Part shown: positions 1 through 64,000 of the stretch, one piece after another
How positions within the stretch are numbered: the first letter of the stretch is position 1
How the letters are laid out: the number at the start of each line of letters is the position of its first letter
NCBI GenBank assembly: GCA_943789005.1
Contig: CALSSL010000001.1
Coordinates: forward strand, 576,511 to 640,510
Reading direction: 5' to 3'
From: an uncultured SAR86 cluster bacterium
GTDB taxonomy: Bacteria > Pseudomonadota > Gammaproteobacteria > Magnimaribacterales > D2472
Length of the DNA: 64,000 nt
The notes under the pieces: model-generated
The model's database searches: none
Told to the model about the DNA's origin: nothing
What the model saw: only the letters and a program-made list of their open reading frames with translations
Position numbers and translations under genes: made by a program

Positions 1-623
1 TTAGCTATATCAGATATATATGAACCTTTATAGGCATTTTTTGGGAAATAACCCTTTAATCCTTCCTCATAAATTCTAATAAAAACACTTGCTGTAAGAA
101 TATCTATTTGTCGCCCCGCATCGTTAATGTAATATTCTTTTTGAACCTTGTAGCCAGAGGATTTAAGAATTCTTCCAATAGCATCGCCATATGCAGCACC
201 TCTTCCATGGCCAACATGAAGCGGGCCGGTAGGATTTGCTGAAACAAATTCAATTTGTATTGATTGATCCTTACCATGATTTGATGATCCAAAGTTTGAA
301 GATTGAAGATTAATATTATCAATTGTTGAAATAAAGTCTTCTCGCTTAAGTGTAATATTAATAAACCCAGGTCCAGCCGTTTCTACTTTTTCAAACTTGC
401 GAGAGTCAATTAATTTTCTCTGTAATTTATCAGCTAACTCTTTTGGATTTTTTTTTAATTGACTTGCAGCAATCATGCAAACATTTGTTGTTAAATGTCC
501 TTTCGACAGGTCATCCGTAACAGTCGAAGAATACCTTTCTTTTATTTGATTGAAAGAGCTTTCTTCTAGACCAGTAAGTGATGATAAAAATATATCTATT
601 TCATCATTTAGAGACCCAATCAT
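1..623 (-). CDS. argS: Arginyl-tRNA synthetase, N-terminal part (cut by window edge)
   Basis: Class I aminoacyl-tRNA synthetase charging tRNA-Arg in the cytoplasm. The ORF track misses it because it runs off the left edge; I read 207 codons on the minus strand from an ATG at 623. The first ~110 residues fit the ArgS N-terminal tRNA-binding domain. They are followed by FVSANPTGPLHVGHGRG, the ArgS form of the HIGH ATP-binding signature, and by YYINDAGRQI, also typical of ArgS. The start overlaps the efp stop by one base (TAATG), so the two genes are probably co-transcribed. The KMSKS region lies outside the window. Confidence 0.96.
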   Translation of the reverse strand, partial: MIGSLNDEIDIFLSSLTGLEESSFNQIKERYSSTVTDDLSKGHLTTNVCMIAASQLKKNPKELADKLQRKLIDSRKFEKVETAGPGFINITLKREDFISTIDNINLQSSNFGSSNHGKDQSIQIEFVSANPTGPLHVGHGRGAAYGDAIGRILKSSGYKVQKEYYINDAGRQIDILTASVFIRIYEEGLKGYFPKNAYKGSYISDIA

Positions 624-1186
624 TACTTAGCTCTTCCAATATAGCTTTCATCTCTAGTATCTACTTTGACACTTTCTCCCTCATTAACAAATAAAGGAAC
701 CTGTATAGTAACTCCAGTCTCTAATTCAGCCGGCTTAGTTGCTCCTGAAACAGTATCACCTTTGACACCCGGCTCAGATTTAACAATTTTAAGCTCCACG
801 TTTACTGGAGCATTAACCAGTATAGGCTTATCATTCCATAAAATAATTTCACAAGTTTCTTGACCAACTAGCCATTTTTTTGCATCACCCATTTCTTTAG
901 AACCAATTTCTATTTGTTCGAAAGTTGTAGAGTCCATAAAGTGCCAGCTATCTCCGTCACAATATAAAAACTCCATGTCCTTGTGATTAATATCAGCTGT
1001 TTCAGCAGACTCTCCTGACTTGAATGTTTTATCATTAGTATTTCCAGTAAGTAGATTCTTGTACTTAACCCTCATAACCGCTTGACCCTTACCAGGCTTA
1101 TGAAATTCATGTTCAATTATCGAGCACGGGGCATTATCTATTAAGAGCTTTGTTCCATTTTTAAATTGGTTTGTTGAAATCTTCAT
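623..1186 (-). CDS. efp: Translation elongation factor P
   Basis: EF-P binds between the ribosomal P and E sites and relieves stalling at polyproline stretches. At 187 aa it has the normal full length with three beta-barrel domains. The loop HKPGKGQA carries the lysine (about K33) that is beta-lysylated by EpmA in enterobacteria. The C-terminal VPLFVNEGESVKVDTR is the family signature. It sits immediately upstream of argS with a one-base overlap. No epmA or epmB gene is in the window, so the modification state cannot be judged here. Confidence 0.98.
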   Translation of the reverse strand: MKISTNQFKNGTKLLIDNAPCSIIEHEFHKPGKGQAVMRVKYKNLLTGNTNDKTFKSGESAETADINHKDMEFLYCDGDSWHFMDSTTFEQIEIGSKEMGDAKKWLVGQETCEIILWNDKPILVNAPVNVELKIVKSEPGVKGDTVSGATKPAELETGVTIQVPLFVNEGESVKVDTRDESYIGRAK

Positions 1187-1234
1187 TTTATGTATATTTT
1201 TGTGTTATTTTATTATTTGTTATCGAGGAAAACT

Positions 1235-3052
1235 ATGAAAAAATTATTTTTATTAATTGCCATGTCTGCAATTGTAACGTCTTGCAGTCAAACTAGCGAA
1301 CAAACTAAATCCGAAAATGATTTAGAAATCTTTCTACAAAAAATCGAAGAAGACAATTTATCTCAAGGCCCTGTTGTCAGTTCTGCTTATTGGATAGGAT
1401 CAAATTTTATTACCTATGATTCTCAAAATATCGTTGCAGACTATAGCAAAAGATATACCCTGAAATCTTTAGAAAACTCTAGAGAAGCTTCAAGTTTTAA
1501 TAGTTTAAAAACCTCAGACTCTAACAGAAGAAAACTTGAGCTATTAAAAAGTTCATTTGTTATGCCTCCACCATTAGATGAAAGCTTAGCAAGCGAATTA
1601 TCATCAATATCTACAAAATTAGAGGCGATGTATGGAAGCGGCGAGTATTGTTACGAAGATGGAGGCTGTTATGACCTTGAAGCTTTTGAACAGATCATAG
1701 ATAGTTCTAGAAATCCAGATGAGCTACTTATGGCTTGGAACGGCTGGCATGAGGTTGGAAAATCAATGAAACCAATGTATATGAGAATGGTTGAAATTGG
1801 AAATGAGGGATCAAGAGATCTTGGGTATAGCGGTTTAGATGATTTATGGTTTAGTAAATATGATATGCCAGCAGATAAATTTTTAGAGGTAACAGATTCT
1901 GTTTGGGAAGAGGTAAAACCCTTATATGAAGCTTTGCATTGTCATGTTAGAAGCCAACTTAATGAATACTATGGAGATGAGATAGTGCCACCTGAAGGCT
2001 CCCTTCCAGTTCATCTAACTGGAAATATGTGGGGACAATCATGGTCAAATATTTATGATCTTGTTTATCCGCAGGCCAGTCAAACGAAATCCGTAGATGT
2101 TACCAAAATTATTAAAGACAGGAATATCAATGAAATTGAGATGGTTGAATATGCCGAAGACTTTTTCTTGTCGATGGGCTTTGAGCCTCTTCCAGATACT
2201 TTTTGGGAACGCTCGTTATTTACCAAACCCCAAGACAGATCAGTTGTTTGTCATGCATCTGCATGGAATCTTGATTCAGTTAATAATGATTTAAGAATTA
2301 AGATGTGCATAGAAAAAAATGAAGAAGACTTTATAACAATTCATCATGAATTAGGGCATATTTTTTATTACCAAGCCTACAATCATTTACCAACACTTTT
2401 TCAAGGCGGTGCAAACGATGGGTTTCATGAGGCATTTGGCGATCTCTTAACATTATCAATTACACCAGACTATCTAAAAAAAATTGGATTCATCAGTTTA
2501 GATGAGGCTAAATTAGCCAAAAATGATTCAATAGGCTTATTGATGAAGCAAGCTTTGGAGGGAGTAGTAGTTATTCCTTGGGCTTTAATGTTAGACAAAT
2601 GGAGGGCAGGAGTATTCACTGGCGATATTGCTGAAAATGAATTAAACAAAGCTTGGTGGGATATGCGAGAGTCATACCAAGGTATTGCACCACCAGATGA
2701 AAGGTCTGAAGATTATTTTGATCCTGGAGCAAAATATCATATTCCGGGCAATACCCCATATACAAGATATTATCTGGCGCGAATAATGCAATATCAATTT
2801 CATGAATCACTTTGCAATGACATAGGTTTCTCGGGTCCCCTGCATGAATGTTCTATATATGGGAATAAATTAGCTGGAGAAAAAATTATATCAACCATGG
2901 CAATGGGGCAGAGCGCCCCATGGCAAGATGCTTTTGAGAAACTAACTGGCTCAAGAAACATTAGCGGAGAGTCAGTTATGAATTATTATAAACCTCTTAA
3001 AGAATGGCTAGACACTCAAAACAATGATAGAAGCTGTGGCTGGGAGAAATAA
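1235..3052 (+). CDS. M2 family (ACE-like) zinc dipeptidyl carboxypeptidase, lipoprotein
   Basis: Predicted peptidase of the angiotensin-converting-enzyme family, which releases C-terminal dipeptides. The zinc site HHELGH lies near residue 370, followed by GFHEAFGD, which supplies the third ligand (Glu), as in M2 enzymes. The ORF track starts at 1190, but I prefer the ATG at 1235. It is preceded by CGAGGA and begins a lipoprotein signal peptide, MKKLFLLIAMSAIVTSC, with a plausible lipobox ending in Cys. The mature protein is probably anchored in the outer membrane or periplasm and used on imported or extracellular peptides. The next gene starts 2 bases downstream. Confidence 0.93.
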   Translation: MKKLFLLIAMSAIVTSCSQTSEQTKSENDLEIFLQKIEEDNLSQGPVVSSAYWIGSNFITYDSQNIVADYSKRYTLKSLENSREASSFNSLKTSDSNRRKLELLKSSFVMPPPLDESLASELSSISTKLEAMYGSGEYCYEDGGCYDLEAFEQIIDSSRNPDELLMAWNGWHEVGKSMKPMYMRMVEIGNEGSRDLGYSGLDDLWFSKYDMPADKFLEVTDSVWEEVKPLYEALHCHVRSQLNEYYGDEIVPPEGSLPVHLTGNMWGQSWSNIYDLVYPQASQTKSVDVTKIIKDRNINEIEMVEYAEDFFLSMGFEPLPDTFWERSLFTKPQDRSVVCHASAWNLDSVNNDLRIKMCIEKNEEDFITIHHELGHIFYYQAYNHLPTLFQGGANDGFHEAFGDLLTLSITPDYLKKIGFISLDEAKLAKNDSIGLLMKQALEGVVVIPWALMLDKWRAGVFTGDIAENELNKAWWDMRESYQGIAPPDERSEDYFDPGAKYHIPGNTPYTRYYLARIMQYQFHESLCNDIGFSGPLHECSIYGNKLAGEKIISTMAMGQSAPWQDAFEKLTGSRNISGESVMNYYKPLKEWLDTQNNDRSCGWEK

Positions 3053-3054
3053 AG

Positions 3055-3909
3055 TTGCAACAAGTAATTAATATATTTATATCACTAATAGCTTTCTTGC
3101 TAGCTGTCTTTATTGCTGGCGCAACAGAAATAGATTTAGTTCTTAGGGTAGTAATCTTAGCTTTTATAATTCAGTGGATTGCTTTTTTGCCTGCATATAT
3201 ATTTCAAACTGAAAAGTTTTATGATTTAACGGGAAGCCTTACCTATCTATCTGTTATATGGTATTCACTTTTCTATAGCTCAAACTCTTTTACTGATTTA
3301 AATGGTGCTAATATAGCAACAGTACTTCTCATTACTTTTTGGGCACTAAGACTTGGCAGTTTTTTATTTATGAGAATTCATAAAGATGGAGAAGACAAAA
3401 GATTTAGAACAATCAAACCATCAGCAACACAATTTTTTATGACATGGACTCTACAGGGCTTGTGGGTTTCGCTTTGTTCAATGTGTGCTTTAACAGCAAT
3501 CTCATCAGAGACGGGCGTAATAGTAAACACTTTATTTTATGTTGGTTTTAATTTATTCCTTTTTGGATTTATTACCGAGGTCATTGCAGACAAGCAAAAA
3601 ACTGCATTTAGATCAATTCCGGAAAATAGGGATAAATTTATTACTACTGGCTTATGGGCAAAATCTAGACACCCAAATTTTTTTGGTGAAATTATTTTAT
3701 GGACAGGAATTGCAGTAATGTCATTTTCATCGTTGAGCGGACTTCAATATCTAACTCTTATTTCTCCATTTTTCACATATCTACTTCTTGTTTACGTAAG
3801 CGGAGTTCGCATGCTTGAAGCCAGAGCAGACAAAAAATGGGGAGACAATGAAGAGTATAAAAAATATAAAGCCAATACACCTGTATTATGGCTAAGATTT
3901 AGAGGTTAA
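3055..3909 (+). CDS. DUF1295 integral membrane protein (steroid 5-alpha-reductase-like fold)
   Basis: A 284-aa polytopic membrane protein of the DUF1295 family, related to steroid 5-alpha reductases and isoprenylcysteine methyltransferases. The motif SRHPNFFGE near residue 203 is the family signature, and the N-terminal half is a run of hydrophobic segments. The start is TTG, 2 bases after the M2 peptidase stop, and I see no good ribosome site, so translation is probably coupled. Substrate unknown. An A-run/T-run pair (A8-GTAG-T6) follows the stop and could be a weak terminator before the TonB operon. Confidence 0.85.
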   Translation: MQQVINIFISLIAFLLAVFIAGATEIDLVLRVVILAFIIQWIAFLPAYIFQTEKFYDLTGSLTYLSVIWYSLFYSSNSFTDLNGANIATVLLITFWALRLGSFLFMRIHKDGEDKRFRTIKPSATQFFMTWTLQGLWVSLCSMCALTAISSETGVIVNTLFYVGFNLFLFGFITEVIADKQKTAFRSIPENRDKFITTGLWAKSRHPNFFGEIILWTGIAVMSFSSLSGLQYLTLISPFFTYLLLVYVSGVRMLEARADKKWGDNEEYKKYKANTPVLWLRFRG

Positions 3910-3999
3910 AAAAAAGTAGTTTTTTACAAAAGCTTTACATAAAAAGTTTTATTATTGGCCTATGACTGTTAATATGGTCAAACTTTTAGGGAGATATTT

Positions 4000-4749
4000 A
4001 TGAAGAATAAATTTAATTTGATGCACTTGTGCATGATAGTCTCTATTTCTGCGACTCTTTCAGCCTCTGATATGGAAAGTGTTCTTGAGGTCGGAAGAGA
4101 GAATCAATTATTATCTGCTAAATCGCAAGATAATATAGATAAGACAGAAAGACAGACTGACAGGATCGTTAATGAGTGGAAGTCTGTTTCTAAACAAGTT
4201 GAAGGTTTAAAGTTATATAACGAACAGAAAAGAATTCAAATCGCAGCACAACTGGAATTGATGGATAAGCTTGACGATCAGCTTGTACAGGTTGTTGTTA
4301 TGCAAAGACAAATACCTCCACTAGCCCAAAGAATGCTAGAAAGTCTTGAGTCCTTCATTAGTCTTGATACTCCCTTCAGGATAGAAGAAAGACAAAATAG
4401 AATTGATTTGGTTAGATCATCTTTAGCCAAACCAAAAGTTACTGCTTCAGAGCAAGTAAGACAAGTCCTAGAAGCCTATAACATAGAAGCGGAGTATGGA
4501 AGAAAAATTGATACATATGAAAGTACTCTTCAAGATGGAACAGTGGTTAATATTCTTGTCATAGGAAGAATAGGAATGTTTTATCAAACCAAAGATGAGC
4601 AGTCTAGTGGTAGATGGAATAACGAAACTAATTCGTGGGATGAGCTGCCGAATACTTATCGAAAACCTATTAGAAATGGAATTAGAATGGCTAAAAAATT
4701 AGCTCCCACAGACATGTTAATGATGCCTGTTATTAAAGGAGAGGTGTAA
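4000..4749 (+). CDS. DUF3450 periplasmic coiled-coil protein, first gene of TonB operon
   Basis: A 249-aa exported protein with signal peptide MKNKFNLMHLCMIVSISATLSA, a long charged coiled-coil region (about residues 30-110) and a folded C-terminal part. It matches the DUF3450 family, which is found almost only next to ExbB/ExbD/TonB genes. Ribosome site GGGAG lies 7 bases before the ATG. The stop overlaps the start of the next gene (TAATG). Known context suggests a periplasmic accessory of a TonB2-type energy transducer; the biochemical role is not established. Confidence 0.88.
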   Translation: MKNKFNLMHLCMIVSISATLSASDMESVLEVGRENQLLSAKSQDNIDKTERQTDRIVNEWKSVSKQVEGLKLYNEQKRIQIAAQLELMDKLDDQLVQVVVMQRQIPPLAQRMLESLESFISLDTPFRIEERQNRIDLVRSSLAKPKVTASEQVRQVLEAYNIEAEYGRKIDTYESTLQDGTVVNILVIGRIGMFYQTKDEQSSGRWNNETNSWDELPNTYRKPIRNGIRMAKKLAPTDMLMMPVIKGEV

Positions 4750-6134
4750 TGAAAAATTTATATGTAATTCCATTGCTATTAATATCTTTGAGTGGGTTAA
4801 TTTTTGCTCAAGATAATGCAGAAGAGGTTGTTGAGCTTTCGACTGTTGAAGCTTTATTAGCTCTTGTCAAGGAAGGTAAAACTAAAGAACAGGCTGCGAA
4901 TACTCAAAGAGAAGATAGTTTTATGGCAAACAAGAACAAACAAGCTTCAATTCTTGCCGCTGAAAAAAGAGAGCTAGCTAGACAAGAAAAAATAGCAGAT
5001 ACCCTAGAAGCTGAATATAAAAAGAACGAAGAAATATTGCGAGTCAAAGAAGAGGCTTATAAAAAAGAGCTAGGTTCGCTTGTAGAATTATTTGGACACC
5101 TTCAAAGTTCAGCTGGTGAGGCTGCGGTTCAGTTCTCTGGCTCATTAACTGGCGCTGAATATGGCCAAGAAAGGGTTAAATTCTTAAATGATTTAACTGG
5201 AAAAATGTCAGAAACCACTGAACTGCCAACCATCAGAGAAATTGAAGGTTTATGGTATGAGCTTCAAAGAGAAATGGTTGCTAGTGGTCAAGTGGTTTCA
5301 TTTACTACAAATGTTATTGATGTAGATGGTGAAACTTCTGAATGTAAAGTCACCAGAGTTGGTCTTTTTAATGCAGTGTGTGATGGCAAGTATCTAGAAT
5401 ATGCAACATCTAAGGGGCAGTATGCTTTCTTACCACGACAACCTGCCGGCAGATATACCAAAACAGCTAGCAAAGTTGGAGATGCAAATATTGGTGATCA
5501 GGTTAAATTTGGTGTAGATCCAACTGGTCCTACTGGAGGAAGTCTACTTGCTAATTTAATTCAAACCCCTTCTTTAATGGAAAGAGCGCAACAGGGTAGA
5601 GAGGTTGGTTATGCAATCATTGCCGTAGGTATTATTGCTGTTCTATTTGCATTTTATAAACTATATACCTTATATATGATAGGAACAGCTGTTAGAAAAC
5701 AGGCAAACCAAGACGCTGCTGATTCTTCTAATCCTTTGGGTAGGGTCTTGAAAGTTGGAAAAGATAATTTTGATAAAGATATAGATACTTTAGAACTTAA
5801 GTTGGCTGAAGCAATTATGGCAGAAAGGCCTGCCATTGATTCAGGAATAGGTTTCATTAAGATTATTTCAGTTATCGCTCCACTAGCAGGTCTTTTAGGA
5901 ACGGTGACGGGTATGATTGTTACTTTCCAAATGATTACTCTATATGGAACAGGTGATCCAAAATTGATGGCAGGTGGTATATCTCAAGCGCTTGTAACAA
6001 CAGTTTTGGGTTTATTAGTCGCAATCCCAACTAGTTTACTGCACTCATTTACACAATCTTCTGCTAGAGGAATTATTAGTATTTTAGAAGAACAGAGTAC
6101 AGGTATTCTTGCTGAGAGAGCAGAATCTAAGTAG
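4749..6134 (+). CDS. ttpC: TtpC-like MotA/TolQ/ExbB proton channel protein with periplasmic extension
   Basis: A 461-aa protein with an N-terminal signal peptide, a coiled-coil periplasmic region (about residues 30-270) and a C-terminal MotA/TolQ/ExbB domain. Membrane segments lie near residues 282-308, 370-393 and 408-433. The stretch APLAGLLGTVTGM is the ExbB-family signature. This architecture is that of TtpC, needed for TonB2 systems in vibrios. It is the first of two ExbB-type proteins in the operon and lies 10 bases upstream of the short ExbB. Inner-membrane location inferred. Confidence 0.9.
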   Translation: MKNLYVIPLLLISLSGLIFAQDNAEEVVELSTVEALLALVKEGKTKEQAANTQREDSFMANKNKQASILAAEKRELARQEKIADTLEAEYKKNEEILRVKEEAYKKELGSLVELFGHLQSSAGEAAVQFSGSLTGAEYGQERVKFLNDLTGKMSETTELPTIREIEGLWYELQREMVASGQVVSFTTNVIDVDGETSECKVTRVGLFNAVCDGKYLEYATSKGQYAFLPRQPAGRYTKTASKVGDANIGDQVKFGVDPTGPTGGSLLANLIQTPSLMERAQQGREVGYAIIAVGIIAVLFAFYKLYTLYMIGTAVRKQANQDAADSSNPLGRVLKVGKDNFDKDIDTLELKLAEAIMAERPAIDSGIGFIKIISVIAPLAGLLGTVTGMIVTFQMITLYGTGDPKLMAGGISQALVTTVLGLLVAIPTSLLHSFTQSSARGIISILEEQSTGILAERAESK

Positions 6135-6144
6135 GTAGTAGCGT

Positions 6145-6675
6145 ATGCTTTTTGCATTTACTGAAGCCTTGTCATCCATAAGAGATTTTATGGAGCAGGG
6201 CGGAAGCGTGCTTTGGCTGATAGCAATTCTTGTATTCTTTATGTGGGGAATGATATTCGAAAGAATATGGTATTTATCTCATGCACATAAAGAATACGTA
6301 TTAGATCTGGCTGACCAATGGAATTCTAGAAAAGATAAAAAATCTTGGTATGCTCTTCAAATCAGAGAGAAGATGATGTCTCAAGCAAAAATAGAAATTA
6401 ATAAAAACATAAGCATTATTCAAACCTGTATCGTTTTGGCGCCTTTGCTAGGTTTGCTGGGAACAGTTACTGGAATGATCGAAGTTTTCCAAGTAATGGC
6501 ATTTAATGGCGGTGGAGATGCAAGAGCAATGGCAGGAGGTGTGTCTAAGGCTACTCTTCCTACGATGGCTGGAATGGTTGCGGCATTATCAGGTTCGTTT
6601 GCCGCTATTTACCTTACAAGCACAAGCAAAAGACACGAATCAGAACTTAATGAAATTATTAAAAGAGACATTTAG
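6145..6675 (+). CDS. exbB: ExbB-type proton channel subunit
   Basis: A 176-aa inner-membrane protein with three predicted membrane helices (about residues 20-42, 92-115 and 140-160) and the family signature APLLGLLGTVTGMIEVF. With ExbD it would form the proton-driven stator that energises TonB. It is shorter than enterobacterial ExbB (about 240 aa), as is usual for ExbB2 proteins paired with TtpC. Spacing to the neighbouring genes is about 10 bases on both sides, consistent with one transcript. Confidence 0.93.
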   Translation: MLFAFTEALSSIRDFMEQGGSVLWLIAILVFFMWGMIFERIWYLSHAHKEYVLDLADQWNSRKDKKSWYALQIREKMMSQAKIEINKNISIIQTCIVLAPLLGLLGTVTGMIEVFQVMAFNGGGDARAMAGGVSKATLPTMAGMVAALSGSFAAIYLTSTSKRHESELNEIIKRDI

Positions 6676-6684
6676 AGGAAGATT

Positions 6685-7095
6685 ATGAGAAGAAACGCAA
6701 TTACTAGTGCCGTTCAAGAAGAAAGTGATGAAATTAATTTAACACCAATGTTGGATGTTGTTTTTATTATGCTTATATTTTTCATCGTTACTGCTAACTT
6801 TATTAAAGAGCCAGGCCTTGAAATTAATCGGCCTGATTCAGATACTGCTGAAACTCAAGAAAATGCTGCAATTTTAATTGCTGTTGGCCCGACAGGTGAG
6901 GTCTGGATGGATGGCAGAAGAATTGATGTAAGACAGGTTAAGGCCAATGTTGTTAAGTTATTGGCTGATAATCCAAAAGGCTCAGTTGTTATTCAGGCTG
7001 ATGAAAAAGCAATGGCAGATACAATTATCCAAGTTATGGATGGAGCAAGAGAAGCTGGTGTCAGCGCAATATCTTTAGCATCAGAACCAAAATAA
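6685..7095 (+). CDS. exbD: ExbD biopolymer transport protein
   Basis: A 136-aa protein with the canonical ExbD layout. It has a short cytoplasmic N-terminus, one membrane helix containing the essential aspartate (INLTPMLDVVFIMLIFF), and a periplasmic domain ending in the VQADEKA...GA/REAG pattern of the family. Ribosome site GAGGA precedes the ATG. It partners ExbB and TonB in using the proton gradient to energise outer-membrane receptors. No TonB-dependent receptor gene is present in this window. Confidence 0.95.
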   Translation: MRRNAITSAVQEESDEINLTPMLDVVFIMLIFFIVTANFIKEPGLEINRPDSDTAETQENAAILIAVGPTGEVWMDGRRIDVRQVKANVVKLLADNPKGSVVIQADEKAMADTIIQVMDGAREAGVSAISLASEPK

Positions 7096-7101
7096 TAAAA
7101 T

Positions 7102-7800
7102 ATGGATCAAATTACCTCAGCAATAAAGTCTGCTCTTAAACCAGTTCAGTCTTTATATAACAAAGCTTTTAATGCTAATAAGTATGCTGCGGGTATTGGA
7201 CTTTCTGTCATAATTACAACTGCATTATTTTTTGTAATGGTTATCTTAATTTCTTTAGGTGATAGTGGAATGAAAGAAGATACCTCTGTAAAACTAGCTG
7301 ATGTAGTAATGCCTGAAAGACAAATTGATACTTTTATCACAGAGGTAGATAAGCCAGATAAGCCTGAAGAACAACCTGAAGATATTGCTCAACCTGACTT
7401 AGACCTTCAACCTTTAACAGGGTTGGATGTTTCTATTGCTAAACCTAAAGCTAATTTTAAAGCTGGAGGTTCTTTTTTCAGAGATGGAGAATATATACCC
7501 TTGTTTAAAGTGCAACCTATTTATCCTAGAAGAGCACAAGAAAGAGGGACGGAAGGGTTCGCTATAGTATCATTTACAATCACTGACTCAGGATCTGTCG
7601 AGGACGTGCAAGCATTAGAGGGTTTTTGTGGTGACCCAGAAGGACCTCCAGAAGAAATGAGACCTTGTACTTTATTCAATAGCGCTTCATCAAGAGCTGC
7701 ATTAAAATTAAAATATAAACCTAAAATTGTAGATGGCAAGGCAACTCCTGTAGAAGGAGTTTTACACAGGTTTACCTTTATAATGGAAGATAATGATTAA
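7102..7800 (+). CDS. tonB: TonB energy transducer
   Basis: A 232-aa TonB-family protein. An N-terminal membrane anchor (about residues 30-50) is followed by an acidic, proline-containing linker (KPDKPEEQPEDIAQPD). A C-terminal TonB domain contains the typical IYPRRAQERGTEGFAIVSF motif, which contacts TonB boxes of outer-membrane receptors. The linker is acidic rather than the Lys/Pro-rich spacer of E. coli TonB and is short, as in TonB2. A cysteine pair in the C-terminal domain (GFC...PCTLF) could form a disulphide. It overlaps the next gene by 8 bases. Confidence 0.93.
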   Translation: MDQITSAIKSALKPVQSLYNKAFNANKYAAGIGLSVIITTALFFVMVILISLGDSGMKEDTSVKLADVVMPERQIDTFITEVDKPDKPEEQPEDIAQPDLDLQPLTGLDVSIAKPKANFKAGGSFFRDGEYIPLFKVQPIYPRRAQERGTEGFAIVSFTITDSGSVEDVQALEGFCGDPEGPPEEMRPCTLFNSASSRAALKLKYKPKIVDGKATPVEGVLHRFTFIMEDND

Positions 7801-9220
7801 ATCTAAACTCATATATTTATTTGCTTTATTGGCATTAACTTTCTCTTACCCAACGTCATATATCGAAGCTCAGTCTTCAGAAAAACCAAAAAAAACACAA
7901 TATAAAAAAGCTAGAGCTCTCCAAACTAGCACCGCAAAAAAAATGGCTAAGGTATACGAAGCATTGGAAGTGGTTGATGAAAAGGGTGAACCAGCACCTG
8001 ATATGGAAACAGTTATAGAAATTTTAACAGAGTTAAGAGATGCTCGAGCTGATCTTAAAAGTTATGACCGGTCTGTGATGTGGAACTCATGGGGTTATGT
8101 ATACTTTTCTGACGCCAAATATGAACAAGCAATGCAGGCTTATGAAAATGTTATTAATGAACCAGAAGTAACTCTACCCATCAGAAATGCAGCTCTTTTT
8201 ACGTTAGCACAACTTAACTTAGTAAAAGAAAACTACTCAAAAGGTATTGAATTAATTCTGCAATGGATGGACGAAGTTGAAACTGTTACAGCTCAATCAT
8301 GGGCACTCTTAGGACAGGCATATTATCAGCAAGGTAATTTTAATAAGTCTATGTCTTCATTAAAGACAGCTATTTCAATGGCAGAAGAAGAGGGGTATAA
8401 ACCGAAAGAAAACTGGTATGTTCTTCTTGCTGCGTGTATAAGCGAACTAAAGAAAGAAATTGGTGAAAAAGAAGCGCTTCTTCAACAGGTTGATATATAT
8501 GAAATATTAGTTAATCTTTATCCTAAAAAATTATACTTTGTTCAGCTTGGTGGTACTTATGGTCAGCTGGGAAGAGAAAAAGATTACATGATTACTCTTA
8601 AAGCAGCGCATGCCAAAGATTTTCTTGATAAAGAGTCAGAATATTTAGCTTTAGCTCAATTATTACTATTAAATCAAAATCCATTTTGGGCAGCACAAGT
8701 ACTCGTGTCTGGGCAAAAAAAGATCACAACATATACTGAGACAGTCATAGATAAAACAACAGGAAAGGAAGTTAAAGTTGAAAAAACAGGCCCTGTTGTT
8801 AGAGACACTGAAAAAAATCTAAAACTCCTTGCTGACTCATGGAGAATGGCGCAAGAGATAGATAAAGCCATACCAGTCTTAGAGAAAGCAGCAAAACTTT
8901 CAAAAGACGGAAAGTCGTATGTCCTTCTAGGCAATTTATATCTTTCTGAAGATAAATTAGATGAAGCAGTTGATTCTATCAAGAAAGGTCTTAAGAAAGG
9001 TAAAGTTGATAAACTTTCACAAGTACACTTAACGCTTGGTCAAGCATATTTTGAGCTTCAAAAGTTTGAAGATGCCAAGAAACAGTTTAGGATTGCTGCT
9101 AGAGATAAGGATAAAAAAGTTAAAACAACTGCAAATAACTGGATTAAATATACTGAGAACGAAGAAATTAGGGTTAAAAACTTAGCTCTCAGAAGAGATT
9201 ATATTCAATCTCAATCATAG
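7793..9220 (+). CDS. Exported tetratricopeptide-repeat protein of the TonB operon
   Basis: A 475-aa protein with a signal peptide (hydrophobic MIKSKLIYLFALLALTF) and at least five TPR-like helical pairs, for example WALLGQAYYQQGNFNKSMSSL and YVLLGNLYLSEDKLDEAVDSI. TPR proteins of this kind regularly close DUF3450-TtpC-ExbB-ExbD-TonB operons. A periplasmic scaffolding role is inferred; no enzymatic motif is visible. The start overlaps tonB by 8 bases. The 3' end overlaps the convergent folA gene by 6 bases. Confidence 0.85.
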   Translation: MIKSKLIYLFALLALTFSYPTSYIEAQSSEKPKKTQYKKARALQTSTAKKMAKVYEALEVVDEKGEPAPDMETVIEILTELRDARADLKSYDRSVMWNSWGYVYFSDAKYEQAMQAYENVINEPEVTLPIRNAALFTLAQLNLVKENYSKGIELILQWMDEVETVTAQSWALLGQAYYQQGNFNKSMSSLKTAISMAEEEGYKPKENWYVLLAACISELKKEIGEKEALLQQVDIYEILVNLYPKKLYFVQLGGTYGQLGREKDYMITLKAAHAKDFLDKESEYLALAQLLLLNQNPFWAAQVLVSGQKKITTYTETVIDKTTGKEVKVEKTGPVVRDTEKNLKLLADSWRMAQEIDKAIPVLEKAAKLSKDGKSYVLLGNLYLSEDKLDEAVDSIKKGLKKGKVDKLSQVHLTLGQAYFELQKFEDAKKQFRIAARDKDKKVKTTANNWIKYTENEEIRVKNLALRRDYIQSQS

Positions 9221-9721
9221 CTTTACATATTCCTTTATTTCAAAGTCGTAGTCATTTTCAGAATCTTTTTTATATAATTCTGTTTTGACAAGTTTCCACT
9301 TAGCTAAATCAATTTCAGGATAGTAAACGTCTCCATCAATATCACAATCGACTCTTGTAATAACTAATTTATTTGCAGATTTAAGCGTCTTATAAAAAAT
9401 ATCCCCGCCACCAATAATTATGATTTCGTTGTCTCTATTCATTAGCAAATTTTCTTTTTCAGCTGCAGAAATAGCAGCATCTATACTATTAAAAACATGC
9501 GCTCCCTTAATTTCTTTTAGAGTTCTTGAAACCACGTAATTAACTCTATTAGGGAGAGGCCTGCCTATAGATTCATAGGTTTTTCTTCCCATGATTATTA
9601 TTTTATCTAACGTATATTTCTTAAAATGAGCTAGATCTGATTTAAGATTCCAAGGCAGGTCATTATCTACACCAATAACTAAATTATTTGATACAGCAAC
9701 TAAGTGAGAGATTGTCTTCAT
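9215..9721 (-). CDS. folA: Dihydrofolate reductase
   Basis: Reduces dihydrofolate to tetrahydrofolate with NADPH. Full length (168 aa). Family motifs are visible: VIGVDNDLPWNLKSDLAHFK with the catalytic acidic residue in LKSDL, IIMGRKTYESIGRPLPNR for NADPH and folate binding, and IIIGGGDIFY. It lies 2 bases downstream of thyA, which makes the dihydrofolate that FolA recycles, so lgt-thyA-folA is a coherent unit. Confidence 0.97.
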   Translation of the reverse strand: MKTISHLVAVSNNLVIGVDNDLPWNLKSDLAHFKKYTLDKIIIMGRKTYESIGRPLPNRVNYVVSRTLKEIKGAHVFNSIDAAISAAEKENLLMNRDNEIIIIGGGDIFYKTLKSANKLVITRVDCDIDGDVYYPEIDLAKWKLVKTELYKKDSENDYDFEIKEYVKL

Positions 9722-9723
9722 AA

Positions 9724-10587
9724 TTAAATGGCCATTTTAGCCTTGATAGCTGGATGATGTTTATAGTTTTCTAACTTGAAATCATCAATAGAAAATGATT
9801 TCAGATCATCCAGTGAATTTATTGTTGGCAGAACTAATGTTGGCAATTCAAGCGGCTCTCTTGATATTTGTTCTTTAACTTGGTCGATAGAGTTTAAATA
9901 AATGTGCGCATCCCCAAACGAATGAATAAATTTATTTGGTTTTAAATTTAATATCTCACCAAATATGCTTAAAAGTAGCGCATAACTAGCTATATTAAAA
10001 GGGACACCTAAAAACATATCAGCACTTCTTTGATACATATGACAGCTAATAGTGCCATCATTTATATAAAATTGAGACATTACATGACAGGGAGGTAGGG
10101 CCATTTTGTCTATCTTTCCTACATTCCAGGCAGATAGTATATGTCGTCTACTATCAGGATTATTTTTTAGTCCTTCAAGCAATTCTTTGATTTGATCTCT
10201 CCCATCCCAATCTCGCCATTGAACTCCATATACGGGTCCAAGCTCTTTTTTCATTAGATTATTAACATAACCAAGATTTTTACCTTGGTTGTCTGCATTG
10301 TCAGTCCAGATTGTAGAAAATTTACTTAAGTCAGTGAGCTCTTCTCTATTTTTATTAAATCTAATTTCAGCAAGTCTTCTTTCATCACTTGATCCCTCTA
10401 GAAACCAGAGTAATTCTGAAACCACTCCTTTCCAGGCCAATGATTTAGTGGTAACAGCAGGAAAACCCTTTGATAAATCAAAAGAAAGTTGATGCCCAAA
10501 TGAAGAAATAGTTCCAGTATTAGTTCTATCTTCTTTCCTATCACCATTTTCTAGAATATGTTTTAGAAGATCTATATAAGCTTTCAT
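9724..10587 (-). CDS. thyA: Thymidylate synthase
   Basis: Converts dUMP to dTMP using methylene-tetrahydrofolate. The catalytic cysteine is in LPPCHVMSQFY, followed by the phosphate- and folate-binding MYQRSADMFLGVPFNIASY. The ORF track starts at 10644, but the ATG at 10587 (MKAYIDLLKHIL) is the family start. It has the ribosome site AAGGAAAAG and overlaps the lgt stop by 4 bases (ATGA). That gives 287 aa, slightly longer than E. coli ThyA (264). Confidence 0.97.
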   Translation of the reverse strand: MKAYIDLLKHILENGDRKEDRTNTGTISSFGHQLSFDLSKGFPAVTTKSLAWKGVVSELLWFLEGSSDERRLAEIRFNKNREELTDLSKFSTIWTDNADNQGKNLGYVNNLMKKELGPVYGVQWRDWDGRDQIKELLEGLKNNPDSRRHILSAWNVGKIDKMALPPCHVMSQFYINDGTISCHMYQRSADMFLGVPFNIASYALLLSIFGEILNLKPNKFIHSFGDAHIYLNSIDQVKEQISREPLELPTLVLPTINSLDDLKSFSIDDFKLENYKHHPAIKAKMAI

Positions 10588-11381
10588 GCTCTTTTCCTTG
10601 AGTAAAACAATATTATAAATCCTATTATTATCATAGGAATACAAAGGATTTGGCCCATACTTAAAAAATTATAAGCAACGTATCCAATATGAGCATCCGG
10701 TTGCCTAAAGAACTCTATCACAAACCTTATAAGGCCATAGAATATTAAAAAGAATGAACACACTACCCCATGAGAACTTGCAATTCTATTCACAAAAAAA
10801 AGTAACCCAAAAAGTATCAACCCCTCTCCTAAACTTTCATAGAGTTGAGAAGGATGTCTTAATAATCCGAAAGGGTCGGTAGGAAAAATAAAACCCCAGT
10901 CTCCATTTGTTTCTTTGCCATATAATTCTCCATTAAGAAAATTACCAATTCTAACCAAACCAAGACCTATTGGCATTGAAAGAGCCACACCATCCATAAG
11001 TCTAAAAAAGTCTAGGTTATTTTTTTTAGCAAATATTAAAAAACTTATAACAACTCCTATTAATCCTCCATGAAAGCTCAATCCTCCTTGCCAAACATAA
11101 AAGAGTGACAACGGATTGCTTAAGAGTTGGTCAATGCCATAAAAAAGCATATAGCCAACTCTACCGCCACACATTGCACCAATAAAAAGACCATAAAGAA
11201 AAACTAGATCATTAACTTTTTCATGATTTATACCTAATTCAATAATAATCTCGTTCGATCTTAAATAAAGATATATAAACACCGCAGATAATAACCATGT
11301 AACAGCATAGTACTGAATCTTAAGCGGACCTATGTCTATAAGAGAGGGATTATTAAAAAAATCTGATAGCTCAATTATCAT
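10584..11381 (-). CDS. lgt: Prolipoprotein diacylglyceryl transferase
   Basis: Inner-membrane enzyme that transfers diacylglycerol to the lipobox cysteine of prolipoproteins. A 265-aa polytopic protein with the Lgt signatures GGRVGYMLFYG, GLSFHGGLIG and RIGNFLNGELYG, followed by LRHPSQLYE. It overlaps the upstream transporter gene and downstream thyA by 4 bases each. Likely substrates in this window include the M2 peptidase lipoprotein. Confidence 0.96.
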   Translation of the reverse strand: MIIELSDFFNNPSLIDIGPLKIQYYAVTWLLSAVFIYLYLRSNEIIIELGINHEKVNDLVFLYGLFIGAMCGGRVGYMLFYGIDQLLSNPLSLFYVWQGGLSFHGGLIGVVISFLIFAKKNNLDFFRLMDGVALSMPIGLGLVRIGNFLNGELYGKETNGDWGFIFPTDPFGLLRHPSQLYESLGEGLILFGLLFFVNRIASSHGVVCSFFLIFYGLIRFVIEFFRQPDAHIGYVAYNFLSMGQILCIPMIIIGFIILFYSRKRA

Positions 11382-12163
11382 AATGCAATCATATATATTG
11401 ATATTAAAAGCATTAAAGATACCATAAGTTTTTTCAAAATGTGATCAGAAACATAATGCGCAATAGCGGCACCATACTTTGCTGAAATAATGCTTGTAAC
11501 GGTTATTCCAAATAAAGCTGGAAGATAAATATACCCTAATGTAAAGCTCGGCAAGCTCTCATTTGAGATTCCTAAAATAAAATATCCTAGCGCTCCAAAA
11601 AAAGCAATTGGAATACCGCATGCTGCAGAAGTTCCAACACTTGAAGTCATGCTTAGTCCCAAAGATTTAAAATAAGGAACAGAAAATATACCTCCACCAA
11701 TACCCAGAATTGATGAGAGAAACCCAATACCTGTCCCGACAATATAAGACCCTTTAGAAAAATTATTTTTTATAGAGAGAGTAAAATTAAAACTAATCTG
11801 CATTGCCATAATTAATGCAAAAGTCCCAATAATGATCTTTAAAAGGTTTCCATTAAGCTGAACTGCAAACATGGAACCTAATAAAGCTCCCAGTATTATT
11901 CCTAAGGCAACTTGTTTGAATAGAGTAAAGTTAATAGCTTGTTTTTTTTTATGAGCATTAGCAGATGAGAGTCCTGTAAAAAATATACAAGCAAGAGAAG
12001 TTCCGATAGCCAAATGAATAATTATGCTTTCATCAAACCCGTAGCTCATAAAAGAGGCAACCAAAACAGGAACTATAATAATGCCCCCTCCGATACCAAA
12101 CATACCGGCAATCAAACCAGAGAAAACTCCTAATACAGTGAATAATATAAATTCTTCAATCAT
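11378..12163 (-). CDS. TauE/SafE family membrane transporter
   Basis: A 261-aa polytopic inner-membrane protein of the TauE/SafE (DUF81) family, linked to export of sulfite or organosulfonates. The two half-repeats are visible as GMFGIGGGIIIVPVL near the N-terminus and SILGIGGGIFSVPYF in the middle. It starts at ATG 12163 with AAGGAG just upstream, inside the end of rppH. The stop overlaps lgt by 4 bases. Substrate not predictable from sequence. Confidence 0.9.
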   Translation of the reverse strand: MIEEFILFTVLGVFSGLIAGMFGIGGGIIIVPVLVASFMSYGFDESIIIHLAIGTSLACIFFTGLSSANAHKKKQAINFTLFKQVALGIILGALLGSMFAVQLNGNLLKIIIGTFALIMAMQISFNFTLSIKNNFSKGSYIVGTGIGFLSSILGIGGGIFSVPYFKSLGLSMTSSVGTSAACGIPIAFFGALGYFILGISNESLPSFTLGYIYLPALFGITVTSIISAKYGAAIAHYVSDHILKKLMVSLMLLISIYMIAL

Positions 12164-12166
12164 GAC

Positions 12167-12643
12167 TTAGCTCCTTAGAGAACTCATGTCGGAGCTCCAT
12201 AAGAACTGAACGATAAACTTCTTTTTTAAAATCAACAATAGTATGTAAGGGTACCAATAAGGAACCCACTTATAATCAATAAATTCATTATCTGGATCGT
12301 TTTCAAAACTTATATCAATATCTTTCAACAATTTAAACATAAACCATTTTTGTTTTTGGCCTTTAAATTCTTTTTTTAAGAAATGGCTCTTTCTTTTTTC
12401 TTTTGGAATATCGTATTTTATCCAATTCCTTGTTGAAGACAGTAACTTAGTATCGTTGCTTTTTATTCCCACCTCTTCAAAAAGTTCTCGCTTAGATGCT
12501 TTAATAGGACTTTCTCCCTCATCTATACCTCCTTGTGGAAATTGCCAGCTATCTATATTTTTTCTTTTGCATAGAAGCAATTTGCCTTTATCATTGAATA
12601 TAACAATACCAACGTTTAATCTGTATCCTGGTTCATTAATCAT
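12167..12643 (-). CDS. rppH: RNA 5'-pyrophosphohydrolase RppH with frameshifted C-terminus
   Basis: Nudix hydrolase that removes pyrophosphate from mRNA 5' ends and starts decay. The Nudix box GGIDEGESPIKASKRELFEEVGI is intact and the start MINEPGYRLNVGIV is typical. After YKWVPYWYP the annotated frame becomes an unrelated hydrophobic tail (YILLLILKKKF). The -1-shifted frame reads LHTIVDFKKEVYRSVL, which matches the conserved RppH end. It stops at 12156, overlapping the next gene start by 8 bases. One base appears to be missing near 12248-12251. The Nudix core is unaffected. Confidence 0.9.
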   Translation of the reverse strand: MINEPGYRLNVGIVIFNDKGKLLLCKRKNIDSWQFPQGGIDEGESPIKASKRELFEEVGIKSNDTKLLSSTRNWIKYDIPKEKRKSHFLKKEFKGQKQKWFMFKLLKDIDISFENDPDNEFIDYKWVPYWYPYILLLILKKKFIVQFLWSSDMSSLRS

Positions 12644-12660
12644 TATTAGAGTATGTTTTT

Positions 12661-13323
12661 ATGAAAAGAAATTTAGCAATATTTGATTTAGATAATACCA
12701 TTCTTAATGGCGATTCTGATTATTCGTGGATTAATTTTTTAATAGAACAGGGTGTTGTTGATAAAGAAGAATATGAGAAAAAAAATAAATACTTCTACGA
12801 TCAATATTACAAAGGAAAGCTTGACTATGATGAATGGACAGAATTTTCTCTCACAACAGTCAAAGGTAAAAAACCAGAAGAAATTGCAGATCTTTTATCT
12901 AATTTTCTTAGCTCTGTGATAGAGCCAATGGTAAATATTTACGCATTAAGACTTCTGCATGAACATAATCACAACAATGACATTATGTTGCTTGCATCAG
13001 CTACCAACTCGGTAATAGTAAAGCCTATTGCTAGAAGATTAGGTTTTAAAAACATTGTTTCGACTGAAGTAGAAATTATTGATGGGTTTTATACTGGTAA
13101 GGTTTCAGGCATTCCAGCATTGGGCGAGGGTAAGCTAGTAAAAGTTAAAGAATGGATGTCTAAAAATAATATCAATGATTTTCATGATACAACTTTTTAT
13201 TCCGACTCTATTAATGATTTACCCTTAATGGCTGAAGTTAACAAAGCAGTCGCCGTAAATCCTGATGATCTTCTCAGAGAAGAATGTGATTCTAGATCTT
13301 GGGAGGTTATTGACCTACCTTAG
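12661..13323 (+). CDS. HAD superfamily IB phosphatase (SerB-like)
   Basis: A 220-aa haloacid-dehalogenase family hydrolase. Motif I is FDLDNTIL (nucleophile Asp). Motif II is the serine/threonine in LLASATNS. Motif III/IV is YSDSINDLPLM. The order and length match the HAD-IB subfamily that contains phosphoserine phosphatase and related small-molecule phosphatases. The substrate cannot be assigned. It is divergent from rppH with 17 bases between the starts, and its stop overlaps dadA convergently by 4 bases. Confidence 0.87.
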   Translation: MKRNLAIFDLDNTILNGDSDYSWINFLIEQGVVDKEEYEKKNKYFYDQYYKGKLDYDEWTEFSLTTVKGKKPEEIADLLSNFLSSVIEPMVNIYALRLLHEHNHNNDIMLLASATNSVIVKPIARRLGFKNIVSTEVEIIDGFYTGKVSGIPALGEGKLVKVKEWMSKNNINDFHDTTFYSDSINDLPLMAEVNKAVAVNPDDLLREECDSRSWEVIDLP

Positions 13324-14558
13324 CTTTTGCCTTCAATTCTATCTGCCACCATCTGGGCAGTTTGAGCACTTAAAGTCCAACCCAAATGCCCGTGACCAGT
13401 GTGATAATAGATTCCCTTCATTTTACTTTCTCTAGTAATGGGCATCATGTTTGGCGTCATTGGTCTTAATCCAGCCCATGGCGTATATGTCTCTGTACTA
13501 ACGTTTGGAAAGTATTTTTCTACCCATTTTAGTAAAGGCCTTATTCTATCTTGTCTTATATCTGTATTAATCCCAGCTAATTCAGCAGTTCCGGCAACCC
13601 TAAATCTATTACCAAGTCTACTTGCAACAATTTTTACAGGTTGATCTATAAGTGAAACTGTCGGAGCACATTTTTTTGAGATTTCATCTTTAAGATCAAT
13701 AGTGATACTGTAGCCCTTAACAGGATATACATTCATTTTATCACCAAGCCTATTAGCAAATTTCTGTGTACCAACTCCTGCACAAATAACAACATTATCA
13801 AATGCTTCATTTATTAGTTCATTCTCATTCCTCATTGTCAAAACGAGTTGATTTTTTTGTCTTGTTATATGCTCTACAGTTGTATTAAGTTGCAGATTCG
13901 CAGAGTATTTTTCTACCAAAACTTGTTCAAGACTAGTACAAAATTTATGAATGTCGCCGCTTGCATCAGACTTTGTATATATTCCTCCTAAGATTTTTTC
14001 ATAGTTTTTATTATTTTCAAAAGCTGGCTCTAGATTCTTAACCTCTTCAGTCGTCAGTATGTCCCATTCCATTCCTTCTTGGTTCAGCCATGAAGCCTTT
14101 TCTTTATCTAATTTGAACTCTTTTTTAGAGTCGTAGAATCTTAAAATACCTTTTTTTAACAACTCAAATTCAATGCCTTCTTCATCAGCTATTTTGAAAT
14201 ATATTTCTCTAGCTTTTTTAGCCATATCTATTGTTTCTAATGTATTTTTCTTATGTTCTCCTTTAAAAGTTGCCATCAAAAATCCAAACATCCATTTATA
14301 CTTTTGAATTTCTGGTGATGGATTGAACAATAGTGGGGCATCGGGTTTAAACATCCACTTAATGCCACTGATTACATTTTTTGTAGTATTCCAAGTTTCG
14401 GCATTACTAGCACTAAGTTGCCCACCATTAGCATAGCTTGTTGCCATAGCTGGATATCTTCTGTAATCAATAATTGTTACGTTATGACCTCTTTTCAAGA
14501 GAGCATGGGCGGTAGTTGTACCAGCTATTCCAGCGCCAATGACTGCAATTTTTTTCAT
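13320..14558 (-). CDS. dadA: D-amino acid dehydrogenase (DadA-like FAD oxidoreductase)
   Basis: Flavoenzyme of the DAO family that oxidatively deaminates D-amino acids and passes electrons to the respiratory chain. The FAD motif IAVIGAGIAGTTTAHAL opens the protein. YANGGQLSASNAETW is the DadA signature, and WAGLRPMTPNMMPI...HTGHGHLGWTL closes it. I moved the start to ATG 14558; the track start at 14576 is a TTG that adds six residues before the Rossmann motif. Length 412 aa. No alanine racemase gene is adjacent. Confidence 0.9.
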   Translation of the reverse strand: MKKIAVIGAGIAGTTTAHALLKRGHNVTIIDYRRYPAMATSYANGGQLSASNAETWNTTKNVISGIKWMFKPDAPLLFNPSPEIQKYKWMFGFLMATFKGEHKKNTLETIDMAKKAREIYFKIADEEGIEFELLKKGILRFYDSKKEFKLDKEKASWLNQEGMEWDILTTEEVKNLEPAFENNKNYEKILGGIYTKSDASGDIHKFCTSLEQVLVEKYSANLQLNTTVEHITRQKNQLVLTMRNENELINEAFDNVVICAGVGTQKFANRLGDKMNVYPVKGYSITIDLKDEISKKCAPTVSLIDQPVKIVASRLGNRFRVAGTAELAGINTDIRQDRIRPLLKWVEKYFPNVSTETYTPWAGLRPMTPNMMPITRESKMKGIYYHTGHGHLGWTLSAQTAQMVADRIEGKS

Positions 14559-14643
14559 GACATATTGTCTCAGCAATTAAGCTTAAAATCGATAGACAAA
14601 AAGAAAAGATTCTTTTTTTTTAATAAAAACTCCGATACAATCT

Positions 14644-14664
14644 AAATAAGAATCGTTCTCATTT
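14644..14664 (+). promoter_or_regulatory. Fur-box-like operator upstream of the FTR1 iron permease
   Basis: Interrupted palindrome AAATAAGAA-TCG-TTCTCATTT, with arms matching at 8 of 9 positions. It resembles Fur operators of the form AATGAGAAT/ATTCTCATT. It lies immediately downstream of a -10-like TACAAT (14636-14641) and 22 bases before the ATG of the iron permease, where Fur-Fe would block transcription. I see no good -35, so the promoter call is weaker than the operator. An A/T hairpin with a T-run lies further upstream (about 14598-14622). Confidence 0.6.
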
Positions 14665-14686
14665 AAAAATACCCCAAGGAAATCCT

Positions 14687-15526
14687 ATGAGTGAATTTAT
14701 TATAGTTTTCAGAGAAGTATTAGAAGCCTCTTTGGTTGTAGGCATAATTTATTTAATTCTAGAAAAATCTAATCAACTTAGTCATATGTTTCAGCTTTGG
14801 ATGGGTGTTTTAGCTGCCATAGTTGCAAGTATTATAGTTGGGTATCTTGTTCTAATAGCTAAAGATTCTTTGGGAAATGATTCAACAGCAGCTCTATTTG
14901 AGGGAACATTTTTATACCTAACCGCATTTTTGATATGGTATGTGATATTTTGGCTATCTAAGCACGTTGGTGACAGAAAAGAGCTTGAAGGCAAAACCTT
15001 AAGCGCAATTAAGCTTTCATCATGGGGTGTTTTTTTTGTGGTCTTCTTTGCAATTCTAAGAGAGGGATTCGAAACTGCAGTATTTTTAATTTCTAGCTTC
15101 TCCATTACTGGCTCTTTTTCGTATCTTGGTTTTTTTATTGGAGGAGCTCTAGCAATTTTAATTGGTTATTTTATTGTTCTTCAGGGCAGGAAAATTAACT
15201 TACGATATGTTTTTAAATATACAACTCTTTTATTAGTATTCTTGTCTGCTGGAATGATTGCTTATGGAACTCATGAATTTGAAGAATATTTAGTTAAATC
15301 TGAGCAAATAGAAAAAACTGAGATATACAGGCCTTGGAACATTTTAGAGCCACAAACAAGCTCTGATGGATCTAAGACTTATCATCCATTTCATGATAAA
15401 GGTTCTGTTGGAGTCTTCTTAAAAGGTTTTTTTGGCTACAACAGTAACCCTAATATCCCTGAAGTTGTTTTGTGGGTTTGCGCTCTATTTTTTGGACTAA
15501 ATATGTGGCGGAGATTTTATTTCTAA
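14687..15526 (+). CDS. FTR1 family high-affinity iron permease
   Basis: A 279-aa polytopic membrane protein with the two REXXE iron-binding motifs of the FTR1/EfeU family: REVLE at residues 9-13 and REGFE near residue 125. The ribosome site AAGGA precedes the ATG. No EfeO, EfeB or multicopper oxidase partner gene is adjacent, so the iron donor is unknown. The Fur-like box upstream suggests expression under iron limitation. The stop overlaps convergent rmuC by 4 bases. Confidence 0.9.
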   Translation: MSEFIIVFREVLEASLVVGIIYLILEKSNQLSHMFQLWMGVLAAIVASIIVGYLVLIAKDSLGNDSTAALFEGTFLYLTAFLIWYVIFWLSKHVGDRKELEGKTLSAIKLSSWGVFFVVFFAILREGFETAVFLISSFSITGSFSYLGFFIGGALAILIGYFIVLQGRKINLRYVFKYTTLLLVFLSAGMIAYGTHEFEEYLVKSEQIEKTEIYRPWNILEPQTSSDGSKTYHPFHDKGSVGVFLKGFFGYNSNPNIPEVVLWVCALFFGLNMWRRFYF

Positions 15527-16419
15527 GAATCTAATTGATCCATATTTTTAATAGCTTTACTCATCTGCCTTTCTCTTGTTGAATGTTCATTAACAGCCTT
15601 GATCATTGCATCTGCTTTTTTTAGCAGATCATCAGTAGAGCTTCCAAATTTCTCAAATTCCTTTTTTAATTTTCCAAATTCTTCCATAATTTCACTAGCT
15701 CTGTTATTGAGCGCTAGGGTTCTAAACCCCATATGAACACTAATTAAATAGGCTGCAAGTGAATTAGGCCCCATTATTAGAACTCTAGAATCTCTAAAAA
15801 TAGTTTCTCTAATATTTCCAATTGAATCAATTAATTGCATAAGCGATTCACTTGGGATATACATAATACCCAAATCTATTGTGATGCCTGATTGAATATA
15901 TTTTTCTTGAATATCAGAAGCATCTTTTATCACATGCCTTTTGATGTCATCAATTGATTTCTTAATCATTCTTTCATCAGATTGCTCTAAGGATAGCAAA
16001 TAACTGTCATATAGACCTGATGGAAACTTTGCATCGATTGGCAACAATAAACCTTCGGGCATTTTAAGAACAAATTCGACTCTTTTGCCCGATCCCTTTA
16101 TAACCTCAGCATTTTTATAATATTGATTTGAATGAAAGATATCCTGCATTATTGCTTCCAAAGACCATTCTCCAAATTTACCAGCAAGAGTACCACCAGA
16201 TAGATATCTTCTTAGCTTATCTAGTGGGTCTTGAAATGATTGAATATCTTTTGTTAGAACCGAAAGAGTGTCTTCTTGTCTCTCTATTGCCTTATCAATA
16301 TCCTTAATAGATTCTTCATTTTGTAATTTAATAGGATCACTTTTTGTATGCAAATAAATTATTCCTATCAATAAAATAATAATAATTATTAACAATGTAG
16401 AAACGACCCAAAGATTCAT
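15523..16419 (-). CDS. rmuC: RmuC domain protein
   Basis: Member of the RmuC family, associated with limiting inversions at short repeats and carrying a nuclease-like fold. It has an N-terminal membrane anchor (NLWVVSTLLIIIIILLIGIIYL), a coiled-coil stretch, then the RmuC core with GGTLAGKFGEWSLE and LPIDAKFPSGLYD. At 298 aa from ATG 16419 it is clearly shorter than E. coli RmuC (475 aa), mostly by a reduced coiled coil. The ORF track uses a TTG two codons earlier. Confidence 0.9.
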   Translation of the reverse strand: MNLWVVSTLLIIIIILLIGIIYLHTKSDPIKLQNEESIKDIDKAIERQEDTLSVLTKDIQSFQDPLDKLRRYLSGGTLAGKFGEWSLEAIMQDIFHSNQYYKNAEVIKGSGKRVEFVLKMPEGLLLPIDAKFPSGLYDSYLLSLEQSDERMIKKSIDDIKRHVIKDASDIQEKYIQSGITIDLGIMYIPSESLMQLIDSIGNIRETIFRDSRVLIMGPNSLAAYLISVHMGFRTLALNNRASEIMEEFGKLKKEFEKFGSSTDDLLKKADAMIKAVNEHSTRERQMSKAIKNMDQLDS

Positions 16420-16495
16420 AATCAATGTCCAGGAAAAATTTAAAACCTATACATAATATATACCACTTACAACTTTATCCTATAAAATAAACGGT

Positions 16496-17698
16496 ATGTT
16501 AGAGTCTATTTTAACTCATTTTGCAGAAATCAAAGCTAGAGGCCTATCTATTGATATTACTAGGGGCAAGCCAGACTCCTATCAATTAGATTTGTCTAAT
16601 GAACTACTTAAGATGGATGTAGAACCTTTTGATGGTGATGTTGATTTAAGGAATTACGGAGAGCCTTTTGGTATTTCTGATGCTAGACAGCTTGGCGCAG
16701 ATGTTCTTTGCGCCCCTAAAGAAAACATAATAACAGGGGAGCAATCCAGCCTATTACTTTCATATCAAATGATTCTAGCAAAATATTTATTCGACAATCC
16801 TACTGCTTGGAAAGATTTAGATAGCCCAAAATTTATTTGCCCGGTGCCTGGATTTGATAGGCATTTTAGAATGCTTGAAGATTTTGGAATAGAGATGATT
16901 AGCGTACCTTTGATTGAGGAGGGCATTGATATTCAAAAATTTGAAGAAACATTAGATTCTAATGCAAATGTAATGGGTGTCATATGTGTTCCTAGGCACT
17001 CAAACCCATCAGGCGAGGTTTATTCAGATCAAAATATAATAAATATTTTTCAAGCTGGAAAAGCATACTCAGATAACTTCCTTTTTCTTTTTGATAATGC
17101 TTATTTAGTCCATGATTTCATGCCAACCAGAGAACAAACTCCAGTATGGAGGTTGGCTGAAGATACTAAAACCATGAATCAAGCGGTGGTTGTAACTTCT
17201 TTTTCTAAAGTAACTTTTGGTGGTGGGGGCCTGTCTTTTATGGCTGCTAGCGGTGCTAATTTAGAACTTATAAAAAGAATAAGAGGCTCGATGGTTATCT
17301 GTCCAGATAAGATCAATCAGAAAAGGCATACTCAGTTTTTTTCTGGCTTAAATGATATAAAAAATCATATGATTAAACATGCTGAGTTAATCAGGCCTAA
17401 ATTTGAAATAGCATATAAGGCATTAAGGAAACTTGATAAACACTTTGGTAATTTTTCTGAACCAACAGGAGGATATTTCATAACCTTCATATCAAAAAAA
17501 CCAACAGCTTCAAGAATAGTTGAGTTGTGTAAGGAGGCTGGAGTTCTTCTGACACCTGCGGGTGCAACTCATCCATATGGAAAAGATCCTAACAACAGCA
17601 CGCTGAGAATAGCGCCTACATTTATTGATGAACAAGAATTAGAAGTGGCAATGGATGTTTTTATAACAGCTGTTCAAATAGCACATTTAGAAACTTGA
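16496..17698 (+). CDS. Class I aminotransferase (aspartate aminotransferase, type Id-like)
   Basis: A 400-aa PLP-dependent aminotransferase. The N-terminal DITRGKPDSYQLDLS and the lysine loop TSFSKVTFGGGGLSFMAAS place it in the AspT/MocR-like aminotransferase group (PF12897) known from actinobacteria, rather than the classical AspC group. The Schiff-base lysine is in SFSK, and the phosphate-binding arginine is probably in LRIAPT near the end. Aspartate/2-oxoglutarate is the likely substrate pair by family. It ends 1 base before convergent hspQ. Confidence 0.85.
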   Translation: MLESILTHFAEIKARGLSIDITRGKPDSYQLDLSNELLKMDVEPFDGDVDLRNYGEPFGISDARQLGADVLCAPKENIITGEQSSLLLSYQMILAKYLFDNPTAWKDLDSPKFICPVPGFDRHFRMLEDFGIEMISVPLIEEGIDIQKFEETLDSNANVMGVICVPRHSNPSGEVYSDQNIINIFQAGKAYSDNFLFLFDNAYLVHDFMPTREQTPVWRLAEDTKTMNQAVVVTSFSKVTFGGGGLSFMAASGANLELIKRIRGSMVICPDKINQKRHTQFFSGLNDIKNHMIKHAELIRPKFEIAYKALRKLDKHFGNFSEPTGGYFITFISKKPTASRIVELCKEAGVLLTPAGATHPYGKDPNNSTLRIAPTFIDEQELEVAMDVFITAVQIAHLET

Positions 17699-17699
17699 T

Positions 17700-18032
17700 T
17701 TAATTTTTAGCTTTGCTATGCGGCTTATAGCTTGATCCATTAAAGCTTTCAAATATTTCCTTAATTCCAGGATGATTACATGGTTTTTTTGAATCATCTA
17801 TTAATAAATTTTGTTCAGAAACATATGCTATATAAAAAATTTCTTCATTTTCTGCAAACAGATGATAAAAAGGTTGTTCTTTTATTGGTCTAATCTGTTC
17901 TGGTATTGCTAAGTACCATTCTTCAGTGTTATTAAACTCAGGATCTAGATCAAATATAACCCCTCTAAAGTTTAAAAATCGATGTTTTACTATATTTCCT
18001 ATAGAAAACTTTGCTTCTACTAGTTTCTGCAT
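17700..18032 (-). CDS. hspQ: HspQ-like heat shock protein
   Basis: A 110-aa protein matching HspQ/YccV, a hemimethylated-DNA-binding-domain protein that in E. coli affects DnaA stability and primes Lon substrates. Recognisable elements are FSIGNIVKHRFLNFRGVIFDLDPEF and the QPFYHLFAEN...YIAYVSEQNL block. It is slightly longer at the C-terminus than E. coli HspQ. Convergent with the aminotransferase and divergent from the YbjQ-like gene. Confidence 0.88.
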   Translation of the reverse strand: MQKLVEAKFSIGNIVKHRFLNFRGVIFDLDPEFNNTEEWYLAIPEQIRPIKEQPFYHLFAENEEIFYIAYVSEQNLLIDDSKKPCNHPGIKEIFESFNGSSYKPHSKAKN

Positions 18033-18068
18033 TATATTTATAAATTAAACCATTTTAGGAAAAATGTC

Positions 18069-18395
18069 ATGACAGAAAATTTTTTAGTTGTGTCTGCGAA
18101 TGATTTAGCAGGTATAGAAATTAAAGAGCACATAGGCGTAGTCCAAGGCAGCACAGTCAGGTCACGAAATATTGGCTCAGATATTTTCGCAAGACTTAAA
18201 AACTTGGTTGGAGGAGAGTTGGTTGGCTATTCCAAGCTTCTTGCAACTTCTAGAGAGCAAGCTTATAAAAGAATGATAGAAGATGCTGAGGCCAAAGGAG
18301 CTGATGCTGTTGTTTGCTTCCGGTTTCAAACCTCTACCATTACTGAGGGTGCTTCTGAAATTCTTGCTTATGGCACGGGCGTAAAATATAAATAA
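18069..18395 (+). CDS. YbjQ/UPF0145 family protein
   Basis: A 108-aa protein of the YbjQ (UPF0145) family of small oligomeric domains of unknown function. Typical motifs are IGVVQGSTVRSRNIGSDIFARLKNLVGGEL and a C-terminal GADAVVCFRFQTS...AYGTGV. Length is that of the family. It is 9 bases upstream of a small membrane-protein gene and probably co-transcribed with it. Confidence 0.9.
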   Translation: MTENFLVVSANDLAGIEIKEHIGVVQGSTVRSRNIGSDIFARLKNLVGGELVGYSKLLATSREQAYKRMIEDAEAKGADAVVCFRFQTSTITEGASEILAYGTGVKYK

Positions 18396-18404
18396 GGATA
18401 AATT

Positions 18405-18629
18405 ATGAATAAAACTGAGAAAGTAGCTTTCAGAGAGGCTGTAATAGTTGTGCTTATGGGAGCAGTTATAAATTTCCCACTTCAAACATTCTTATTATGG
18501 TTAACGATTGATAACTGGAGCTGGTCCAACCCATTAACTATTTCTATTTTTACCCAATCTATTCTTACTTTTGTAGCGTTGTTAAGGGTGTACTCAATTA
18601 GGATGAGATTTCAAAGAGGAAAGTTTTAG
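18405..18629 (+). CDS. Small two-helix membrane protein, possibly DUF7220-like
   Basis: A 74-aa protein with two predicted membrane helices (about residues 11-34 and 43-62) and a basic C-terminus. The ending SILTFVALLRVYSIRMRF resembles the SxxRxYxxRRxF ending of DUF7220-type small membrane proteins, but I cannot confirm membership. The ATG follows AAGGATAAATT. Function unknown. It ends 3 bases before a convergent gene. Confidence 0.6.
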   Translation: MNKTEKVAFREAVIVVLMGAVINFPLQTFLLWLTIDNWSWSNPLTISIFTQSILTFVALLRVYSIRMRFQRGKF

Positions 18630-18632
18630 AAA

Positions 18633-19007
18633 TTAATCTTTTTTAGCTTCTTTCTTTTTGTTATGATCCTGATGTCGCTTCTTCATTTTCATTTTTATTC
18701 TGCGTTCAATCATATCTTTGCACCAAACGTCATAAACTGTTGAGTAATTGGCAGCTAAATCAGCCAAAGCGATCGCTTCAGTCCACTTTTCTTCATTCCA
18801 TGACTTATCTTTTTTGTCGCCATGCTCTTCAATTTCATCAAAAACACTATCAGCTGCAGATAAAAAGAATATCACCCCAGCTTTAGTTTCCATGCATTGT
18901 TCATTATTCATAATTTTATTGGGATGATCTTTTTGCTTATCAACATGACCATCGGCATCCGCAAAGCCTGCCATTAGAATTATTATTAGCGCTCCAAGTC
19001 TTATCAT
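18633..19007 (-). CDS. Exported hypothetical protein with basic tail
   Basis: A 124-aa protein that I do not recognise. It has a signal peptide (MIRLGALIIILMAGFADADG), two cysteines that could pair (EQCMETK and DVWCKDM), and a very lysine-rich C-terminal end (KMKMKKRHQDHNKKK). The ribosome site GAGA is near the ATG. Probably periplasmic. The spacing of the cysteines and the helical pattern suggest a small helical domain; nothing more can be said. Confidence 0.65.
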   Translation of the reverse strand: MIRLGALIIILMAGFADADGHVDKQKDHPNKIMNNEQCMETKAGVIFFLSAADSVFDEIEEHGDKKDKSWNEEKWTEAIALADLAANYSTVYDVWCKDMIERRIKMKMKKRHQDHNKKKEAKKD

Positions 19008-19146
19008 TTTATCTCTCCAATATATGCTTAATTATATAGAGTAAATAATTTACAAAAAGTTCAAAAAAAACATTTACATTTAAAAAAAAACAATCATAAT
19101 TCGCGAATATTTATACTCATAGGCATAATTCTTTTTGTCTATCAGT

Positions 19147-19413
19147 ATGACTATCCTAGAATTTATTCAGATTGGTAGTGTTTTTTTCGGTACTTTGATA
19201 GCCGCGCCTCTTATTGTCTCAAAGAAATATAATAAGAGATTAATAGGCTTGATTGCAGTTGCCGCGGGAAGCATGCTTGCAATGATTGTTCAGCTTAATG
19301 CCGGACTATATTATTTTTTCTTTGCTTCTGCTTTTTGGCTATTAAATTCTGCTCATGCTATTAGAAAAATGGTCAGAACAAGTAAAAGCTATGCTAATTT
19401 AAAAAATCTTTAA
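19147..19413 (+). CDS. Small three-helix membrane protein of unknown function
   Basis: About 88 aa, with hydrophobic segments near residues 7-22, 33-52 and 55-70. The ORF track begins at TTG 19135; I prefer ATG 19147, but neither has a clear ribosome site. The helical layout recalls small YgjV/SemiSWEET-sized proteins, without a family motif that I can confirm. Its 3' end overlaps the convergent oxidoreductase gene by 20 bases. The 127 bases upstream hold poly-A tracts but no recognised element. Confidence 0.55.
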   Translation: MTILEFIQIGSVFFGTLIAAPLIVSKKYNKRLIGLIAVAAGSMLAMIVQLNAGLYYFFFASAFWLLNSAHAIRKMVRTSKSYANLKNL

Positions 19414-20062
19414 ATTTTAATATTGAATGGCTGTTTGAGCTTTCATTCATAGCTTCAACCATTTTCTTTGCAACATCAGACGCTTTAGCAAACCTTAGGT
19501 CTGATAACGGACCTCTCATTAAAGGGTCTAAGACCTTGGCTCCAAGCTCAATAATAGGCACTTCAATAGCTACTTTCTGATTTGGTCTGCTTCCTAATAG
19601 ATGGCTAGGTTGAGCATAAACTATTTTCTCATAACCTATTTCTTTTATTGAGTTTTCCATCTTCCCTTTGGTCTGAAGATAAAAATTACTCGAATTTATA
19701 TCTGCGCCAACCGCAGAAACTATAGCAATTGACCTTGCTCCCATATCAAATGCTTTTTTAGCGATGTTATAAACAAGGTCATGATCCACCTTAAAAAATT
19801 CTTTTCTTTTACTATTTTTTACATGAATTAATTCAAAAGTTGTTAATCTCATCCCAATAGCAATATAAACATGATCAAATATTGGGAAGTTAAGATTATT
19901 AATCTCATCAAAATCAACAATAATTTCCTTAGTATTATGTGATAAATGCTCCAGAGGAGATCTTGTAAATAAAGTTATATCTTGATCTCTTCCATTTAGA
20001 TTTTCCAGTATCTCACTTCCAACGAGACCAGAAGCGCCAACTAACAACGATTTAATTTTCAT
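19394..20062 (-). CDS. NAD(P)-binding atypical SDR (HTATIP2-like)
   Basis: A 222-aa Rossmann-fold protein. The N-terminal LLVGASGLVGSEIL is the dinucleotide-binding motif, followed by SIAIVSAVGAD and YLQTKGKMENSI, which fit the atypical-SDR group related to HTATIP2/TIP30. There is no classical YxxxK catalytic pair in usual context. Substrate unknown. It overlaps the shikimate-kinase-like gene by 11 bases, so the two are probably translated from one mRNA with pip. Confidence 0.78.
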   Translation of the reverse strand: MKIKSLLVGASGLVGSEILENLNGRDQDITLFTRSPLEHLSHNTKEIIVDFDEINNLNFPIFDHVYIAIGMRLTTFELIHVKNSKRKEFFKVDHDLVYNIAKKAFDMGARSIAIVSAVGADINSSNFYLQTKGKMENSIKEIGYEKIVYAQPSHLLGSRPNQKVAIEVPIIELGAKVLDPLMRGPLSDLRFAKASDVAKKMVEAMNESSNSHSILKFKDFLN

Positions 20063-20555
20063 TACCCAATATTCTTAATGCTATTAAATTCACAAGTTCA
20101 TCGATAGAAAGTGTTCCATCTAATGTACTTTGAGCCCATTTTTCATACATTGGCTTTCTTTCCAAATACACATCCTCAATTGGTGTTCCAATTGGAGCTG
20201 CTAGACCTCTCTCTTGACCACTACCAATTCTTTTCTTGATTACTTCTAAGGGAACCGATATATAAATAACCTCTGTGAAGGAGCTTAAATATTTCATAGA
20301 TTTATCTGAGTAAATTGCACTTCCTCCAGTTGAAATAATGTGTGAATTATTACTTAGATTTAAAATGATCCCCTCTTCAGCCAATCTAACAAATTTATAG
20401 CCTTTGTCTTTTTTTAATTCTTCCAATGATTGATTAAATTTTTGTTCTATTAACATATCAGTATCAATGCACTCGATACCAATTTTATTTGATAGCGCTC
20501 TTCCAAGAGTGGATTTTCCACAACCAGCCATTCCAATAAAAGTTATCTTATTCAT
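20052..20555 (-). CDS. Shikimate kinase-like protein
   Basis: A 167-aa P-loop kinase of the shikimate kinase fold. Walker A is GMAGCGKST, IDTD matches the shikimate/magnesium-binding aspartates, FVRLAEE keeps the substrate arginine and ERKPMYEKWA the second one. Two departures stand out: the GGG substrate loop is GGS, and the lid has ERGLAAPIG instead of a DxRPLL-type sequence. A canonical aroK may lie elsewhere, and this copy could act on another substrate. I use ATG 20555, overlapping the pip stop by 8 bases. Confidence 0.75.
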   Translation of the reverse strand: MNKITFIGMAGCGKSTLGRALSNKIGIECIDTDMLIEQKFNQSLEELKKDKGYKFVRLAEEGIILNLSNNSHIISTGGSAIYSDKSMKYLSSFTEVIYISVPLEVIKKRIGSGQERGLAAPIGTPIEDVYLERKPMYEKWAQSTLDGTLSIDELVNLIALRILGNEN

Positions 20556-21510
20556 ATGAGTCTGCAAAAGTATTTGTCGCTTTTATAAGCTCATGAGTTA
20601 TTTCTAATTCAAAAGCCGTATGACCGGAAGAGGGCGCTATGATTAGCTTTGCTTCTGGCCAATTTTGAGATAACTCCCACGCAGTACTTATAGGGCATAC
20701 GATGTCATATCTTCCTTGAACTATTACAGTTGGAATATTTCTAATGATATCAATACCTGATTCAATTAATTGATTTTCATGCTCAAGGAAACCCTTATTT
20801 ACAAAGTAGTGATTTTCAATCAGAGCAAAAGCTAGAGCAAACTTGGGATCTGAAAAACTATTAGCCATATCAGGATTATAGCTAAGACTGCTAGTTGACC
20901 CTTCCCATCTTGACCATGCTATAGCAGCATTTAATTTTTTTTCTTCGTTATTGCTCAAGAAAATTTTATGATAAGCTGCCATCAAATCATCGCGTTCATT
21001 TTCTTCTATAGGTTCTATAAATTTTTGCCAAGCTTCAGGAAAAATATTGCTAGCTCCGTATTGATAAAACCAATCTAGCTCTTTCTTTCTGAGCATAAAA
21101 ATTCCCCTCAAAACCATCTCACTAACAGAATTAGGATAGGTTTGAGAATATGCTAGAGCAAGTGTGCTGCCCCAGGAGCCACCAAATACAAGCCACTTTT
21201 TAATTCCAAGTTGTACCTTTAGATTTTCAATATCTTCTACTAAATCCCAGGTTGTGTTGTTTTTAAGGCACCCATGTGGAAGACTTCTTCCACAGCCTCT
21301 TTGATCAAAGATTACAATATGATACTTATCAGGATCAAAGAATCTTCTTACTTGGGTGCTTCCTCCACCACCAGGACCCCCATGAAGAAATACTGCTGGT
21401 TTTCCATTTGGATTTCCGCATTGTTCGTAATATATACTGTGATCATCTTTTTCCATAAAACCAAAATTAAAAGGTTCCAATGGAGGAAAAAGTGATAAGA
21501 GTCGATTCAT
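20548..21510 (-). CDS. pip: Proline iminopeptidase
   Basis: Alpha/beta-hydrolase (S33 family) that releases N-terminal proline from peptides. The oxyanion region is FLHGGPGGG, the nucleophile elbow is GGSWGS, and the acid and base are probably in GRYDIVCP and SSGHTAFE. The N-terminal LFPPLEPFNFGFM and the GCGRSLPHG motif are those of prolyl aminopeptidase. At 320 aa it is full length. Cytoplasmic, contributing to peptide use together with the M2 peptidase elsewhere in the window. Confidence 0.94.
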   Translation of the reverse strand: MNRLLSLFPPLEPFNFGFMEKDDHSIYYEQCGNPNGKPAVFLHGGPGGGGSTQVRRFFDPDKYHIVIFDQRGCGRSLPHGCLKNNTTWDLVEDIENLKVQLGIKKWLVFGGSWGSTLALAYSQTYPNSVSEMVLRGIFMLRKKELDWFYQYGASNIFPEAWQKFIEPIEENERDDLMAAYHKIFLSNNEEKKLNAAIAWSRWEGSTSSLSYNPDMANSFSDPKFALAFALIENHYFVNKGFLEHENQLIESGIDIIRNIPTVIVQGRYDIVCPISTAWELSQNWPEAKLIIAPSSGHTAFELEITHELIKATNTFADSYE

Positions 21511-21515
21511 TTATA

Positions 21516-22811
21516 CTAACTGTACTTTTTTTTAAGAGATTTCATTTCGCTTGAAAGAATAACTTCTTTATTTTTAAAGAATAGCTCATGATTTTTTTCA
21601 ACCACATCGAGGTCATACAAGTAGTTAACCATAATCCCGTTAGATTGAGTTAATCCCTTTTTTGATGGGTCTGCATTTAAATTAATTTTATGAAGTATTG
21701 CCCCATTTCCAAGATGAAATCTCGCTACAGGATCGTTTGGCAAATTATCCTCTCTATTTGATTCTGTAAGATATACAAAAGTCTTCTTTAGTAGGTTTTC
21801 TTCATCATCAATTTTATTAAGACAGTTTTCAAAAGCCAGAGGCGCATTTTTTTCCATCCATCGCATTAAGCCAGGCACGGGGGACAGAGTTACAAATTTA
21901 TTTAATCCAGGAATTTTTTGTTTTAATCTATGCGCTACTTTTTTAATTAAAAAGTTACCAAAAGAAATACCAGCAAGGCCGTCCTGACAATTTGAAATTG
22001 AATAAAAAACAGCTGTATTAATTTTATTATACTCAACCTCCTCTCTATTAATTTTTATAACTTTCTCAATTGATGTAGGTATTTCATTTGTTAAAGCAAC
22101 TTCTACAAAAATTAATGGATCTTCTGGTATAAGGGGATGAAAGAAAGCAAAACATTGCCTGTCATTAGGTGCCAATCTTGCTCTAAGGTCATTCCAAGAA
22201 TTTATTTCATGAACAGCCTCATACTCTATTATTTTTTCAAGAACATTGGCTGGAGTTGACCAATCTATTTTTTCTAACACAAGAAAAGATGAATTAAACC
22301 AATATCTAAATAATTTTAAAAGTCCATCATCAAGAGCTTTTAGATGAGGACTACTATCTCTTAGAAGTAATTTAATTCTTTCTCTAAGCTTAATAAGTCT
22401 GTGAGTTCCACCTGGTGTTGCGTTCAGCCTCCTAAAAAGCTCAATCCACCCAGGTTCAGAAAAGCCCCCAATTAAGACTAAGTTTTTATTATTTCTGTCT
22501 TTTGAATAAGCCTCAACATTTTTTAATAGAGAATCAGTATTAATATCGTATTCTTCCATTAAATAAGTTAAGAATATATCAAGATCTTCATTATTTTGAG
22601 CCTCTATCAAATCAAGCAGATGACCAGAGAATGCCATTGAGGAAACCTCTCCAGTAGAAGACATAACAGATTTGGTTGCTTTTTTTATATCTTTGTGAAA
22701 GATTCCAAATTCCTGAGTGCCAAATCTAGTGAGGTTCAGGCCATTCTTCATTATTGAAGAAATCATATTTTGGAAAAAACTCATACTTAAATTATACTTT
22801 ATCTCCTTCAT
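21516..22811 (-). CDS. Malonyl-CoA decarboxylase
   Basis: Converts malonyl-CoA to acetyl-CoA. The sequence shows the helical N-terminal domain (LNATPGGTHRLIKLRE) and the acyltransferase-like catalytic domain (HEINSWNDLRARLAPNDRQCFAFFHP, EVALTNEIPTSIEKV). It ends with the family block FHLGNGAILHKIN...GIMVNYLYDL. The start is uncertain: GTG 22814, ATG 22811 or ATG 22784 are possible. It is alone in its orientation, with no malonyl-CoA synthetase nearby. A role in fatty-acid balance or malonate use is inference. Confidence 0.9.
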   Translation of the reverse strand: MKEIKYNLSMSFFQNMISSIMKNGLNLTRFGTQEFGIFHKDIKKATKSVMSSTGEVSSMAFSGHLLDLIEAQNNEDLDIFLTYLMEEYDINTDSLLKNVEAYSKDRNNKNLVLIGGFSEPGWIELFRRLNATPGGTHRLIKLRERIKLLLRDSSPHLKALDDGLLKLFRYWFNSSFLVLEKIDWSTPANVLEKIIEYEAVHEINSWNDLRARLAPNDRQCFAFFHPLIPEDPLIFVEVALTNEIPTSIEKVIKINREEVEYNKINTAVFYSISNCQDGLAGISFGNFLIKKVAHRLKQKIPGLNKFVTLSPVPGLMRWMEKNAPLAFENCLNKIDDEENLLKKTFVYLTESNREDNLPNDPVARFHLGNGAILHKINLNADPSKKGLTQSNGIMVNYLYDLDVVEKNHELFFKNKEVILSSEMKSLKKKYS

Positions 22812-22857
22812 CACAATGAACTAATAAAAAAGTAAATTTATTAACTAAAATTAAATA

Positions 22858-23529
22858 ATGCCAAAAAAAAATTCAAATACTAAATATTATATTCATCCTG
22901 AGGGATGGAAATTTGCCATTATTTTTTTTGTTATTTCATATCTGATATCCTTTTTATATATGCCAGCATCTATTGTGGGCTATACATTGACAATGTTTAC
23001 TCTATGGTTTTTTAGAAACCCAAAAAGAAACACCCCCAATATTACTAACTCAATCATTAGCTCTGCAGATGGAAAAGTGTGCTTAATTGATAAAGCATAT
23101 CCTCCTGAAGAGATTGGAATGAATGCAAATGAAATGCTTCGTATTTGCGTTTTCATGAACGTATTCAATGTTCATATTAATAGAAGCCCAATTGCAGGAA
23201 AAATTAATAAGATTGTCTATAAAAAAGGCCATTTCTTTAATGCTAGTTTAGATAAAGCAAGTGAAAAAAATGAAAGAAGTAGTCTCGTTCTTTCAAATGA
23301 AAAAGGAGTTGAAATAGTTGTTGTTCAAATCGCTGGCTTAATAGCTAGAAGAATTCTTAGCTTTGTTTCTGCCAATCAAGGCCTAGATCAAGGAGAGAGA
23401 TATGGATTAATTAGGTTTGGATCAAGAGTAGATATTTATCTGCCTATAGACTCAAAAATTAATTGCAATGTTGGTGATAAGGTTATAGCGGGAGAAAGTG
23501 TTCTTGCGACTTTGGCTGAAGGCTTGTGA
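22858..23529 (+). CDS. psd: Phosphatidylserine decarboxylase proenzyme
   Basis: Makes phosphatidylethanolamine from phosphatidylserine. At 223 aa it is the short form of the family. Two N-terminal membrane segments precede the catalytic part with SSADGKVCLI and FMNVFNVHINRSPI. The self-cleavage site is in RFGSRVD, where the serine (about residue 189) becomes the pyruvoyl group. It overlaps pssA by 4 bases, so the two consecutive steps of PE synthesis are encoded together. Confidence 0.94.
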   Translation: MPKKNSNTKYYIHPEGWKFAIIFFVISYLISFLYMPASIVGYTLTMFTLWFFRNPKRNTPNITNSIISSADGKVCLIDKAYPPEEIGMNANEMLRICVFMNVFNVHINRSPIAGKINKIVYKKGHFFNASLDKASEKNERSSLVLSNEKGVEIVVVQIAGLIARRILSFVSANQGLDQGERYGLIRFGSRVDIYLPIDSKINCNVGDKVIAGESVLATLAEGL

Positions 23530-24260
23530 GAAGATTAAATTTAAGGTCTTTGATACCAAATTTAATTACTTTATCAGGCTTAAGCTTTGGATTAAGTTCT
23601 ATAAGATTTGCTATTGAAGGAGAGTTTAGTCTGGCAGTAACTTGTATTCTATTTGCTGCAGTATGCGATGTTCTTGATGGAATGCTTGCTAGATATCTTG
23701 AGAGTGAATCAGATCTTGGTTTTCAGTTAGATTCTCTTTCAGATTTTCTAAGCTTTGGAGTAGCTCCTGGCATTTTAATATATATGGCTATTTTTTATGA
23801 AAATAGCAGCATTGGTGTTTTTGCAACTTTAATTTTTATTATTTTTTCTTGCCTAAGATTAGCTCTTTTTAATGTCCTGCATGAAAAATTAAAGCAAGAT
23901 GAAATTCAAAGAATAGATTTTTTTACAGGCATACCCACCCCAGCAGGCGCCATTTTAATATTACTCCCTCTTACTCACGTTTTTATGGGATACGAATGGC
24001 CTTATGAAAATATAAATTTTGTTGCTGGTTATATTATTTTAATAAGTGGTTTATTGGTAAGTAAGATTCCAACCTTCTCTTTGAAGGGAAGAGGGCTGGC
24101 TATAAGATCAAAATTTACTTTTCTAATTCTATTTTCAATATTAGTTCTAAGTATGATTAACCTGCCGTGGCACACTCTTAATGTATTGGCATTAATTTAC
24201 CTATTAACAATTCCTTTCTCAATTCTGTCCTGGCAAAAACAGAAATTTATCAATAGTTAA
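23526..24260 (+). CDS. pssA: CDP-diacylglycerol-serine O-phosphatidyltransferase
   Basis: Integral membrane CDP-alcohol phosphatidyltransferase making phosphatidylserine. The family motif DGxxAR(x8)Gxxx(D)xxxD is seen as DVLDGMLAR followed by GFQLDSLSD. The 244-aa protein is a type II PssA of the Bacillus/yeast kind, not the PLD-like E. coli enzyme. Starts with GTG inside the psd stop (GTGA). Seven to eight hydrophobic segments are visible. Confidence 0.94.
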   Translation: MRRLNLRSLIPNLITLSGLSFGLSSIRFAIEGEFSLAVTCILFAAVCDVLDGMLARYLESESDLGFQLDSLSDFLSFGVAPGILIYMAIFYENSSIGVFATLIFIIFSCLRLALFNVLHEKLKQDEIQRIDFFTGIPTPAGAILILLPLTHVFMGYEWPYENINFVAGYIILISGLLVSKIPTFSLKGRGLAIRSKFTFLILFSILVLSMINLPWHTLNVLALIYLLTIPFSILSWQKQKFINS

Positions 24261-24263
24261 AAT

Positions 24264-25478
24264 CTAAATCTTTGAGTAAAGCGCATCAATTAATTGATTG
24301 GCAGTCTTGTACAAATTTTTTGTGTCATGCATTTTGTTACACAAAAAAGAGAAACCTATTTTTTTATCAATATCTCCAAATGCAACTGCTCCACCAATGC
24401 CCGCATGACCATACATAGATCCCATAAATTTTGGAGAAAAACTTCCTTTTAAAAGCATTTCACTAGCTAACTCAAATCCAAGACCAAAAGTTATATCAGA
24501 ACCAAACAAGACCGTATCCGGACCTGATGAGAAAGGTTGAATACAGTACTTAAGGGTCTCAGGATTCATAATTTGATTTCCATTCTTTTTACAATCTGAG
24601 CTTAAAATTCCATACAGCTTGGCAAGACCCTCAGAAGTTCCATGGCCGTTTGCAGATGGGATCTGTGCCATACGCCAGTCTGGTGAATTAACGTATCCTT
24701 TGTTATCACCAGACCTTTTTTGAAAAGCTATTTTGAAGTGACCAGTTTCCATAGATTTTTTTAAGTTTTTTAATTTCTCAGGCAGCATAATATCTGGAAC
24801 GTATTTAATTTTTTCGAAAGGAGGACTACCATCACCAAAATCTTCAAGAACTTGCATATCTGCACAATTAATAAAATCCTCTTTTGATAAACCGATTTTA
24901 AAATTTATATTTAATGGCTCAGCAATCTCCTCTTTAAAATAAGTTCCAACATCACGTCCATCAATCCTTCTAATAATTTCTCCAACAAGCCATCCATAAG
25001 TTATAGCATGGTAGCCCTGAATTGATCCTGGCTTTGCAAATGGCTCTTGTTTTGCAAGTATATCTGTATAGACATCCCAGTTTTTCCAGCTTTCTGAGGG
25101 AATTCCATTTTGAAAACCAAAGTTGCAAGCTCTATGACATAAAAAATCTATAACTCTGGTATTCTCTTTGCCATTGCAGCCGTACTCAGGCCAGTAATCA
25201 GAAACTTTTTTATTAACATCAAGATGGCCTCTATCGATTAGCATGGCAATACAAATTGCTGTAATACCCTTAGTAACAGAATATGTGTTAACGATAGTAT
25301 CTTTATTCCAGGCTTTGCTCTTAGATTCATCTTTGAAGCCACCATACAGGTCTACTATCATTTCTTTGTCATACGATACTGCTACAGAAGCGCCGATCTC
25401 ATAGCCACACTCAATAGAGTCTCTAAGAATATTTTCTATTTCTGTAAAGTTGGAATCACAATATCCTTTAATAGTCAT
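24264..25478 (-). CDS. Beta-lactamase-fold serine hydrolase (class C / family VIII esterase-like)
   Basis: A 404-aa protein of the serine beta-lactamase/transpeptidase fold. The SxxK motif is SVTKG near residue 69 and the tyrosine motif is around YHAITYGW. GHAGIGGAVAFGD near the C-terminus corresponds to the KTG-equivalent strand in this group. There is no signal peptide, so a cytoplasmic esterase or amidase is more likely than an antibiotic-resistance enzyme. Substrate unknown. Confidence 0.85.
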   Translation of the reverse strand: MTIKGYCDSNFTEIENILRDSIECGYEIGASVAVSYDKEMIVDLYGGFKDESKSKAWNKDTIVNTYSVTKGITAICIAMLIDRGHLDVNKKVSDYWPEYGCNGKENTRVIDFLCHRACNFGFQNGIPSESWKNWDVYTDILAKQEPFAKPGSIQGYHAITYGWLVGEIIRRIDGRDVGTYFKEEIAEPLNINFKIGLSKEDFINCADMQVLEDFGDGSPPFEKIKYVPDIMLPEKLKNLKKSMETGHFKIAFQKRSGDNKGYVNSPDWRMAQIPSANGHGTSEGLAKLYGILSSDCKKNGNQIMNPETLKYCIQPFSSGPDTVLFGSDITFGLGFELASEMLLKGSFSPKFMGSMYGHAGIGGAVAFGDIDKKIGFSFLCNKMHDTKNLYKTANQLIDALYSKI

Positions 25479-25578
25479 TTAATATATTTTATTGATTACT
25501 TATCTCCAATTAAGAGATTAATATAGACTCAAGAAATTTAAAACAATTGAATGATAAAAATAGTAAACTATTTACATA

Positions 25579-26934
25579 ATGTCTAAAAGTTTCGTTCTGT
25601 CATCTAAAATTTTAAATAACAAAATTAATGACCCTAGCTTTGAAAAAAAGTTTACTCATAGCCCATCAAATTTCCTTAATGATTTAGCTCTTTTTACAAA
25701 AGGCCAGCCTTTTGATTTATATAAAGAGCTACGAGAAAATGCGCCAGTATTTTTTCATCCTCCTATGCTTAGTGACCCAGAACCAGGTTATTGGGTTCTC
25801 ACAAGATATGAGGATATAAAGATGGTTTCAATGAATCCAAAGATTTTTTCATCACAATACTCAACTGGTAACTTATTAACACTTGGTTCAGAAGAAAATA
25901 GACATCCAAAATTATTTAAATCTACAATTGACCATATGCTTAATCTTGACGGTGAAATGCATCTAAATTTGAGAAAAGAGCATATGCCTTTTTTTAAGCC
26001 GGGCTATATAGATGAATTACAAAATAAAGTTTCTATCAAAGTTAGTCATCTGTTGGATGCGGCTGAAAAGCTTAATGAATTTAATTTAGTAAAAGAAATA
26101 TCGCAACAACTGCCAATCTATACTCTATCTGAAATCTTAGGTATTCCCGAATCAGATAGACAAAAACTTGTCGAGTGGATGGAATTTTTAGAGTTAGCTC
26201 AATATTTTACTCTTGAGCAAATCAAAGAAAATGAGGAGGGGGTAACTGATTCCACTCCAGATCCCGCTCTCGTTGATATGTTCAACAATATGATTGACGA
26301 AATGTTTGACTACGGAAGATTTATTCTAAATAAGAAAAAAGAGAAACCAGAAAATGATTTACTAAGCGCAATTGCAAATGCAAAGATTGATGGAGAGGAT
26401 TTATCACAAGAATTTCTTGACGGTTCATGGTTATTAATAATTTTTGCAGGAAACGATACTACTAGAAATACTATGAGTGGCGGTATTAAATTACTTCACG
26501 AAAATCCTGAGCAAAAAAAATTAGTTTTAGATGATTTTGAAAGGGTCTCAGGATTAATAAATGAGACCGTTAGATATGTTTCTCCTGTAATCCATATGAG
26601 AAGAACCTCCCTTGAGGAAACGGTCATAGGCGAACAAAGAATAGGCCCGTATGAAAAAATTGCATTATGGTATGGGGCTGCAAACAGAGACCCTGAAATT
26701 TTTGATGATCCAGATAAATTTAATATCATGAGAAGCAATGCTGAGAAACATCTTGCATTTGGAATTGGAAGGCACACCTGTCTAGGTAAGCCTGTTGCTT
26801 TGATGCAATTAAGAGAGTTTTTCTCACAGTTTTTATCAAGATTTCCAGACTATCAATTAACCGGGGACTGGAAAGTTGCACCAAATAATTTTGTCCATGC
26901 AATTCAAGAAATACCCATACGACTTAAAAAATAA
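25579..26934 (+). CDS. Cytochrome P450
   Basis: A 451-aa soluble bacterial P450. The I-helix oxygen-activation motif is AGNDTTRNT, the K-helix ExxR is ETVRY, and the heme-binding loop is FGIGRHTCLGK with the thiolate cysteine near residue 401. Overall pattern (HMRRT, EKIALWYGAANRDPEIF) resembles the CYP125/CYP142/CYP124 steroid- and lipid-oxidising group; this is by eye and not a firm assignment. No ferredoxin gene is adjacent; a rubredoxin is far away at 41.2 kb. Confidence 0.92.
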   Translation: MSKSFVLSSKILNNKINDPSFEKKFTHSPSNFLNDLALFTKGQPFDLYKELRENAPVFFHPPMLSDPEPGYWVLTRYEDIKMVSMNPKIFSSQYSTGNLLTLGSEENRHPKLFKSTIDHMLNLDGEMHLNLRKEHMPFFKPGYIDELQNKVSIKVSHLLDAAEKLNEFNLVKEISQQLPIYTLSEILGIPESDRQKLVEWMEFLELAQYFTLEQIKENEEGVTDSTPDPALVDMFNNMIDEMFDYGRFILNKKKEKPENDLLSAIANAKIDGEDLSQEFLDGSWLLIIFAGNDTTRNTMSGGIKLLHENPEQKKLVLDDFERVSGLINETVRYVSPVIHMRRTSLEETVIGEQRIGPYEKIALWYGAANRDPEIFDDPDKFNIMRSNAEKHLAFGIGRHTCLGKPVALMQLREFFSQFLSRFPDYQLTGDWKVAPNNFVHAIQEIPIRLKK

Positions 26935-26957
26935 CCAAGCCTTCTTAAATAAAAATT

Positions 26958-26978
26958 TACTATTTTAATAAAATAGTA
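26958..26978. repeat. Perfect inverted repeat in the P450/metal-cassette spacer
   Basis: TACTATTTTA, one base, then TAAAATAGTA: a perfect 10-bp inverted repeat between the P450 stop and the CsoR-like operator. It lacks a T-run, so it is a poor intrinsic terminator. It may be part of the promoter region of the metal cassette or a second operator. Confidence 0.5.
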
Positions 26979-26983
26979 TTAAT

Positions 26984-27000
26984 ATACCCCCTATGGGTAT
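26984..27000. promoter_or_regulatory. CsoR-type operator overlapping the first start codon of the metal cassette
   Basis: ATACCCCCTATGGGTAT has 6-bp inverted arms (ATACCC/GGGTAT) around five bases. C/G-tract palindromes of this kind are the known operators of CsoR/RcnR/FrmR repressors. The gene for such a repressor closes the same four-gene cluster, so autoregulation is the simplest reading. The operator contains one candidate ATG (26993) and ends in the next (26999). Confidence 0.72.
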
Positions 27001-27598
27001 GTACCGTTATATTTTATTTTTTTATATAATAGCTTCAATCAATATTGAAGCTAGGCCTATCTCATATTCTGGAGGATCAACATTAATGATGTTTTCAGAT
27101 AATATGAAAGATTCGATCTATTATCACTTTTCACCTACTTATAAATATTCAATTGGAATAGAAAGCGTGAAAGATAATTATTTAAATAATGATTATTCTC
27201 TTTTAAGAGCCACCTACCTAATTAATCGAAAAAATACGCAATATTCCCAAAGAAATTTATATATAAACGCTGGCTTAAGCATTAATGACACAAGTAATAA
27301 TTTTTACGGTATTCATGGTGACTGGGAAACTCGAAGGTGGTTTGTTGGATTTGGGTTTAAGAAGTTAAACAATAAAATTATTGATTATGATCAAAAGCAT
27401 CTTCAACTTGGTGTTGCACCATATCTTGGTGAATACGGTGATTTGCACACCTGGCTGATGATTAAAACAAAAAAGAATTCTTTGAATGATGATTGGTATA
27501 CGTACCCTGTTTTAAAGTTTTTTAAAGGAAATGTTCTCGTTGAGTTTGGTTATAACGATGAAACTGAATGGGACGCTCATTTTATGTATAGATTCTAA
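26993..27598 (+). CDS. Exported, probable beta-barrel protein of the metal cassette
   Basis: A 201-aa protein I do not recognise. It has an N-terminal signal-like segment (YRYILFFYIIASINIEA) followed by alternating polar/aromatic strands such as FVGFGFKKL and HLQLGVAPYLG. The last strand, AHFMYRF, ends in phenylalanine, a common beta-barrel C-terminal signal. An outer-membrane location is therefore inferred. Start ATG 26993 or 26999; neither has a Shine-Dalgarno site and both touch the operator, so the mRNA could be leaderless. The stop is followed directly by the strong ribosome site of the next gene. Confidence 0.65.
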   Translation: MGMYRYILFFYIIASINIEARPISYSGGSTLMMFSDNMKDSIYYHFSPTYKYSIGIESVKDNYLNNDYSLLRATYLINRKNTQYSQRNLYINAGLSINDTSNNFYGIHGDWETRRWFVGFGFKKLNNKIIDYDQKHLQLGVAPYLGEYGDLHTWLMIKTKKNSLNDDWYTYPVLKFFKGNVLVEFGYNDETEWDAHFMYRF

Positions 27599-27609
27599 GG
27601 AGGAATTTT

Positions 27610-28035
27610 ATGAAACTTATTGGCATTATTTTATTTTTATTTTCATCTTGGATGGTGGCATCAGATCACTCTCATGATCATATGGATCATTCAGATATGA
27701 TGCATCATTCGCATGAGGGTCATGCTCATGAAGAATTGGTTGACGGAGAAAAGCTAGAAGTCAATCCTGAGAGATTTGATAAGTTTGTTGCAAATCTTTC
27801 TAACGCACAAGTCGCTGTAGTAAGTGTGAAGGGGATGGTCTGTGATTTTTGTGCCAGAGGGATTGAGAAGACATTTGAAAAAGATAAAAACGTGAAAAAA
27901 ATTGATGTAGATTTAAGTCAGGGCAAAGTCTTAGTTGCTTTTGATAAAGGCTTTGATATAAATTTTGAGGACATTAAGAAAAAGATTTTGGCCAATGGCC
28001 AAAATGCAACCGGAATGCAAGTTGTATCAATCTAA
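27610..28035 (+). CDS. Exported His-rich protein with heavy-metal-associated (MerP-like) domain
   Basis: A 141-aa protein with a signal peptide, then a segment with nine histidines and several methionines in about 24 residues (DHSHDHMDHSDMMHHSHEG), then an HMA domain. The HMA metal site is GMVCDFC (C78 and C81), with the usual beta-alpha-beta continuation. It has a strong ribosome site (TAAGGAGG). By family it binds soft metal ions, most likely Cu(I), in the periplasm and hands them to the MerT-like protein encoded next. Hg or Zn cannot be excluded. Confidence 0.85.
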   Translation: MKLIGIILFLFSSWMVASDHSHDHMDHSDMMHHSHEGHAHEELVDGEKLEVNPERFDKFVANLSNAQVAVVSVKGMVCDFCARGIEKTFEKDKNVKKIDVDLSQGKVLVAFDKGFDINFEDIKKKILANGQNATGMQVVSI

Positions 28036-28049
28036 TATTTAAAATAAAG

Positions 28050-28415
28050 ATGAATGATAAAACTACAAATTTCTTGTCACTATTTGCATCGTCATCAACT
28101 TTAATATGTTGTGCATTGCCTGCAATATTTGTTGCAATAGGCGCAGGAGCATCCTTTGCAAGTTTGATAACCGTATTCCCGTTTTTGATAGTTTTATCTC
28201 AATATAAGATTTATATAACCTTATTTGCATTGGTCATGATTTTAATAGCAGGTTATGTAAATTATAAGACGTACCATATGCCATGTCCTGCTGACCCCGA
28301 ACTGGGTAGAATGTGTATGCAAACAAGAAAAAGATCAAGATATTTATATTATTTTTCACTAGTTTTATTTATTTTTGCAACCATTTTTACATACATAGTA
28401 CCGAGGTTAATATGA
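28050..28415 (+). CDS. MerT-like small membrane transport protein
   Basis: A 121-aa protein with three predicted membrane helices. It has the MerT arrangement: a vicinal cysteine pair in the first helix (ICCALPA, C20-C21) and a second cysteine pair in the loop between helices 2 and 3 (about C79 and C89, MPCPADPELGRMC). The last helix ends YIVPRLI, close to the MerT ending. Together with the preceding MerP-like protein it could carry a thiophilic metal across the inner membrane. No MerA reductase or MerR is nearby. It overlaps the repressor gene by 4 bases (ATGA). Confidence 0.78.
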   Translation: MNDKTTNFLSLFASSSTLICCALPAIFVAIGAGASFASLITVFPFLIVLSQYKIYITLFALVMILIAGYVNYKTYHMPCPADPELGRMCMQTRKRSRYLYYFSLVLFIFATIFTYIVPRLI

Positions 28416-28672
28416 ATCATCCGTGTCATAAAGAACAAATTCCTAGCATCAAAAGAATTGAAGGTCAGGTTCGAGGTGTTAGAAGAATGATAGAGTCAGA
28501 AAAATACTGTATCGATATTCTCAACCAGATCAAGGCATTAAAAAATGCAATCTCAACAGTAGAGGGGAAAATCTTAAAAAATCATTTACAGGCCTGTGTA
28601 AAGGATGCCCTTAATGATGAAAAAAATTTTGATGACAAAGTTGAAGAGTTGATGAAAACACTAAAAAGATAA
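28412..28672 (+). CDS. csoR: CsoR/RcnR/FrmR family metal-responsive repressor (CsoR-type ligands)
   Basis: An 86-aa all-helical repressor. The ORF track begins at 28313, but the family start is ATG 28412 (MNHPCHKEQIPSIKRIEGQVRG). Candidate ligands are C33, H58 and C62, with the same 25- and 4-residue spacing as the Cu(I) ligands C36/H61/C65 of mycobacterial CsoR. This favours copper over nickel or formaldehyde sensing. Extra H3, C5 and H6 at the N-terminus recall RcnR. It is probably autoregulatory through the operator at 26984-27000. Confidence 0.9.
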   Translation: MNHPCHKEQIPSIKRIEGQVRGVRRMIESEKYCIDILNQIKALKNAISTVEGKILKNHLQACVKDALNDEKNFDDKVEELMKTLKR

Positions 28673-28759
28673 TTCAACACTCGTGAAAAACATTGAGCCA
28701 GTCTTTCCTCACAATAACTAATTTGAATAAATTTGATTAATAAGAAGATTCAAGAGATA

Positions 28760-28835
28760 TGGTGCCCAGAGGTGGGATCGAACCACCGACACAAGGATTT
28801 TCAGTCCTTTGCTCTACCGACTGAGCTATCTGGGC
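28760..28835 (-). tRNA. tRNA-Phe (GAA)
   Basis: Minus-strand cloverleaf of 76 bases. The acceptor stem GCCCAGA pairs with TCTGGGC, and the 3' ACCA is encoded. D-arm AGCTCAGTCGGTAGAGCA, anticodon loop CTGAAAA with GAA, and T-loop GGTTCGATC are all canonical. It is single-copy here, with no truncated repeat that would suggest an integrated element. Confidence 0.98.
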
Positions 28836-28850
28836 AATAAATGAAAGAGG

Positions 28851-28879
28851 ATTATAGAAAAGATTCTACCCAATGTCAT
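28851..28879 (-). promoter_or_regulatory. Sigma-70-type promoter for tRNA-Phe
   Basis: On the minus strand ATGACA, 17 bases, TATAAT, ending 16 bases before the mature tRNA 5' end. It has a perfect -10, a five-of-six -35 and ideal spacing. It sits in the short spacer after the stop of the large flavoenzyme gene, so the tRNA does not depend on that gene's transcript. Confidence 0.72.
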
Positions 28880-28901
28880 TAAGATTAAATTTTTTAATTA
28901 A

Positions 28902-31505
28902 CTATGTGCGAACCTTTTCATTTTTAGGGTCATAGAGCGAACCTTTACCCACTATCTTAACAGTCATTGGATATAAGCCATCACCGTCTTCATTGAAGTA
29001 CTCTATTGATAATTTTTTACCTTCTTTAGCAATATCTTTAGGCAAATATCCCATAACAACAAATTCTTTAATAGAAGGGCAGTATGACATTCCTGTGGTA
29101 TAGGATCTCCTACCTTTGTTGTCGACAGGAACCTCTCCGGTATCAGGATCAATAATGGGAGAAATACCAACTGGATATCTAGTTTCGCCAGAAACATTCA
29201 GATCATCTGCTGTCATAGTGCATAAAATTGAACAAGGTTCTTCTTCTCTTTGAGTTAGATGAGCAGCTTTTCCATGAAAGTCTGCTTCCTTTACAAGCGG
29301 CCTCTGAATTGCAGCTTCACATGCATTATATTCAGTCTCAAGATCTGCGCCCTGAAGGCGAAAGCTTTTTTCTAAACGTCTGCTATTAGCATATGTTTCA
29401 ATACCAACAGGTATCACACCAACTTCAAGGAGTGAGTCATAAAGCGCTAATCCTTCTTCGCTATTATTATTTAAATAAATTTCCCATCCACTTTCTCCAA
29501 CGTAAGATATTCTTGCTGCCCAAACATCAACCTTCTTTCCTCCAGAAAGGTTTAAGGTTAAATTTTTTGCAGTTACAAAAGGAAAGTTAGCTAAATTAAT
29601 TTCTTCTGGATCAATAAAATTGCCTAAGGCAGCTTCTGCATCTGGGCCCCACAATCCCAGGGTTGCAATATCATGGGTCCGAATATTTATATCAGCATCT
29701 AAGCCCATATCATCACGATAGTTTCGTAATACTACCCAATCTCTATTTCCATCAGCACCACCGGTTACAATTCTATATTTATTTTCTGCAAGGCGAGAAA
29801 TTGTTAGGTCTGCATGCACACCTCCATCCTCATCAAGAAAGTTGGTGTAAATAACTTTTCCTATAGCAGTATTGCCGCCGACCTTTGCTACTGAAAGATA
29901 CTCTAGCATTTTCTCTGCATCAGGGCCTTCAATATCCATAATAGGGAAATGAGAAAGATTAATCATTCCAACCGAATCACTCATAGCTAAGTGTTCAGCA
30001 TTGGCAAGTTCATAGGGCACATGACGTCTATCCCATTCGTTTTCTCTAACAGGAATATCTTTCAGATATTCACCAAGCTTTTCTCTATTGCTTTCGTATG
30101 CGAATGCTCGCTCCCAACAAGCAACCTCATTATCAAAATGTCCTCCAAGCTCTTTCTCTCTTTCATAAAAAGGGCTAACAAATTTTTCTCTCTGAGAAAT
30201 ATATGGCTCTCTTGGATGTACAGCAGGAGTATAAATAGTTTGCGAATTCTCATAAGCCCTAGATTTAACAAACTCTCTTTCTTTTTGTTCAGGATAAAAT
30301 CGCGATATGTCAAAAGAATGCATATCTACTTGAGTTTTACCATTAACCATAGCTTCAGCACAAAGTCTTGCACAACCTGGACCATCCTTAACCCATACAG
30401 CTTCACATAACCAAAAACCTCTCACTTCAGGACTTTCACCGATTAAAGAACCAGCATCAGGTGTAACAGATAGCAGTCCATTAAAAGAACTCTTTTCATC
30501 CCAACCAAGTTCATTGAGTATAGGCGTCGTTTCAAAAGCTTTCTCTAAAGGTTCAGCAACCTCTTCAAGATCAAGATATCTCATTGAATCTGAGCCCATT
30601 GTTTTTTCCGGATTACCAATATCTTCTGGGTCAACTAATCTTGGATTTTTATCTTCATAAAATCCCCACTCTAGCATTCCTCCATGAAGTCTTCCGGTAT
30701 CACGAACATAGGCAGAGTTTCCTTGATCTCTTAGTAATGGGTAAACTAAAAAATCTTTAGCATCTTGAGCTTCAGGAAGGGGTCCAAAAAATAGCAGTGG
30801 ATGCTCTAATGGCATAAGTGGAACAGGGACTCCAGCTTTTTTACCCATCAAAGGCCCCCATATTCCAGATGCAATAACAACTTTTTCAGTTTTAATTGTT
30901 CCTTTATCTGTTTTGACACCAACAACTCTTCCATTTTCAATCTCAAAATCAATGGCAGGTGTGTCTGTAAATGTTTTAAGAGCGCCTTTATCTTTTGCAG
31001 TTTCAACAGCAAAACTAACTACATCTTGTGATCTAGGAGTAACTAGACCAGCATCTGGATCCCACATAGCGCCTCGTATAGAGTCTTCTTCTAGAAGTGG
31101 AAACTTTTCTTTTGCTTCAGCTGCGGAAATTAAGCGAACATTTGTACCAAATGCTTTACCTGATGAAACTTTTCTTTTTAATTCCTCCCAGCGAGCATCG
31201 TCATCTGTTCTGCATATTTCCAAACCACCTTTTTTTAAGAAAAAGCCATTATCTTCATAAAACTTTCTACTAAACTCTGTTGTCCAACAGCCTAACTTGT
31301 CATGAGTCGTGTTGTAGACAAAATCGGAAGCATGAGCAGTAGATGCTATATCTGATGGAATAACACTAGACTTCTCTAAACCAACTATATTTTTCTGACC
31401 AAGATCTGCCAGCCAATATGCCAGCATAGATCCAACAATTCCACCCACACCGACTATAACAACATCAGCTTCTTTTGGAAATTTTGAGTTTGTATTTTCC
31501 GTCAT
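28902..31505 (-). CDS. Dimethylglycine/sarcosine dehydrogenase-like FAD and GcvT-domain enzyme
   Basis: An 867-aa flavoenzyme. N-terminal DAO-type FAD domain (VVIVGVGGIVGSML, residues about 15-400), a central FAO_M-like linker, and C-terminal GcvT aminomethyltransferase domains (about 480-860; YVGESGWEIYL, YANSRRLEKSFRLQGADL). This is the architecture of dimethylglycine and sarcosine dehydrogenases, which demethylate methylated glycines and pass the methylene group to tetrahydrofolate. STAHASDFV lies where these enzymes attach FAD to histidine. Exact substrate unknown; it fits use of glycine betaine or DMSP-like osmolytes in seawater (inference). Confidence 0.85.
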   Translation of the reverse strand: MTENTNSKFPKEADVVIVGVGGIVGSMLAYWLADLGQKNIVGLEKSSVIPSDIASTAHASDFVYNTTHDKLGCWTTEFSRKFYEDNGFFLKKGGLEICRTDDDARWEELKRKVSSGKAFGTNVRLISAAEAKEKFPLLEEDSIRGAMWDPDAGLVTPRSQDVVSFAVETAKDKGALKTFTDTPAIDFEIENGRVVGVKTDKGTIKTEKVVIASGIWGPLMGKKAGVPVPLMPLEHPLLFFGPLPEAQDAKDFLVYPLLRDQGNSAYVRDTGRLHGGMLEWGFYEDKNPRLVDPEDIGNPEKTMGSDSMRYLDLEEVAEPLEKAFETTPILNELGWDEKSSFNGLLSVTPDAGSLIGESPEVRGFWLCEAVWVKDGPGCARLCAEAMVNGKTQVDMHSFDISRFYPEQKEREFVKSRAYENSQTIYTPAVHPREPYISQREKFVSPFYEREKELGGHFDNEVACWERAFAYESNREKLGEYLKDIPVRENEWDRRHVPYELANAEHLAMSDSVGMINLSHFPIMDIEGPDAEKMLEYLSVAKVGGNTAIGKVIYTNFLDEDGGVHADLTISRLAENKYRIVTGGADGNRDWVVLRNYRDDMGLDADINIRTHDIATLGLWGPDAEAALGNFIDPEEINLANFPFVTAKNLTLNLSGGKKVDVWAARISYVGESGWEIYLNNNSEEGLALYDSLLEVGVIPVGIETYANSRRLEKSFRLQGADLETEYNACEAAIQRPLVKEADFHGKAAHLTQREEEPCSILCTMTADDLNVSGETRYPVGISPIIDPDTGEVPVDNKGRRSYTTGMSYCPSIKEFVVMGYLPKDIAKEGKKLSIEYFNEDGDGLYPMTVKIVGKGSLYDPKNEKVRT

Positions 31506-31579
31506 ATTTATTTTCCCCTGTATACAACAATCTTAATAAATTAAACGCTATTTTATTTATTTTGTAAATGTAATTATTT

Positions 31580-31594
31580 GATGCATTTTGCATC
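31580..31594. promoter_or_regulatory. Short palindrome upstream of the DMGDH-like gene
   Basis: GATGCA-TTT-TGCATC, a perfect 6-bp inverted repeat about 75 bases upstream of the start of the flavoenzyme gene. It is in the right place to be an operator, but no regulator gene is adjacent and no known site is matched. Confidence 0.35.
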
Positions 31595-31613
31595 GCAATT
31601 TATATTTAATGAG

Positions 31614-31636
31614 TACCAAATTTTTGGTATTTTTTT
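31614..31636 (+). terminator. Hairpin plus T-run reading in the plus direction
   Basis: TACCAAA-TT-TTTGGTA followed by seven T residues on the plus strand. This has the form of an intrinsic terminator for plus-strand transcription, yet no plus-strand gene precedes it. On the minus strand it follows yggX without a T-run. It could stop an antisense or small RNA transcript, or act as a weak bidirectional element. Confidence 0.4.
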
Positions 31637-31904
31637 AGTCTAAAGCTTTAAAACCAGAAGCCTTTTCGTAGTCTTCATTATTAAAAAATTTGTCCATTTG
31701 TTCTGACAACCATTTTCTATTATCTGGATTAGACATGTCTAAATGTTTCTCATTTATTAATGTAGTTTGATGAGATTTCCATTTATCCCAAGCCTCTTGA
31801 GAAATGTTCAGTTGAAGTTCCTTGCCTTTAGGTCCGGGAATGGGAGGCAGGGCAAGACCTGGCATCTCTTTTTGATATTTTTTGCAAAAAACTTTATGAC
31901 TCAT
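31635..31904 (-). CDS. yggX: Iron(II)-trafficking protein YggX
   Basis: An 89-aa protein of the YggX family, implicated in protecting iron-sulfur enzymes and in oxidative stress. The VFCKKYQKEMPGLALPPIPG start and the AWDKWKSHQTTLINE block are characteristic. It overlaps mutY by 4 bases. The mutY-yggX pairing is the same as in E. coli and makes functional sense because MutY carries a 4Fe-4S cluster. Confidence 0.95.
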   Translation of the reverse strand: MSHKVFCKKYQKEMPGLALPPIPGPKGKELQLNISQEAWDKWKSHQTTLINEKHLDMSNPDNRKWLSEQMDKFFNNEDYEKASGFKALD

Positions 31905-32923
31905 AAGTTAGTTATTATAGACTTAATAGGCTTTGGTAAACCATATTTATCAATGTCAGTTATCTCAATCCACTTGTGTTCTTTATTAGATTTAAAATGA
32001 AATTTTTTATCGAAATATAAGATTGTTATTTTTATATCTAAGTTCAAATGAGAAAGCTTATGGATAAGATTTATCTCTTCTTTGTTTTTATAAGAATCAT
32101 TCCAGGGTAATTTATCACCTGTCTCTAATTCGTAAGGCGTCCAAAGACTCTCCCAAAATGTTTCCTCTTGTTTTTTAAAAAGCAATAACGATTTTTTATT
32201 AATAGCGAGAACAAAGTTAATTTTTCTTGTTAGATTAATTTTCTTTCTTGTGCTCTTCTCTTTCGTCACTCTAAAAGCGCTTTTGCAGAGTCTACTTAAT
32301 GGACAGATATCACAAGATGGTGAGGAGGGGGTGCAAACAGTTGCCCCTAAATCCATAATGCCTTGAGTATATTCAAATATCTTATTTTGTGGGGTATGTT
32401 TAGATGAAAATTGCCAAAGTATTTTATCTGCACTGGAGGATGAATCATTTTGAATTGACTCAAATCTAGATAAGGTTCTTTTAACATTTGCATCAAGAAT
32501 GGGTTGAGGATTTCTATAGGCAATAGACATTATTGCGCCAGCTGTAGAATTACCAATACCTGGCAGAGAAACTATATCTTTAAATGATTTTGGAAATCTA
32601 TTTTTAAAATCATTTTTAAGAATCTCCTTTGTTTTAAAAATATTCTTCGCTCTTCTATAAAAGCCTAGTCCAGTCCATAAAGCTAAAACATCTTCTTCGG
32701 TTGCCTCTGATAAAGATTTAAGACTTGGATATCGCTTAATAAATTTTTTATAAAATGGAATAACAGTCTTTACTTGAGTCTGTTGGAGCATAATTTCAGA
32801 AATCCAAACTCTGTAGGCGGTTATATTTTTCCTCCATGGAAGGTCGCTTCTTCCGCTTATCTCATACCAACTTATAATTTTTCTTGAAAATAAACTATCT
32901 GCCTGCTTCAGATCATTCTTCAT
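31901..32923 (-). CDS. mutY: Adenine DNA glycosylase MutY
   Basis: Removes adenine mispaired with 8-oxoguanine. The HhH motif is [12 protein letters not shown] and the catalytic aspartate is in [12 protein letters not shown]. The 4Fe-4S cluster cysteines lie in [17 protein letters not shown], with C-x6-C-x2-C-x5-C spacing. A C-terminal Nudix-like domain follows. The ORF track start at 32998 runs into gpmA. I use ATG 32923, which gives 340 aa, overlaps gpmA by 11 bases and starts a typical MutY N-terminus. Confidence 0.96.
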
Positions 32924-33539
32924 AAAGTTTGGTTTTATTAATAACCTCACCGCTTTGATTAAATTCATATTGAATTGGAGCGCCTGTAGGAATTTCAAGC
33001 TTTACTATATCTTCGGACGATATTGAATCTAGCTCCATTATTAAAGCTCTTAATGAGTTGCCATGAGCGGCAACAAGAATACTTGAGCCCTGAATGACTT
33101 TAGGCATGATATGTTCTTTAAAATAAGGCAATACGCGTTCAGCTGTATCTTTAAGACTTTCCCCATTAGGGGGAGGCACATCAAAAGACCTTCTCCAAAT
33201 ATGAACCTGTTCTTCACCCCATTTTTTCCTTGCATCATCTTTATTCAGTCCAGCCAAGCTTCCATAGTTTCTCTCATTTAAAGCTTGATTTTTAGTAATT
33301 GGGATATCTTGTTGGTTAATAGAATTCAAGATAATCGCTCCGGTATTTTGTGCTCTGACTAGCATTGAGGTGAACATTTCATCAAAAACAATGCCCTGAT
33401 CTGATATTAATGAACCAGCTTTTTTTGCTTCTTGTATACCCAGCTCTGTAAGTCCTGGATCCTTCCATCCTGTGAATAGATTTTGTTCATTCCATTCACT
33501 TTGACCGTGTCTGACCAATATAAGATTTCTTGTTTTCAT
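32913..33539 (-). CDS. gpmA: 2,3-bisphosphoglycerate-dependent phosphoglycerate mutase
   Basis: Interconverts 3- and 2-phosphoglycerate. The phosphohistidine motif is [10 protein letters not shown], followed by [25 protein letters not shown] and the second histidine in [12 protein letters not shown]. At 208 aa it is shorter than E. coli GpmA (250 aa), a common short form. It has its own start divergent from the rhodanese gene, with 32 bases between. Confidence 0.94.
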
Positions 33540-33571
33540 TTTAAGATTTGTAATACTTTTAGTTTATTTTA

Positions 33572-33998
33572 ATGGATAATATGCTCATGGATAAGTTTAT
33601 TTTATTTCTAATTGAGCATTATTTTTATTCTGTGCCGCTTTTGGTAGTTTCTGATTCTGTTAATTAGGTCAAACGCAATTAAGGGAGGAAAAAAAATTAC
33701 TCCACAGGACCTAATAAACTTAACCAATCAAGACGCAGCACAATTAATAGATTTAAGGTCTTCAAATGAATTTAACGACGGCCATATCACAGGCTCTATT
33801 AATATTCCCTATACGGATTTAGAAGATAGAATTCATGAGATCAAAAAACAGGAAGATAAGTCATTGGTTTTAATATGCGACACTGGCAGTCAATCAGCAA
33901 ATGCTGGTGAAGTTTTAAATAAATCTGGCTTCGAAAACACAGTTATCTTGTCGGGGGGCATTGGAGCATGGAGACTGGATAATCTTCCTCTAGTTTAG
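33572..33998 (+). pseudogene. Membrane-anchored rhodanese (YibN-like), split by a single-base frameshift
   Basis: Not in the ORF track. From ATG 33572 one frame gives an N-terminal membrane segment (FILFLIEHYFYSVPLLVV) and stops at 33667. The next frame, open from 33648 to TAG 33998, continues with LILLIRSNAIKGG, LIDLRSSNEFNDGHITGSIN and the rhodanese active-site loop CDTGSQS. Removing one T from the TTT at 33648-33650 joins them into about 142 aa, the length and layout of E. coli YibN. It is either a real lesion or a sequence error. The 3' end overlaps ntrC by 9 bases. Confidence 0.82.
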
Positions 33999-35372
33999 AT
34001 TCCAAGTTCTTTTATTTTCTTTCGCTAGAGTATTTCTTCCTAGACCTAGTAAAATTGCAGCTTCATTTTTTTTACCATTAGTTTTTTCTAAAGCAGCATT
34101 AATTATAATTTTTTCAATTTTTGGATTAACAATATCAAGTAGGTCGTTTTCAATGGTGGTAGCTACGTTATTAACCCAACTATTAAAACCATCTTCCCAA
34201 GATGAGCTAGGCGCTTCTACCATCTGATTATCCTTAATTTCTTCCGGTAGATCTTCTACCTTAACATTCTGAGTTGGAGTCATTAATGCCAACCAATAGC
34301 ATATATTTTCTAGCTGCCTAACATTGCCTGGCCAATCATATCTTGTTATTACATCCATAACTTCTTTTGATAAGACCCTAAGCTCTTCTCCAAGAGAATC
34401 AGAATGTTTTTTTAAAAAGTACTTAGTTAAGATATCAATATCTTCTTTGCGCTCTCTAAGTGCAGGAACATTAATTTTAATAACATTTAATCTATAGAAT
34501 AAGTCTTCTCTAAAAGATTTTTGTGATACTAAATTATTAAGATTCTGGTGGGTTGCAGCAATTATTCTTACATCAACTTTAATTGGCTTATCTCCTCCAA
34601 CTCTATAAAATTCTTTATTTGATAAAACTCTTAGGAGTCTTGTTTGAGAATCAAGAGGCATATCACCAATCTCATCTAGAAAAAGAGTGCCGCCATTTGC
34701 TTGTTCAAACCTCCCAATTCTTTGATCAACAGCTCCGGTAAAAGCTCCCTTTTCATGACCAAAAAGCTCAGATTCAACTAACTCTTTTGGAATATCAGCC
34801 ATATTGAGGGCAATGAAAGGCATATCATATCTTGGGCTATTCTTATGAAGTGATTTTGCAATAAGCTCTTTACCAGTTCCAGATTCACCTTGGACTAAGA
34901 CAGTTGCTGTTGTGGTTGAAAGCTTGCCAATGGCCCTAAAAACAGTTTGCATCGAAGCAGATTCACCAATGATATCTGTTTTAGCTTTAGCTTTTAAACC
35001 CTTTGTTTTTGGCTTTTCCTCTAAAGCCCTATTAATTATTTGTATAGCATCATCTAAATCAAAAGGTTTTGGGATATATTCAAAAGCACCACCACCGTAT
35101 GAATCAATTGCTGCCTGCATATCTGTGAATGCAGTCATAACTATAACTGGAATATTCTCATGATTATCATTAATGTGTTTTAGTAAATCATATCCAAGCA
35201 TGCCTGGCATTTGCACATCCGTTAGAATGAGATCGGGTAAATCATTTTTAAGTTCATTTACAACATCATCTCCTGAAGAAAAAGTTTGAACACTAAAGCC
35301 TGCCGAGGAAAGACTTTCTTCAAGGATAATTCTTATAGCGCTATCATCGTCAGCAACCCAAACTTTATGCAC
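33990..35372 (-). CDS. ntrC: Nitrogen regulator NtrC (sigma-54 activator), last residues frameshifted
   Basis: Response regulator that activates sigma-54 promoters under nitrogen limitation. The receiver domain has the phosphorylated aspartate in LILTDVQMPG. The AAA+ domain has Walker A GESGTGKE, the sigma-54 contact GAFTGA and Walker B GTLFLDEIGDM. A Fis-type HTH closes it. The annotated end NTLAKENKRTWNLN departs from the family. Removing one A near 34016-34022 restores NTLAKKIKELGI and a stop at 33995. The shift touches the end of the DNA-recognition helix. It overlaps ntrB by 8 bases. Confidence 0.93.
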   Translation of the reverse strand: MHKVWVADDDSAIRIILEESLSSAGFSVQTFSSGDDVVNELKNDLPDLILTDVQMPGMLGYDLLKHINDNHENIPVIVMTAFTDMQAAIDSYGGGAFEYIPKPFDLDDAIQIINRALEEKPKTKGLKAKAKTDIIGESASMQTVFRAIGKLSTTTATVLVQGESGTGKELIAKSLHKNSPRYDMPFIALNMADIPKELVESELFGHEKGAFTGAVDQRIGRFEQANGGTLFLDEIGDMPLDSQTRLLRVLSNKEFYRVGGDKPIKVDVRIIAATHQNLNNLVSQKSFREDLFYRLNVIKINVPALRERKEDIDILTKYFLKKHSDSLGEELRVLSKEVMDVITRYDWPGNVRQLENICYWLALMTPTQNVKVEDLPEEIKDNQMVEAPSSSWEDGFNSWVNNVATTIENDLLDIVNPKIEKIIINAALEKTNGKKNEAAILLGLGRNTLAKENKRTWNLN

Positions 35373-36450
35373 TTTTCATGTCCTCATTTTTTGATTCTAG
35401 ATTTATAGGGATTAATATTGAGAAGGTTGTTCCTTTTGAAGCGCTATTGAAAGAAATAGCGCCACCATGAATTCTGATAATGTCTTGTGAGATAGATAAG
35501 CCCAAGCCAGAGCCATCTTCTTTAGAAGATACCATTGGAAAAAATACTTGTTCTTGAATGTCTTGAGGAATGCCTGGACCGTTGTCGATGATGCTTACTT
35601 CGCACAATGTTGAGTGCATCACTCCATTAATTGGCTGACCATAAGCAACTCTAGATTTAATTATTATTGTTGGTTCTTCTGTTGAAAGAAGCGCTTGTTG
35701 AGCATTTTTAAAAATATTTAAGACAGCTTGTATGAACAAATCTTCGTCACCATAAATCTCAGGAATGCTTGGATCATAGTCACGATTAATTTTAAGATTT
35801 TTATATTCATCTGTTTGCGACAAAGCAAAGACTTTTTCAAGAGCAGAGTGGATGTTAAAAGCTTCAAGTTTTGGTCTTTTAGGGGGTGTAAGTATTTTTG
35901 TTACAATAGAATTTAATCTTTCAGTTTCATTAATAATGATATCTAAAAACTTTTTAGAAAAATCATCATCAGCCTTTGATAACAATATTTGAGCGCTGCC
36001 TTTTATTCCTGAAAGAGGATTCTTCACCTCGTGAGCTAATGTCCTTGCTAAATTCGCTGCAATTTTTTGTGTAGAAAATATTTTTGAAGAGTCAATAATT
36101 TTATTCAAGTTGTCTACACATAAAATTTCAATTATCAAAATATTATCTGTATCAGACCAGCTTGCAGTCAGATCTACAATCCTATGGCTCTCATTGGGTT
36201 TAGCTAGCTTGAAATTTCTTTTTGTTATTGTGTTGCCTGAATTAGCACAATCCTGAAGAAGTTCTAGGAGCTCATTATTTGTCTCAGATGTAAATTGATT
36301 TTTAATATTTGAGTCATCAGAAGAATAAATCCAGCCATTTGAAACCGCTGAGTCATTAAGCCAGAGAATTTTGAACTCATCATCTAAAACAACAATCTCT
36401 GAGGCTATTTGGTTTAATAAAAGATTGTTAAATTTTTCAGAATTAGTCAT
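35365..36450 (-). CDS. glnL: Nitrogen regulation sensor kinase NtrB
   Basis: Partner kinase of NtrC. A PAS domain fills about residues 8-120. The H-box is LAHEVKNPLSGIKGSAQIL, and the ATP-binding N, G1 and G2 boxes are seen in NIFKNAQQAL, IIDNGPGIP and DGSGLGLSIS. I use ATG 36450 (MTNSEKFNN) rather than the TTG at 36474, whose extra residues would be encoded by the hairpin. The ribosome site AAGGAG lies inside that hairpin, 12 bases before the ATG. No PII gene is in the window. Confidence 0.93.
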   Translation of the reverse strand: MTNSEKFNNLLLNQIASEIVVLDDEFKILWLNDSAVSNGWIYSSDDSNIKNQFTSETNNELLELLQDCANSGNTITKRNFKLAKPNESHRIVDLTASWSDTDNILIIEILCVDNLNKIIDSSKIFSTQKIAANLARTLAHEVKNPLSGIKGSAQILLSKADDDFSKKFLDIIINETERLNSIVTKILTPPKRPKLEAFNIHSALEKVFALSQTDEYKNLKINRDYDPSIPEIYGDEDLFIQAVLNIFKNAQQALLSTEEPTIIIKSRVAYGQPINGVMHSTLCEVSIIDNGPGIPQDIQEQVFFPMVSSKEDGSGLGLSISQDIIRIHGGAISFNSASKGTTFSILIPINLESKNEDMKSA

Positions 36451-36457
36451 TAAGAAG

Positions 36458-36483
36458 ATTGGCTCCTTTTGCAAGGAGCCAAT
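36458..36483 (-). terminator. Perfect hairpin between glnII and ntrB (terminator/attenuator)
   Basis: Perfect 11-bp stem ATTGGCTCCTT/AAGGAGCCAAT with a 4-base loop, reading in the direction of glnII-ntrB transcription. The following bases (CTTCTTAATG) are only moderately T-rich, so termination may be partial. Its 3' arm contains AAGGAG, the only ribosome site for ntrB, so the folded mRNA should also hide ntrB from ribosomes. Confidence 0.75.
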
Positions 36484-36496
36484 ATTATCGAGGGTG

Positions 36497-37477
36497 TTAT
36501 TTTGTTAATGTTCCCACTATATGTGCCAGGATTTTATAAGGATCAGCATTAGAAGCAGGTCTTCTATCTTCTAAGTAGCCATTCCAGTTATGCTCTACTG
36601 TATAAACAGGAATTCTAATACTGGCCCCTCTATCACTTACTCCGTATGAGAATTTATCAATACTTTGTGTTTCGTGAAGCCCAGTAAGTCTCATATCATT
36701 ATCAGAACCGTATAAAGATATACCTTCCTGATGAACTTCTCCTAACTTTTCACACATTGATGTAAATAATTCTTCAGTTCCACTAGATCTCATAGCTTCA
36801 TTAGAAAAGTTAGTATGCATACCGGAACCATTCCAATCACCAGTTTTGGGTTTAGGATGAATGTTAACACCTACACCAAATTCTTCTGCAATCTTATATA
36901 GTAGATATCTTGATACCCAAAGGTCATCAGCTGCTTTAATTCCTTTGCCTAGGCATTGATATTCCCATTGACCTAGTGCAACCTCAGCATTTGTACCGGT
37001 TAAGGTAATGCCAAGATCTAAACATGCTTGAAGGTGAGCATCTGAAATTTCTCTTCCAACGACATTCCCAGCACCAACAGCACAATAGTAGGGTCCTTGA
37101 GGTCCAGGCTCACCATTTTCCCATCCCAAAGGATCTCCTGTTTCAGGATCAGTAAAAAAGAATTCTTGCTCAAACCCAAACCACCATTCATCAGTTACGA
37201 CAGCTTCAGCTGCAGCTCTAAAATTAGTTGGATGAACAGAATGATCTGCTGCTTGGACTTGAGTCATTACTAAATCATGCCCATGTGGGTTTGCATATGT
37301 TTGTACAGGTATTAATAAGCAATCTGAACTACTGCCTTCAGCTTGACCTGTGGATGAGCCATCAAAAGACCAATCCGGAGGTGTGTCTGCATCAGTTGCT
37401 TTAACCTTGCTTCGCATTGAAGACTCAGGCTTATTTCCATCAAGCCATATGTATTCATAAGTTTTATATTCTGCCAT
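36497..37477 (-). CDS. glnII: Glutamine synthetase type II
   Basis: ATP-dependent ligation of ammonia to glutamate. The 326-aa protein belongs to the short GSII (eukaryote/rhizobium) class, not the 470-aa GSI class. Signs are WSFDGSSTGQAEG, FGFEQEFFF with active-site glutamates, NAEVALGQWEYQ, NGSGMHTNFS and YLEDRRPASNADPY. It lacks the GSI adenylylation region, so control is probably transcriptional through the sigma-54 promoter and NtrC sites upstream. Ribosome site AGGAG, 6 bases before ATG. It precedes ntrB-ntrC. Confidence 0.95.
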   Translation of the reverse strand: MAEYKTYEYIWLDGNKPESSMRSKVKATDADTPPDWSFDGSSTGQAEGSSSDCLLIPVQTYANPHGHDLVMTQVQAADHSVHPTNFRAAAEAVVTDEWWFGFEQEFFFTDPETGDPLGWENGEPGPQGPYYCAVGAGNVVGREISDAHLQACLDLGITLTGTNAEVALGQWEYQCLGKGIKAADDLWVSRYLLYKIAEEFGVGVNIHPKPKTGDWNGSGMHTNFSNEAMRSSGTEELFTSMCEKLGEVHQEGISLYGSDNDMRLTGLHETQSIDKFSYGVSDRGASIRIPVYTVEHNWNGYLEDRRPASNADPYKILAHIVGTLTK

Positions 37478-37518
37478 TATATCTCCTAATGTAATTTTTA
37501 ATTAGCACTATTAGTAAA

Positions 37519-37533
37519 GCAATTTACATGCCA
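37519..37533 (-). promoter_or_regulatory. Sigma-54 promoter of glnII
   Basis: On the minus strand TGGCATGTAAATTGC, followed by T. This matches the sigma-54 consensus TGGCACG-N4-TTGC with one mismatch and has the obligatory GG-N10-GC spacing. The expected transcription start near 37507 leaves a leader of about 30 bases with the AGGAG ribosome site. The activator NtrC is encoded two genes downstream. Confidence 0.85.
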
Positions 37534-37550
37534 TTTATATTTAGGATAAA

Positions 37551-37619
37551 TGCACCGTATTTGTACATAATATGCGTTATTTTAGTGCGAATCTATAAAA
37601 ATTGCATTAATTTAATGCA
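37551..37619. promoter_or_regulatory. Three NtrC-like enhancer sites upstream of glnII
   Basis: Three 17-base sites resembling the NtrC consensus TGCAC-N7-GTGCA: TGCACCGTATTTGTACA (37551-37567), TGCGTTATTTTAGTGCG (37573-37589) and the perfect palindrome TGCATTAATTTAATGCA (37603-37619). Centres lie about 52, 74 and 104 bases upstream of the predicted start, with spacings of 22 and 30 bases, close to whole helical turns. The farthest site abuts the stop codon of the yqiA-like gene. Confidence 0.7.
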
Positions 37620-37620
37620 A

Positions 37621-38196
37621 TTATGTTATTTTTAGGAAGTCTTTAACTTTATTATGTTTATCTTTTAGTGAGGTATATGAATGATCGCCACCATAGACTA
37701 TATCTAGATGACAAGCTGCAAAATATTCAGTTGTTGCAGCGTAATCTAATACCTCATCGCCAGATTCAAGTAAGATTAAAATATTTTCTGGTTTTTTTAT
37801 TTTTTTATGATGAAGGGACCTAACAAAAGAAATATCATCTTTTGTCAATTCAAATTTATTTTTGGTTGCGTAGTTTTCATTTTCTCCTAAATGAATCTCG
37901 AAATCTTTTAGAGGCGGAATAGCTGGATTAATTAGAACAGCTTCAACGTTATGAATTTGGGAAAAATACAATGCATAGTAACCACCAAGAGAGCTTCCCA
38001 TAAAAACAATGTTAGGACCGTGGTTATTAATTAACTCTTCAACTTGTTGATAAGCTTTTTGAAAATTATCATTTAAATCAGGAATTATGATTTTAGTATT
38101 TTTGGTTGATTCAGATATGAATTTTTTGAAGTCTTGAGCTTTACCCGAATCGCTAGAAGATTTAAATCCATGAAAATAAAGTATTGTTTTAGACAT
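37621..38196 (-). CDS. yqiA: YqiA-like alpha/beta-hydrolase (esterase)
   Basis: A 191-aa alpha/beta-hydrolase of the UPF0227/YqiA family. The start ILYFHGFKSSSDSGK is typical, the nucleophile elbow is GSSLGG, the acid is near LESGDEVLD and the histidine is in GGDHSY. E. coli YqiA is an esterase on short acyl chains; the natural substrate is unknown. It overlaps the yqiB-like gene by 8 bases, a neighbourhood also seen in E. coli. Confidence 0.9.
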   Translation of the reverse strand: MSKTILYFHGFKSSSDSGKAQDFKKFISESTKNTKIIIPDLNDNFQKAYQQVEELINNHGPNIVFMGSSLGGYYALYFSQIHNVEAVLINPAIPPLKDFEIHLGENENYATKNKFELTKDDISFVRSLHHKKIKKPENILILLESGDEVLDYAATTEYFAACHLDIVYGGDHSYTSLKDKHNKVKDFLKIT

Positions 38197-38635
38197 TATC
38201 TAAAATATCTTTGAGTTGCTCTTTATTTGAGATACCAGTAGCAAATATAGTTTCCAACCATTCAGTTAAAAATCTATTTTGTTGTAATTTTTCATCATAA
38301 GACTGTTTTTTAGACCGGTTCATAAAAAAAGGCAAAGCTTTCTCCCCCTGATATGAAATAACCTCAGCAAGCATTGCATCAAGACTAATTTGTATTCTTA
38401 ATACAAACTCATTATGTAAATTTTTATTATCACATTTTTGCTTAGCTTCTATGATTATTGTGTGCTTAGTCTTATCCAGCACCAAAAAATTTATATTTAG
38501 AGAAGATTCATCCGGATTTACAGACTCGAAAGAGCTTTCTTTATCGGAAAAGTTTCTTAATAATTTTTTTAGCCTAATAAAATTAGCCTCACATACTGTT
38601 AAATGATGAGAGGTTATAGGCAGTGTTCTTATCAT
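38189..38635 (-). CDS. yqiB: YqiB family protein (DUF1249)
   Basis: A 148-aa protein of the DUF1249 family. Characteristic parts are VCEANFIRLKKLL near the start and the C-terminal QQNRFLTEWLETIFATG. Function unknown. The yqiB-yqiA pairing with an 8-base overlap is conserved in gammaproteobacteria, where both lie near parE and cpdA; neither of those is in this window. Confidence 0.88.
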   Translation of the reverse strand: MIRTLPITSHHLTVCEANFIRLKKLLRNFSDKESSFESVNPDESSLNINFLVLDKTKHTIIIEAKQKCDNKNLHNEFVLRIQISLDAMLAEVISYQGEKALPFFMNRSKKQSYDEKLQQNRFLTEWLETIFATGISNKEQLKDILDNV

Positions 38636-38637
38636 CT

Positions 38638-39774
38638 CTAAATTCTATATTCTTTTTTTATTGGTGTATATTTTTTACATGCCACCAAATACTGCTCTAT
38701 TGATTTATATTCTTCTATACAAAAAGAATCTATAGCTTTTCTAAAGTCTTCTTTTATAACATAGTGATAGGAATTACAAAGTCTTGGCTCAAACCCTCTT
38801 CTTATTTTATGTTCGCCTTGTACACCTGGATCAAAATATTTAATGTTGTTCTTAATGCAGTAATCAATACCTTGATAATAGCAGCATTCAAAATGAAGAC
38901 TATCAACCATCATGGATGCGCCCCAATGCCTTCCATAAAGAATATCCTTTCCCTGAAAACATAGAGATCCAGCGACTCTCTGCTCATTCAATTCAGCAAA
39001 AAAAATGACTGGTTGCAGGATATCTTTATTTTTGTGTATTAGCTCAAAAAAACTAAAATTAAGATATGGAGCTTGCATTCTTTCCAAGTAGGTACTTTTA
39101 TAGAATTCATAAAAAGTCTTCCAATCGTCCAAGGTGATATTTTGTTTATCCTTTATAGAAAAGCTAATATTATTTTTTAGTATTTTATTTCTTTCTGTTC
39201 TTATATTTTTTCTTTGTCTTGAGGTAAAAATATTGAGGAATTCATCAAAATTAGAATAATTCTTGTTATTCCATACAAATCTGTAGCCACCTCTTTTTAT
39301 AAAATTATTTTTTATTAAATCTTCAGAGACGCTTGCATCAGGAAAAAGTATATGCCATGTTTCTACATTATTTTTTTCCATATATTCTCTTATCGGATCA
39401 ATGAATGAGCTTGCCTCAATATGATTTTTTGAAATAAATTTTCTTGTCTCACAGGGAGTAAATGGAATTGCAGAAAGCAGTTTTGGATAATACTCTCGTC
39501 CAGCTCTTCTAAGAGCATATGACCACTGATGATCAAATACGAACTCTCCATGACTATTATTTTTTAAATACAATGGAAGAAATCCTGATAAATTCGAATC
39601 ATCTTCTAATATTAAATGCATGGGCTGCCAGCCATTACTTTTTATGGCTGAGCCACTTGCCTCTAATGCATTTAAAAATTCATGAGATATCAATGGAGAG
39701 TCGTCATCTTTTAAGATATTTTTAAAATTCTGATTTGAAATCTTATTGACGCTGTTTATAAAAGAATTTTTCAT
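38638..39774 (-). CDS. FemAB/GNAT-like N-acyltransferase family protein (PF04339-like)
   Basis: A 378-aa cytoplasmic protein of the group annotated as peptidogalycan biosynthesis/recognition proteins (PF04339). Visible blocks are WQPMHLILEDDSNLSGFLPLYLKNNSHGEFVFDHQW, a run of basic residues SRQRKNIRTERNK, and the C-terminal HFECCYYQGIDYCIKNNIKYFDPGVQGEHKIRRGF. The fold is predicted to be a double GNAT domain. The substrate is unknown. It is 3 bases upstream of the yqiB-like gene. Confidence 0.82.
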   Translation of the reverse strand: MKNSFINSVNKISNQNFKNILKDDDSPLISHEFLNALEASGSAIKSNGWQPMHLILEDDSNLSGFLPLYLKNNSHGEFVFDHQWSYALRRAGREYYPKLLSAIPFTPCETRKFISKNHIEASSFIDPIREYMEKNNVETWHILFPDASVSEDLIKNNFIKRGGYRFVWNNKNYSNFDEFLNIFTSRQRKNIRTERNKILKNNISFSIKDKQNITLDDWKTFYEFYKSTYLERMQAPYLNFSFFELIHKNKDILQPVIFFAELNEQRVAGSLCFQGKDILYGRHWGASMMVDSLHFECCYYQGIDYCIKNNIKYFDPGVQGEHKIRRGFEPRLCNSYHYVIKEDFRKAIDSFCIEEYKSIEQYLVACKKYTPIKKEYRI

Positions 39775-39785
39775 GATGATAAAAA

Positions 39786-40646
39786 CTAAACTAAAAATAT
39801 TTCTACAATAAACCCCATTGCAGCCGTCATTCCAATCCAGTGATTAAATTTAAAAGCATCTAGATATTGTTTATTATTTAGAAGTTTTTTTTGATAAATG
39901 TAGAGTCCGAGAAGCACTATAAGCATAACCACATATAGTAACGAAAATTCATTTATATAGCCTATGAAGGCTAATGAAGTGTAAAACGCTAAATGAAGAT
40001 AATTTGATATAATTAATGTCTTATCACCCCACAAAATTGGCGTTGAATTTATTCCAATTTTTATGTCATCTTCTATATCTTCAAATGCATAGATCGTATC
40101 AAAGCTAATAATCCACATAACTGTTCCAATGAATAAAGCTATTATTGAGATGGATAAATCAGGAGAGGCCAAACTATAAGAAATAATGGTCCCAGAGCCA
40201 AAAGTTATTCCTAAGAAGAATTGAGGAGCCTTAAGAAATCTCTTGGTCAAAGGATAGACCATAATAAATACCCCTACTATAAGTGATACAAAGACAGTAA
40301 ATGGCGGGACAAATATAAGCAAAATCAAAGACAATGTTGCTAAAACAATAAAATATATCCAAGCTTCAGTTATATTGATTTTACCTGAAGCAAGAGGCCT
40401 GTCTTTTGTTCTAGATACCAACCTATCAAATTTATAGTCATTAATATCATTAATAATGCAGCCTAAAGATCTAACAAGCACTGATCCAATTGCTAGAATT
40501 AAATAATTTTTATATTCCATTAACCCGCTATTAAGACCGCCTAAGAGAAGTCCTAAAAAAGATGGCCAAAACAAAAGGTATATTCCAATTGGTTTATCTA
40601 GTCTTGTTAATTCAATAAATCCTTGAATTTTTTTAATCATTCTCAT
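39786..40646 (-). CDS. ubiA: 4-hydroxybenzoate polyprenyltransferase
   Basis: Integral membrane prenyltransferase attaching the polyprenyl chain to 4-hydroxybenzoate in ubiquinone synthesis. The first aspartate-rich motif is NDINDYKFDRLVSRTKDRPLASG, and the second is DTIYAFEDIEDD. TRLDKPIGIYLLFWP at the start is the UbiA signature. Eight to nine membrane helices in 286 aa. It overlaps ubiC by 14 bases; a start two codons later is also possible. Confidence 0.95.
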   Translation of the reverse strand: MRMIKKIQGFIELTRLDKPIGIYLLFWPSFLGLLLGGLNSGLMEYKNYLILAIGSVLVRSLGCIINDINDYKFDRLVSRTKDRPLASGKINITEAWIYFIVLATLSLILLIFVPPFTVFVSLIVGVFIMVYPLTKRFLKAPQFFLGITFGSGTIISYSLASPDLSISIIALFIGTVMWIISFDTIYAFEDIEDDIKIGINSTPILWGDKTLIISNYLHLAFYTSLAFIGYINEFSLLYVVMLIVLLGLYIYQKKLLNNKQYLDAFKFNHWIGMTAAMGFIVEIFLV

Positions 40647-41130
40647 TCATTAAAAATGTTTCCATGACAGAAAATTTATATCCTTTAACAGAATATTTTG
40701 CTTTCCTGCCCCAATAAATATTTGATTCATTCTTAAAAGAAGCATAAAGAATTAGCTCTCTTAAAAAAATGTCTTTTTCAAACAAAATATCACCCAGTGG
40801 TTTAGTGCCAAGATTTCCTAGTTTATTAAAGCCATTTTCAATTGTTTCTAGTGGTATTATCGTTTGAGCAAAAACCACTGGTGAGTCGTTGCATAATAAT
40901 AGCACTTCTCTCTTTTTTATCTTTTCTGATTCAGCATTTACAAACTTCTTATCATCGTCTGATATTTTTGATAATTCATCCTGAATTAAATGCAGTTTGA
41001 ACTTTCCATGTTTTTTTATTCTTTTTGTAATTGGTCCTTTTTCTGATAGCCAAGATATAATTTTTTTATTAGCTATATTAGCTTTTATTGATTCGAAAGG
41101 GCTCCAAGGTGATATTTGCTTTAGCTTCAT
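40633..41130 (-). CDS. ubiC: Chorismate pyruvate-lyase
   Basis: Produces 4-hydroxybenzoate from chorismate, the first step of ubiquinone ring formation. The ATG at 41130 (MKLKQISPWSPFE) gives 165 aa, the length of E. coli UbiC; the track start at 41166 adds an unsupported N-terminus. Conserved parts are WLSEKGPITKRIKK, REVLLLCNDSPVVFAQTIIP, LGTKPLGDILF and WGRKAKYSV. UbiC makes the substrate of UbiA, encoded next in the same transcript. Confidence 0.92.
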   Translation of the reverse strand: MKLKQISPWSPFESIKANIANKKIISWLSEKGPITKRIKKHGKFKLHLIQDELSKISDDDKKFVNAESEKIKKREVLLLCNDSPVVFAQTIIPLETIENGFNKLGNLGTKPLGDILFEKDIFLRELILYASFKNESNIYWGRKAKYSVKGYKFSVMETFLMNEND

Positions 41131-41200
41131 TAATTGACCTAATAAATCTGATATTATAACGCCCATATTTTTAATCTTTGTAACTTAATTGGATATGAAT

Positions 41201-41371
41201 ATGGAATTAAAAAAATACGAATGCATAGTTTGTGGTCTAATATATGATGAAGCCCTTGGATGGCCAGAAGATGGCATAGAGCCAGGAACAAAATGGGATG
41301 ATGTCCCTGATGATTGGTTATGTCCAGAATGCGGTGTTGGAAAAGAAGATTTTGATATGATTGAAATATAA
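41201..41371 (+). CDS. Rubredoxin
   Basis: Small one-iron electron carrier, about 56 aa. The two iron-binding pairs are [15 protein letters not shown] and [13 protein letters not shown]. Three in-frame starts (TTG 41189, ATG 41195, ATG 41201) are possible; I prefer 41201 because GGA is 7 bases upstream and it gives the usual MxxKKYEC start. It ends in TAATG, overlapping the symporter start by one base. No alkane hydroxylase is in the window, so its partner is unknown. Confidence 0.95.
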
Positions 41372-42621
41372 TGATTGAAACCCCTAAAAACTTAACAAGA
41401 AATATTTTATTTGGAATGTTTTTAGGTTTTATTATTGGATCGTTTTTTTACTATCTAGAAATTTTTCCAGAAAGCTTGGTTAATTTCGTAAGAATTTATG
41501 TTTTTAACTTAGGAAGCTCTATTTTTGTTAATTTATTAAAATTATTAATTGTGCCCCTTGTTTTCTTTTCACTAGTCTCTGGTATTTCATCATTAACAAG
41601 CATGCAAAGTCTTGGGAATATAACTCTTAAAACAATAACTTTGTACCTTTCTACAACTGCTATAGCTGTTTCATTGTCATTGCTGGTTGGGTCAATTTTT
41701 AAACCAGGTTCTGGTTATTCTTCTGAAATAGCTCCTCCAGATAAATTGCCTGAGGGCCAGGGAATATATGAAACGATATTAGATATCTTCCCTTCAAATA
41801 TTATTGAAGCAATGGCCCAAAATCAAATGCTTGCTGTTGTTTTTTTTAGTATCTTGTTTGGCCTAGCATTAAACAAAACAAATCATTTGACTAATAACTT
41901 TAGTGATTCTTTTGAAAAACTTAATACAGTATTTATGCAATTAGTGATAATGATCATTTCTTTTGCTCCTATCGGAGTTTTTTGCCTTATTGGAAAATTT
42001 GTTATTACTGATGGCTTAGACATTTTTCAGGAAGCATTTAAATATGTTTTGCTATTAATAATAGTATTAATAATCCATGCCTTTGTAACATATTCGTTGA
42101 TAATTAAAATCTTTACCAATCTAAGCATTAGCACTTTTTATAAAAAAATGAAGGATGTTGCAATATTTGCCTTTTCAACCTCCTCAAGCGCAGCAACTAT
42201 TCCAGTTACCTTAAAAACCGTTCAAGATGAATTGGGAGTTAATAAAAATGTGTCATCTTTTGTAATACCAGTTGGTGCGACCATTAATATGGATGGCACA
42301 GCGATTATGCAAGGCATGGCTACAGTATTTATTGCTCAAATGTCAGGTATCGATTTATCACTATTTCAATATGTTCAAGTTGTTATACTTGCAGTAGTAA
42401 CTTCTATAGGCACTGCAGCAGTTCCTTCTGCTGGAACAATAACTTTGGTAATAATTCTTCAGCAATTCGGACTACCTCTTGAAGCAATAGGCATAATACT
42501 AGCTGTAGATAGAATCTTAGATATGCTTCGTACCTCTGTGAATGTTACTGGAGATGCTGCTGTTGCATGCATAGTGGCAGATTCAGAGGGATTATTAGAT
42601 AAAAATTTATTCGATAAATAG
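41371..42621 (+). CDS. Dicarboxylate/amino acid:cation symporter (DAACS, GltP/DctA type)
   Basis: A 416-aa polytopic membrane protein of the DAACS family, which imports glutamate, aspartate or C4-dicarboxylates with Na+ or H+. The serine-rich re-entrant motif is FAFSTSSSAATIP, followed by VIPVGATINMDGTAI, the cation/substrate motif of the family, and GTAAVPSAGTI in the second hairpin. Substrate specificity cannot be read by eye. A short A/T hairpin follows the stop. Confidence 0.93.
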   Translation: MIETPKNLTRNILFGMFLGFIIGSFFYYLEIFPESLVNFVRIYVFNLGSSIFVNLLKLLIVPLVFFSLVSGISSLTSMQSLGNITLKTITLYLSTTAIAVSLSLLVGSIFKPGSGYSSEIAPPDKLPEGQGIYETILDIFPSNIIEAMAQNQMLAVVFFSILFGLALNKTNHLTNNFSDSFEKLNTVFMQLVIMIISFAPIGVFCLIGKFVITDGLDIFQEAFKYVLLLIIVLIIHAFVTYSLIIKIFTNLSISTFYKKMKDVAIFAFSTSSSAATIPVTLKTVQDELGVNKNVSSFVIPVGATINMDGTAIMQGMATVFIAQMSGIDLSLFQYVQVVILAVVTSIGTAAVPSAGTITLVIILQQFGLPLEAIGIILAVDRILDMLRTSVNVTGDAAVACIVADSEGLLDKNLFDK

Positions 42622-42622
42622 A

Positions 42623-42641
42623 AAAAAAGTACGTCTTTTTT
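42623..42641. terminator. Weak A/T hairpin after the symporter gene
   Basis: AAAAAAG-TACGT-CTTTTTT immediately after the symporter stop. The stem is 7 bp with a single G-C pair and a terminal T-run, so it could be a weak intrinsic terminator separating the symporter from hppA. Confidence 0.4.
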
Positions 42642-42685
42642 ATAATTATTTGATAGAATGCCTCTTTAAAAAAAGGGGTCCTTAA

Positions 42686-44680
42686 ATGAATACTTTACTT
42701 TTACCACCAATATTAGGCGTCATAGGAATGATCGCTGCTCTTGTTGTATACCTTCTTGTAATGCAATATCCGGATGGAGACGATAAAGTTAAAAAAATAG
42801 GAGATCAGATTCATAAAGGAGCTTTAACCTTCATGAAAACTGAGTATAAGTATCTTTTAATTTTTATAGCTGTTTTAGTTTTGCTTGTTTGGTTTGCATT
42901 AGGAATGCATTCAGCAATAGCTGTCATTACAGGAGCCGCTTGTTCATCATTAGCTGGCTTCATAGGTATGTATGCAGCTACTAAAGCAAATGTAAGAACC
43001 GCAACTGCCGCTCAACAAGATGGAGCAGCTGCAGCATTATCAGTTTCATTCTACGGTGGTTCGGTAATGGGCCTTTGCGTAGCTTCTTTAGGACTTATTG
43101 GCCTTGGAACTTTATATTATTTTTTTAATGCGGATCATGTTCATGCTTTAGAAGGCTTTGGAATGGGAGCTTCCGTTGTAGCTTTATTTTCAAGAGTGGG
43201 CGGAGGCATATTTACTAAAAGTGCTGATGTTGGAGCTGATCTAGTAGGTAAAATTGAAGCTGGTATACCAGAAGATGATCCAAGAAATCCTGGTGTTATT
43301 GCAGACAATGTTGGAGATAATGTTGGTGATGTTGCTGGAATGGGTTCAGATATTTTCGAATCCTATTGTGGATCAATGATTGCATCAATAGCCATTGCTT
43401 ATACTTTGGTACTTGCTGGTGATGCTGGTGCAGTTGATATGATGAAGCTTCCACTTTTACTTGCATCTTCAGGATTAGTAGCTTCTATTCTTGGCATAGT
43501 GATTGTTAAACTTCAATCAGCTAAGGCTCCTGCAAGTGCTTTAAGATCTGGAACTTTGCTTGCGCCAGTAATATTTGTTGGCTTTGCTTGGTTCATAGTG
43601 CAATCATTACCTGGAGTTTCTAATACAGTGTGGTGGTGTGTTATAGCTGGAGCAGTTGGCGGAGTACTAATTGGCCTTATTACAGAATATTATACTGGCG
43701 GAAAACCAGTTAAGGATATTGCAGAATCAGGTGAAACCGGTCCAGCCACTGTTATGATTTCTGGTCTTGCAGTAGGAATGGAATCTGTTGTTATTCCTAT
43801 AGCCATCCTAGCTTCCATCATCTTTGTATCAACCGGTCTTTCTGGAGTCTATGGAGTTGGTATCGCAGCAGTTGGGATGTTATCTACTGTTGGAATTACC
43901 ATGGCAATTGATGCGTATGGACCTGTTGCTGATAATGCTGGCGGAATAGCAGAAATGTCTGGAATGGGTAAAGAAGTAAGAGATATCACAGACTCTTTGG
44001 ATGAATTAGGAAATACCACTGCAGCAATTGGTAAGGGATTTGCTATTGGAGCAGCAGCATTGGCAGCCCTGGCAATAATATCAGCTTACTCAGCTGTTGT
44101 AACAGTAAAGAATCCTGAATTCTCATTAGCCCTTACAGACCCAATTGTTCTTGTAGGTATGTTTATAGGCGCATGTATCCCTTTTTATATTGCATCCATA
44201 ACAATGAAAGCTGTTGGAGATGCAGCTTTTGAAATGATTAATGAAATCAGAAGGCAGTTCAGAGAAATTTCAGGCTTAATGGAGGGCACTGCGGATCCAG
44301 ATTCAGAAAAATGTGTAGAAATAGCCACCCGTGCATCTTTAAAGAAAATGATGTTACCTGGAGTTATTGCTGTTGCCATGCCTGCTATTGTTGGTTTTGG
44401 GTTAGGTGCTGAAGCCCTTGGCGGAATGCTTGCTGGTGGTCTTTTGGGGTGCGTATCTTTAGCTCTCATGATGGCTAATGCTGGCGGTGCCTGGGATAAT
44501 GCTAAAAAATATGTTGAGAAAGGAAATCTTGGCGGCAAAGGATCAGATACTCACGCTGCAGTAGTTGTGGGTGATACAGTTGGAGATCCATTTAAAGATA
44601 CCTCTGGCCCAGCAATGAATATTTTAATTAATGTTATGGCTATTGTTAGTTTAGTTATTGCTCCTTTGTTAAGCATATAA
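42686..44680 (+). CDS. hppA: Membrane-bound pyrophosphatase, K+-dependent type
   Basis: A 664-aa ion-pumping pyrophosphatase with about 16 membrane helices. The catalytic signature [22 protein letters not shown] and [21 protein letters not shown] bind Mg-pyrophosphate. Near residue 441 the sequence is [10 protein letters not shown]; Ala at this place (Lys in K+-independent enzymes) marks the K+-dependent class, which includes both H+ and Na+ pumps. It couples the pyrophosphate released by biosynthesis to a membrane gradient, a known energy-saving trait. Probably transcribed alone, flanked by hairpins. Confidence 0.96.
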
Positions 44681-44698
44681 ATTCAAATATAAACTTTA

Positions 44699-44726
44699 AT
44701 GATCCAGGGATTCTTTCCTGGATCAT
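44699..44726 (+). terminator. Hairpin after hppA
   Basis: ATGATCCAGG and CCTGGATCAT form a perfect 10-bp stem around an 8-base loop, 18 bases after the hppA stop. The T-run behind it is poor, so it may be a terminator of moderate strength or an mRNA-stabilising 3' structure. The next gene starts 15 bases later. Confidence 0.6.
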
Positions 44727-44741
44727 ATGTTAAATTAAAGA

Positions 44742-45410
44742 ATGAATAAAAATATCCTAATCATAGGTTATGGAGATATTGGCAGTCGATTAAGTAAAAT
44801 TCTTAAAGAGCAATCGGCAAATATATATGCAGTATCTAGGCATGACTCTCTTAACCAAAATATTATTAAGATAAATTGGGACTGGCTTTCTAATAACAAT
44901 CTAGAATTACCTAGAGTTACTTTTGATTCAGTTATCATTATTCCTAAACCAAGTAATCTAGATGAAGATGGCTATAGGGATGGATTTATCTCTTCTTTAG
45001 AAAATATTACAAATTCATTACAAAACGCAGATATTAAAAGTGTAATAGCAATATCATCTACAAGAGTTTATGGAGATCATCAATTGGGCTATATCGATGA
45101 ATCTACTTTGGCTGAACCTTCTGATTTTCGAGGAAATCTTATAAAGGAATATGAATTAACACTAAACCAATCATTCCCAGAATATTTAAATATCTTAAGG
45201 TTTTCAGGGCTATATATAGATAGCTCAAAACATTCATCCCATAATAGATTAAATCGAAATACAGCAGCAAAAATCATATCTTTTGCAATTGATAAACTAT
45301 CCCAAAATAAAGAAAACGATATTTATAATTGTAGTGAGGATTGTGAAATCCTTGCATCAGTTAAATCTGTGAGTAATAAAAAATTAAAAGCAGCTGGGTT
45401 TAATTTTTAA
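44742..45410 (+). CDS. NAD(P)-dependent epimerase/dehydratase-like protein (YeeZ-like)
   Basis: A 222-aa Rossmann protein. ILIIGYGDIGSRLSKIL at the start is the dinucleotide-binding motif, IAISSTRVYGDH matches the extended-SDR strand with the catalytic serine/threonine, and LRFSGLY is the typical later block. Size and layout are like the YeeZ group of sugar-nucleotide epimerase relatives. Substrate unknown. It is downstream of hppA but separated by a hairpin. Confidence 0.8.
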   Translation: MNKNILIIGYGDIGSRLSKILKEQSANIYAVSRHDSLNQNIIKINWDWLSNNNLELPRVTFDSVIIIPKPSNLDEDGYRDGFISSLENITNSLQNADIKSVIAISSTRVYGDHQLGYIDESTLAEPSDFRGNLIKEYELTLNQSFPEYLNILRFSGLYIDSSKHSSHNRLNRNTAAKIISFAIDKLSQNKENDIYNCSEDCEILASVKSVSNKKLKAAGFNF

Positions 45411-45456
45411 ATAATTAAAGCTAGAACTAAAACTCTAAGCAAAATACAATGTCTAT

Positions 45457-46308
45457 ATGATAGCTAGCATGACAGGCTTTGGCTCTTCGAAGCACATACA
45501 AAAAGAAACAGAAATATATTGTGATATAAAGAGCGTGAATCATAGATTCTTAGATGTTTCAATTAAACCAAACGATATTGGAAATGAGTTTGATGTTTTA
45601 ATTAGAGAAGATGTTTCAAAAAAAATAAAACGTGGAAGTGTAGATATTAGATTTAAGCTAAAGTTTCCATCTAGCAATACTTATACAATTAATAATGAGT
45701 CTGTAAAGAACTTAATTAAATCCATTAAATCCATTAAATCTATTGATACAAGCAATATAAGATTATCAGATATAAAAGATATTCCAGGAATAATAAAGTC
45801 CGAACAAAAAACTATAGTTAATCAAAAACTTTTAAAGAAAACTTTCAAAGCTGCCTTAAATGGATTGATAGAAAATAGGAGGGCAGAAGGAGAAAAGATA
45901 AGAAAAACATTTATATCAAAAATATCAAAAATACAAAATAACCTAGCAAAAATCACTAAATCAAATTCCAAACTAACCAAACTCAGGGCTGAAACACTTA
46001 ATAAGAAAGTGAAGATACTTTGTAATAATTTAGACAAGGATAGACTCGAACAAGAAATTGCAATGTTGGTTTTAAAACATGATGTTGCTGAAGAGATAGA
46101 AAGAATTGACTTTCATCTAAGTTCTTTAAAGAAAGAATTATCCATAAAAAATGGAAGCGGAAAAAAGATAGACTTTATTCTTCAAGAATTATTCAGAGAA
46201 ACAAGTACTTTATCTGTAAAAATTGATCATCCCAGCTACAAACAAATCGCATTAGATATGAAGCTCTCTGTTGAAGAAATGCGAGAACAATCCCAGAACA
46301 TTGAATAA
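45457..46308 (+). CDS. yicC: YicC family endoribonuclease
   Basis: A 283-aa protein of the YicC family; E. coli YicC is an endoribonuclease that affects small-RNA stability. MIASMTGFGSSK and IKSVNHRFLDVSIK at the start are diagnostic. The end KIDFILQELFRETSTLSVK...EEMREQSQNIE is the DUF1732 block. Length is normal. An in-frame 9-base tandem repeat encodes KSI-KSI-KSI around residues 88-96. It overlaps gmk by 8 bases with the start I use. Confidence 0.94.
   Translation: MIASMTGFGSSKHIQKETEIYCDIKSVNHRFLDVSIKPNDIGNEFDVLIREDVSKKIKRGSVDIRFKLKFPSSNTYTINNESVKNLIKSIKSIKSIDTSNIRLSDIKDIPGIIKSEQKTIVNQKLLKKTFKAALNGLIENRRAEGEKIRKTFISKISKIQNNLAKITKSNSKLTKLRAETLNKKVKILCNNLDKDRLEQEIAMLVLKHDVAEEIERIDFHLSSLKKELSIKNGSGKKIDFILQELFRETSTLSVKIDHPSYKQIALDMKLSVEEMREQSQNIE
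45715..45741 (+). repeat. In-frame 9-bp tandem repeat within yicC
   Basis: Three consecutive copies of ATTAAATCC (the third ending in T), coding for repeated I-K-S. It is a minimal tandem repeat in a gene that must stay in frame; copy number could vary between strains. Confidence 0.7.
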
Positions 46309-46921
46309 TATAAAAAAAGGAAAGTTATATGTCATTTCAGCTCCATCAGGAGCTGGTAAATCATCTTTAATACAATCTATTCTTGATACAAGTAAGAATT
46401 TTGAGCTATCAGTATCAGCAACAACTAGAAAACCAAGAGAAGGAGAGGAAGAGGGTAAGCATTATTTCTTTATAGAAGATGATGAGTTTGATGAATTAAT
46501 CTCTAAACATGCCTTTATTGAATATGCTGTTGTACATAACCATAAATATGGAACATTAAAGTCACATATAGAAGAAAAAATTAATAAAGGCATAAGTGTT
46601 ATTTGTGATATTGATGTCCAAGGCTATAAATTAATTAAGGACGCATCAATAGAGCATATATCTATATTTATTATCCCTCCAAGCTTAGAAGAGCTTGAAA
46701 AGAGGCTCATAAATAGAGGTCTTGATACATCAGCAATTATTAATACAAGACTAAATAATGCTAAGAAAGAACTTAAATTTGCTGAAGAATTTGATTATCG
46801 AATATTAAATGATAGCTATGAAACTGCATGTATGGATATTATTGATATTGTTATAGATGGCAAATCTTTTAATAATAAGGATAAAATAAACTTAAAGATC
46901 TTGAGAGATATGTTGTCTTAA
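46301..46921 (+). CDS. gmk: Guanylate kinase
   Basis: Phosphorylates GMP to GDP. The P-loop is SAPSGAGKSS, and GMP-binding parts are SATTRKPREGE and GKHYFFIEDDEF. The ORF track begins at TTG 46271 within yicC. I prefer TTG 46301, which gives MNNIKKGKLYVISAPSGAG and 206 aa, close to the E. coli length of 207. Neither TTG has a ribosome site, so translation is probably coupled to yicC. The gmk-rpoZ-spoT order is the same as in E. coli. Confidence 0.94.
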   Translation: MNNIKKGKLYVISAPSGAGKSSLIQSILDTSKNFELSVSATTRKPREGEEEGKHYFFIEDDEFDELISKHAFIEYAVVHNHKYGTLKSHIEEKINKGISVICDIDVQGYKLIKDASIEHISIFIIPPSLEELEKRLINRGLDTSAIINTRLNNAKKELKFAEEFDYRILNDSYETACMDIIDIVIDGKSFNNKDKINLKILRDMLS

Positions 46922-46962
46922 TTGATCAATAGAAATAGAATACTCTCCCTAGGAGAAATTAT

Positions 46963-47232
46963 ATGGCTAGAATTACAGTTGAAGATTGTTTACAAGTAGT
47001 ACCGAGTAGGTTTGATTTAATTATCATGGCCTCAAAAAGAGCTAGGCAGCTTGCTACCACAAGTAGGGATCCTCTCGTAGAATGGGATAATGATAAACCA
47101 ACATTAGTGGCTTTAAGAGAAATTGAAGCTGGTCTATTGGATATGGAGACCTTAGATAGAACTCTAGAAGAAGATGTATTAATGGATGGATTTTCAACAC
47201 CAGACTCAGAAGTATCACAAAGATCTGAGTAA
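46963..47232 (+). CDS. rpoZ: RNA polymerase omega subunit
   Basis: An 89-aa subunit that assists assembly of RNA polymerase and contributes to the ppGpp site in proteobacteria. [30 protein letters not shown] is the canonical N-terminus. It has the ribosome site AGGAGA before ATG 46963. The gene is directly upstream of spoT, which synthesises and degrades the ligand of that site. Confidence 0.97.
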
Positions 47233-47252
47233 ATGAATTTTGGAGAACTAAT

Positions 47253-49439
47253 TTGAGTGAAACAGTTCTCCCAAACCATTTAATAAATTTTTCAGAAACC
47301 AGTCTTTTAAAACTCCCAACTTCATTATATAAATCCTGCAAAGTTTATTTAAGCTACGATGATATAAAAAAAATTCAGAAAGCTTATTCTTTTGCTTTTT
47401 ATGCGCACTCGGGTCAAAAAAGAAAAGATGGCTCAGACTATATAACCCATCCTGTAGCTGTTACACAAATTCTTCTCGATCTAAAAATGGATTCAGATTC
47501 AGTTTGCTCAGCATTAATGCATGATGTTTTAGAAGATTGTAATGTTCAAAAAAATAACTTGGCTAAAATATTTGGTGATGATGTTGCACATATTGTAGAC
47601 GGTGTTAGTAAGCTTGGAAAAATTGAAACGAAAAACATATCCGATAGTGATGCGAACAATCTTCAAAAAATGGCACTGGCAATGGCTAATGACGTAAGAG
47701 TTGTTTTGGTTAAATTATGTGATCGTTTACACAACATGAGAACAATTGAGCATGTTCCAAGAAAAAAACAAATTCAGAAGGCCAAAGAGACTCTTGAATT
47801 ATATGGCCCTCTTGCTTTAAGAGTGGGTATGCAAGATATTAGAGCAGAACTCGAAGATCTTTCCTTCAGATGCATACACCCAATGCGAGCCAAGATGCTT
47901 GAAAAAGCTGTCAAAAGCTCAAGTGGTGGGAGAAAGAGAATTGTCACACAGATTAGAAAAGAACTTAAAACAAAACTTAAATCAAATAATATTCAAGATG
48001 TTGCTGTAAAAGGAAGGGAAAAGAATCTTTATAGTATTTATAACAAAATCAAGACAAAGCACAAACCTTTCTCAGAAATATTAGATGTTTATGGATTTAG
48101 AATTCTTGTAGACTCTGTAGATGATTGTTATAGAGCTCTTGGAATTATTCATAACTATTTCTCACCGATTGAAAATAAATTTAAAGACTATATTGCAATA
48201 CCAAAAACAAATGGCTATCAGGCTCTCCACACAAGTCTATTAGCCTTACAAGCATTCCCAATAGAAGTCCAAATACAAACAAGAAGCATGTGGGCTACAG
48301 CAAATATGGGTATTGCAGCTCATTGGGGTTATAAAACCGATGATAAGAGCAAAGGAACAGAGCTAAGAGCAAATAAGTGGTTGTCTGGCCTTGTTGACCT
48401 TAAGAAGAAGTCTTCGAATCCCTCTGAATTTGCTGACTCTCTTAGAAAAGATCTTGATTCTGAGGAAGTATATTTATTTTCTCCAAAAGGACATATTTAC
48501 GCATTAAAAGCTGGAGCGACTCCAATAGATTTTGCCTATGAGGTTCATACCGGATTGGGTAATAGTATTATTGGATGTAAAGTAAATAGAAGGGAAGCGC
48601 CGCTAAATGTTGAGCTTGAAAGCGGTCAAACAGTTGAAATTATTACTTCAAGCTCCTTTGTTGAGGCAGATCCAGCATGGCTTAATTTTGTTGTTACAAG
48701 TAAAGCTAGAAGCGGTATTAGAGCCAAATTAAGAAATCAAAAAGTATCTTCTGCTCGAAAGGCAGGAAAATTTATGCTCGAAACTGAACTACAAAGATCT
48801 GGAAAATCTCTAGAGGACTATCGAGGAAGCAATCTTAAAAGAGTGTTGGATTTAATTGGAGTAACGTCTCTTAATAAACTTTTAATTGAACTCGGCTCTG
48901 GCAAAAGAACTGGTAATATTGTTGCAGAAAGATTTTATTCAGGATTAAAAATTAGAAAAGATTCTGACATCAAAAAGATTAAACCAGTTTTTATCAGCGA
49001 TAATCATATAGAAGGCGTTTCAGTGGTTTTTGCTAAATGCTGCCATCCCATTTATCAAGATCCTGTAATTGCTCATTCTGATACTGAAAGAGGAATAGTA
49101 ATTCACCATAAAAAATGTAAACAGGTAGCACCATTTATCTCAAAAGACTCTAGATATATACCTGCAAAATGGACAACCAAATCAAAAAATCATGTGTATA
49201 CTGCAAAAATTAATATCGTAACCGTTGATGAAATAGGTGTATTGGCGGAAATTGTTTCAGTTTTTACAAAAGCAGCTATAAATATAGAGCAAGTTCATAC
49301 AAAAAATATTGACAGTACATTTAGTGATTTTGAAATGGAGGTTGATGTGGAGAGCAAAGAAGAGCTTCAATATATTATGCAAAAAATTAGATCTAAAAAA
49401 ATTACATCCAGTTGCACAAGATTAATTAATGAAAAATGA
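47253..49439 (+). CDS. spoT: Bifunctional (p)ppGpp synthetase/hydrolase SpoT
   Basis: A 728-aa RelA/SpoT homologue. The HD hydrolase domain (HPVAVTQILLDL, ALMHDVLEDC) keeps the catalytic histidine-aspartate pair. The synthetase domain follows (VYGFRILVDSVDDCYRALG, YIAIPKTNGYQALH), then TGS (VYLFSPKGHIYALKAGATPIDFAY), helical, zinc-finger-like (KCCHPI) and C-terminal ACT domains. Intact HD motifs favour a bifunctional enzyme. Starts with TTG 47253 behind GGAGA. No separate RelA is in the window. Confidence 0.95.
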   Translation: MSETVLPNHLINFSETSLLKLPTSLYKSCKVYLSYDDIKKIQKAYSFAFYAHSGQKRKDGSDYITHPVAVTQILLDLKMDSDSVCSALMHDVLEDCNVQKNNLAKIFGDDVAHIVDGVSKLGKIETKNISDSDANNLQKMALAMANDVRVVLVKLCDRLHNMRTIEHVPRKKQIQKAKETLELYGPLALRVGMQDIRAELEDLSFRCIHPMRAKMLEKAVKSSSGGRKRIVTQIRKELKTKLKSNNIQDVAVKGREKNLYSIYNKIKTKHKPFSEILDVYGFRILVDSVDDCYRALGIIHNYFSPIENKFKDYIAIPKTNGYQALHTSLLALQAFPIEVQIQTRSMWATANMGIAAHWGYKTDDKSKGTELRANKWLSGLVDLKKKSSNPSEFADSLRKDLDSEEVYLFSPKGHIYALKAGATPIDFAYEVHTGLGNSIIGCKVNRREAPLNVELESGQTVEIITSSSFVEADPAWLNFVVTSKARSGIRAKLRNQKVSSARKAGKFMLETELQRSGKSLEDYRGSNLKRVLDLIGVTSLNKLLIELGSGKRTGNIVAERFYSGLKIRKDSDIKKIKPVFISDNHIEGVSVVFAKCCHPIYQDPVIAHSDTERGIVIHHKKCKQVAPFISKDSRYIPAKWTTKSKNHVYTAKINIVTVDEIGVLAEIVSVFTKAAINIEQVHTKNIDSTFSDFEMEVDVESKEELQYIMQKIRSKKITSSCTRLINEK

Positions 49440-49443
49440 TAAG

Positions 49444-49463
49444 CCTAAAAATTTAATTTTAGG
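49444..49463 (+). terminator. Hairpin between spoT and ridA
   Basis: CCTAAAA-ATTTAA-TTTTAGG, a perfect 7-bp stem five bases after the spoT stop. No T-run follows. A TACAAT directly after it could be a -10 element for ridA-pyrB, so the hairpin may mark the boundary between two transcripts. Confidence 0.45.
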
Positions 49464-49499
49464 TACAATTCACTTCATAAACTACAGGCAGGTTACTTT

Positions 49500-49886
49500 A
49501 TGACAAAAAAAATTATTTTTACTGAAAATGCTCCAAAGGCTATAGGCCCGTATTCTCAAGCAGTTCAGGCTGGAGGTTTTACGTTCGTTTCTGGACAGGT
49601 TGCAATTAATCCAAAAACAGGAGATCTGATGAATGCTTCAATTGAAGAGCAAGCTGAACAAGTTCTACAAAATCTAACAGCTATATGCAAAGAAGCAAAT
49701 TTATCTTTATCAAATATTGTTAAGCTAACGATCTATATTACAAACATGAGTGACTTTTCTATTGTTAACGAAGCAATGCAAAGACATTTTGTTGAACCTT
49801 ATCCTGCAAGGGCTACAGTAGAGGTTTCTGCTTTACCTCTTGGAGTTAATGTAGAGATGGATGCAATTCTTATAAATAATGAATAA
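49500..49886 (+). CDS. ridA: RidA family enamine/imine deaminase
   Basis: A 128-aa RidA protein that hydrolyses reactive 2-aminoacrylate-type enamines made by PLP enzymes. Signature parts are APKAIGPYSQAVQAGGFTFVSGQ, the catalytic arginine in YPARATVEVSALP, and the GVNVEMDAI ending. It is commonly found beside spoT or pyrimidine genes. It overlaps pyrB by 8 bases. Confidence 0.96.
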   Translation: MTKKIIFTENAPKAIGPYSQAVQAGGFTFVSGQVAINPKTGDLMNASIEEQAEQVLQNLTAICKEANLSLSNIVKLTIYITNMSDFSIVNEAMQRHFVEPYPARATVEVSALPLGVNVEMDAILINNE

Positions 49887-50784
49887 AAACCTTCTTTCAT
49901 TAAATGATCTTTCAAAAAAAGAGATTCTTGAGATAATTGAATTTGCAAAAAACTTTAAACTCGAAGACGGCTCTTTTAGGAAAGAAAATTTATTTCCTGA
50001 CAAAACTGTTGCTAATGTCTTCTGTGAGCCTAGCACAAGAACAAAATCTTCTTTTGAAATTGCTGCAAAAAATCTTGGTTGTTTAGTTGTAGGATTTGAT
50101 ATCTCAAATTCATCTGTTGAAAAAGGGGAGTCAATATATGAGACAGTTGATGCCCTTAGTTTGATGGGGGTTGATTTGTGTGTATTAAGGCATCCTGAAT
50201 CTGTTATTAGAGATTTATCAGAATATTTGCCAGAGATGGTTTTTATTAATGGCGGTGAAGGTTCAATATCTCATCCAACTCAAGCCTTAATAGATTTGAT
50301 GACAATTATTGAAAACAAGGGATCAATAGATGATCTGAATATTGTTATTGTTGGTGATTTAGACCACTCAAGAGTTACCTCATCTTTTATTGAGGGGGTG
50401 TCAAATTTTGCATTTAACTCCTTGACCTTTTGTGGACACCCAAGCATGTCAACGAAATACATTAGTCCGGCTATGGGTAAATATGAATCAGATTTAGATG
50501 TGGCACTTCATGATGCTGATGTAATAATGACTCTTAGGATTCAACACGAGAGATTTGAAGAAACCTTAAATCTTGACTTGGAAGAATATAAGCATGCTTA
50601 TGAATTAACATCCGAAAGGTTAGAGCAAGCTAAGGGAGACGCAATTGTCATGCACCCTGGGCCAGTAAATTATATTGAAATTTCTGAAAGCGTTTACCAA
50701 TGCGATCAATCCGTCATTCGAAAACAGGTTGCAAATGGTGTGGCCATAAGAATGGCAGTGCTCTCAAGATTTCTGAGCAGCTAA
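49879..50784 (+). CDS. pyrB: Aspartate carbamoyltransferase catalytic chain
   Basis: Condenses aspartate and carbamoyl phosphate in pyrimidine synthesis. Carbamoyl-phosphate binding is by CEPSTRTKSSFE, further active-site parts are SHPTQALID and VMHPGPVN. At 301 aa it is full length. No pyrI or pyrC-like partner follows. The end overlaps convergent ribE by 21 bases; pyrE lies just beyond on the other strand. Confidence 0.96.
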   Translation: MNKNLLSLNDLSKKEILEIIEFAKNFKLEDGSFRKENLFPDKTVANVFCEPSTRTKSSFEIAAKNLGCLVVGFDISNSSVEKGESIYETVDALSLMGVDLCVLRHPESVIRDLSEYLPEMVFINGGEGSISHPTQALIDLMTIIENKGSIDDLNIVIVGDLDHSRVTSSFIEGVSNFAFNSLTFCGHPSMSTKYISPAMGKYESDLDVALHDADVIMTLRIQHERFEETLNLDLEEYKHAYELTSERLEQAKGDAIVMHPGPVNYIEISESVYQCDQSVIRKQVANGVAIRMAVLSRFLSS

Positions 50785-51375
50785 AGTTCTCTTTACAGTA
50801 TCAACAATAGCAATGGTATTCTGATCAATTTCAATATTGACGGTATCGAGTTTTTTGAGGCTGCTTAAATTAGTGACCTTTAAAGTTTCTGGAATTAGAT
50901 GAATTTTAAAATTACTTTTATTTACTTTGCCTACAGTTAGACTGCACCCATTGATACCAATATATCCCTTTTCCATAACGTACTCAGAATAGTTTTTTGA
51001 CAAGCTAATTGTCATATCTTTGGTATTGTCTTTTTTAATAACTTTGTTTATTTTTGCAGTAAAGTGAATATGACCAGACATTAAATGACCGCCTATTTCT
51101 GATGATGCTTTGATAGATCTTTCAAGATTCACCATGTGACCTTTTGCAATATGTCCTAGATTAGTTCTATCTAGCGTTTCTTGAATAACATCAAATCTAA
51201 GGCTTTTATTACCACCATCTTTTGATGTTAAACATACGCCGTTAACCGAAACACTCGCACCTTTTTTTAAACCTTTGTTAAAGTTTTTAGGAGGATATAT
51301 TTCAAGACTCATGTAATCATCATGAAATTTAACTTTAAGAACTTTTGCTTTGTGAGAAACTATTCCTGAAAACAT
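50764..51375 (-). CDS. ribE: Riboflavin synthase alpha chain
   Basis: Dismutates two lumazine molecules to riboflavin. The two homologous barrel halves are seen as MFSGIVSHKAKVLKV...VSVNGVCLT and HFTAKINKVI...IGINGCSLTV; SGHI and the phenylalanine near the start (MFSGI) belong to the active site. The 203-aa length is normal. It follows pyrE with no gap, and no FMN riboswitch leader is possible at this position. Confidence 0.95.
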   Translation of the reverse strand: MFSGIVSHKAKVLKVKFHDDYMSLEIYPPKNFNKGLKKGASVSVNGVCLTSKDGGNKSLRFDVIQETLDRTNLGHIAKGHMVNLERSIKASSEIGGHLMSGHIHFTAKINKVIKKDNTKDMTISLSKNYSEYVMEKGYIGINGCSLTVGKVNKSNFKIHLIPETLKVTNLSSLKKLDTVNIEIDQNTIAIVDTVKRTLAAQKS

Positions 51376-52014
51376 CTAAGCTCCCCATTCATCTCTATAA
51401 GAAACTAACTGTTCTAGATATTTTTTATGATCTGAGTTGTCTTCAGAAAAAGCTATCAGGGTATCTAAATTAATAATTGATATCACTTGTATTTCAAACA
51501 TTGTTTCTAATTCTTGTCTAGCAGAGATATCGCTTTTCCCTTTTTCTTGCCTATCAAGACCCACAAGCATTACTTTCGGAGTAGCTCCAAGGTCTTTTAT
51601 TTTCTCTATCGATTCTTTTGCTGCAGTCCCAGCAGAGATAACATCATCAATAATCAACACATCGCCAGCAGGATTTTTGCCAATTATTGTTCCGCCTTCA
51701 CCATGGTCTTTGATTTCTTTTCTATTAAAAGATAATGGGTATTTACCACCATCTTCGCTGAGTATCATGGATACAATAGAGCCCAAGAATATCCCTTTGT
51801 ATGCAGGACCATAAATGCAATCAAATGAGATATTTGCATCATTAATTGCCGCTTGATAACACTTAGCAAGATCATAAAGATACCCACCATTAAGCATCTT
51901 TGCTGCATTAAAAAAATACGGACTTTTTCTACCAGACTTTAAAGTAAAATCACCAAACTCTAGTACTTTGGCATGAAGTGCCAATTCTAGAAATTGTTTT
52001 TGATAATCCTTCAC
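51376..52014 (-). CDS. pyrE: Orotate phosphoribosyltransferase
   Basis: Makes OMP from orotate and PRPP. N-terminal FGDFTLKSGRKSPYFFNA binds orotate, and VLIIDDVISAGTAAKES is the PRPP motif. 212 aa, as in E. coli. It is directly downstream of rph, a pairing conserved in enterobacteria where translation of rph affects attenuation of pyrE. I see no attenuator hairpin here because the genes abut. Confidence 0.97.
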   Translation of the reverse strand: MKDYQKQFLELALHAKVLEFGDFTLKSGRKSPYFFNAAKMLNGGYLYDLAKCYQAAINDANISFDCIYGPAYKGIFLGSIVSMILSEDGGKYPLSFNRKEIKDHGEGGTIIGKNPAGDVLIIDDVISAGTAAKESIEKIKDLGATPKVMLVGLDRQEKGKSDISARQELETMFEIQVISIINLDTLIAFSEDNSDHKKYLEQLVSYRDEWGA

Positions 52015-52719
52015 TTATATTAAACAGGCTTTTTGTTTTTCAATAATATCAGCTATAGCTGAACTTCCAACCTCAAGCATTTCATTTAGTTGTTCTTTGG
52101 AAAAAGGAGCCTCTTCACCAGTACCCTGAATTTCAATAAGTTCAAGAGAGTCAGTCATTACTAAGTTTAGATCAGTTTCAGCCGCGCTATCTTCATTATA
52201 ATCAAGATCAAGTATTACTTGATCATTTAGCACTCCAAGAGAAACAGCAGCAACATGGGTCTTTATTGCTCTGTGATCATCATGATGATTCTTTAATGCA
52301 AGAAAGAGAGCAACACAACCGCCTGTAATTGAAGCAGTTCTAGTTCCACCATCTGCCTGTATTACATCACAATCAATATTTATAGTTTTACCTTTAATAT
52401 ATTTTAAATTAACTGCTTGCCTTAGCGATCTGCCAATTAATCTTTGAATTTCTTGAGTTCTGCCACTTTGCTTTCCTCTTGCTGCTTCTCTTCCCATTCT
52501 TTCGTTTGTAGACCTTGGAAGCATTCCATATTCAGCTGTTACCCATCCCTCTTCACTTCCTCTCATCCATCTAGGAACATTTGTATCAATTGATGCAGTG
52601 CAGATAACTTTTGTGTTCCCAAAAGATACCAATACAGAGCCTTCGGCATGAATATTTATATTTGGTTCAAATGTAAGTTCTCTTAGTTCGTTTGATTTTC
52701 TGTTATTGCTTCTTTCCAT
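52015..52719 (-). CDS. rph: Ribonuclease PH
   Basis: Phosphorolytic 3'-5' exoribonuclease for tRNA 3' maturation. Family parts are [30 protein letters not shown], the hexamer and RNA contact region [29 protein letters not shown], and [18 protein letters not shown]. The arginine for phosphate binding is in GGTRTAS. 234 aa, intact. It has the ribosome site AGGA before ATG 52719. Confidence 0.97.
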
Positions 52720-52754
52720 AATTTAATCCTATGGATGCATTGATCCAGTATTTG

Positions 52755-53201
52755 TTAATTTAATTGATCTTTAACAATTTTGCTTACCATGCCCATATCA
52801 GCAGTACCTGGCGCAATAGAGTTTTTAAGAATGCCCATTACCTTGCCAATATCTTGCATGGTAGATGCTCCAGACTCAGATATAGCAGACTGAACTTTTT
52901 CTGTGATTTCAAATTCGTTGAGTTGTTGGGGTTTGTATTTAGATAATATGGTAACTTCTAGTTGCTCTTTTTCAGCTAGATCAACTCTACCACCCTCTGT
53001 AAACTGAGTAATAGAATCTTTTCGTTGTTTAATCATTTTGTTGATAATCTGAAGAGCTTTTGCGTCATCAGCAGTCGCTTGATTGTCTATCTCAAACTTC
53101 TGGACTTCAGACTTAAACATTCTAAGAGTATCGCGAGTCATATCATCTTTATCAAGCATTGCTTGCTTGAGATCTGATTGAATTTGGGAAAGAAGGGTCA
53201 A
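52755..53201 (-). CDS. yqeY: GatB/YqeY domain protein
   Basis: A 148-aa two-domain helical protein related to the C-terminal tail of the GatB amidotransferase subunit; function unknown, possibly tRNA-related. Typical parts are MLDKDDMTRDTLRMFKSEVQKFEID and MQDIGKVMGILKNSIAPGTADMG. The start is TTG at 53201, two bases after the rpsU stop, so translation is probably coupled. rpsU-yqeY adjacency is widely conserved. Confidence 0.93.
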   Translation of the reverse strand: MTLLSQIQSDLKQAMLDKDDMTRDTLRMFKSEVQKFEIDNQATADDAKALQIINKMIKQRKDSITQFTEGGRVDLAEKEQLEVTILSKYKPQQLNEFEITEKVQSAISESGASTMQDIGKVMGILKNSIAPGTADMGMVSKIVKDQLN

Positions 53202-53203
53202 GA

Positions 53204-53422
53204 TTATCTATAAGATCTTTGTCTTGGGAAAGAATATTTCCTATTTGATTTTCTAGCACGCTTAACAGCTGCTGCCATTAATCGCTTTCTTTTTTCTGTT
53301 GGTTTCTCATAGAACTCTCTTGCTCTGATTTCAGGTACAATTGCTGCTTTTTCGCAGGCACGCTTGAACTTTCTTAAACCAATGTCAAAATGTTCTGTTT
53401 CTTTTATTATAATTGAAGGCAT
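53204..53422 (-). CDS. rpsU: 30S ribosomal protein S21
   Basis: A 72-aa basic ribosomal protein of the 30S platform. [28 protein letters not shown] and [23 protein letters not shown] are the S21 signature. In many proteobacteria rpsU leads dnaG-rpoD; here it leads yqeY-rph-pyrE-ribE instead. It is divergent from tsaD with about 60 bases for both promoters. Confidence 0.97.
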
Positions 53423-53482
53423 AATTAGTCGCGTAGTTTAGGCTGTAATTAGAAATTTTGCAAAACATTTTATTAAAAAAAT

Positions 53483-54487
53483 ATGAAAACTTTAGGAATT
53501 GAAACATCTTGCGATGAAACCGCAATTGCAATATATGACTCCGAGCATGGAATCATAGGTGAATCTGTTTATAGTCAGATAAAAATGCATGCTCAGTATG
53601 GTGGAGTGGTTCCCGAGTTAGCTTCACGTGATCACTGCGTAAAAATAGTTGATGTTCTATATGAAGCTCTCGGAGACATCGATATAAAATCAATTGATCG
53701 GATTGCGTATACATCTGGTCCTGGATTATTAGGCGCTTTATTAATAGGAGAAAGTTTTGCTCAAGGTCTCTCCACCGCTTTAAAAATACCCTTAATACCT
53801 ATTAATCATCTTGAGGGACACTTAATGTCTCCAGTTATGGAGTTTCCAGAAATAAAAACCCCATATATTTCTTTATTAGTTAGCGGAGGACACAGCATGA
53901 TTGTTGATGTAAAAGAAAGAGGAGAATATGAAATTTTAGGACAATCTCAAGATGATGCAGTCGGAGAGGCTTTTGATAAAGTGGGTAAATTATTAGATTT
54001 ACCATATCCAGGAGGACCGCATATTGAAAAACTTGCATTACAAGGTAATTCAAAAGCTTATGACTTTCCAAGGCCAATGATGCACAGTGATAACCTTGAT
54101 TTAAGTTTTAGCGGCCTCAAAACATCTGTTTTATATACAGTCAGAGATATTGATAATTTAACCGATCAGATAAAAGCAGATATAGCAGCTTCATTTCAGC
54201 AAGCTGTTATAGAAGTTCTTTCAAAGAAGATTAAGAAGGCTGTAGAAATAAGTGGCAGGACCGAGGTAATAATTGCAGGTGGTGTTGCAGCTAATAAAGC
54301 GCTTAGGTCAGCAATTAAAGATTTAGAGAATTCTTTAGGAATTAAAGTTTTTTACCCCTCATTAAAATATTGTGGTGACAACGCCGCAATGATTGCTTTT
54401 GTCGGGTCATTGCGATCTTCTGATAAGATTGAATCCCAAGCCTCTTATGTGAGAGCAAGATGGCCACTAGGCGAGTTAACTAAATGA
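53483..54487 (+). CDS. tsaD: tRNA N6-adenosine threonylcarbamoyltransferase TsaD
   Basis: Transfers threonylcarbamoyl to A37 of ANN-decoding tRNAs, with TsaB, TsaC and TsaE. The N-terminal MKTLGIETSCDETAIAIYD and NHLEGHLMSP (metal-binding histidines) are diagnostic. Further nucleotide-binding parts are VSGGHSM, GGVAANKALR and the aspartate in CGDNAAMIA. 334 aa, as in E. coli. Divergent from rpsU and overlapping folB by 4 bases, a widely conserved neighbourhood. Confidence 0.97.
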   Translation: MKTLGIETSCDETAIAIYDSEHGIIGESVYSQIKMHAQYGGVVPELASRDHCVKIVDVLYEALGDIDIKSIDRIAYTSGPGLLGALLIGESFAQGLSTALKIPLIPINHLEGHLMSPVMEFPEIKTPYISLLVSGGHSMIVDVKERGEYEILGQSQDDAVGEAFDKVGKLLDLPYPGGPHIEKLALQGNSKAYDFPRPMMHSDNLDLSFSGLKTSVLYTVRDIDNLTDQIKADIAASFQQAVIEVLSKKIKKAVEISGRTEVIIAGGVAANKALRSAIKDLENSLGIKVFYPSLKYCGDNAAMIAFVGSLRSSDKIESQASYVRARWPLGELTK

Positions 54488-54831
54488 AAGATATTATTTA
54501 CATAAAAGACCTTCGAATAAAAACTATTATTGGAATATTTGACTGGGAAAGAAAAGTAAAACAAGAAGTTAGCATTGACCTAGAGTTTCCATTTGATTGT
54601 AAAAAGGCGGCATCATCAGATTCTATTGAAGATACGATAGACTATAAAGCAATTGCTAAGGGCGTAATAAAATTTGTAGAAGAATCATCATTTCAACTTC
54701 AAGAAACTCTCGCTGAGGAAATAGCTTCTTTGGTAAAAAACGAATACGGTGTTGAATCAATTAAATTGAGAGTATCAAAGCCAGGAGCTATAAGAGGCTC
54801 CAAAGATGTTGGCCTAGTAATACATAGATAA
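54484..54831 (+). CDS. folB: Dihydroneopterin aldolase
   Basis: Converts dihydroneopterin to hydroxymethyl-dihydropterin in folate synthesis. Signatures are IIYIKDLRIKTIIGIFDWERK, the active-site glutamate and lysine regions in DTIDYKAIAKGV and VSKPGAIRGSKDVG. 115 aa. It overlaps folK by one base, so two successive steps of the pathway are encoded together. Confidence 0.95.
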   Translation: MKDIIYIKDLRIKTIIGIFDWERKVKQEVSIDLEFPFDCKKAASSDSIEDTIDYKAIAKGVIKFVEESSFQLQETLAEEIASLVKNEYGVESIKLRVSKPGAIRGSKDVGLVIHR

Positions 54832-55205
54832 TGCAATATTTCTTATCCTTGGGAAGCAATATCAATGCTGAAGCAAACATCATTTTTGCAATAGACCAGA
54901 TCAATAAGATATTAGCTAATACCAAATACTCATCTATTCATAAGACAAAAGCAGAGGGCTTTGAGGGTGATGATTTTTTAAATTTAGTAGTTGCAGGAGA
55001 GTCAGGACTTGGTTTTGATGAGCTTAACCAAAAACTCAAAGATATTGAAAATGAAACTGGAAGAAAAAGAGATGTCCCTAAGTTTAGCGCTAGAACATTA
55101 GATATAGATATCATTCTTCAAATCGATCAAGATGAGATATTATTTGAGAGTAATGAAATAGAAAAATATTCATTTGTATCTGAACCGTTAAAAGAGGTTT
55201 TATAA
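54831..55205 (+). CDS. folK: Hydroxymethyldihydropterin pyrophosphokinase (short)
   Basis: Pyrophosphorylates hydroxymethyl-dihydropterin. FLSLGSNINAEANI is the HPPK start, ENETGRKRDVPKFSARTLDIDII contains the metal-binding DxD pair and catalytic arginines. At 124 aa it is shorter than the usual 150-160 aa; the central loop is compact and the C-terminus ends soon after the FVSEPLKEVL block. The core motifs are all present, so it is probably functional. Confidence 0.9.
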   Translation: MQYFLSLGSNINAEANIIFAIDQINKILANTKYSSIHKTKAEGFEGDDFLNLVVAGESGLGFDELNQKLKDIENETGRKRDVPKFSARTLDIDIILQIDQDEILFESNEIEKYSFVSEPLKEVL

Positions 55206-55206
55206 A

Positions 55207-55818
55207 ATGGCAAAAAAATTTACAGTTAGAAAGATTCATAGGTATCTCAGCATCTTTATTGCAATTCAGCTTCTTCTTTGGACAGTCTCAGGAATTTATT
55301 TTGCATTTAACAAAATTGAAATGGTTAGGGGAGAGCAATACAGATTACCTCTAGATACAGAATACAGAATATTTAAAAGACTGGGAGAAGAAATAATAGA
55401 AACTAATGAGAATGGATTAAAAACTTATTTAACTCACCCCGATAAATTGCCAGTCAAAAACTTACTACCCGAAGAAGCAATAACAATAGCTAAAGAAAAA
55501 ACCTCATTAATTCCAATAGAGGTAAGTTTTATTGAAAAAGAAGAAAGAGGAGTAGAGTATAGGGGAAGAAGATTGCCGATATATAAAATCTCAACCGACA
55601 CCAAAGATGGTATTAATATTTATCTTGATCCAATAACTGGTGATATTGCAGCAATTAGATCTGATTCATGGAGAGCGTGGGACCTACTTTGGGCTTTGCA
55701 TATAATGGACTATCAAGACAGAGATAACATAAATAATATTTTGTTAAAAATCTTCTCTGTCCTTGCTTTAATAAGCTCTATTACTGGAATAATTCTTTTC
55801 TTTAAAAAAGCTATTTAA
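55207..55818 (+). CDS. PepSY domain membrane protein
   Basis: A 203-aa protein with a membrane helix near each end (about residues 12-32 and 178-198) and a periplasmic PepSY domain between, seen as PEEAITIAKEKT...GINIYLDPITGDIAAIRSDSW. The RKIHRYLSIFIAIQLLLWTVSGIYF start is that of PepSY-associated membrane proteins, often linked to siderophore or iron-reductase systems. It is one base downstream of folK. Its role here is unknown; it overlaps the convergent phosphotransferase by 8 bases. Confidence 0.85.
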   Translation: MAKKFTVRKIHRYLSIFIAIQLLLWTVSGIYFAFNKIEMVRGEQYRLPLDTEYRIFKRLGEEIIETNENGLKTYLTHPDKLPVKNLLPEEAITIAKEKTSLIPIEVSFIEKEERGVEYRGRRLPIYKISTDTKDGINIYLDPITGDIAAIRSDSWRAWDLLWALHIMDYQDRDNINNILLKIFSVLALISSITGIILFFKKAI

Positions 55819-56872
55819 AGTGATTTTTTACAATAGACCAAGCAAATTCTGACAGGGGATAGACTTTCATTCCCCTTTCTTCAGCATGTTTGCTTGAGGC
55901 TGTTCCATCTCTAACTCTGCCTAAAATACCCTGACATATAGCACCAACTTTAAATAAGCTAAAAGCCATATAAAACTCCCAATTTTTTGAAAGATCTTTT
56001 CCAGTAATTTCAGAATACATATCTCTGTACTCCATTTCATTTGGAATACCCATTTCTTTTAATTTAGCATGATCATAAAACAAGGGTTCTGTTCTCCATG
56101 TCAGACAGTGATAACAAAAATCTGCAATGGGATGACCTAATGTGGATAACTCCCAATCAAGAACTCCTATGACTTCTTGGTTTTTCATAATCATATTATC
56201 TAAACGATAATCTCCATGAACAATCGAAGTTTCGTCATCGTCAGGAATATTATTTGGCAACCATTCAATAAGATTATTCATTTCATCAATGTTGTCTGTT
56301 TCAGATGCTAGGTATTGTTTGGACCATCTTGATACCTGTCTTGCGACATAGTTACCGGGCTTGCCATAGTCTTCCAGACCAATCTTTTTGTAATCAACGC
56401 TATGCAGTGCTGCAAGAGTTTTATTTTTATTTTGATAGACTTTTATCCTTTGCTCTTTTGACAGAGAAGGTAACATTGGGTCCCAATAAATGTCACCATC
56501 TAAACAATCCATAACAAAAAAAGTAGTTCCTGCGACCTCTTGATCTTCACAAAGTCCATAAGTTTTTGGAACAGGTACATCAGTCTCACCAAGAGCGGTA
56601 ATAACCTTATATTCTCTATCAACTGCGTGAGCTGATGGTAAAAGTTTACCAGGTGGTTTTCTTCTTAAAACAAGATTTTTATTATCAGTAATAATTTTAT
56701 ATGTTGGATTTGATTGCCCGCCTTTAAATTGTTCAATTCCTGTAATAGCACCAGCACCAGGCACATGAGCATCTATCCATGGCTGAAGTTTCTCATTATC
56801 AATTTTAAGATTTTCAGCAACAGCCTTTGTACCTGAAAATACTTTTTCATATTTTTGATTATCGTTGGTCAT
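55811..56872 (-). CDS. APH-fold phosphotransferase (ACAD10/11 N-terminal-like)
   Basis: A 353-aa kinase of the aminoglycoside-phosphotransferase/choline-kinase fold. Catalytic loop SIVHGDYRLDNMI and metal-binding VLDWELSTLGHPIADF are clear; the phosphate-lysine equivalent region is NLVLRRKPPG. This is the group homologous to the N-terminal kinase domain of ACAD10/11, which phosphorylates 4-hydroxy acids for CoA-ester breakdown. Antibiotic resistance is unlikely. It overlaps the pteridine reductase gene by 4 bases. Confidence 0.86.
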   Translation of the reverse strand: MTNDNQKYEKVFSGTKAVAENLKIDNEKLQPWIDAHVPGAGAITGIEQFKGGQSNPTYKIITDNKNLVLRRKPPGKLLPSAHAVDREYKVITALGETDVPVPKTYGLCEDQEVAGTTFFVMDCLDGDIYWDPMLPSLSKEQRIKVYQNKNKTLAALHSVDYKKIGLEDYGKPGNYVARQVSRWSKQYLASETDNIDEMNNLIEWLPNNIPDDDETSIVHGDYRLDNMIMKNQEVIGVLDWELSTLGHPIADFCYHCLTWRTEPLFYDHAKLKEMGIPNEMEYRDMYSEITGKDLSKNWEFYMAFSLFKVGAICQGILGRVRDGTASSKHAEERGMKVYPLSEFAWSIVKNHFK

Positions 56873-57603
56873 GATAGCGATCTTCCTCCATCAACTTTAA
56901 TAATTTGACCTGTCATATACTTTGAACCAACAACAAATTTAACTGCGTTAGCAATATCTTTCTCGCAACCCATCTTTTTCAGAGGAATATTTGCTATCAC
57001 TTTTTCCTTTTGCTCTTCAGTCCAAGTAACATCAGGTGGTTCAAGCATTGCACCAGGAGCAATTGCATTAACATTAACATCTGGAGCTAACTCTCTCGCT
57101 AAAACCTTAGTAATGGATTCTAAACCTCCTTTAGCAGCTGCATATATAGCAAAATTTGCAACACCTTTGCTTAGATTTGTATCAGTAATATTAATAATAG
57201 TTCCTTTCGCTTCAATTAATTTATCTTTAAGGCCCTGGATTAAAAACAATGGACCTTTAAGATTACTTCCTATTAGTTTATCCCAGTGATCTTCAGAGAT
57301 TTCATCGATGGGAGTTGGGTAGAAAGTTGAAGCATTGTTTACCAAAACATCAATCGAATCAAAACAGGATCTAGCTTCAATAATTAATCTTTGGACATCT
57401 GTTACAACATCTAAATTTGCTTGAATTATTTTTGCAGTATTTGAGTTGATTGAATTAATTTGATTTGCCAATTCTTCAGCATCATTTTTGGAGGAGTTGT
57501 AATGAATTATTATATTCCAACCCATATCAGAAAAAGTTAGAGCTATCTCCTTGCCAATCCTCTTTGCAGCTCCTGTAATTAGTATGGTTTTATTTATAGA
57601 CAT
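56869..57603 (-). CDS. Pteridine reductase-like SDR
   Basis: A 244-aa classical SDR. The NADPH motif TGAAKRIG has the TGxxxRxG form of pteridine reductases, and NNASTFYPTP is the PTR1/FolM-type motif. The catalytic pair is YAAAKGG and the end is TGQIIKVDGG. It probably reduces dihydrofolate or dihydrobiopterin-type pterins, which fits folB-folK 1-2 kb away. The window also carries folA, so it is a second pterin/folate reductase. Confidence 0.85.
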   Translation of the reverse strand: MSINKTILITGAAKRIGKEIALTFSDMGWNIIIHYNSSKNDAEELANQINSINSNTAKIIQANLDVVTDVQRLIIEARSCFDSIDVLVNNASTFYPTPIDEISEDHWDKLIGSNLKGPLFLIQGLKDKLIEAKGTIINITDTNLSKGVANFAIYAAAKGGLESITKVLARELAPDVNVNAIAPGAMLEPPDVTWTEEQKEKVIANIPLKKMGCEKDIANAVKFVVGSKYMTGQIIKVDGGRSLS

Positions 57604-58613
57604 TGATTTAATATTTTTTCGTATATTTTATGCTTTTCTGCATGAATTTTCTCATTAGGTATATTTTTAAGAAAAGAGAAATCAGTTTCCATGGTTTTTG
57701 ATACTAATTTGAATATTAATTCTTTTGAATTAGAGAGCTGCGACAAAGAGCATAAGTCTTTAATTAATAACTCGTTTCTGACAAAGTTAATTAGAGGAAA
57801 TAACTGTATAAGTTCATTTCTTGGCATAGCTTTTGAAATCTTCATTAATTTCATTAGAACATCAGAAGCATTTTTTTGTGCATTTGGAATAGGAAGATTC
57901 CTGCCTAACGCAAAATCGTTATTAGCCTGCAATTCAGCCCATCGAATTATGTTGTTTGTGGTTGTATCGCAAAGAGATATTCTTAATTCCTCAAAGTAGG
58001 GATGATGCATTTTATATTTTATTATCAGCTCAAAAAAAATATTTGGATTTTTCGAAGACATCGCTCTATCAGTTTCAGTCCAAATCCTGTCTGGTGATAA
58101 GTTTGCTAGCTCCCCTGAATTAACAATTTTTTCTAGCATCTCTTCTGTCTTTGAATCAATTGAAAAATCTTTAAGATGTTCATAAGTATGAAATCTAGCG
58201 AGTCTTATTGCGCGCAATGGATCTTCTAAAAATGCATCTGAAACATGTCTAAAGATTTTTCTTTCAAGATCTTTGATGCCTCCATAGGGATCTATAATAT
58301 TTCCACCTGAGTCTCTAGCAATAGCATTGATAGTTAGGTCTCTTCTTGAAAGATCCTCTTCAAGAGTTACCTCTTGCCCAAAATAAAAATTAAAACCATG
58401 GTAGCCATGGCCTGTTTTTTTTTCAGTTCTTGCAAGGGCATATTCTTCATTGCTGGAAGGATGCAAAAATACAGGAAAGTCTTTGCCGATAGGCTTAAAT
58501 CCCTTTGATACCATCTCATCAGGAGATGATCCAACAACAACCCAGTCTCTATCCTTTGCTGTTACACCTAGAAGCGCATCTCTTACCGCTCCCCCAACTT
58601 CATATATTTTCAT
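57594..58613 (-). CDS. cca: CCA-adding tRNA nucleotidyltransferase
   Basis: Adds or repairs the tRNA 3' CCA. The nucleotidyltransferase motif is GGAVRDALLG with KDRDWVVVG; EEDLSRRDLTINAIA and DPLRAIRLARF are the class II signatures. At 339 aa it lacks the C-terminal HD phosphohydrolase domain of the 412-aa E. coli enzyme. The tRNA-Phe gene in this window already encodes CCA, so repair is the likely main task. It overlaps apaH by 4 bases. Confidence 0.93.
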   Translation of the reverse strand: MKIYEVGGAVRDALLGVTAKDRDWVVVGSSPDEMVSKGFKPIGKDFPVFLHPSSNEEYALARTEKKTGHGYHGFNFYFGQEVTLEEDLSRRDLTINAIARDSGGNIIDPYGGIKDLERKIFRHVSDAFLEDPLRAIRLARFHTYEHLKDFSIDSKTEEMLEKIVNSGELANLSPDRIWTETDRAMSSKNPNIFFELIIKYKMHHPYFEELRISLCDTTTNNIIRWAELQANNDFALGRNLPIPNAQKNASDVLMKLMKISKAMPRNELIQLFPLINFVRNELLIKDLCSLSQLSNSKELIFKLVSKTMETDFSFLKNIPNEKIHAEKHKIYEKILNQCL

Positions 58614-59416
58614 TTTTTCTTAATTTGAAATAACTTTTTATCTTCTAATCTTATAGCTGTAAGCTTATTTCCCCAAACGCAACCAGTATCCAGTCCAATA
58701 ATATTTTTTAAACCAGTCTTGCCTTCTAAAGACGCCCAGTGTCCAAAGACAATATTTTCATTATCTTTAAGGTTATTTATAGTTTTCTTGTACCAAGGTA
58801 CATAACCCTTTTTCCCTTTACCACTTTTTAAATTTAGTCTTAGTGAGCCATCTTTGCTCAAGAACCTCATTCTTGTAAAGTAGTTGATAATTGTTCTCTG
58901 TCTTTTGTATCCCCTTAGGTTTGGATTCCAAATTTTAGGTGTATCTCCCCAAATATTTTTTAATAAATTTGACGCATCATTTTTTAAAGCAACCTGTATC
59001 TCTTTAGAGAATTTCTTAGCTTCATCCACTTGCCAAATAAAAGGTATTCCAGCATGAGAAATCCAAAAAATTTCATTAGATTCTTTAATTTTGATATCTA
59101 ATAATAATGGCTGTTTTTTTAACCAGACTTGATATTTTTTAACATTTCTAGATTCTAAAACTTTCTTTAATGACTTATCTTTTTTTTGATGTTCGATTAA
59201 GTAAAGCAAATAAAAGTCATGATTTCCCAGAACAGCTTTAACAGATCCTTTATTTTTAATACAAAACTCTAAAACTTTTTCTGATGCATCGCCTCTATTA
59301 ACAAGATCGCCTGCAAAAATTAATATATCTTTATTTAAATTAAATTTAATTTTTTTAAGTAACCCCTCTAGTTCTTTAAAGCAACCTTGAACGTCTCCTA
59401 CAACATAGTGAGCCAT
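58610..59416 (-). CDS. apaH: Symmetrical bis(5'-nucleosyl)-tetraphosphatase
   Basis: Hydrolyses Ap4A to ADP and removes Np4 RNA caps. Metallophosphatase motifs are VVGDVQGCFKEL, FAGDLVNRGDAS, VLGNHDFYLL and a later HAGIPFIW; LDTGCVWG ends the domain. 268 aa. It is adjacent to rsmA and downstream of pdxA-surA, the conserved gammaproteobacterial order. RppH elsewhere in the window acts on related 5' ends. Confidence 0.96.
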   Translation of the reverse strand: MAHYVVGDVQGCFKELEGLLKKIKFNLNKDILIFAGDLVNRGDASEKVLEFCIKNKGSVKAVLGNHDFYLLYLIEHQKKDKSLKKVLESRNVKKYQVWLKKQPLLLDIKIKESNEIFWISHAGIPFIWQVDEAKKFSKEIQVALKNDASNLLKNIWGDTPKIWNPNLRGYKRQRTIINYFTRMRFLSKDGSLRLNLKSGKGKKGYVPWYKKTINNLKDNENIVFGHWASLEGKTGLKNIIGLDTGCVWGNKLTAIRLEDKKLFQIKKK

Positions 59417-60187
59417 TTAATTTTCCAATGTTTTAACTATTTTTAAAAAATTATCTAAAGATATTTCTTCCGGCCTTAGCCCAGGATTAATATCAAGACC
59501 ATTCCAGTCTAAATTTAATTTTTTTAAGTTATTTTTAATGTTTTTTCTTCTTGATAAAAAAGACATATCAATAATTTTGAATAATTTTTCTTTTGTTGAT
59601 TGGTCAATATTATATTTTTTTTGAGGCGTCATTCTTATGAAGCTTGAATTAACCTTTGGCTTAATATCGAATGCTTCAGGTGGAACATCAAAGAGTATTT
59701 GGGTATTAAAAAAAGCTGAAAGTTTTATTGATAATTTGCCCCAATTTTTAGTTGCAATTTTGCCTGCAATTTTTTCAGCAACTTCTTTTTGAACAAGGAA
59801 ATGAAGATCGTCTACTAGATGATGCCAGTTTGTGAGCATTAAGATTATCTGCGTTGAAATATTATATGGAAGGTTGCCAACTATCCTGTAGCTGTCTTTT
59901 TCAAGAAAATTTAAAGATGTTGATAAAACATCTCCATGTATAAAATCAAATTTAGCTGGCCCCATATATTGTTTTGTTAAATATTCAATATTCTTCTCAT
60001 CTACATCAATAGCTTTAACATTAATGCCAGCTAAATTAAGTACGTTGGTAAGTGCACCCATTCCTGGGCCAATTTCAAAAAAGTTATCTCCGACTAAGGG
60101 AGATATAGCTTGACCCATTTCAAATATGATTGCAGGATCGGAAAGATAATTTTGACCGAATTTCCTTCTAATACCCCGCGAAGCCAT
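59417..60187 (-). CDS. rsmA: 16S rRNA (A1518/A1519) dimethyltransferase
   Basis: SAM-dependent methylase KsgA acting on two adenines near the 16S 3' end. KFGQNYLSDP at the start, FEIGPGMGALTN for SAM binding, GDVLS and the catalytic NLPYNIST motif are all present. 256 aa. Its start overlaps the pdxA stop by one base. Confidence 0.97.
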   Translation of the reverse strand: MASRGIRRKFGQNYLSDPAIIFEMGQAISPLVGDNFFEIGPGMGALTNVLNLAGINVKAIDVDEKNIEYLTKQYMGPAKFDFIHGDVLSTSLNFLEKDSYRIVGNLPYNISTQIILMLTNWHHLVDDLHFLVQKEVAEKIAGKIATKNWGKLSIKLSAFFNTQILFDVPPEAFDIKPKVNSSFIRMTPQKKYNIDQSTKEKLFKIIDMSFLSRRKNIKNNLKKLNLDWNGLDINPGLRPEEISLDNFLKIVKTLEN

Positions 60188-61167
60188 TAAAGAATTTTCT
60201 TTGCAATTTTTATAGCTTCTTTAAGCGAAGAGGGGTCAGCTTTGCCTGAGCCAGCTATATCTAAGGCAACTCCATGGTCTACAGAAGTCCTTGTTATTGG
60301 AACACCCAAAGTTACATTAATAGCATTGCCAAAACTTAGAGCTTTAATAACAGGCAGGACTTGGTCATGATACATTCCTAAAAATGCATCTGTCTCTTTA
60401 AGGTTCTTTTTTGTAAATGCTGTATCGGCTGAAATAGGATATGAAATATTTATTTTCTTTTTCCTTAGCTCTTTTACAGCAGGGATAAGAATATCAACCT
60501 CTTCCTTTCCTATTTTTCCACCCTCACCTGAATGCGGGTTTAATCCAAGCAGTTTAATGATTGGATTTTTAATTTTAAATTTTTCTTTAAGCCCTTTATT
60601 TAGTGTTATCGCTTTACTTATTATGAGCTCTTTAGTTATTTTTTTTGAAACATTTTTTAGAGGTATGTGAGTGGTTGTTAAGGCAACTTTTAACTGGTCA
60701 GAAGAAAGAAGCATTAAAACCTCCTTACTATTTGTTTTCTGCTGAATGAATTCAGTATGACCAGAGAATGTTTTATTTATAGATATAATATTTTCTTTAC
60801 TTATTGGACCCGTTACTAGAGCAAGGTTTTTATTTTTTAAAGCCTCATCAATACCAAATTTTAAATTATCTAAAACATATTTAGCATTTGATTTATAAAG
60901 TTTTCCGTATTTCGTATTTTTACAATCTGAAATATGCATTACTTGTATAACATTTCTTTTATTTGCTTTTAATTCATCTATATCAGAAATTTTTTGTAGG
61001 GTAATTTTTTTTTCTAAGTCAGCAGCTCTTTTATCAAGAAGTTTAGGGTCAGATATGCATAGAATAGGTACCTTTATATCTGTCCAAAAAGTTGTTCTGC
61101 ACAACTGAATGATAATATCTGGGCCAATGCCTGATGGCTCCCCAGGAGAGTAAAGTATTTTTTTCAA
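60187..61167 (-). CDS. pdxA: 4-hydroxythreonine-4-phosphate dehydrogenase
   Basis: Enzyme of the DXP-dependent pyridoxal-phosphate pathway. SPGEPSGIGPDIIIQL starts the protein; metal-binding histidines lie in FSGHTEFI, NPHSGEGG and GMYHDQVLPV. 326 aa, full length. It overlaps surA by 4 bases. Presence implies PLP is made by the DXP route. Confidence 0.95.
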   Translation of the reverse strand: MKKILYSPGEPSGIGPDIIIQLCRTTFWTDIKVPILCISDPKLLDKRAADLEKKITLQKISDIDELKANKRNVIQVMHISDCKNTKYGKLYKSNAKYVLDNLKFGIDEALKNKNLALVTGPISKENIISINKTFSGHTEFIQQKTNSKEVLMLLSSDQLKVALTTTHIPLKNVSKKITKELIISKAITLNKGLKEKFKIKNPIIKLLGLNPHSGEGGKIGKEEVDILIPAVKELRKKKINISYPISADTAFTKKNLKETDAFLGMYHDQVLPVIKALSFGNAINVTLGVPITRTSVDHGVALDIAGSGKADPSSLKEAIKIAKKIL

Positions 61168-62405
61168 TCTAGATCTTTGATCTCAACAAAAGCTTCAGCT
61201 CTCATAGAGCGTAGTGTATTTTCAAGCTCTTCCTCATATTTTCTTCCATAAAGCATAGAGTAGGCTCGATCTTCAATTAAATCTCTAGTCATATCATATT
61301 TTCTTGTTTCTAGAACTTCAAGGAAATGGAAGCCGAACTCTGTTTGAAACACTGACGATACATCACCAATAGGTAATTCAATCATTACCCTCTCAAATTC
61401 AGCAGCGAGAACACCTTTTCCTAGCCAGCCAAGCTCACCGCCTTGCTGAGCAGAACCAGGATCTTCCGAATACTCCTTGGCTAAATCTGCAAAACTTTCA
61501 CCCTCTATAATTCTATCTCTTATATCATTGATTTCTTTTTCTGTTGTTTCTTCATCTCTTATGGTAGATGGAATTAACAATATATGTCTTGATGACCATT
61601 GATCTTCATATTGAACAAAAGGCCCTCTTTTATCAACTAACTTCAGTATGTGATAGCCAGCTCCACTTTCAAGCGGACTGCTTACATAACCAATATCTTT
61701 TTTACTTAAAGCATCAGAAAATAATTTTGGCATATCTACAGCTTTTCTCCATTGCATAATTCCACCATCAGATGCATTGGCACTTAGTGAAATATCTCTA
61801 GCAATATCTGAAAAATCATCACCATTTTTTATTCTTAAGATTGCTTGATTGGCCTCTTTAAGTGTCTTAACCAAAACTTGTTTAACTAAAAGCTCCGGCT
61901 CTAAAGCTGCTAAAGACTCATCAGTTGCAAGAAAGGCTTGAAATTCCTTTTCAGTAATTTCTATTTCTGAACCAACTCTTCCCCTTTGAATTCTTTGAAC
62001 AATCATTTGCTTGCGTATCTTTTCTCTTAACTCTTCATAGGAGTCACCATTAGTTTCAACATAGTCAATAAATTCTTGAAGCTCCATCTGATTATTGTTT
62101 GCAATTCTTATTACAGCATCATTTAATTCAGTATCACTTATTCTTACACCGGCAATGTTAGCCATTTGTAATTGCAGCTCTTCAATAATTAATGATTCTA
62201 TGACTTGTTCTTTCAAATCATCTAGATTTGGTTTAGGGATATTTTGTTCTTCGTATCGCAAAATAATATCGGCAAGGCCTGAATTTATTTGTGATTCCAT
62301 GATTACACCATCATCAACAATGACTGCGACCCTATCTAAGATTTCTATTGCAGAGTGAATGTTAGCGGTTAAAGATAAGGCTATGGCTAGAGTTAGTTTT
62401 TTCAT
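61164..62405 (-). CDS. surA: Periplasmic chaperone/peptidyl-prolyl isomerase SurA
   Basis: Chaperone that escorts outer-membrane proteins through the periplasm. It has a signal peptide (MKKLTLAIALSLTANIHSA) from ATG 62405; the track start is a TTG six codons earlier. The SurA N-terminal helical domain follows (DRVAVIVDDGVIMESQINSG), then two parvulin domains (about residues 170-270 and 275-375; the second has SRHILLIPS and GGELGWLGKG). LptD, encoded just upstream, is a major SurA client in E. coli. No clear ribosome site. Confidence 0.94.
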   Translation of the reverse strand: MKKLTLAIALSLTANIHSAIEILDRVAVIVDDGVIMESQINSGLADIILRYEEQNIPKPNLDDLKEQVIESLIIEELQLQMANIAGVRISDTELNDAVIRIANNNQMELQEFIDYVETNGDSYEELREKIRKQMIVQRIQRGRVGSEIEITEKEFQAFLATDESLAALEPELLVKQVLVKTLKEANQAILRIKNGDDFSDIARDISLSANASDGGIMQWRKAVDMPKLFSDALSKKDIGYVSSPLESGAGYHILKLVDKRGPFVQYEDQWSSRHILLIPSTIRDEETTEKEINDIRDRIIEGESFADLAKEYSEDPGSAQQGGELGWLGKGVLAAEFERVMIELPIGDVSSVFQTEFGFHFLEVLETRKYDMTRDLIEDRAYSMLYGRKYEEELENTLRSMRAEAFVEIKDLD

Positions 62406-62419
62406 ATTTTTTAGTTTAA

Positions 62420-64000
62420 TCAATAATTAAAGAGAGAGTTGTTAAATAATCTATTTACTTTATCAAAAGAAGAGTTAAGGCCTTTTAATTCAAATTCAAA
62501 ATTAATCCTACCCTTGCTTTCAATTTCAATTATATTATCCCACGCATCTCCTAGATGAGGGTATAAAATTTCTTGATTTAATATATATCTTGAGAGGTTT
62601 CTGTCAGTTCCTGTAATTCTAAGTGCAACGCAACAGTTTTCATATTCAATACCTATAAGGCTTTCTATATTTTTATTATTTTCATTATCTCTTTTAAGTT
62701 TTGTAATGAGCTTGAAGTTAGAGTTTAAACTTATGTCTGCAAAGACTTCTGAATAGTTCATTTGATCGTTAAAATCACCGGCCATCCTCCTATATCTTTT
62801 AGCAAAACCAATCGAGCCGGAATTGAATTTATGATTTAGGGTTATACCTCCAAGCGGCACTTTATTATTTTTTTTAAAATATTCTCCATGACCAACGATT
62901 GAGGTTTTCTTACTAGGCATCCATGCTCCCTGAATAAATAAAGGACCTTCATCGTCATTCATAGCTTCAATAGAGTTATTCATTTGAGGCATCCAAACTT
63001 TTCTATCTTTAAGATAGTATTTTTTTGAAAGACTTAGAGATATTTTTTCATGACCCAAGGACATTTTTTTGTATTTCATACTTAATGTATAAAAACTCTG
63101 ATCCCCAATACGATCCATGCCTGAGAATCTATCATTGTTAAACAGCTCATTGTTAGAAGAAATAACATCAGAATCAAAAATAGGGTTATTTTTTTGGTCT
63201 TGGTATGCCGAATAACCCATAGTCAACCTAGGTTCTATAAAGTATTTATTATCCCCATCATTTTTTAAGAATATTGTGCTTATGTCTAATAAGGCATTGG
63301 GAACATTTATATTCTTTGTCTTTTGTGCATTATTAGATAAGTCATAATTAATGCTCTTTAGTCCTATATTTGAGGAAATATTAAAACCATTAATATAAGC
63401 ATATTTAGAAAGAGAAAATTCAGAAAATATTCTTCTTCCCTCAACAGGATTCTCAATTAACCTTAAGAATTTATTATTTGTAGTTTGATATCCATAATAT
63501 CCATGAATTCTATTAGCTTTAAAAGAGGATATACTTAATTTTTCAGATATAACAATTCCATTAATCTTTTTAAGAAACCTATAACTAATTGATGGTGATT
63601 TTTCATAGCCATTGGATAAAATCGGATTTAGTGACTGATAGCCTTGATGCTCAATAGTTAAAAATGAATTATTAAATTGGGTATTAAAAGAAAAATTTTG
63701 ATTTAAGTTTTGAATCCTTTGATAGCCAATTGATGTGATGTCTCCAGGTATATCTCTCAAAACAAGGCCATCAGATGACTTAGACCAATCTATGTTTATA
63801 AAAGATGAGTCGTAAGTAAATTTATCAGTATATTTATATATCCATCTAGATGTCTCATCATCAAAAAACTCATCTTCAAACTCATCATCATTTGAAAAAT
63901 ATATTAGGTCTAGATTACGAATATTATTATCATTGCCATGTAATGACCTGAAGTTCATTTCAATGCCCGGACCTCTTTTTGCAATATAGCGAGGAGCGAT
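62420..64000 (-). CDS. lptD: LPS-assembly outer membrane protein LptD (C-terminal part, cut by window edge)
   Basis: Outer-membrane beta-barrel that inserts lipopolysaccharide. The track's ATG at 63958 is internal: the frame stays open to the right edge (IAPRYIAKRGPGIE), so the start is outside the window. Signs are the long run of amphipathic strands, EYENCCVALRI with the conserved adjacent cysteines used for the LptD disulphides, and the position before surA-pdxA-rsmA-apaH. About 526 residues are visible. It implies an LPS-bearing outer membrane. Confidence 0.92.
   Translation of the reverse strand: MAPRYIAKRGPGIEMNFRSLHGNDNNIRNLDLIYFSNDDEFEDEFFDDETSRWIYKYTDKFTYDSSFINIDWSKSSDGLVLRDIPGDITSIGYQRIQNLNQNFSFNTQFNNSFLTIEHQGYQSLNPILSNGYEKSPSISYRFLKKINGIVISEKLSISSFKANRIHGYYGYQTTNNKFLRLIENPVEGRRIFSEFSLSKYAYINGFNISSNIGLKSINYDLSNNAQKTKNINVPNALLDISTIFLKNDGDNKYFIEPRLTMGYSAYQDQKNNPIFDSDVISSNNELFNNDRFSGMDRIGDQSFYTLSMKYKKMSLGHEKISLSLSKKYYLKDRKVWMPQMNNSIEAMNDDEGPLFIQGAWMPSKKTSIVGHGEYFKKNNKVPLGGITLNHKFNSGSIGFAKRYRRMAGDFNDQMNYSEVFADISLNSNFKLITKLKRDNENNKNIESLIGIEYENCCVALRITGTDRNLSRYILNQEILYPHLGDAWDNIIEIESKGRINFEFELKGLNSSFDKVNRLFNNSLFNY

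Follow-up and report, generated by a model that had tools for sequence, protein, structure and literature searches.

The window analyzed here, a 64-kb stretch of SAR86 DNA, carries a gene for a type II glutamine synthetase (glnII) whose upstream region was proposed in a first-pass annotation, made from the sequence alone, to hold a sigma-54 promoter with three phased NtrC-type sites. This raises the question of whether the region is a genuine promoter of that kind, and how far such control extends among the relatives of the source organism. The genome to which the window belongs (G000) comprises 1.27 Mb in four contigs, with 33% G+C and 91% completeness. Its closest named GlnII loci are mostly from the SAR86 cluster, the top match being the single-cell genome AAA168-P09 (99% identity).

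Gene order at the glnII locus

The minus strand carries glnII, ntrB, and ntrC arranged head to tail in that order. The first (36497..37477, minus strand) encodes a protein of 326 aa identified by NCBIfam and Pfam matches: its best NCBIfam match is NF041605 GlnII at 357 bits, below the model cut-off of 500 bits, and PF00120 and PF03951 match above their cut-offs. This protein is the single PF00120 match in the assembly and thus the only glutamine synthetase detected there. The sequence AGGAG at 37483..37487 (minus strand) is its probable ribosome binding site. The ntrB gene (35365..36474, minus strand) encodes a nitrogen-sensing histidine kinase with HisKA and HATPase_c domains (NF008293, PRK11073, 250.5 bits, above the cut-off of 240), and its true start is likely MTNSEK.. 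at about 36450 rather than the mechanical TTG start. The ntrC gene (33990..35372, minus strand) specifies a response regulator that, by TIGR01818 (636.8 bits, above the cut-off of 558.6), domain matches, and alignment, is composed of a receiver, an AAA+ domain with GAFTGA intact, and a Fis-type helix-turn-helix (HTH). NtrB and NtrC had been placed directly downstream of glnII in the first-pass annotation, and this assignment holds, given that both are encoded on the same strand and both exceed their NCBIfam cut-offs.

At the end of ntrC (33990-34040, minus strand), the window reads GCGAAAGAAAATAAAAGAACTT, which contains one base more than the near-identical relative L081 (GCGAAAAAGATAAAAGAACTT). 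With the extra base, the final ~8 residues, which fall within the recognition helix, read KENKRTWNLN instead of KKIKELGI and are unlike those of the relatives checked. The difference is due to a sequencing error or else to a recent lesion of this helix.

A sigma-54 promoter element and three NtrC-type sites

The -24/-12 element, TGGCATGTAAATTGC, was located by sequence at 37519..37533 on the minus strand and is kept in relatives. It has the form GG-N10-GC, and direct reading of the minus strand confirmed the earlier claim that it departs from the consensus TGGCACG-N4-TTGC by one mismatch (extended reading at 37533-37518, minus strand, TGGCATGTAAATTGCT). The element is the sole exact match to TGGCAYG-N4-TTGC (pattern TGGCAYGNNNNTTGC) in the 64-kb window, and when the 200-bp upstream region was dinucleotide-shuffled 20,000 times, the stricter form TGGCAYN5TTGCW arose in 0.03% of the shuffles. 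Note that a loose scan of the window permitting two or fewer mismatches yielded 20 matches, which is the chance level, and therefore strict sites alone were used. Transcription is predicted from the sequence to start at about 37508, about 12 nt past the GC of the -12 element.

Three 17-mers on the minus strand lie upstream of this element, and each was scored by its matches out of 10 to TGCAC-N7-GTGCA. The proximal site, TGTACAAATACGGTGCA (37551..37567, center 37559), scores 9/10 and is positioned at about -51 from the predicted start; the middle site, CGCACTAAAATAACGCA (37573..37589, center 37581), is weak, scoring 7/10, at about -73; and the distal site, TGCATTAAATTAATGCA (37603..37619, center 37611), scores 8/10 at about -103. 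These positions are within 1 bp of the values of about 52, 74, and 104 originally given, and the centers fall 82, 104, and 134 bp from the glnII ATG. A perfect 19-bp palindrome (37602-37620) has the distal 17-mer as its core, and the middle site reads AGCACTAAAATAGTGCA in the near-identical relative L005, where it scores 9/10. Three such sites were present in 0.1% of shuffles of the 200-bp upstream region, and the exact 30/22 spacing was present in 0 of 20,000.

The remaining cascade and a putative regulon

The first-pass annotation had recommended searching the same genome for rpoN and glnB/glnK. Full-length rpoN is present as a 424-aa ORF between lptB and mgtE (PF04552, 8e-44), and two PII proteins and GlnD are also encoded. 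A scan of the whole assembly with the -24/-12 model, also recommended, returned 10 strict sites where 3.95 ± 1.5 were expected. Some of the ten sit within ORFs and are probably chance matches. Those upstream of genes include the sites before glnII, the porin-glnK-amt operon, a TonB receptor gene, and a second amt gene, which also has an NtrC-type site (9/10). Judged by these promoter matches, the gene set is nitrogen-centered, as in an NtrC regulon. The description of the circuit as self-contained overstates the case: because rpoN, the PII genes, and the gene for GlnD reside elsewhere and similar promoters precede amt and glnK, the glnII locus constitutes one node of a small regulon.

Conservation across SAR86 relatives

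Relatives comprised 80 named SAR86-type glnII loci and an 81-genome panel; L numbers denote loci and G numbers genomes. The glnII protein tree fails to recover families cleanly, and therefore lineage statements follow the family (f) and genus (g) labels supplied with the genomes. The -24/-12 element is present in 39 of the 80 named loci, and each of these 39 also encodes NtrB together with an NtrC that has the AAA+ domain and G(A/S)FTGA. Across g1-g5 and g7-g10, the array keeps a spacing of 30 and 22 bp (29 and 22 in g8) while the sites diverge in sequence, with single sites falling below threshold in some panel genomes of these genera. The distance from the proximal site to the -24 element in relatives is either 25/26 bp or 16 bp, values that are one helical turn apart, and this shift is what a constraint on the face of the DNA predicts. 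The recurrence of 30 and 22 bp across the SAR86 family and these -24 distances show that the spacing is not due to chance, and the sites count as helically phased, as first proposed. Conservation of the element, on which the first-pass annotation had staked its reading, was found where rpoN and NtrC are kept, the exceptions being most g5 members and f2, and lineages lacking rpoN also lack -24/-12 at glnII. Neither of the two outcomes named beforehand as refuting, an absence of rpoN or a lack of conservation of the element, was observed, and the first-pass interpretation is supported.

Some loci or matches fall outside this pattern. Neither a riboswitch nor ntrBC was found within 3 kb of glnII at L129, L147, L148, L151, and L156, four of which carry the label Pelagibacteraceae or a similar one, and these five were left unclassified. 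Matches to PF00158 at E values of 1e-4 to 1e-8 were rejected as NtrC, as they represent other AAA proteins, mostly open frames of ~750 aa. L107 (3978-6976) has the gene order glnII-glnA-ntrB-ntrC, which suggests insertion of glnII in front of an ancestral glnA-ntrBC operon and makes this arrangement a possible intermediate. Because its ntrC runs off the end of the locus, L107 was excluded as a case of NtrC without AAA+.

Relatives with altered promoters and regulators

Retention of sigma-54 control in a streamlined genome, which had been flagged in advance as noteworthy, is true of the window's genome, but in sister SAR86 lineages the system is gone or has been replaced. Members of g5 possess rpoN and NtrBC and keep the array, yet most have lost -24/-12 at glnII, and the family can thus do without sigma-54 at this gene. 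The element is kept as AGGCATCACAATTGC in L136, a locus similar to g5 in its SFTGA loop. Among f2 genomes, NtrC-type sites are spaced 19/42 in g14 and g18 (41 in g18), and the motif TGnTAnnAT and the center of the proximal site are exactly 25 bp apart. Of 11 f2 genomes, 10 have rpoN (the exception is 82% complete). Family f2 thus shows the extended -10 arrangement alongside rpoN, so that promoter change can precede loss of the sigma factor.

Family f3 (g12, g15, g16, and g19) gave no rpoN match in nine genomes of 90-96% completeness, and rpoN is reduced to a C-terminal piece in g12 (G050 and G077). This piece, found in G050 (L218, 7356-7592) and likewise in G077, is a 78-aa RpoN remnant with the HTH and RpoN box located between lptB and mgtE; it is too short for a sigma factor and is kept open in two genomes. 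NtrBC are retained in g12, g15, and g19. The f3-type array lies at 0/22/44. In all 15 upstream regions of the f3 type that do not belong to g16 (six panel and nine named, some of which may be the same genome in both collections), TGnTAnnAT and the center of the proximal site are separated by exactly 16 bp. This pattern points to replacement of -24/-12 in f3 by a fixed extended -10 element.

The regulator is altered as well. In g15, the sigma-54 contact loop has changed from GAFTGA to GAFKGA in all four of the panel genomes that were read, as well as in five of the named loci. In g16, where no rpoN was found, ntrC is an open frame of 256-258 aa whose receiver and Fis HTH match Pfam and whose AAA+ domain is absent, an alignment placing the clean deletion between GKL and the post-lid linker. 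This form adjoins ntrB in G056 and four named loci (L117 and G065 in this set are one genome), and its best solved-structure matches include an E. coli-type NtrC receiver (1e-37) and an NtrC DNA-binding domain (4e-15).

Glutamine riboswitches in lineages without the cascade

No rpoN, full NtrC, or PII was detected in 15 genomes of g6 (f1) and g13 (equivalent to f4). RF01739 aptamers reside directly upstream of glnII in all 12 g6/g13 genomes whose upstream region was read (G063 and G075 were scored separately from the other 10), with scores of 62-71 bits relative to the Rfam gathering cut-off of 35. The riboswitches before glnII are tandem in g6 and G078, and mgtE directly follows lptB in G029 (g6). 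Likewise, seven of seven named loci with an aptamer core at glnII have no ntrBC within 3 kb. No RF01739 match was detected in the window's own genome. Given that g6 and g13 are in different families and that the family mates of g6 keep the circuit, the labels imply at least two riboswitch replacements or transfers.

The glnA RNAs have been described from cyanobacteria and marine metagenomes in association with nitrogen genes (PMC2864571). A 2018 review regarded the glutamine riboswitch as restricted to cyanobacteria, with copies linked to glutamine synthetase known only in uncultured environmental sequences, and the known gifB representative is an ON switch (PMC6316151). The g6/g13 aptamers resemble glnA RNA in scoring well above the cut-off upstream of glnII but differ from the class as reviewed because they precede this gene in genomes that lack rpoN, ntrBC, and PII.

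Glutamine riboswitches were also observed at other genes. RF01739 is upstream of gltB-type glutamate synthase (GATase_2) in L219, L232, and L235 (g13) and in L241 (g16), and glutamine riboswitches precede a proteasome-like gene in L231 and CP_ATPgrasp-type genes in L233 and L238, these loci belonging to g1, g5, and g2. Tandem copies in L242, L245, and L247 (~1530-1790) are followed by a conserved ORF of ~54 aa that ends in FFPYYL and has no Pfam match. These genomes bear NtrC and are close to the window, and by analogy the ORF could conceivably encode a small glutamine synthetase-regulating protein like cyanobacterial IF17. In G051 (f4; C1:168957-170276), tandem riboswitches are located upstream of a different glutamine synthetase-like ORF (474-aa frame), and GlnII gave no match in this genome, which suggests that the riboswitch stayed while the enzyme changed.

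Discussion

We consider it very probable that the region upstream of glnII is a genuine NtrC-activated sigma-54 promoter that drives a glnII-ntrB-ntrC operon and works like enterobacterial glnAp2; the window holds an ordinary NtrC/sigma-54 circuit. It shares with the enteric glnA-glnL-glnG (ntrBC) system a sigma-54 promoter, multiple NtrC enhancer sites, PII/GlnD, and a glutamine synthetase gene followed by ntrB and ntrC. Neighboring NtrC sites at glnAp2 are spaced by 22 bp, as are the proximal and middle sites in the window. In contrast to the enteric system, the enzyme is GlnII rather than GlnA, and three sites are arranged at 30/22. The promoter element, the site array with its conserved spacing, the protein set, and the further promoters before amt and glnK are features read from the DNA itself, whereas NtrC binding, sigma-54 initiation, the nitrogen signal, and autoregulation are expected by analogy with characterized families. 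Under nitrogen limitation, GlnD would uridylylate PII, NtrB would then phosphorylate NtrC, and NtrC-P would oligomerize on the three helically phased sites. The AAA+ ring, by means of its GAFTGA loop, would open the closed sigma-54 polymerase complex, and the amounts of both glutamine synthetase and the NtrB/NtrC regulators themselves would rise.

The altered relatives bring to mind an arrangement wherein -24/-12 is a chance match or relic and glnII is transcribed by sigma-70 RNA polymerase with NtrC acting at the same sites. Indeed, f2 and f3 relatives with NtrC-type sites have no -24/-12 but show TGnTAnnAT at a constant spacing, and most of g5 has lost the element despite keeping rpoN. Nevertheless, we judge this arrangement very unlikely for the window, where no TGnTAnnAT was seen at the place corresponding to the f2/f3 element, where rpoN is intact in the genome, and whose relatives in f1 keep -24/-12 phase-locked even though the sequence of the spacer varies. 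Slightly more improbable still is that the palindromes are bound by another regulator with a TGCA-type half-site instead of the NtrC encoded downstream. Although a TGCA palindrome is a simple sequence in a genome rich in A+T, the sites are NtrC-type TGCAC-N7-GTGCA 17-mers that reach 10/10 in several relatives, their spacing is kept where ntrBC are kept, and g6 and g13, which have no ntrBC, lack them except for single chance-level matches.

The presence or absence of each component across relatives is observed, and from this distribution we infer the order of events, the mechanisms, and the function of each stage. The pattern is probably best understood as a graded decommissioning of the sigma-54/NtrC switch in SAR86 that involves rpoN loss, rewiring of NtrC to sigma-70 extended -10 promoters, GAFKGA decay, AAA+ deletion, and two riboswitch swaps. 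In the simplest reading, loss of rpoN would have freed NtrC from sigma-54, and extended -10 elements, each at a set spacing from the former enhancer sites, would have taken over as promoters. The sigma-54 contact loop would then have decayed, as in g15, and the AAA+ motor, left without a task, would finally have been deleted to give the receiver-HTH regulator that may be the endpoint in g16. In g6 (f1) and g13 (f4), a cis-acting RNA sensor would instead have taken the place of the protein cascade.

The NtrC proteins of Rhodobacter capsulatus and Caulobacter have no GAFTGA and act at sigma-70 promoters, and a role for ATP binding has been described for NtrC lacking this loop (PMC10274813). The f3 relatives are similar in keeping an NtrC with an altered sigma-54 contact loop (GAFKGA, g15). 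However, those species have lost only the loop, whereas the entire AAA+ domain is missing from g16 NtrC and full-length rpoN from f3. No account of this SAR86 series was found in open literature that combined SAR86 with sigma-54, rpoN, ntrC/glnB, or riboswitch.

For the window itself, the finding means that an ocean bacterium with a genome of about 1.3 Mb retains the complete NtrC/sigma-54 response to nitrogen. The comparison across relatives would matter more, because one order presents the switch intact, with its promoter lost, with its sigma factor lost, with its loop mutated, with its motor deleted, or with a riboswitch in its place. The g6 and g13 genomes offer owners for some of the glutamine synthetase-linked glutamine riboswitches that had been known solely from marine sequences of uncultured origin. 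On the basis of this series, synthetic promoters and proteins could also be used to test the passage from sigma-54 activator to sigma-70 regulator, or its replacement by RNA.
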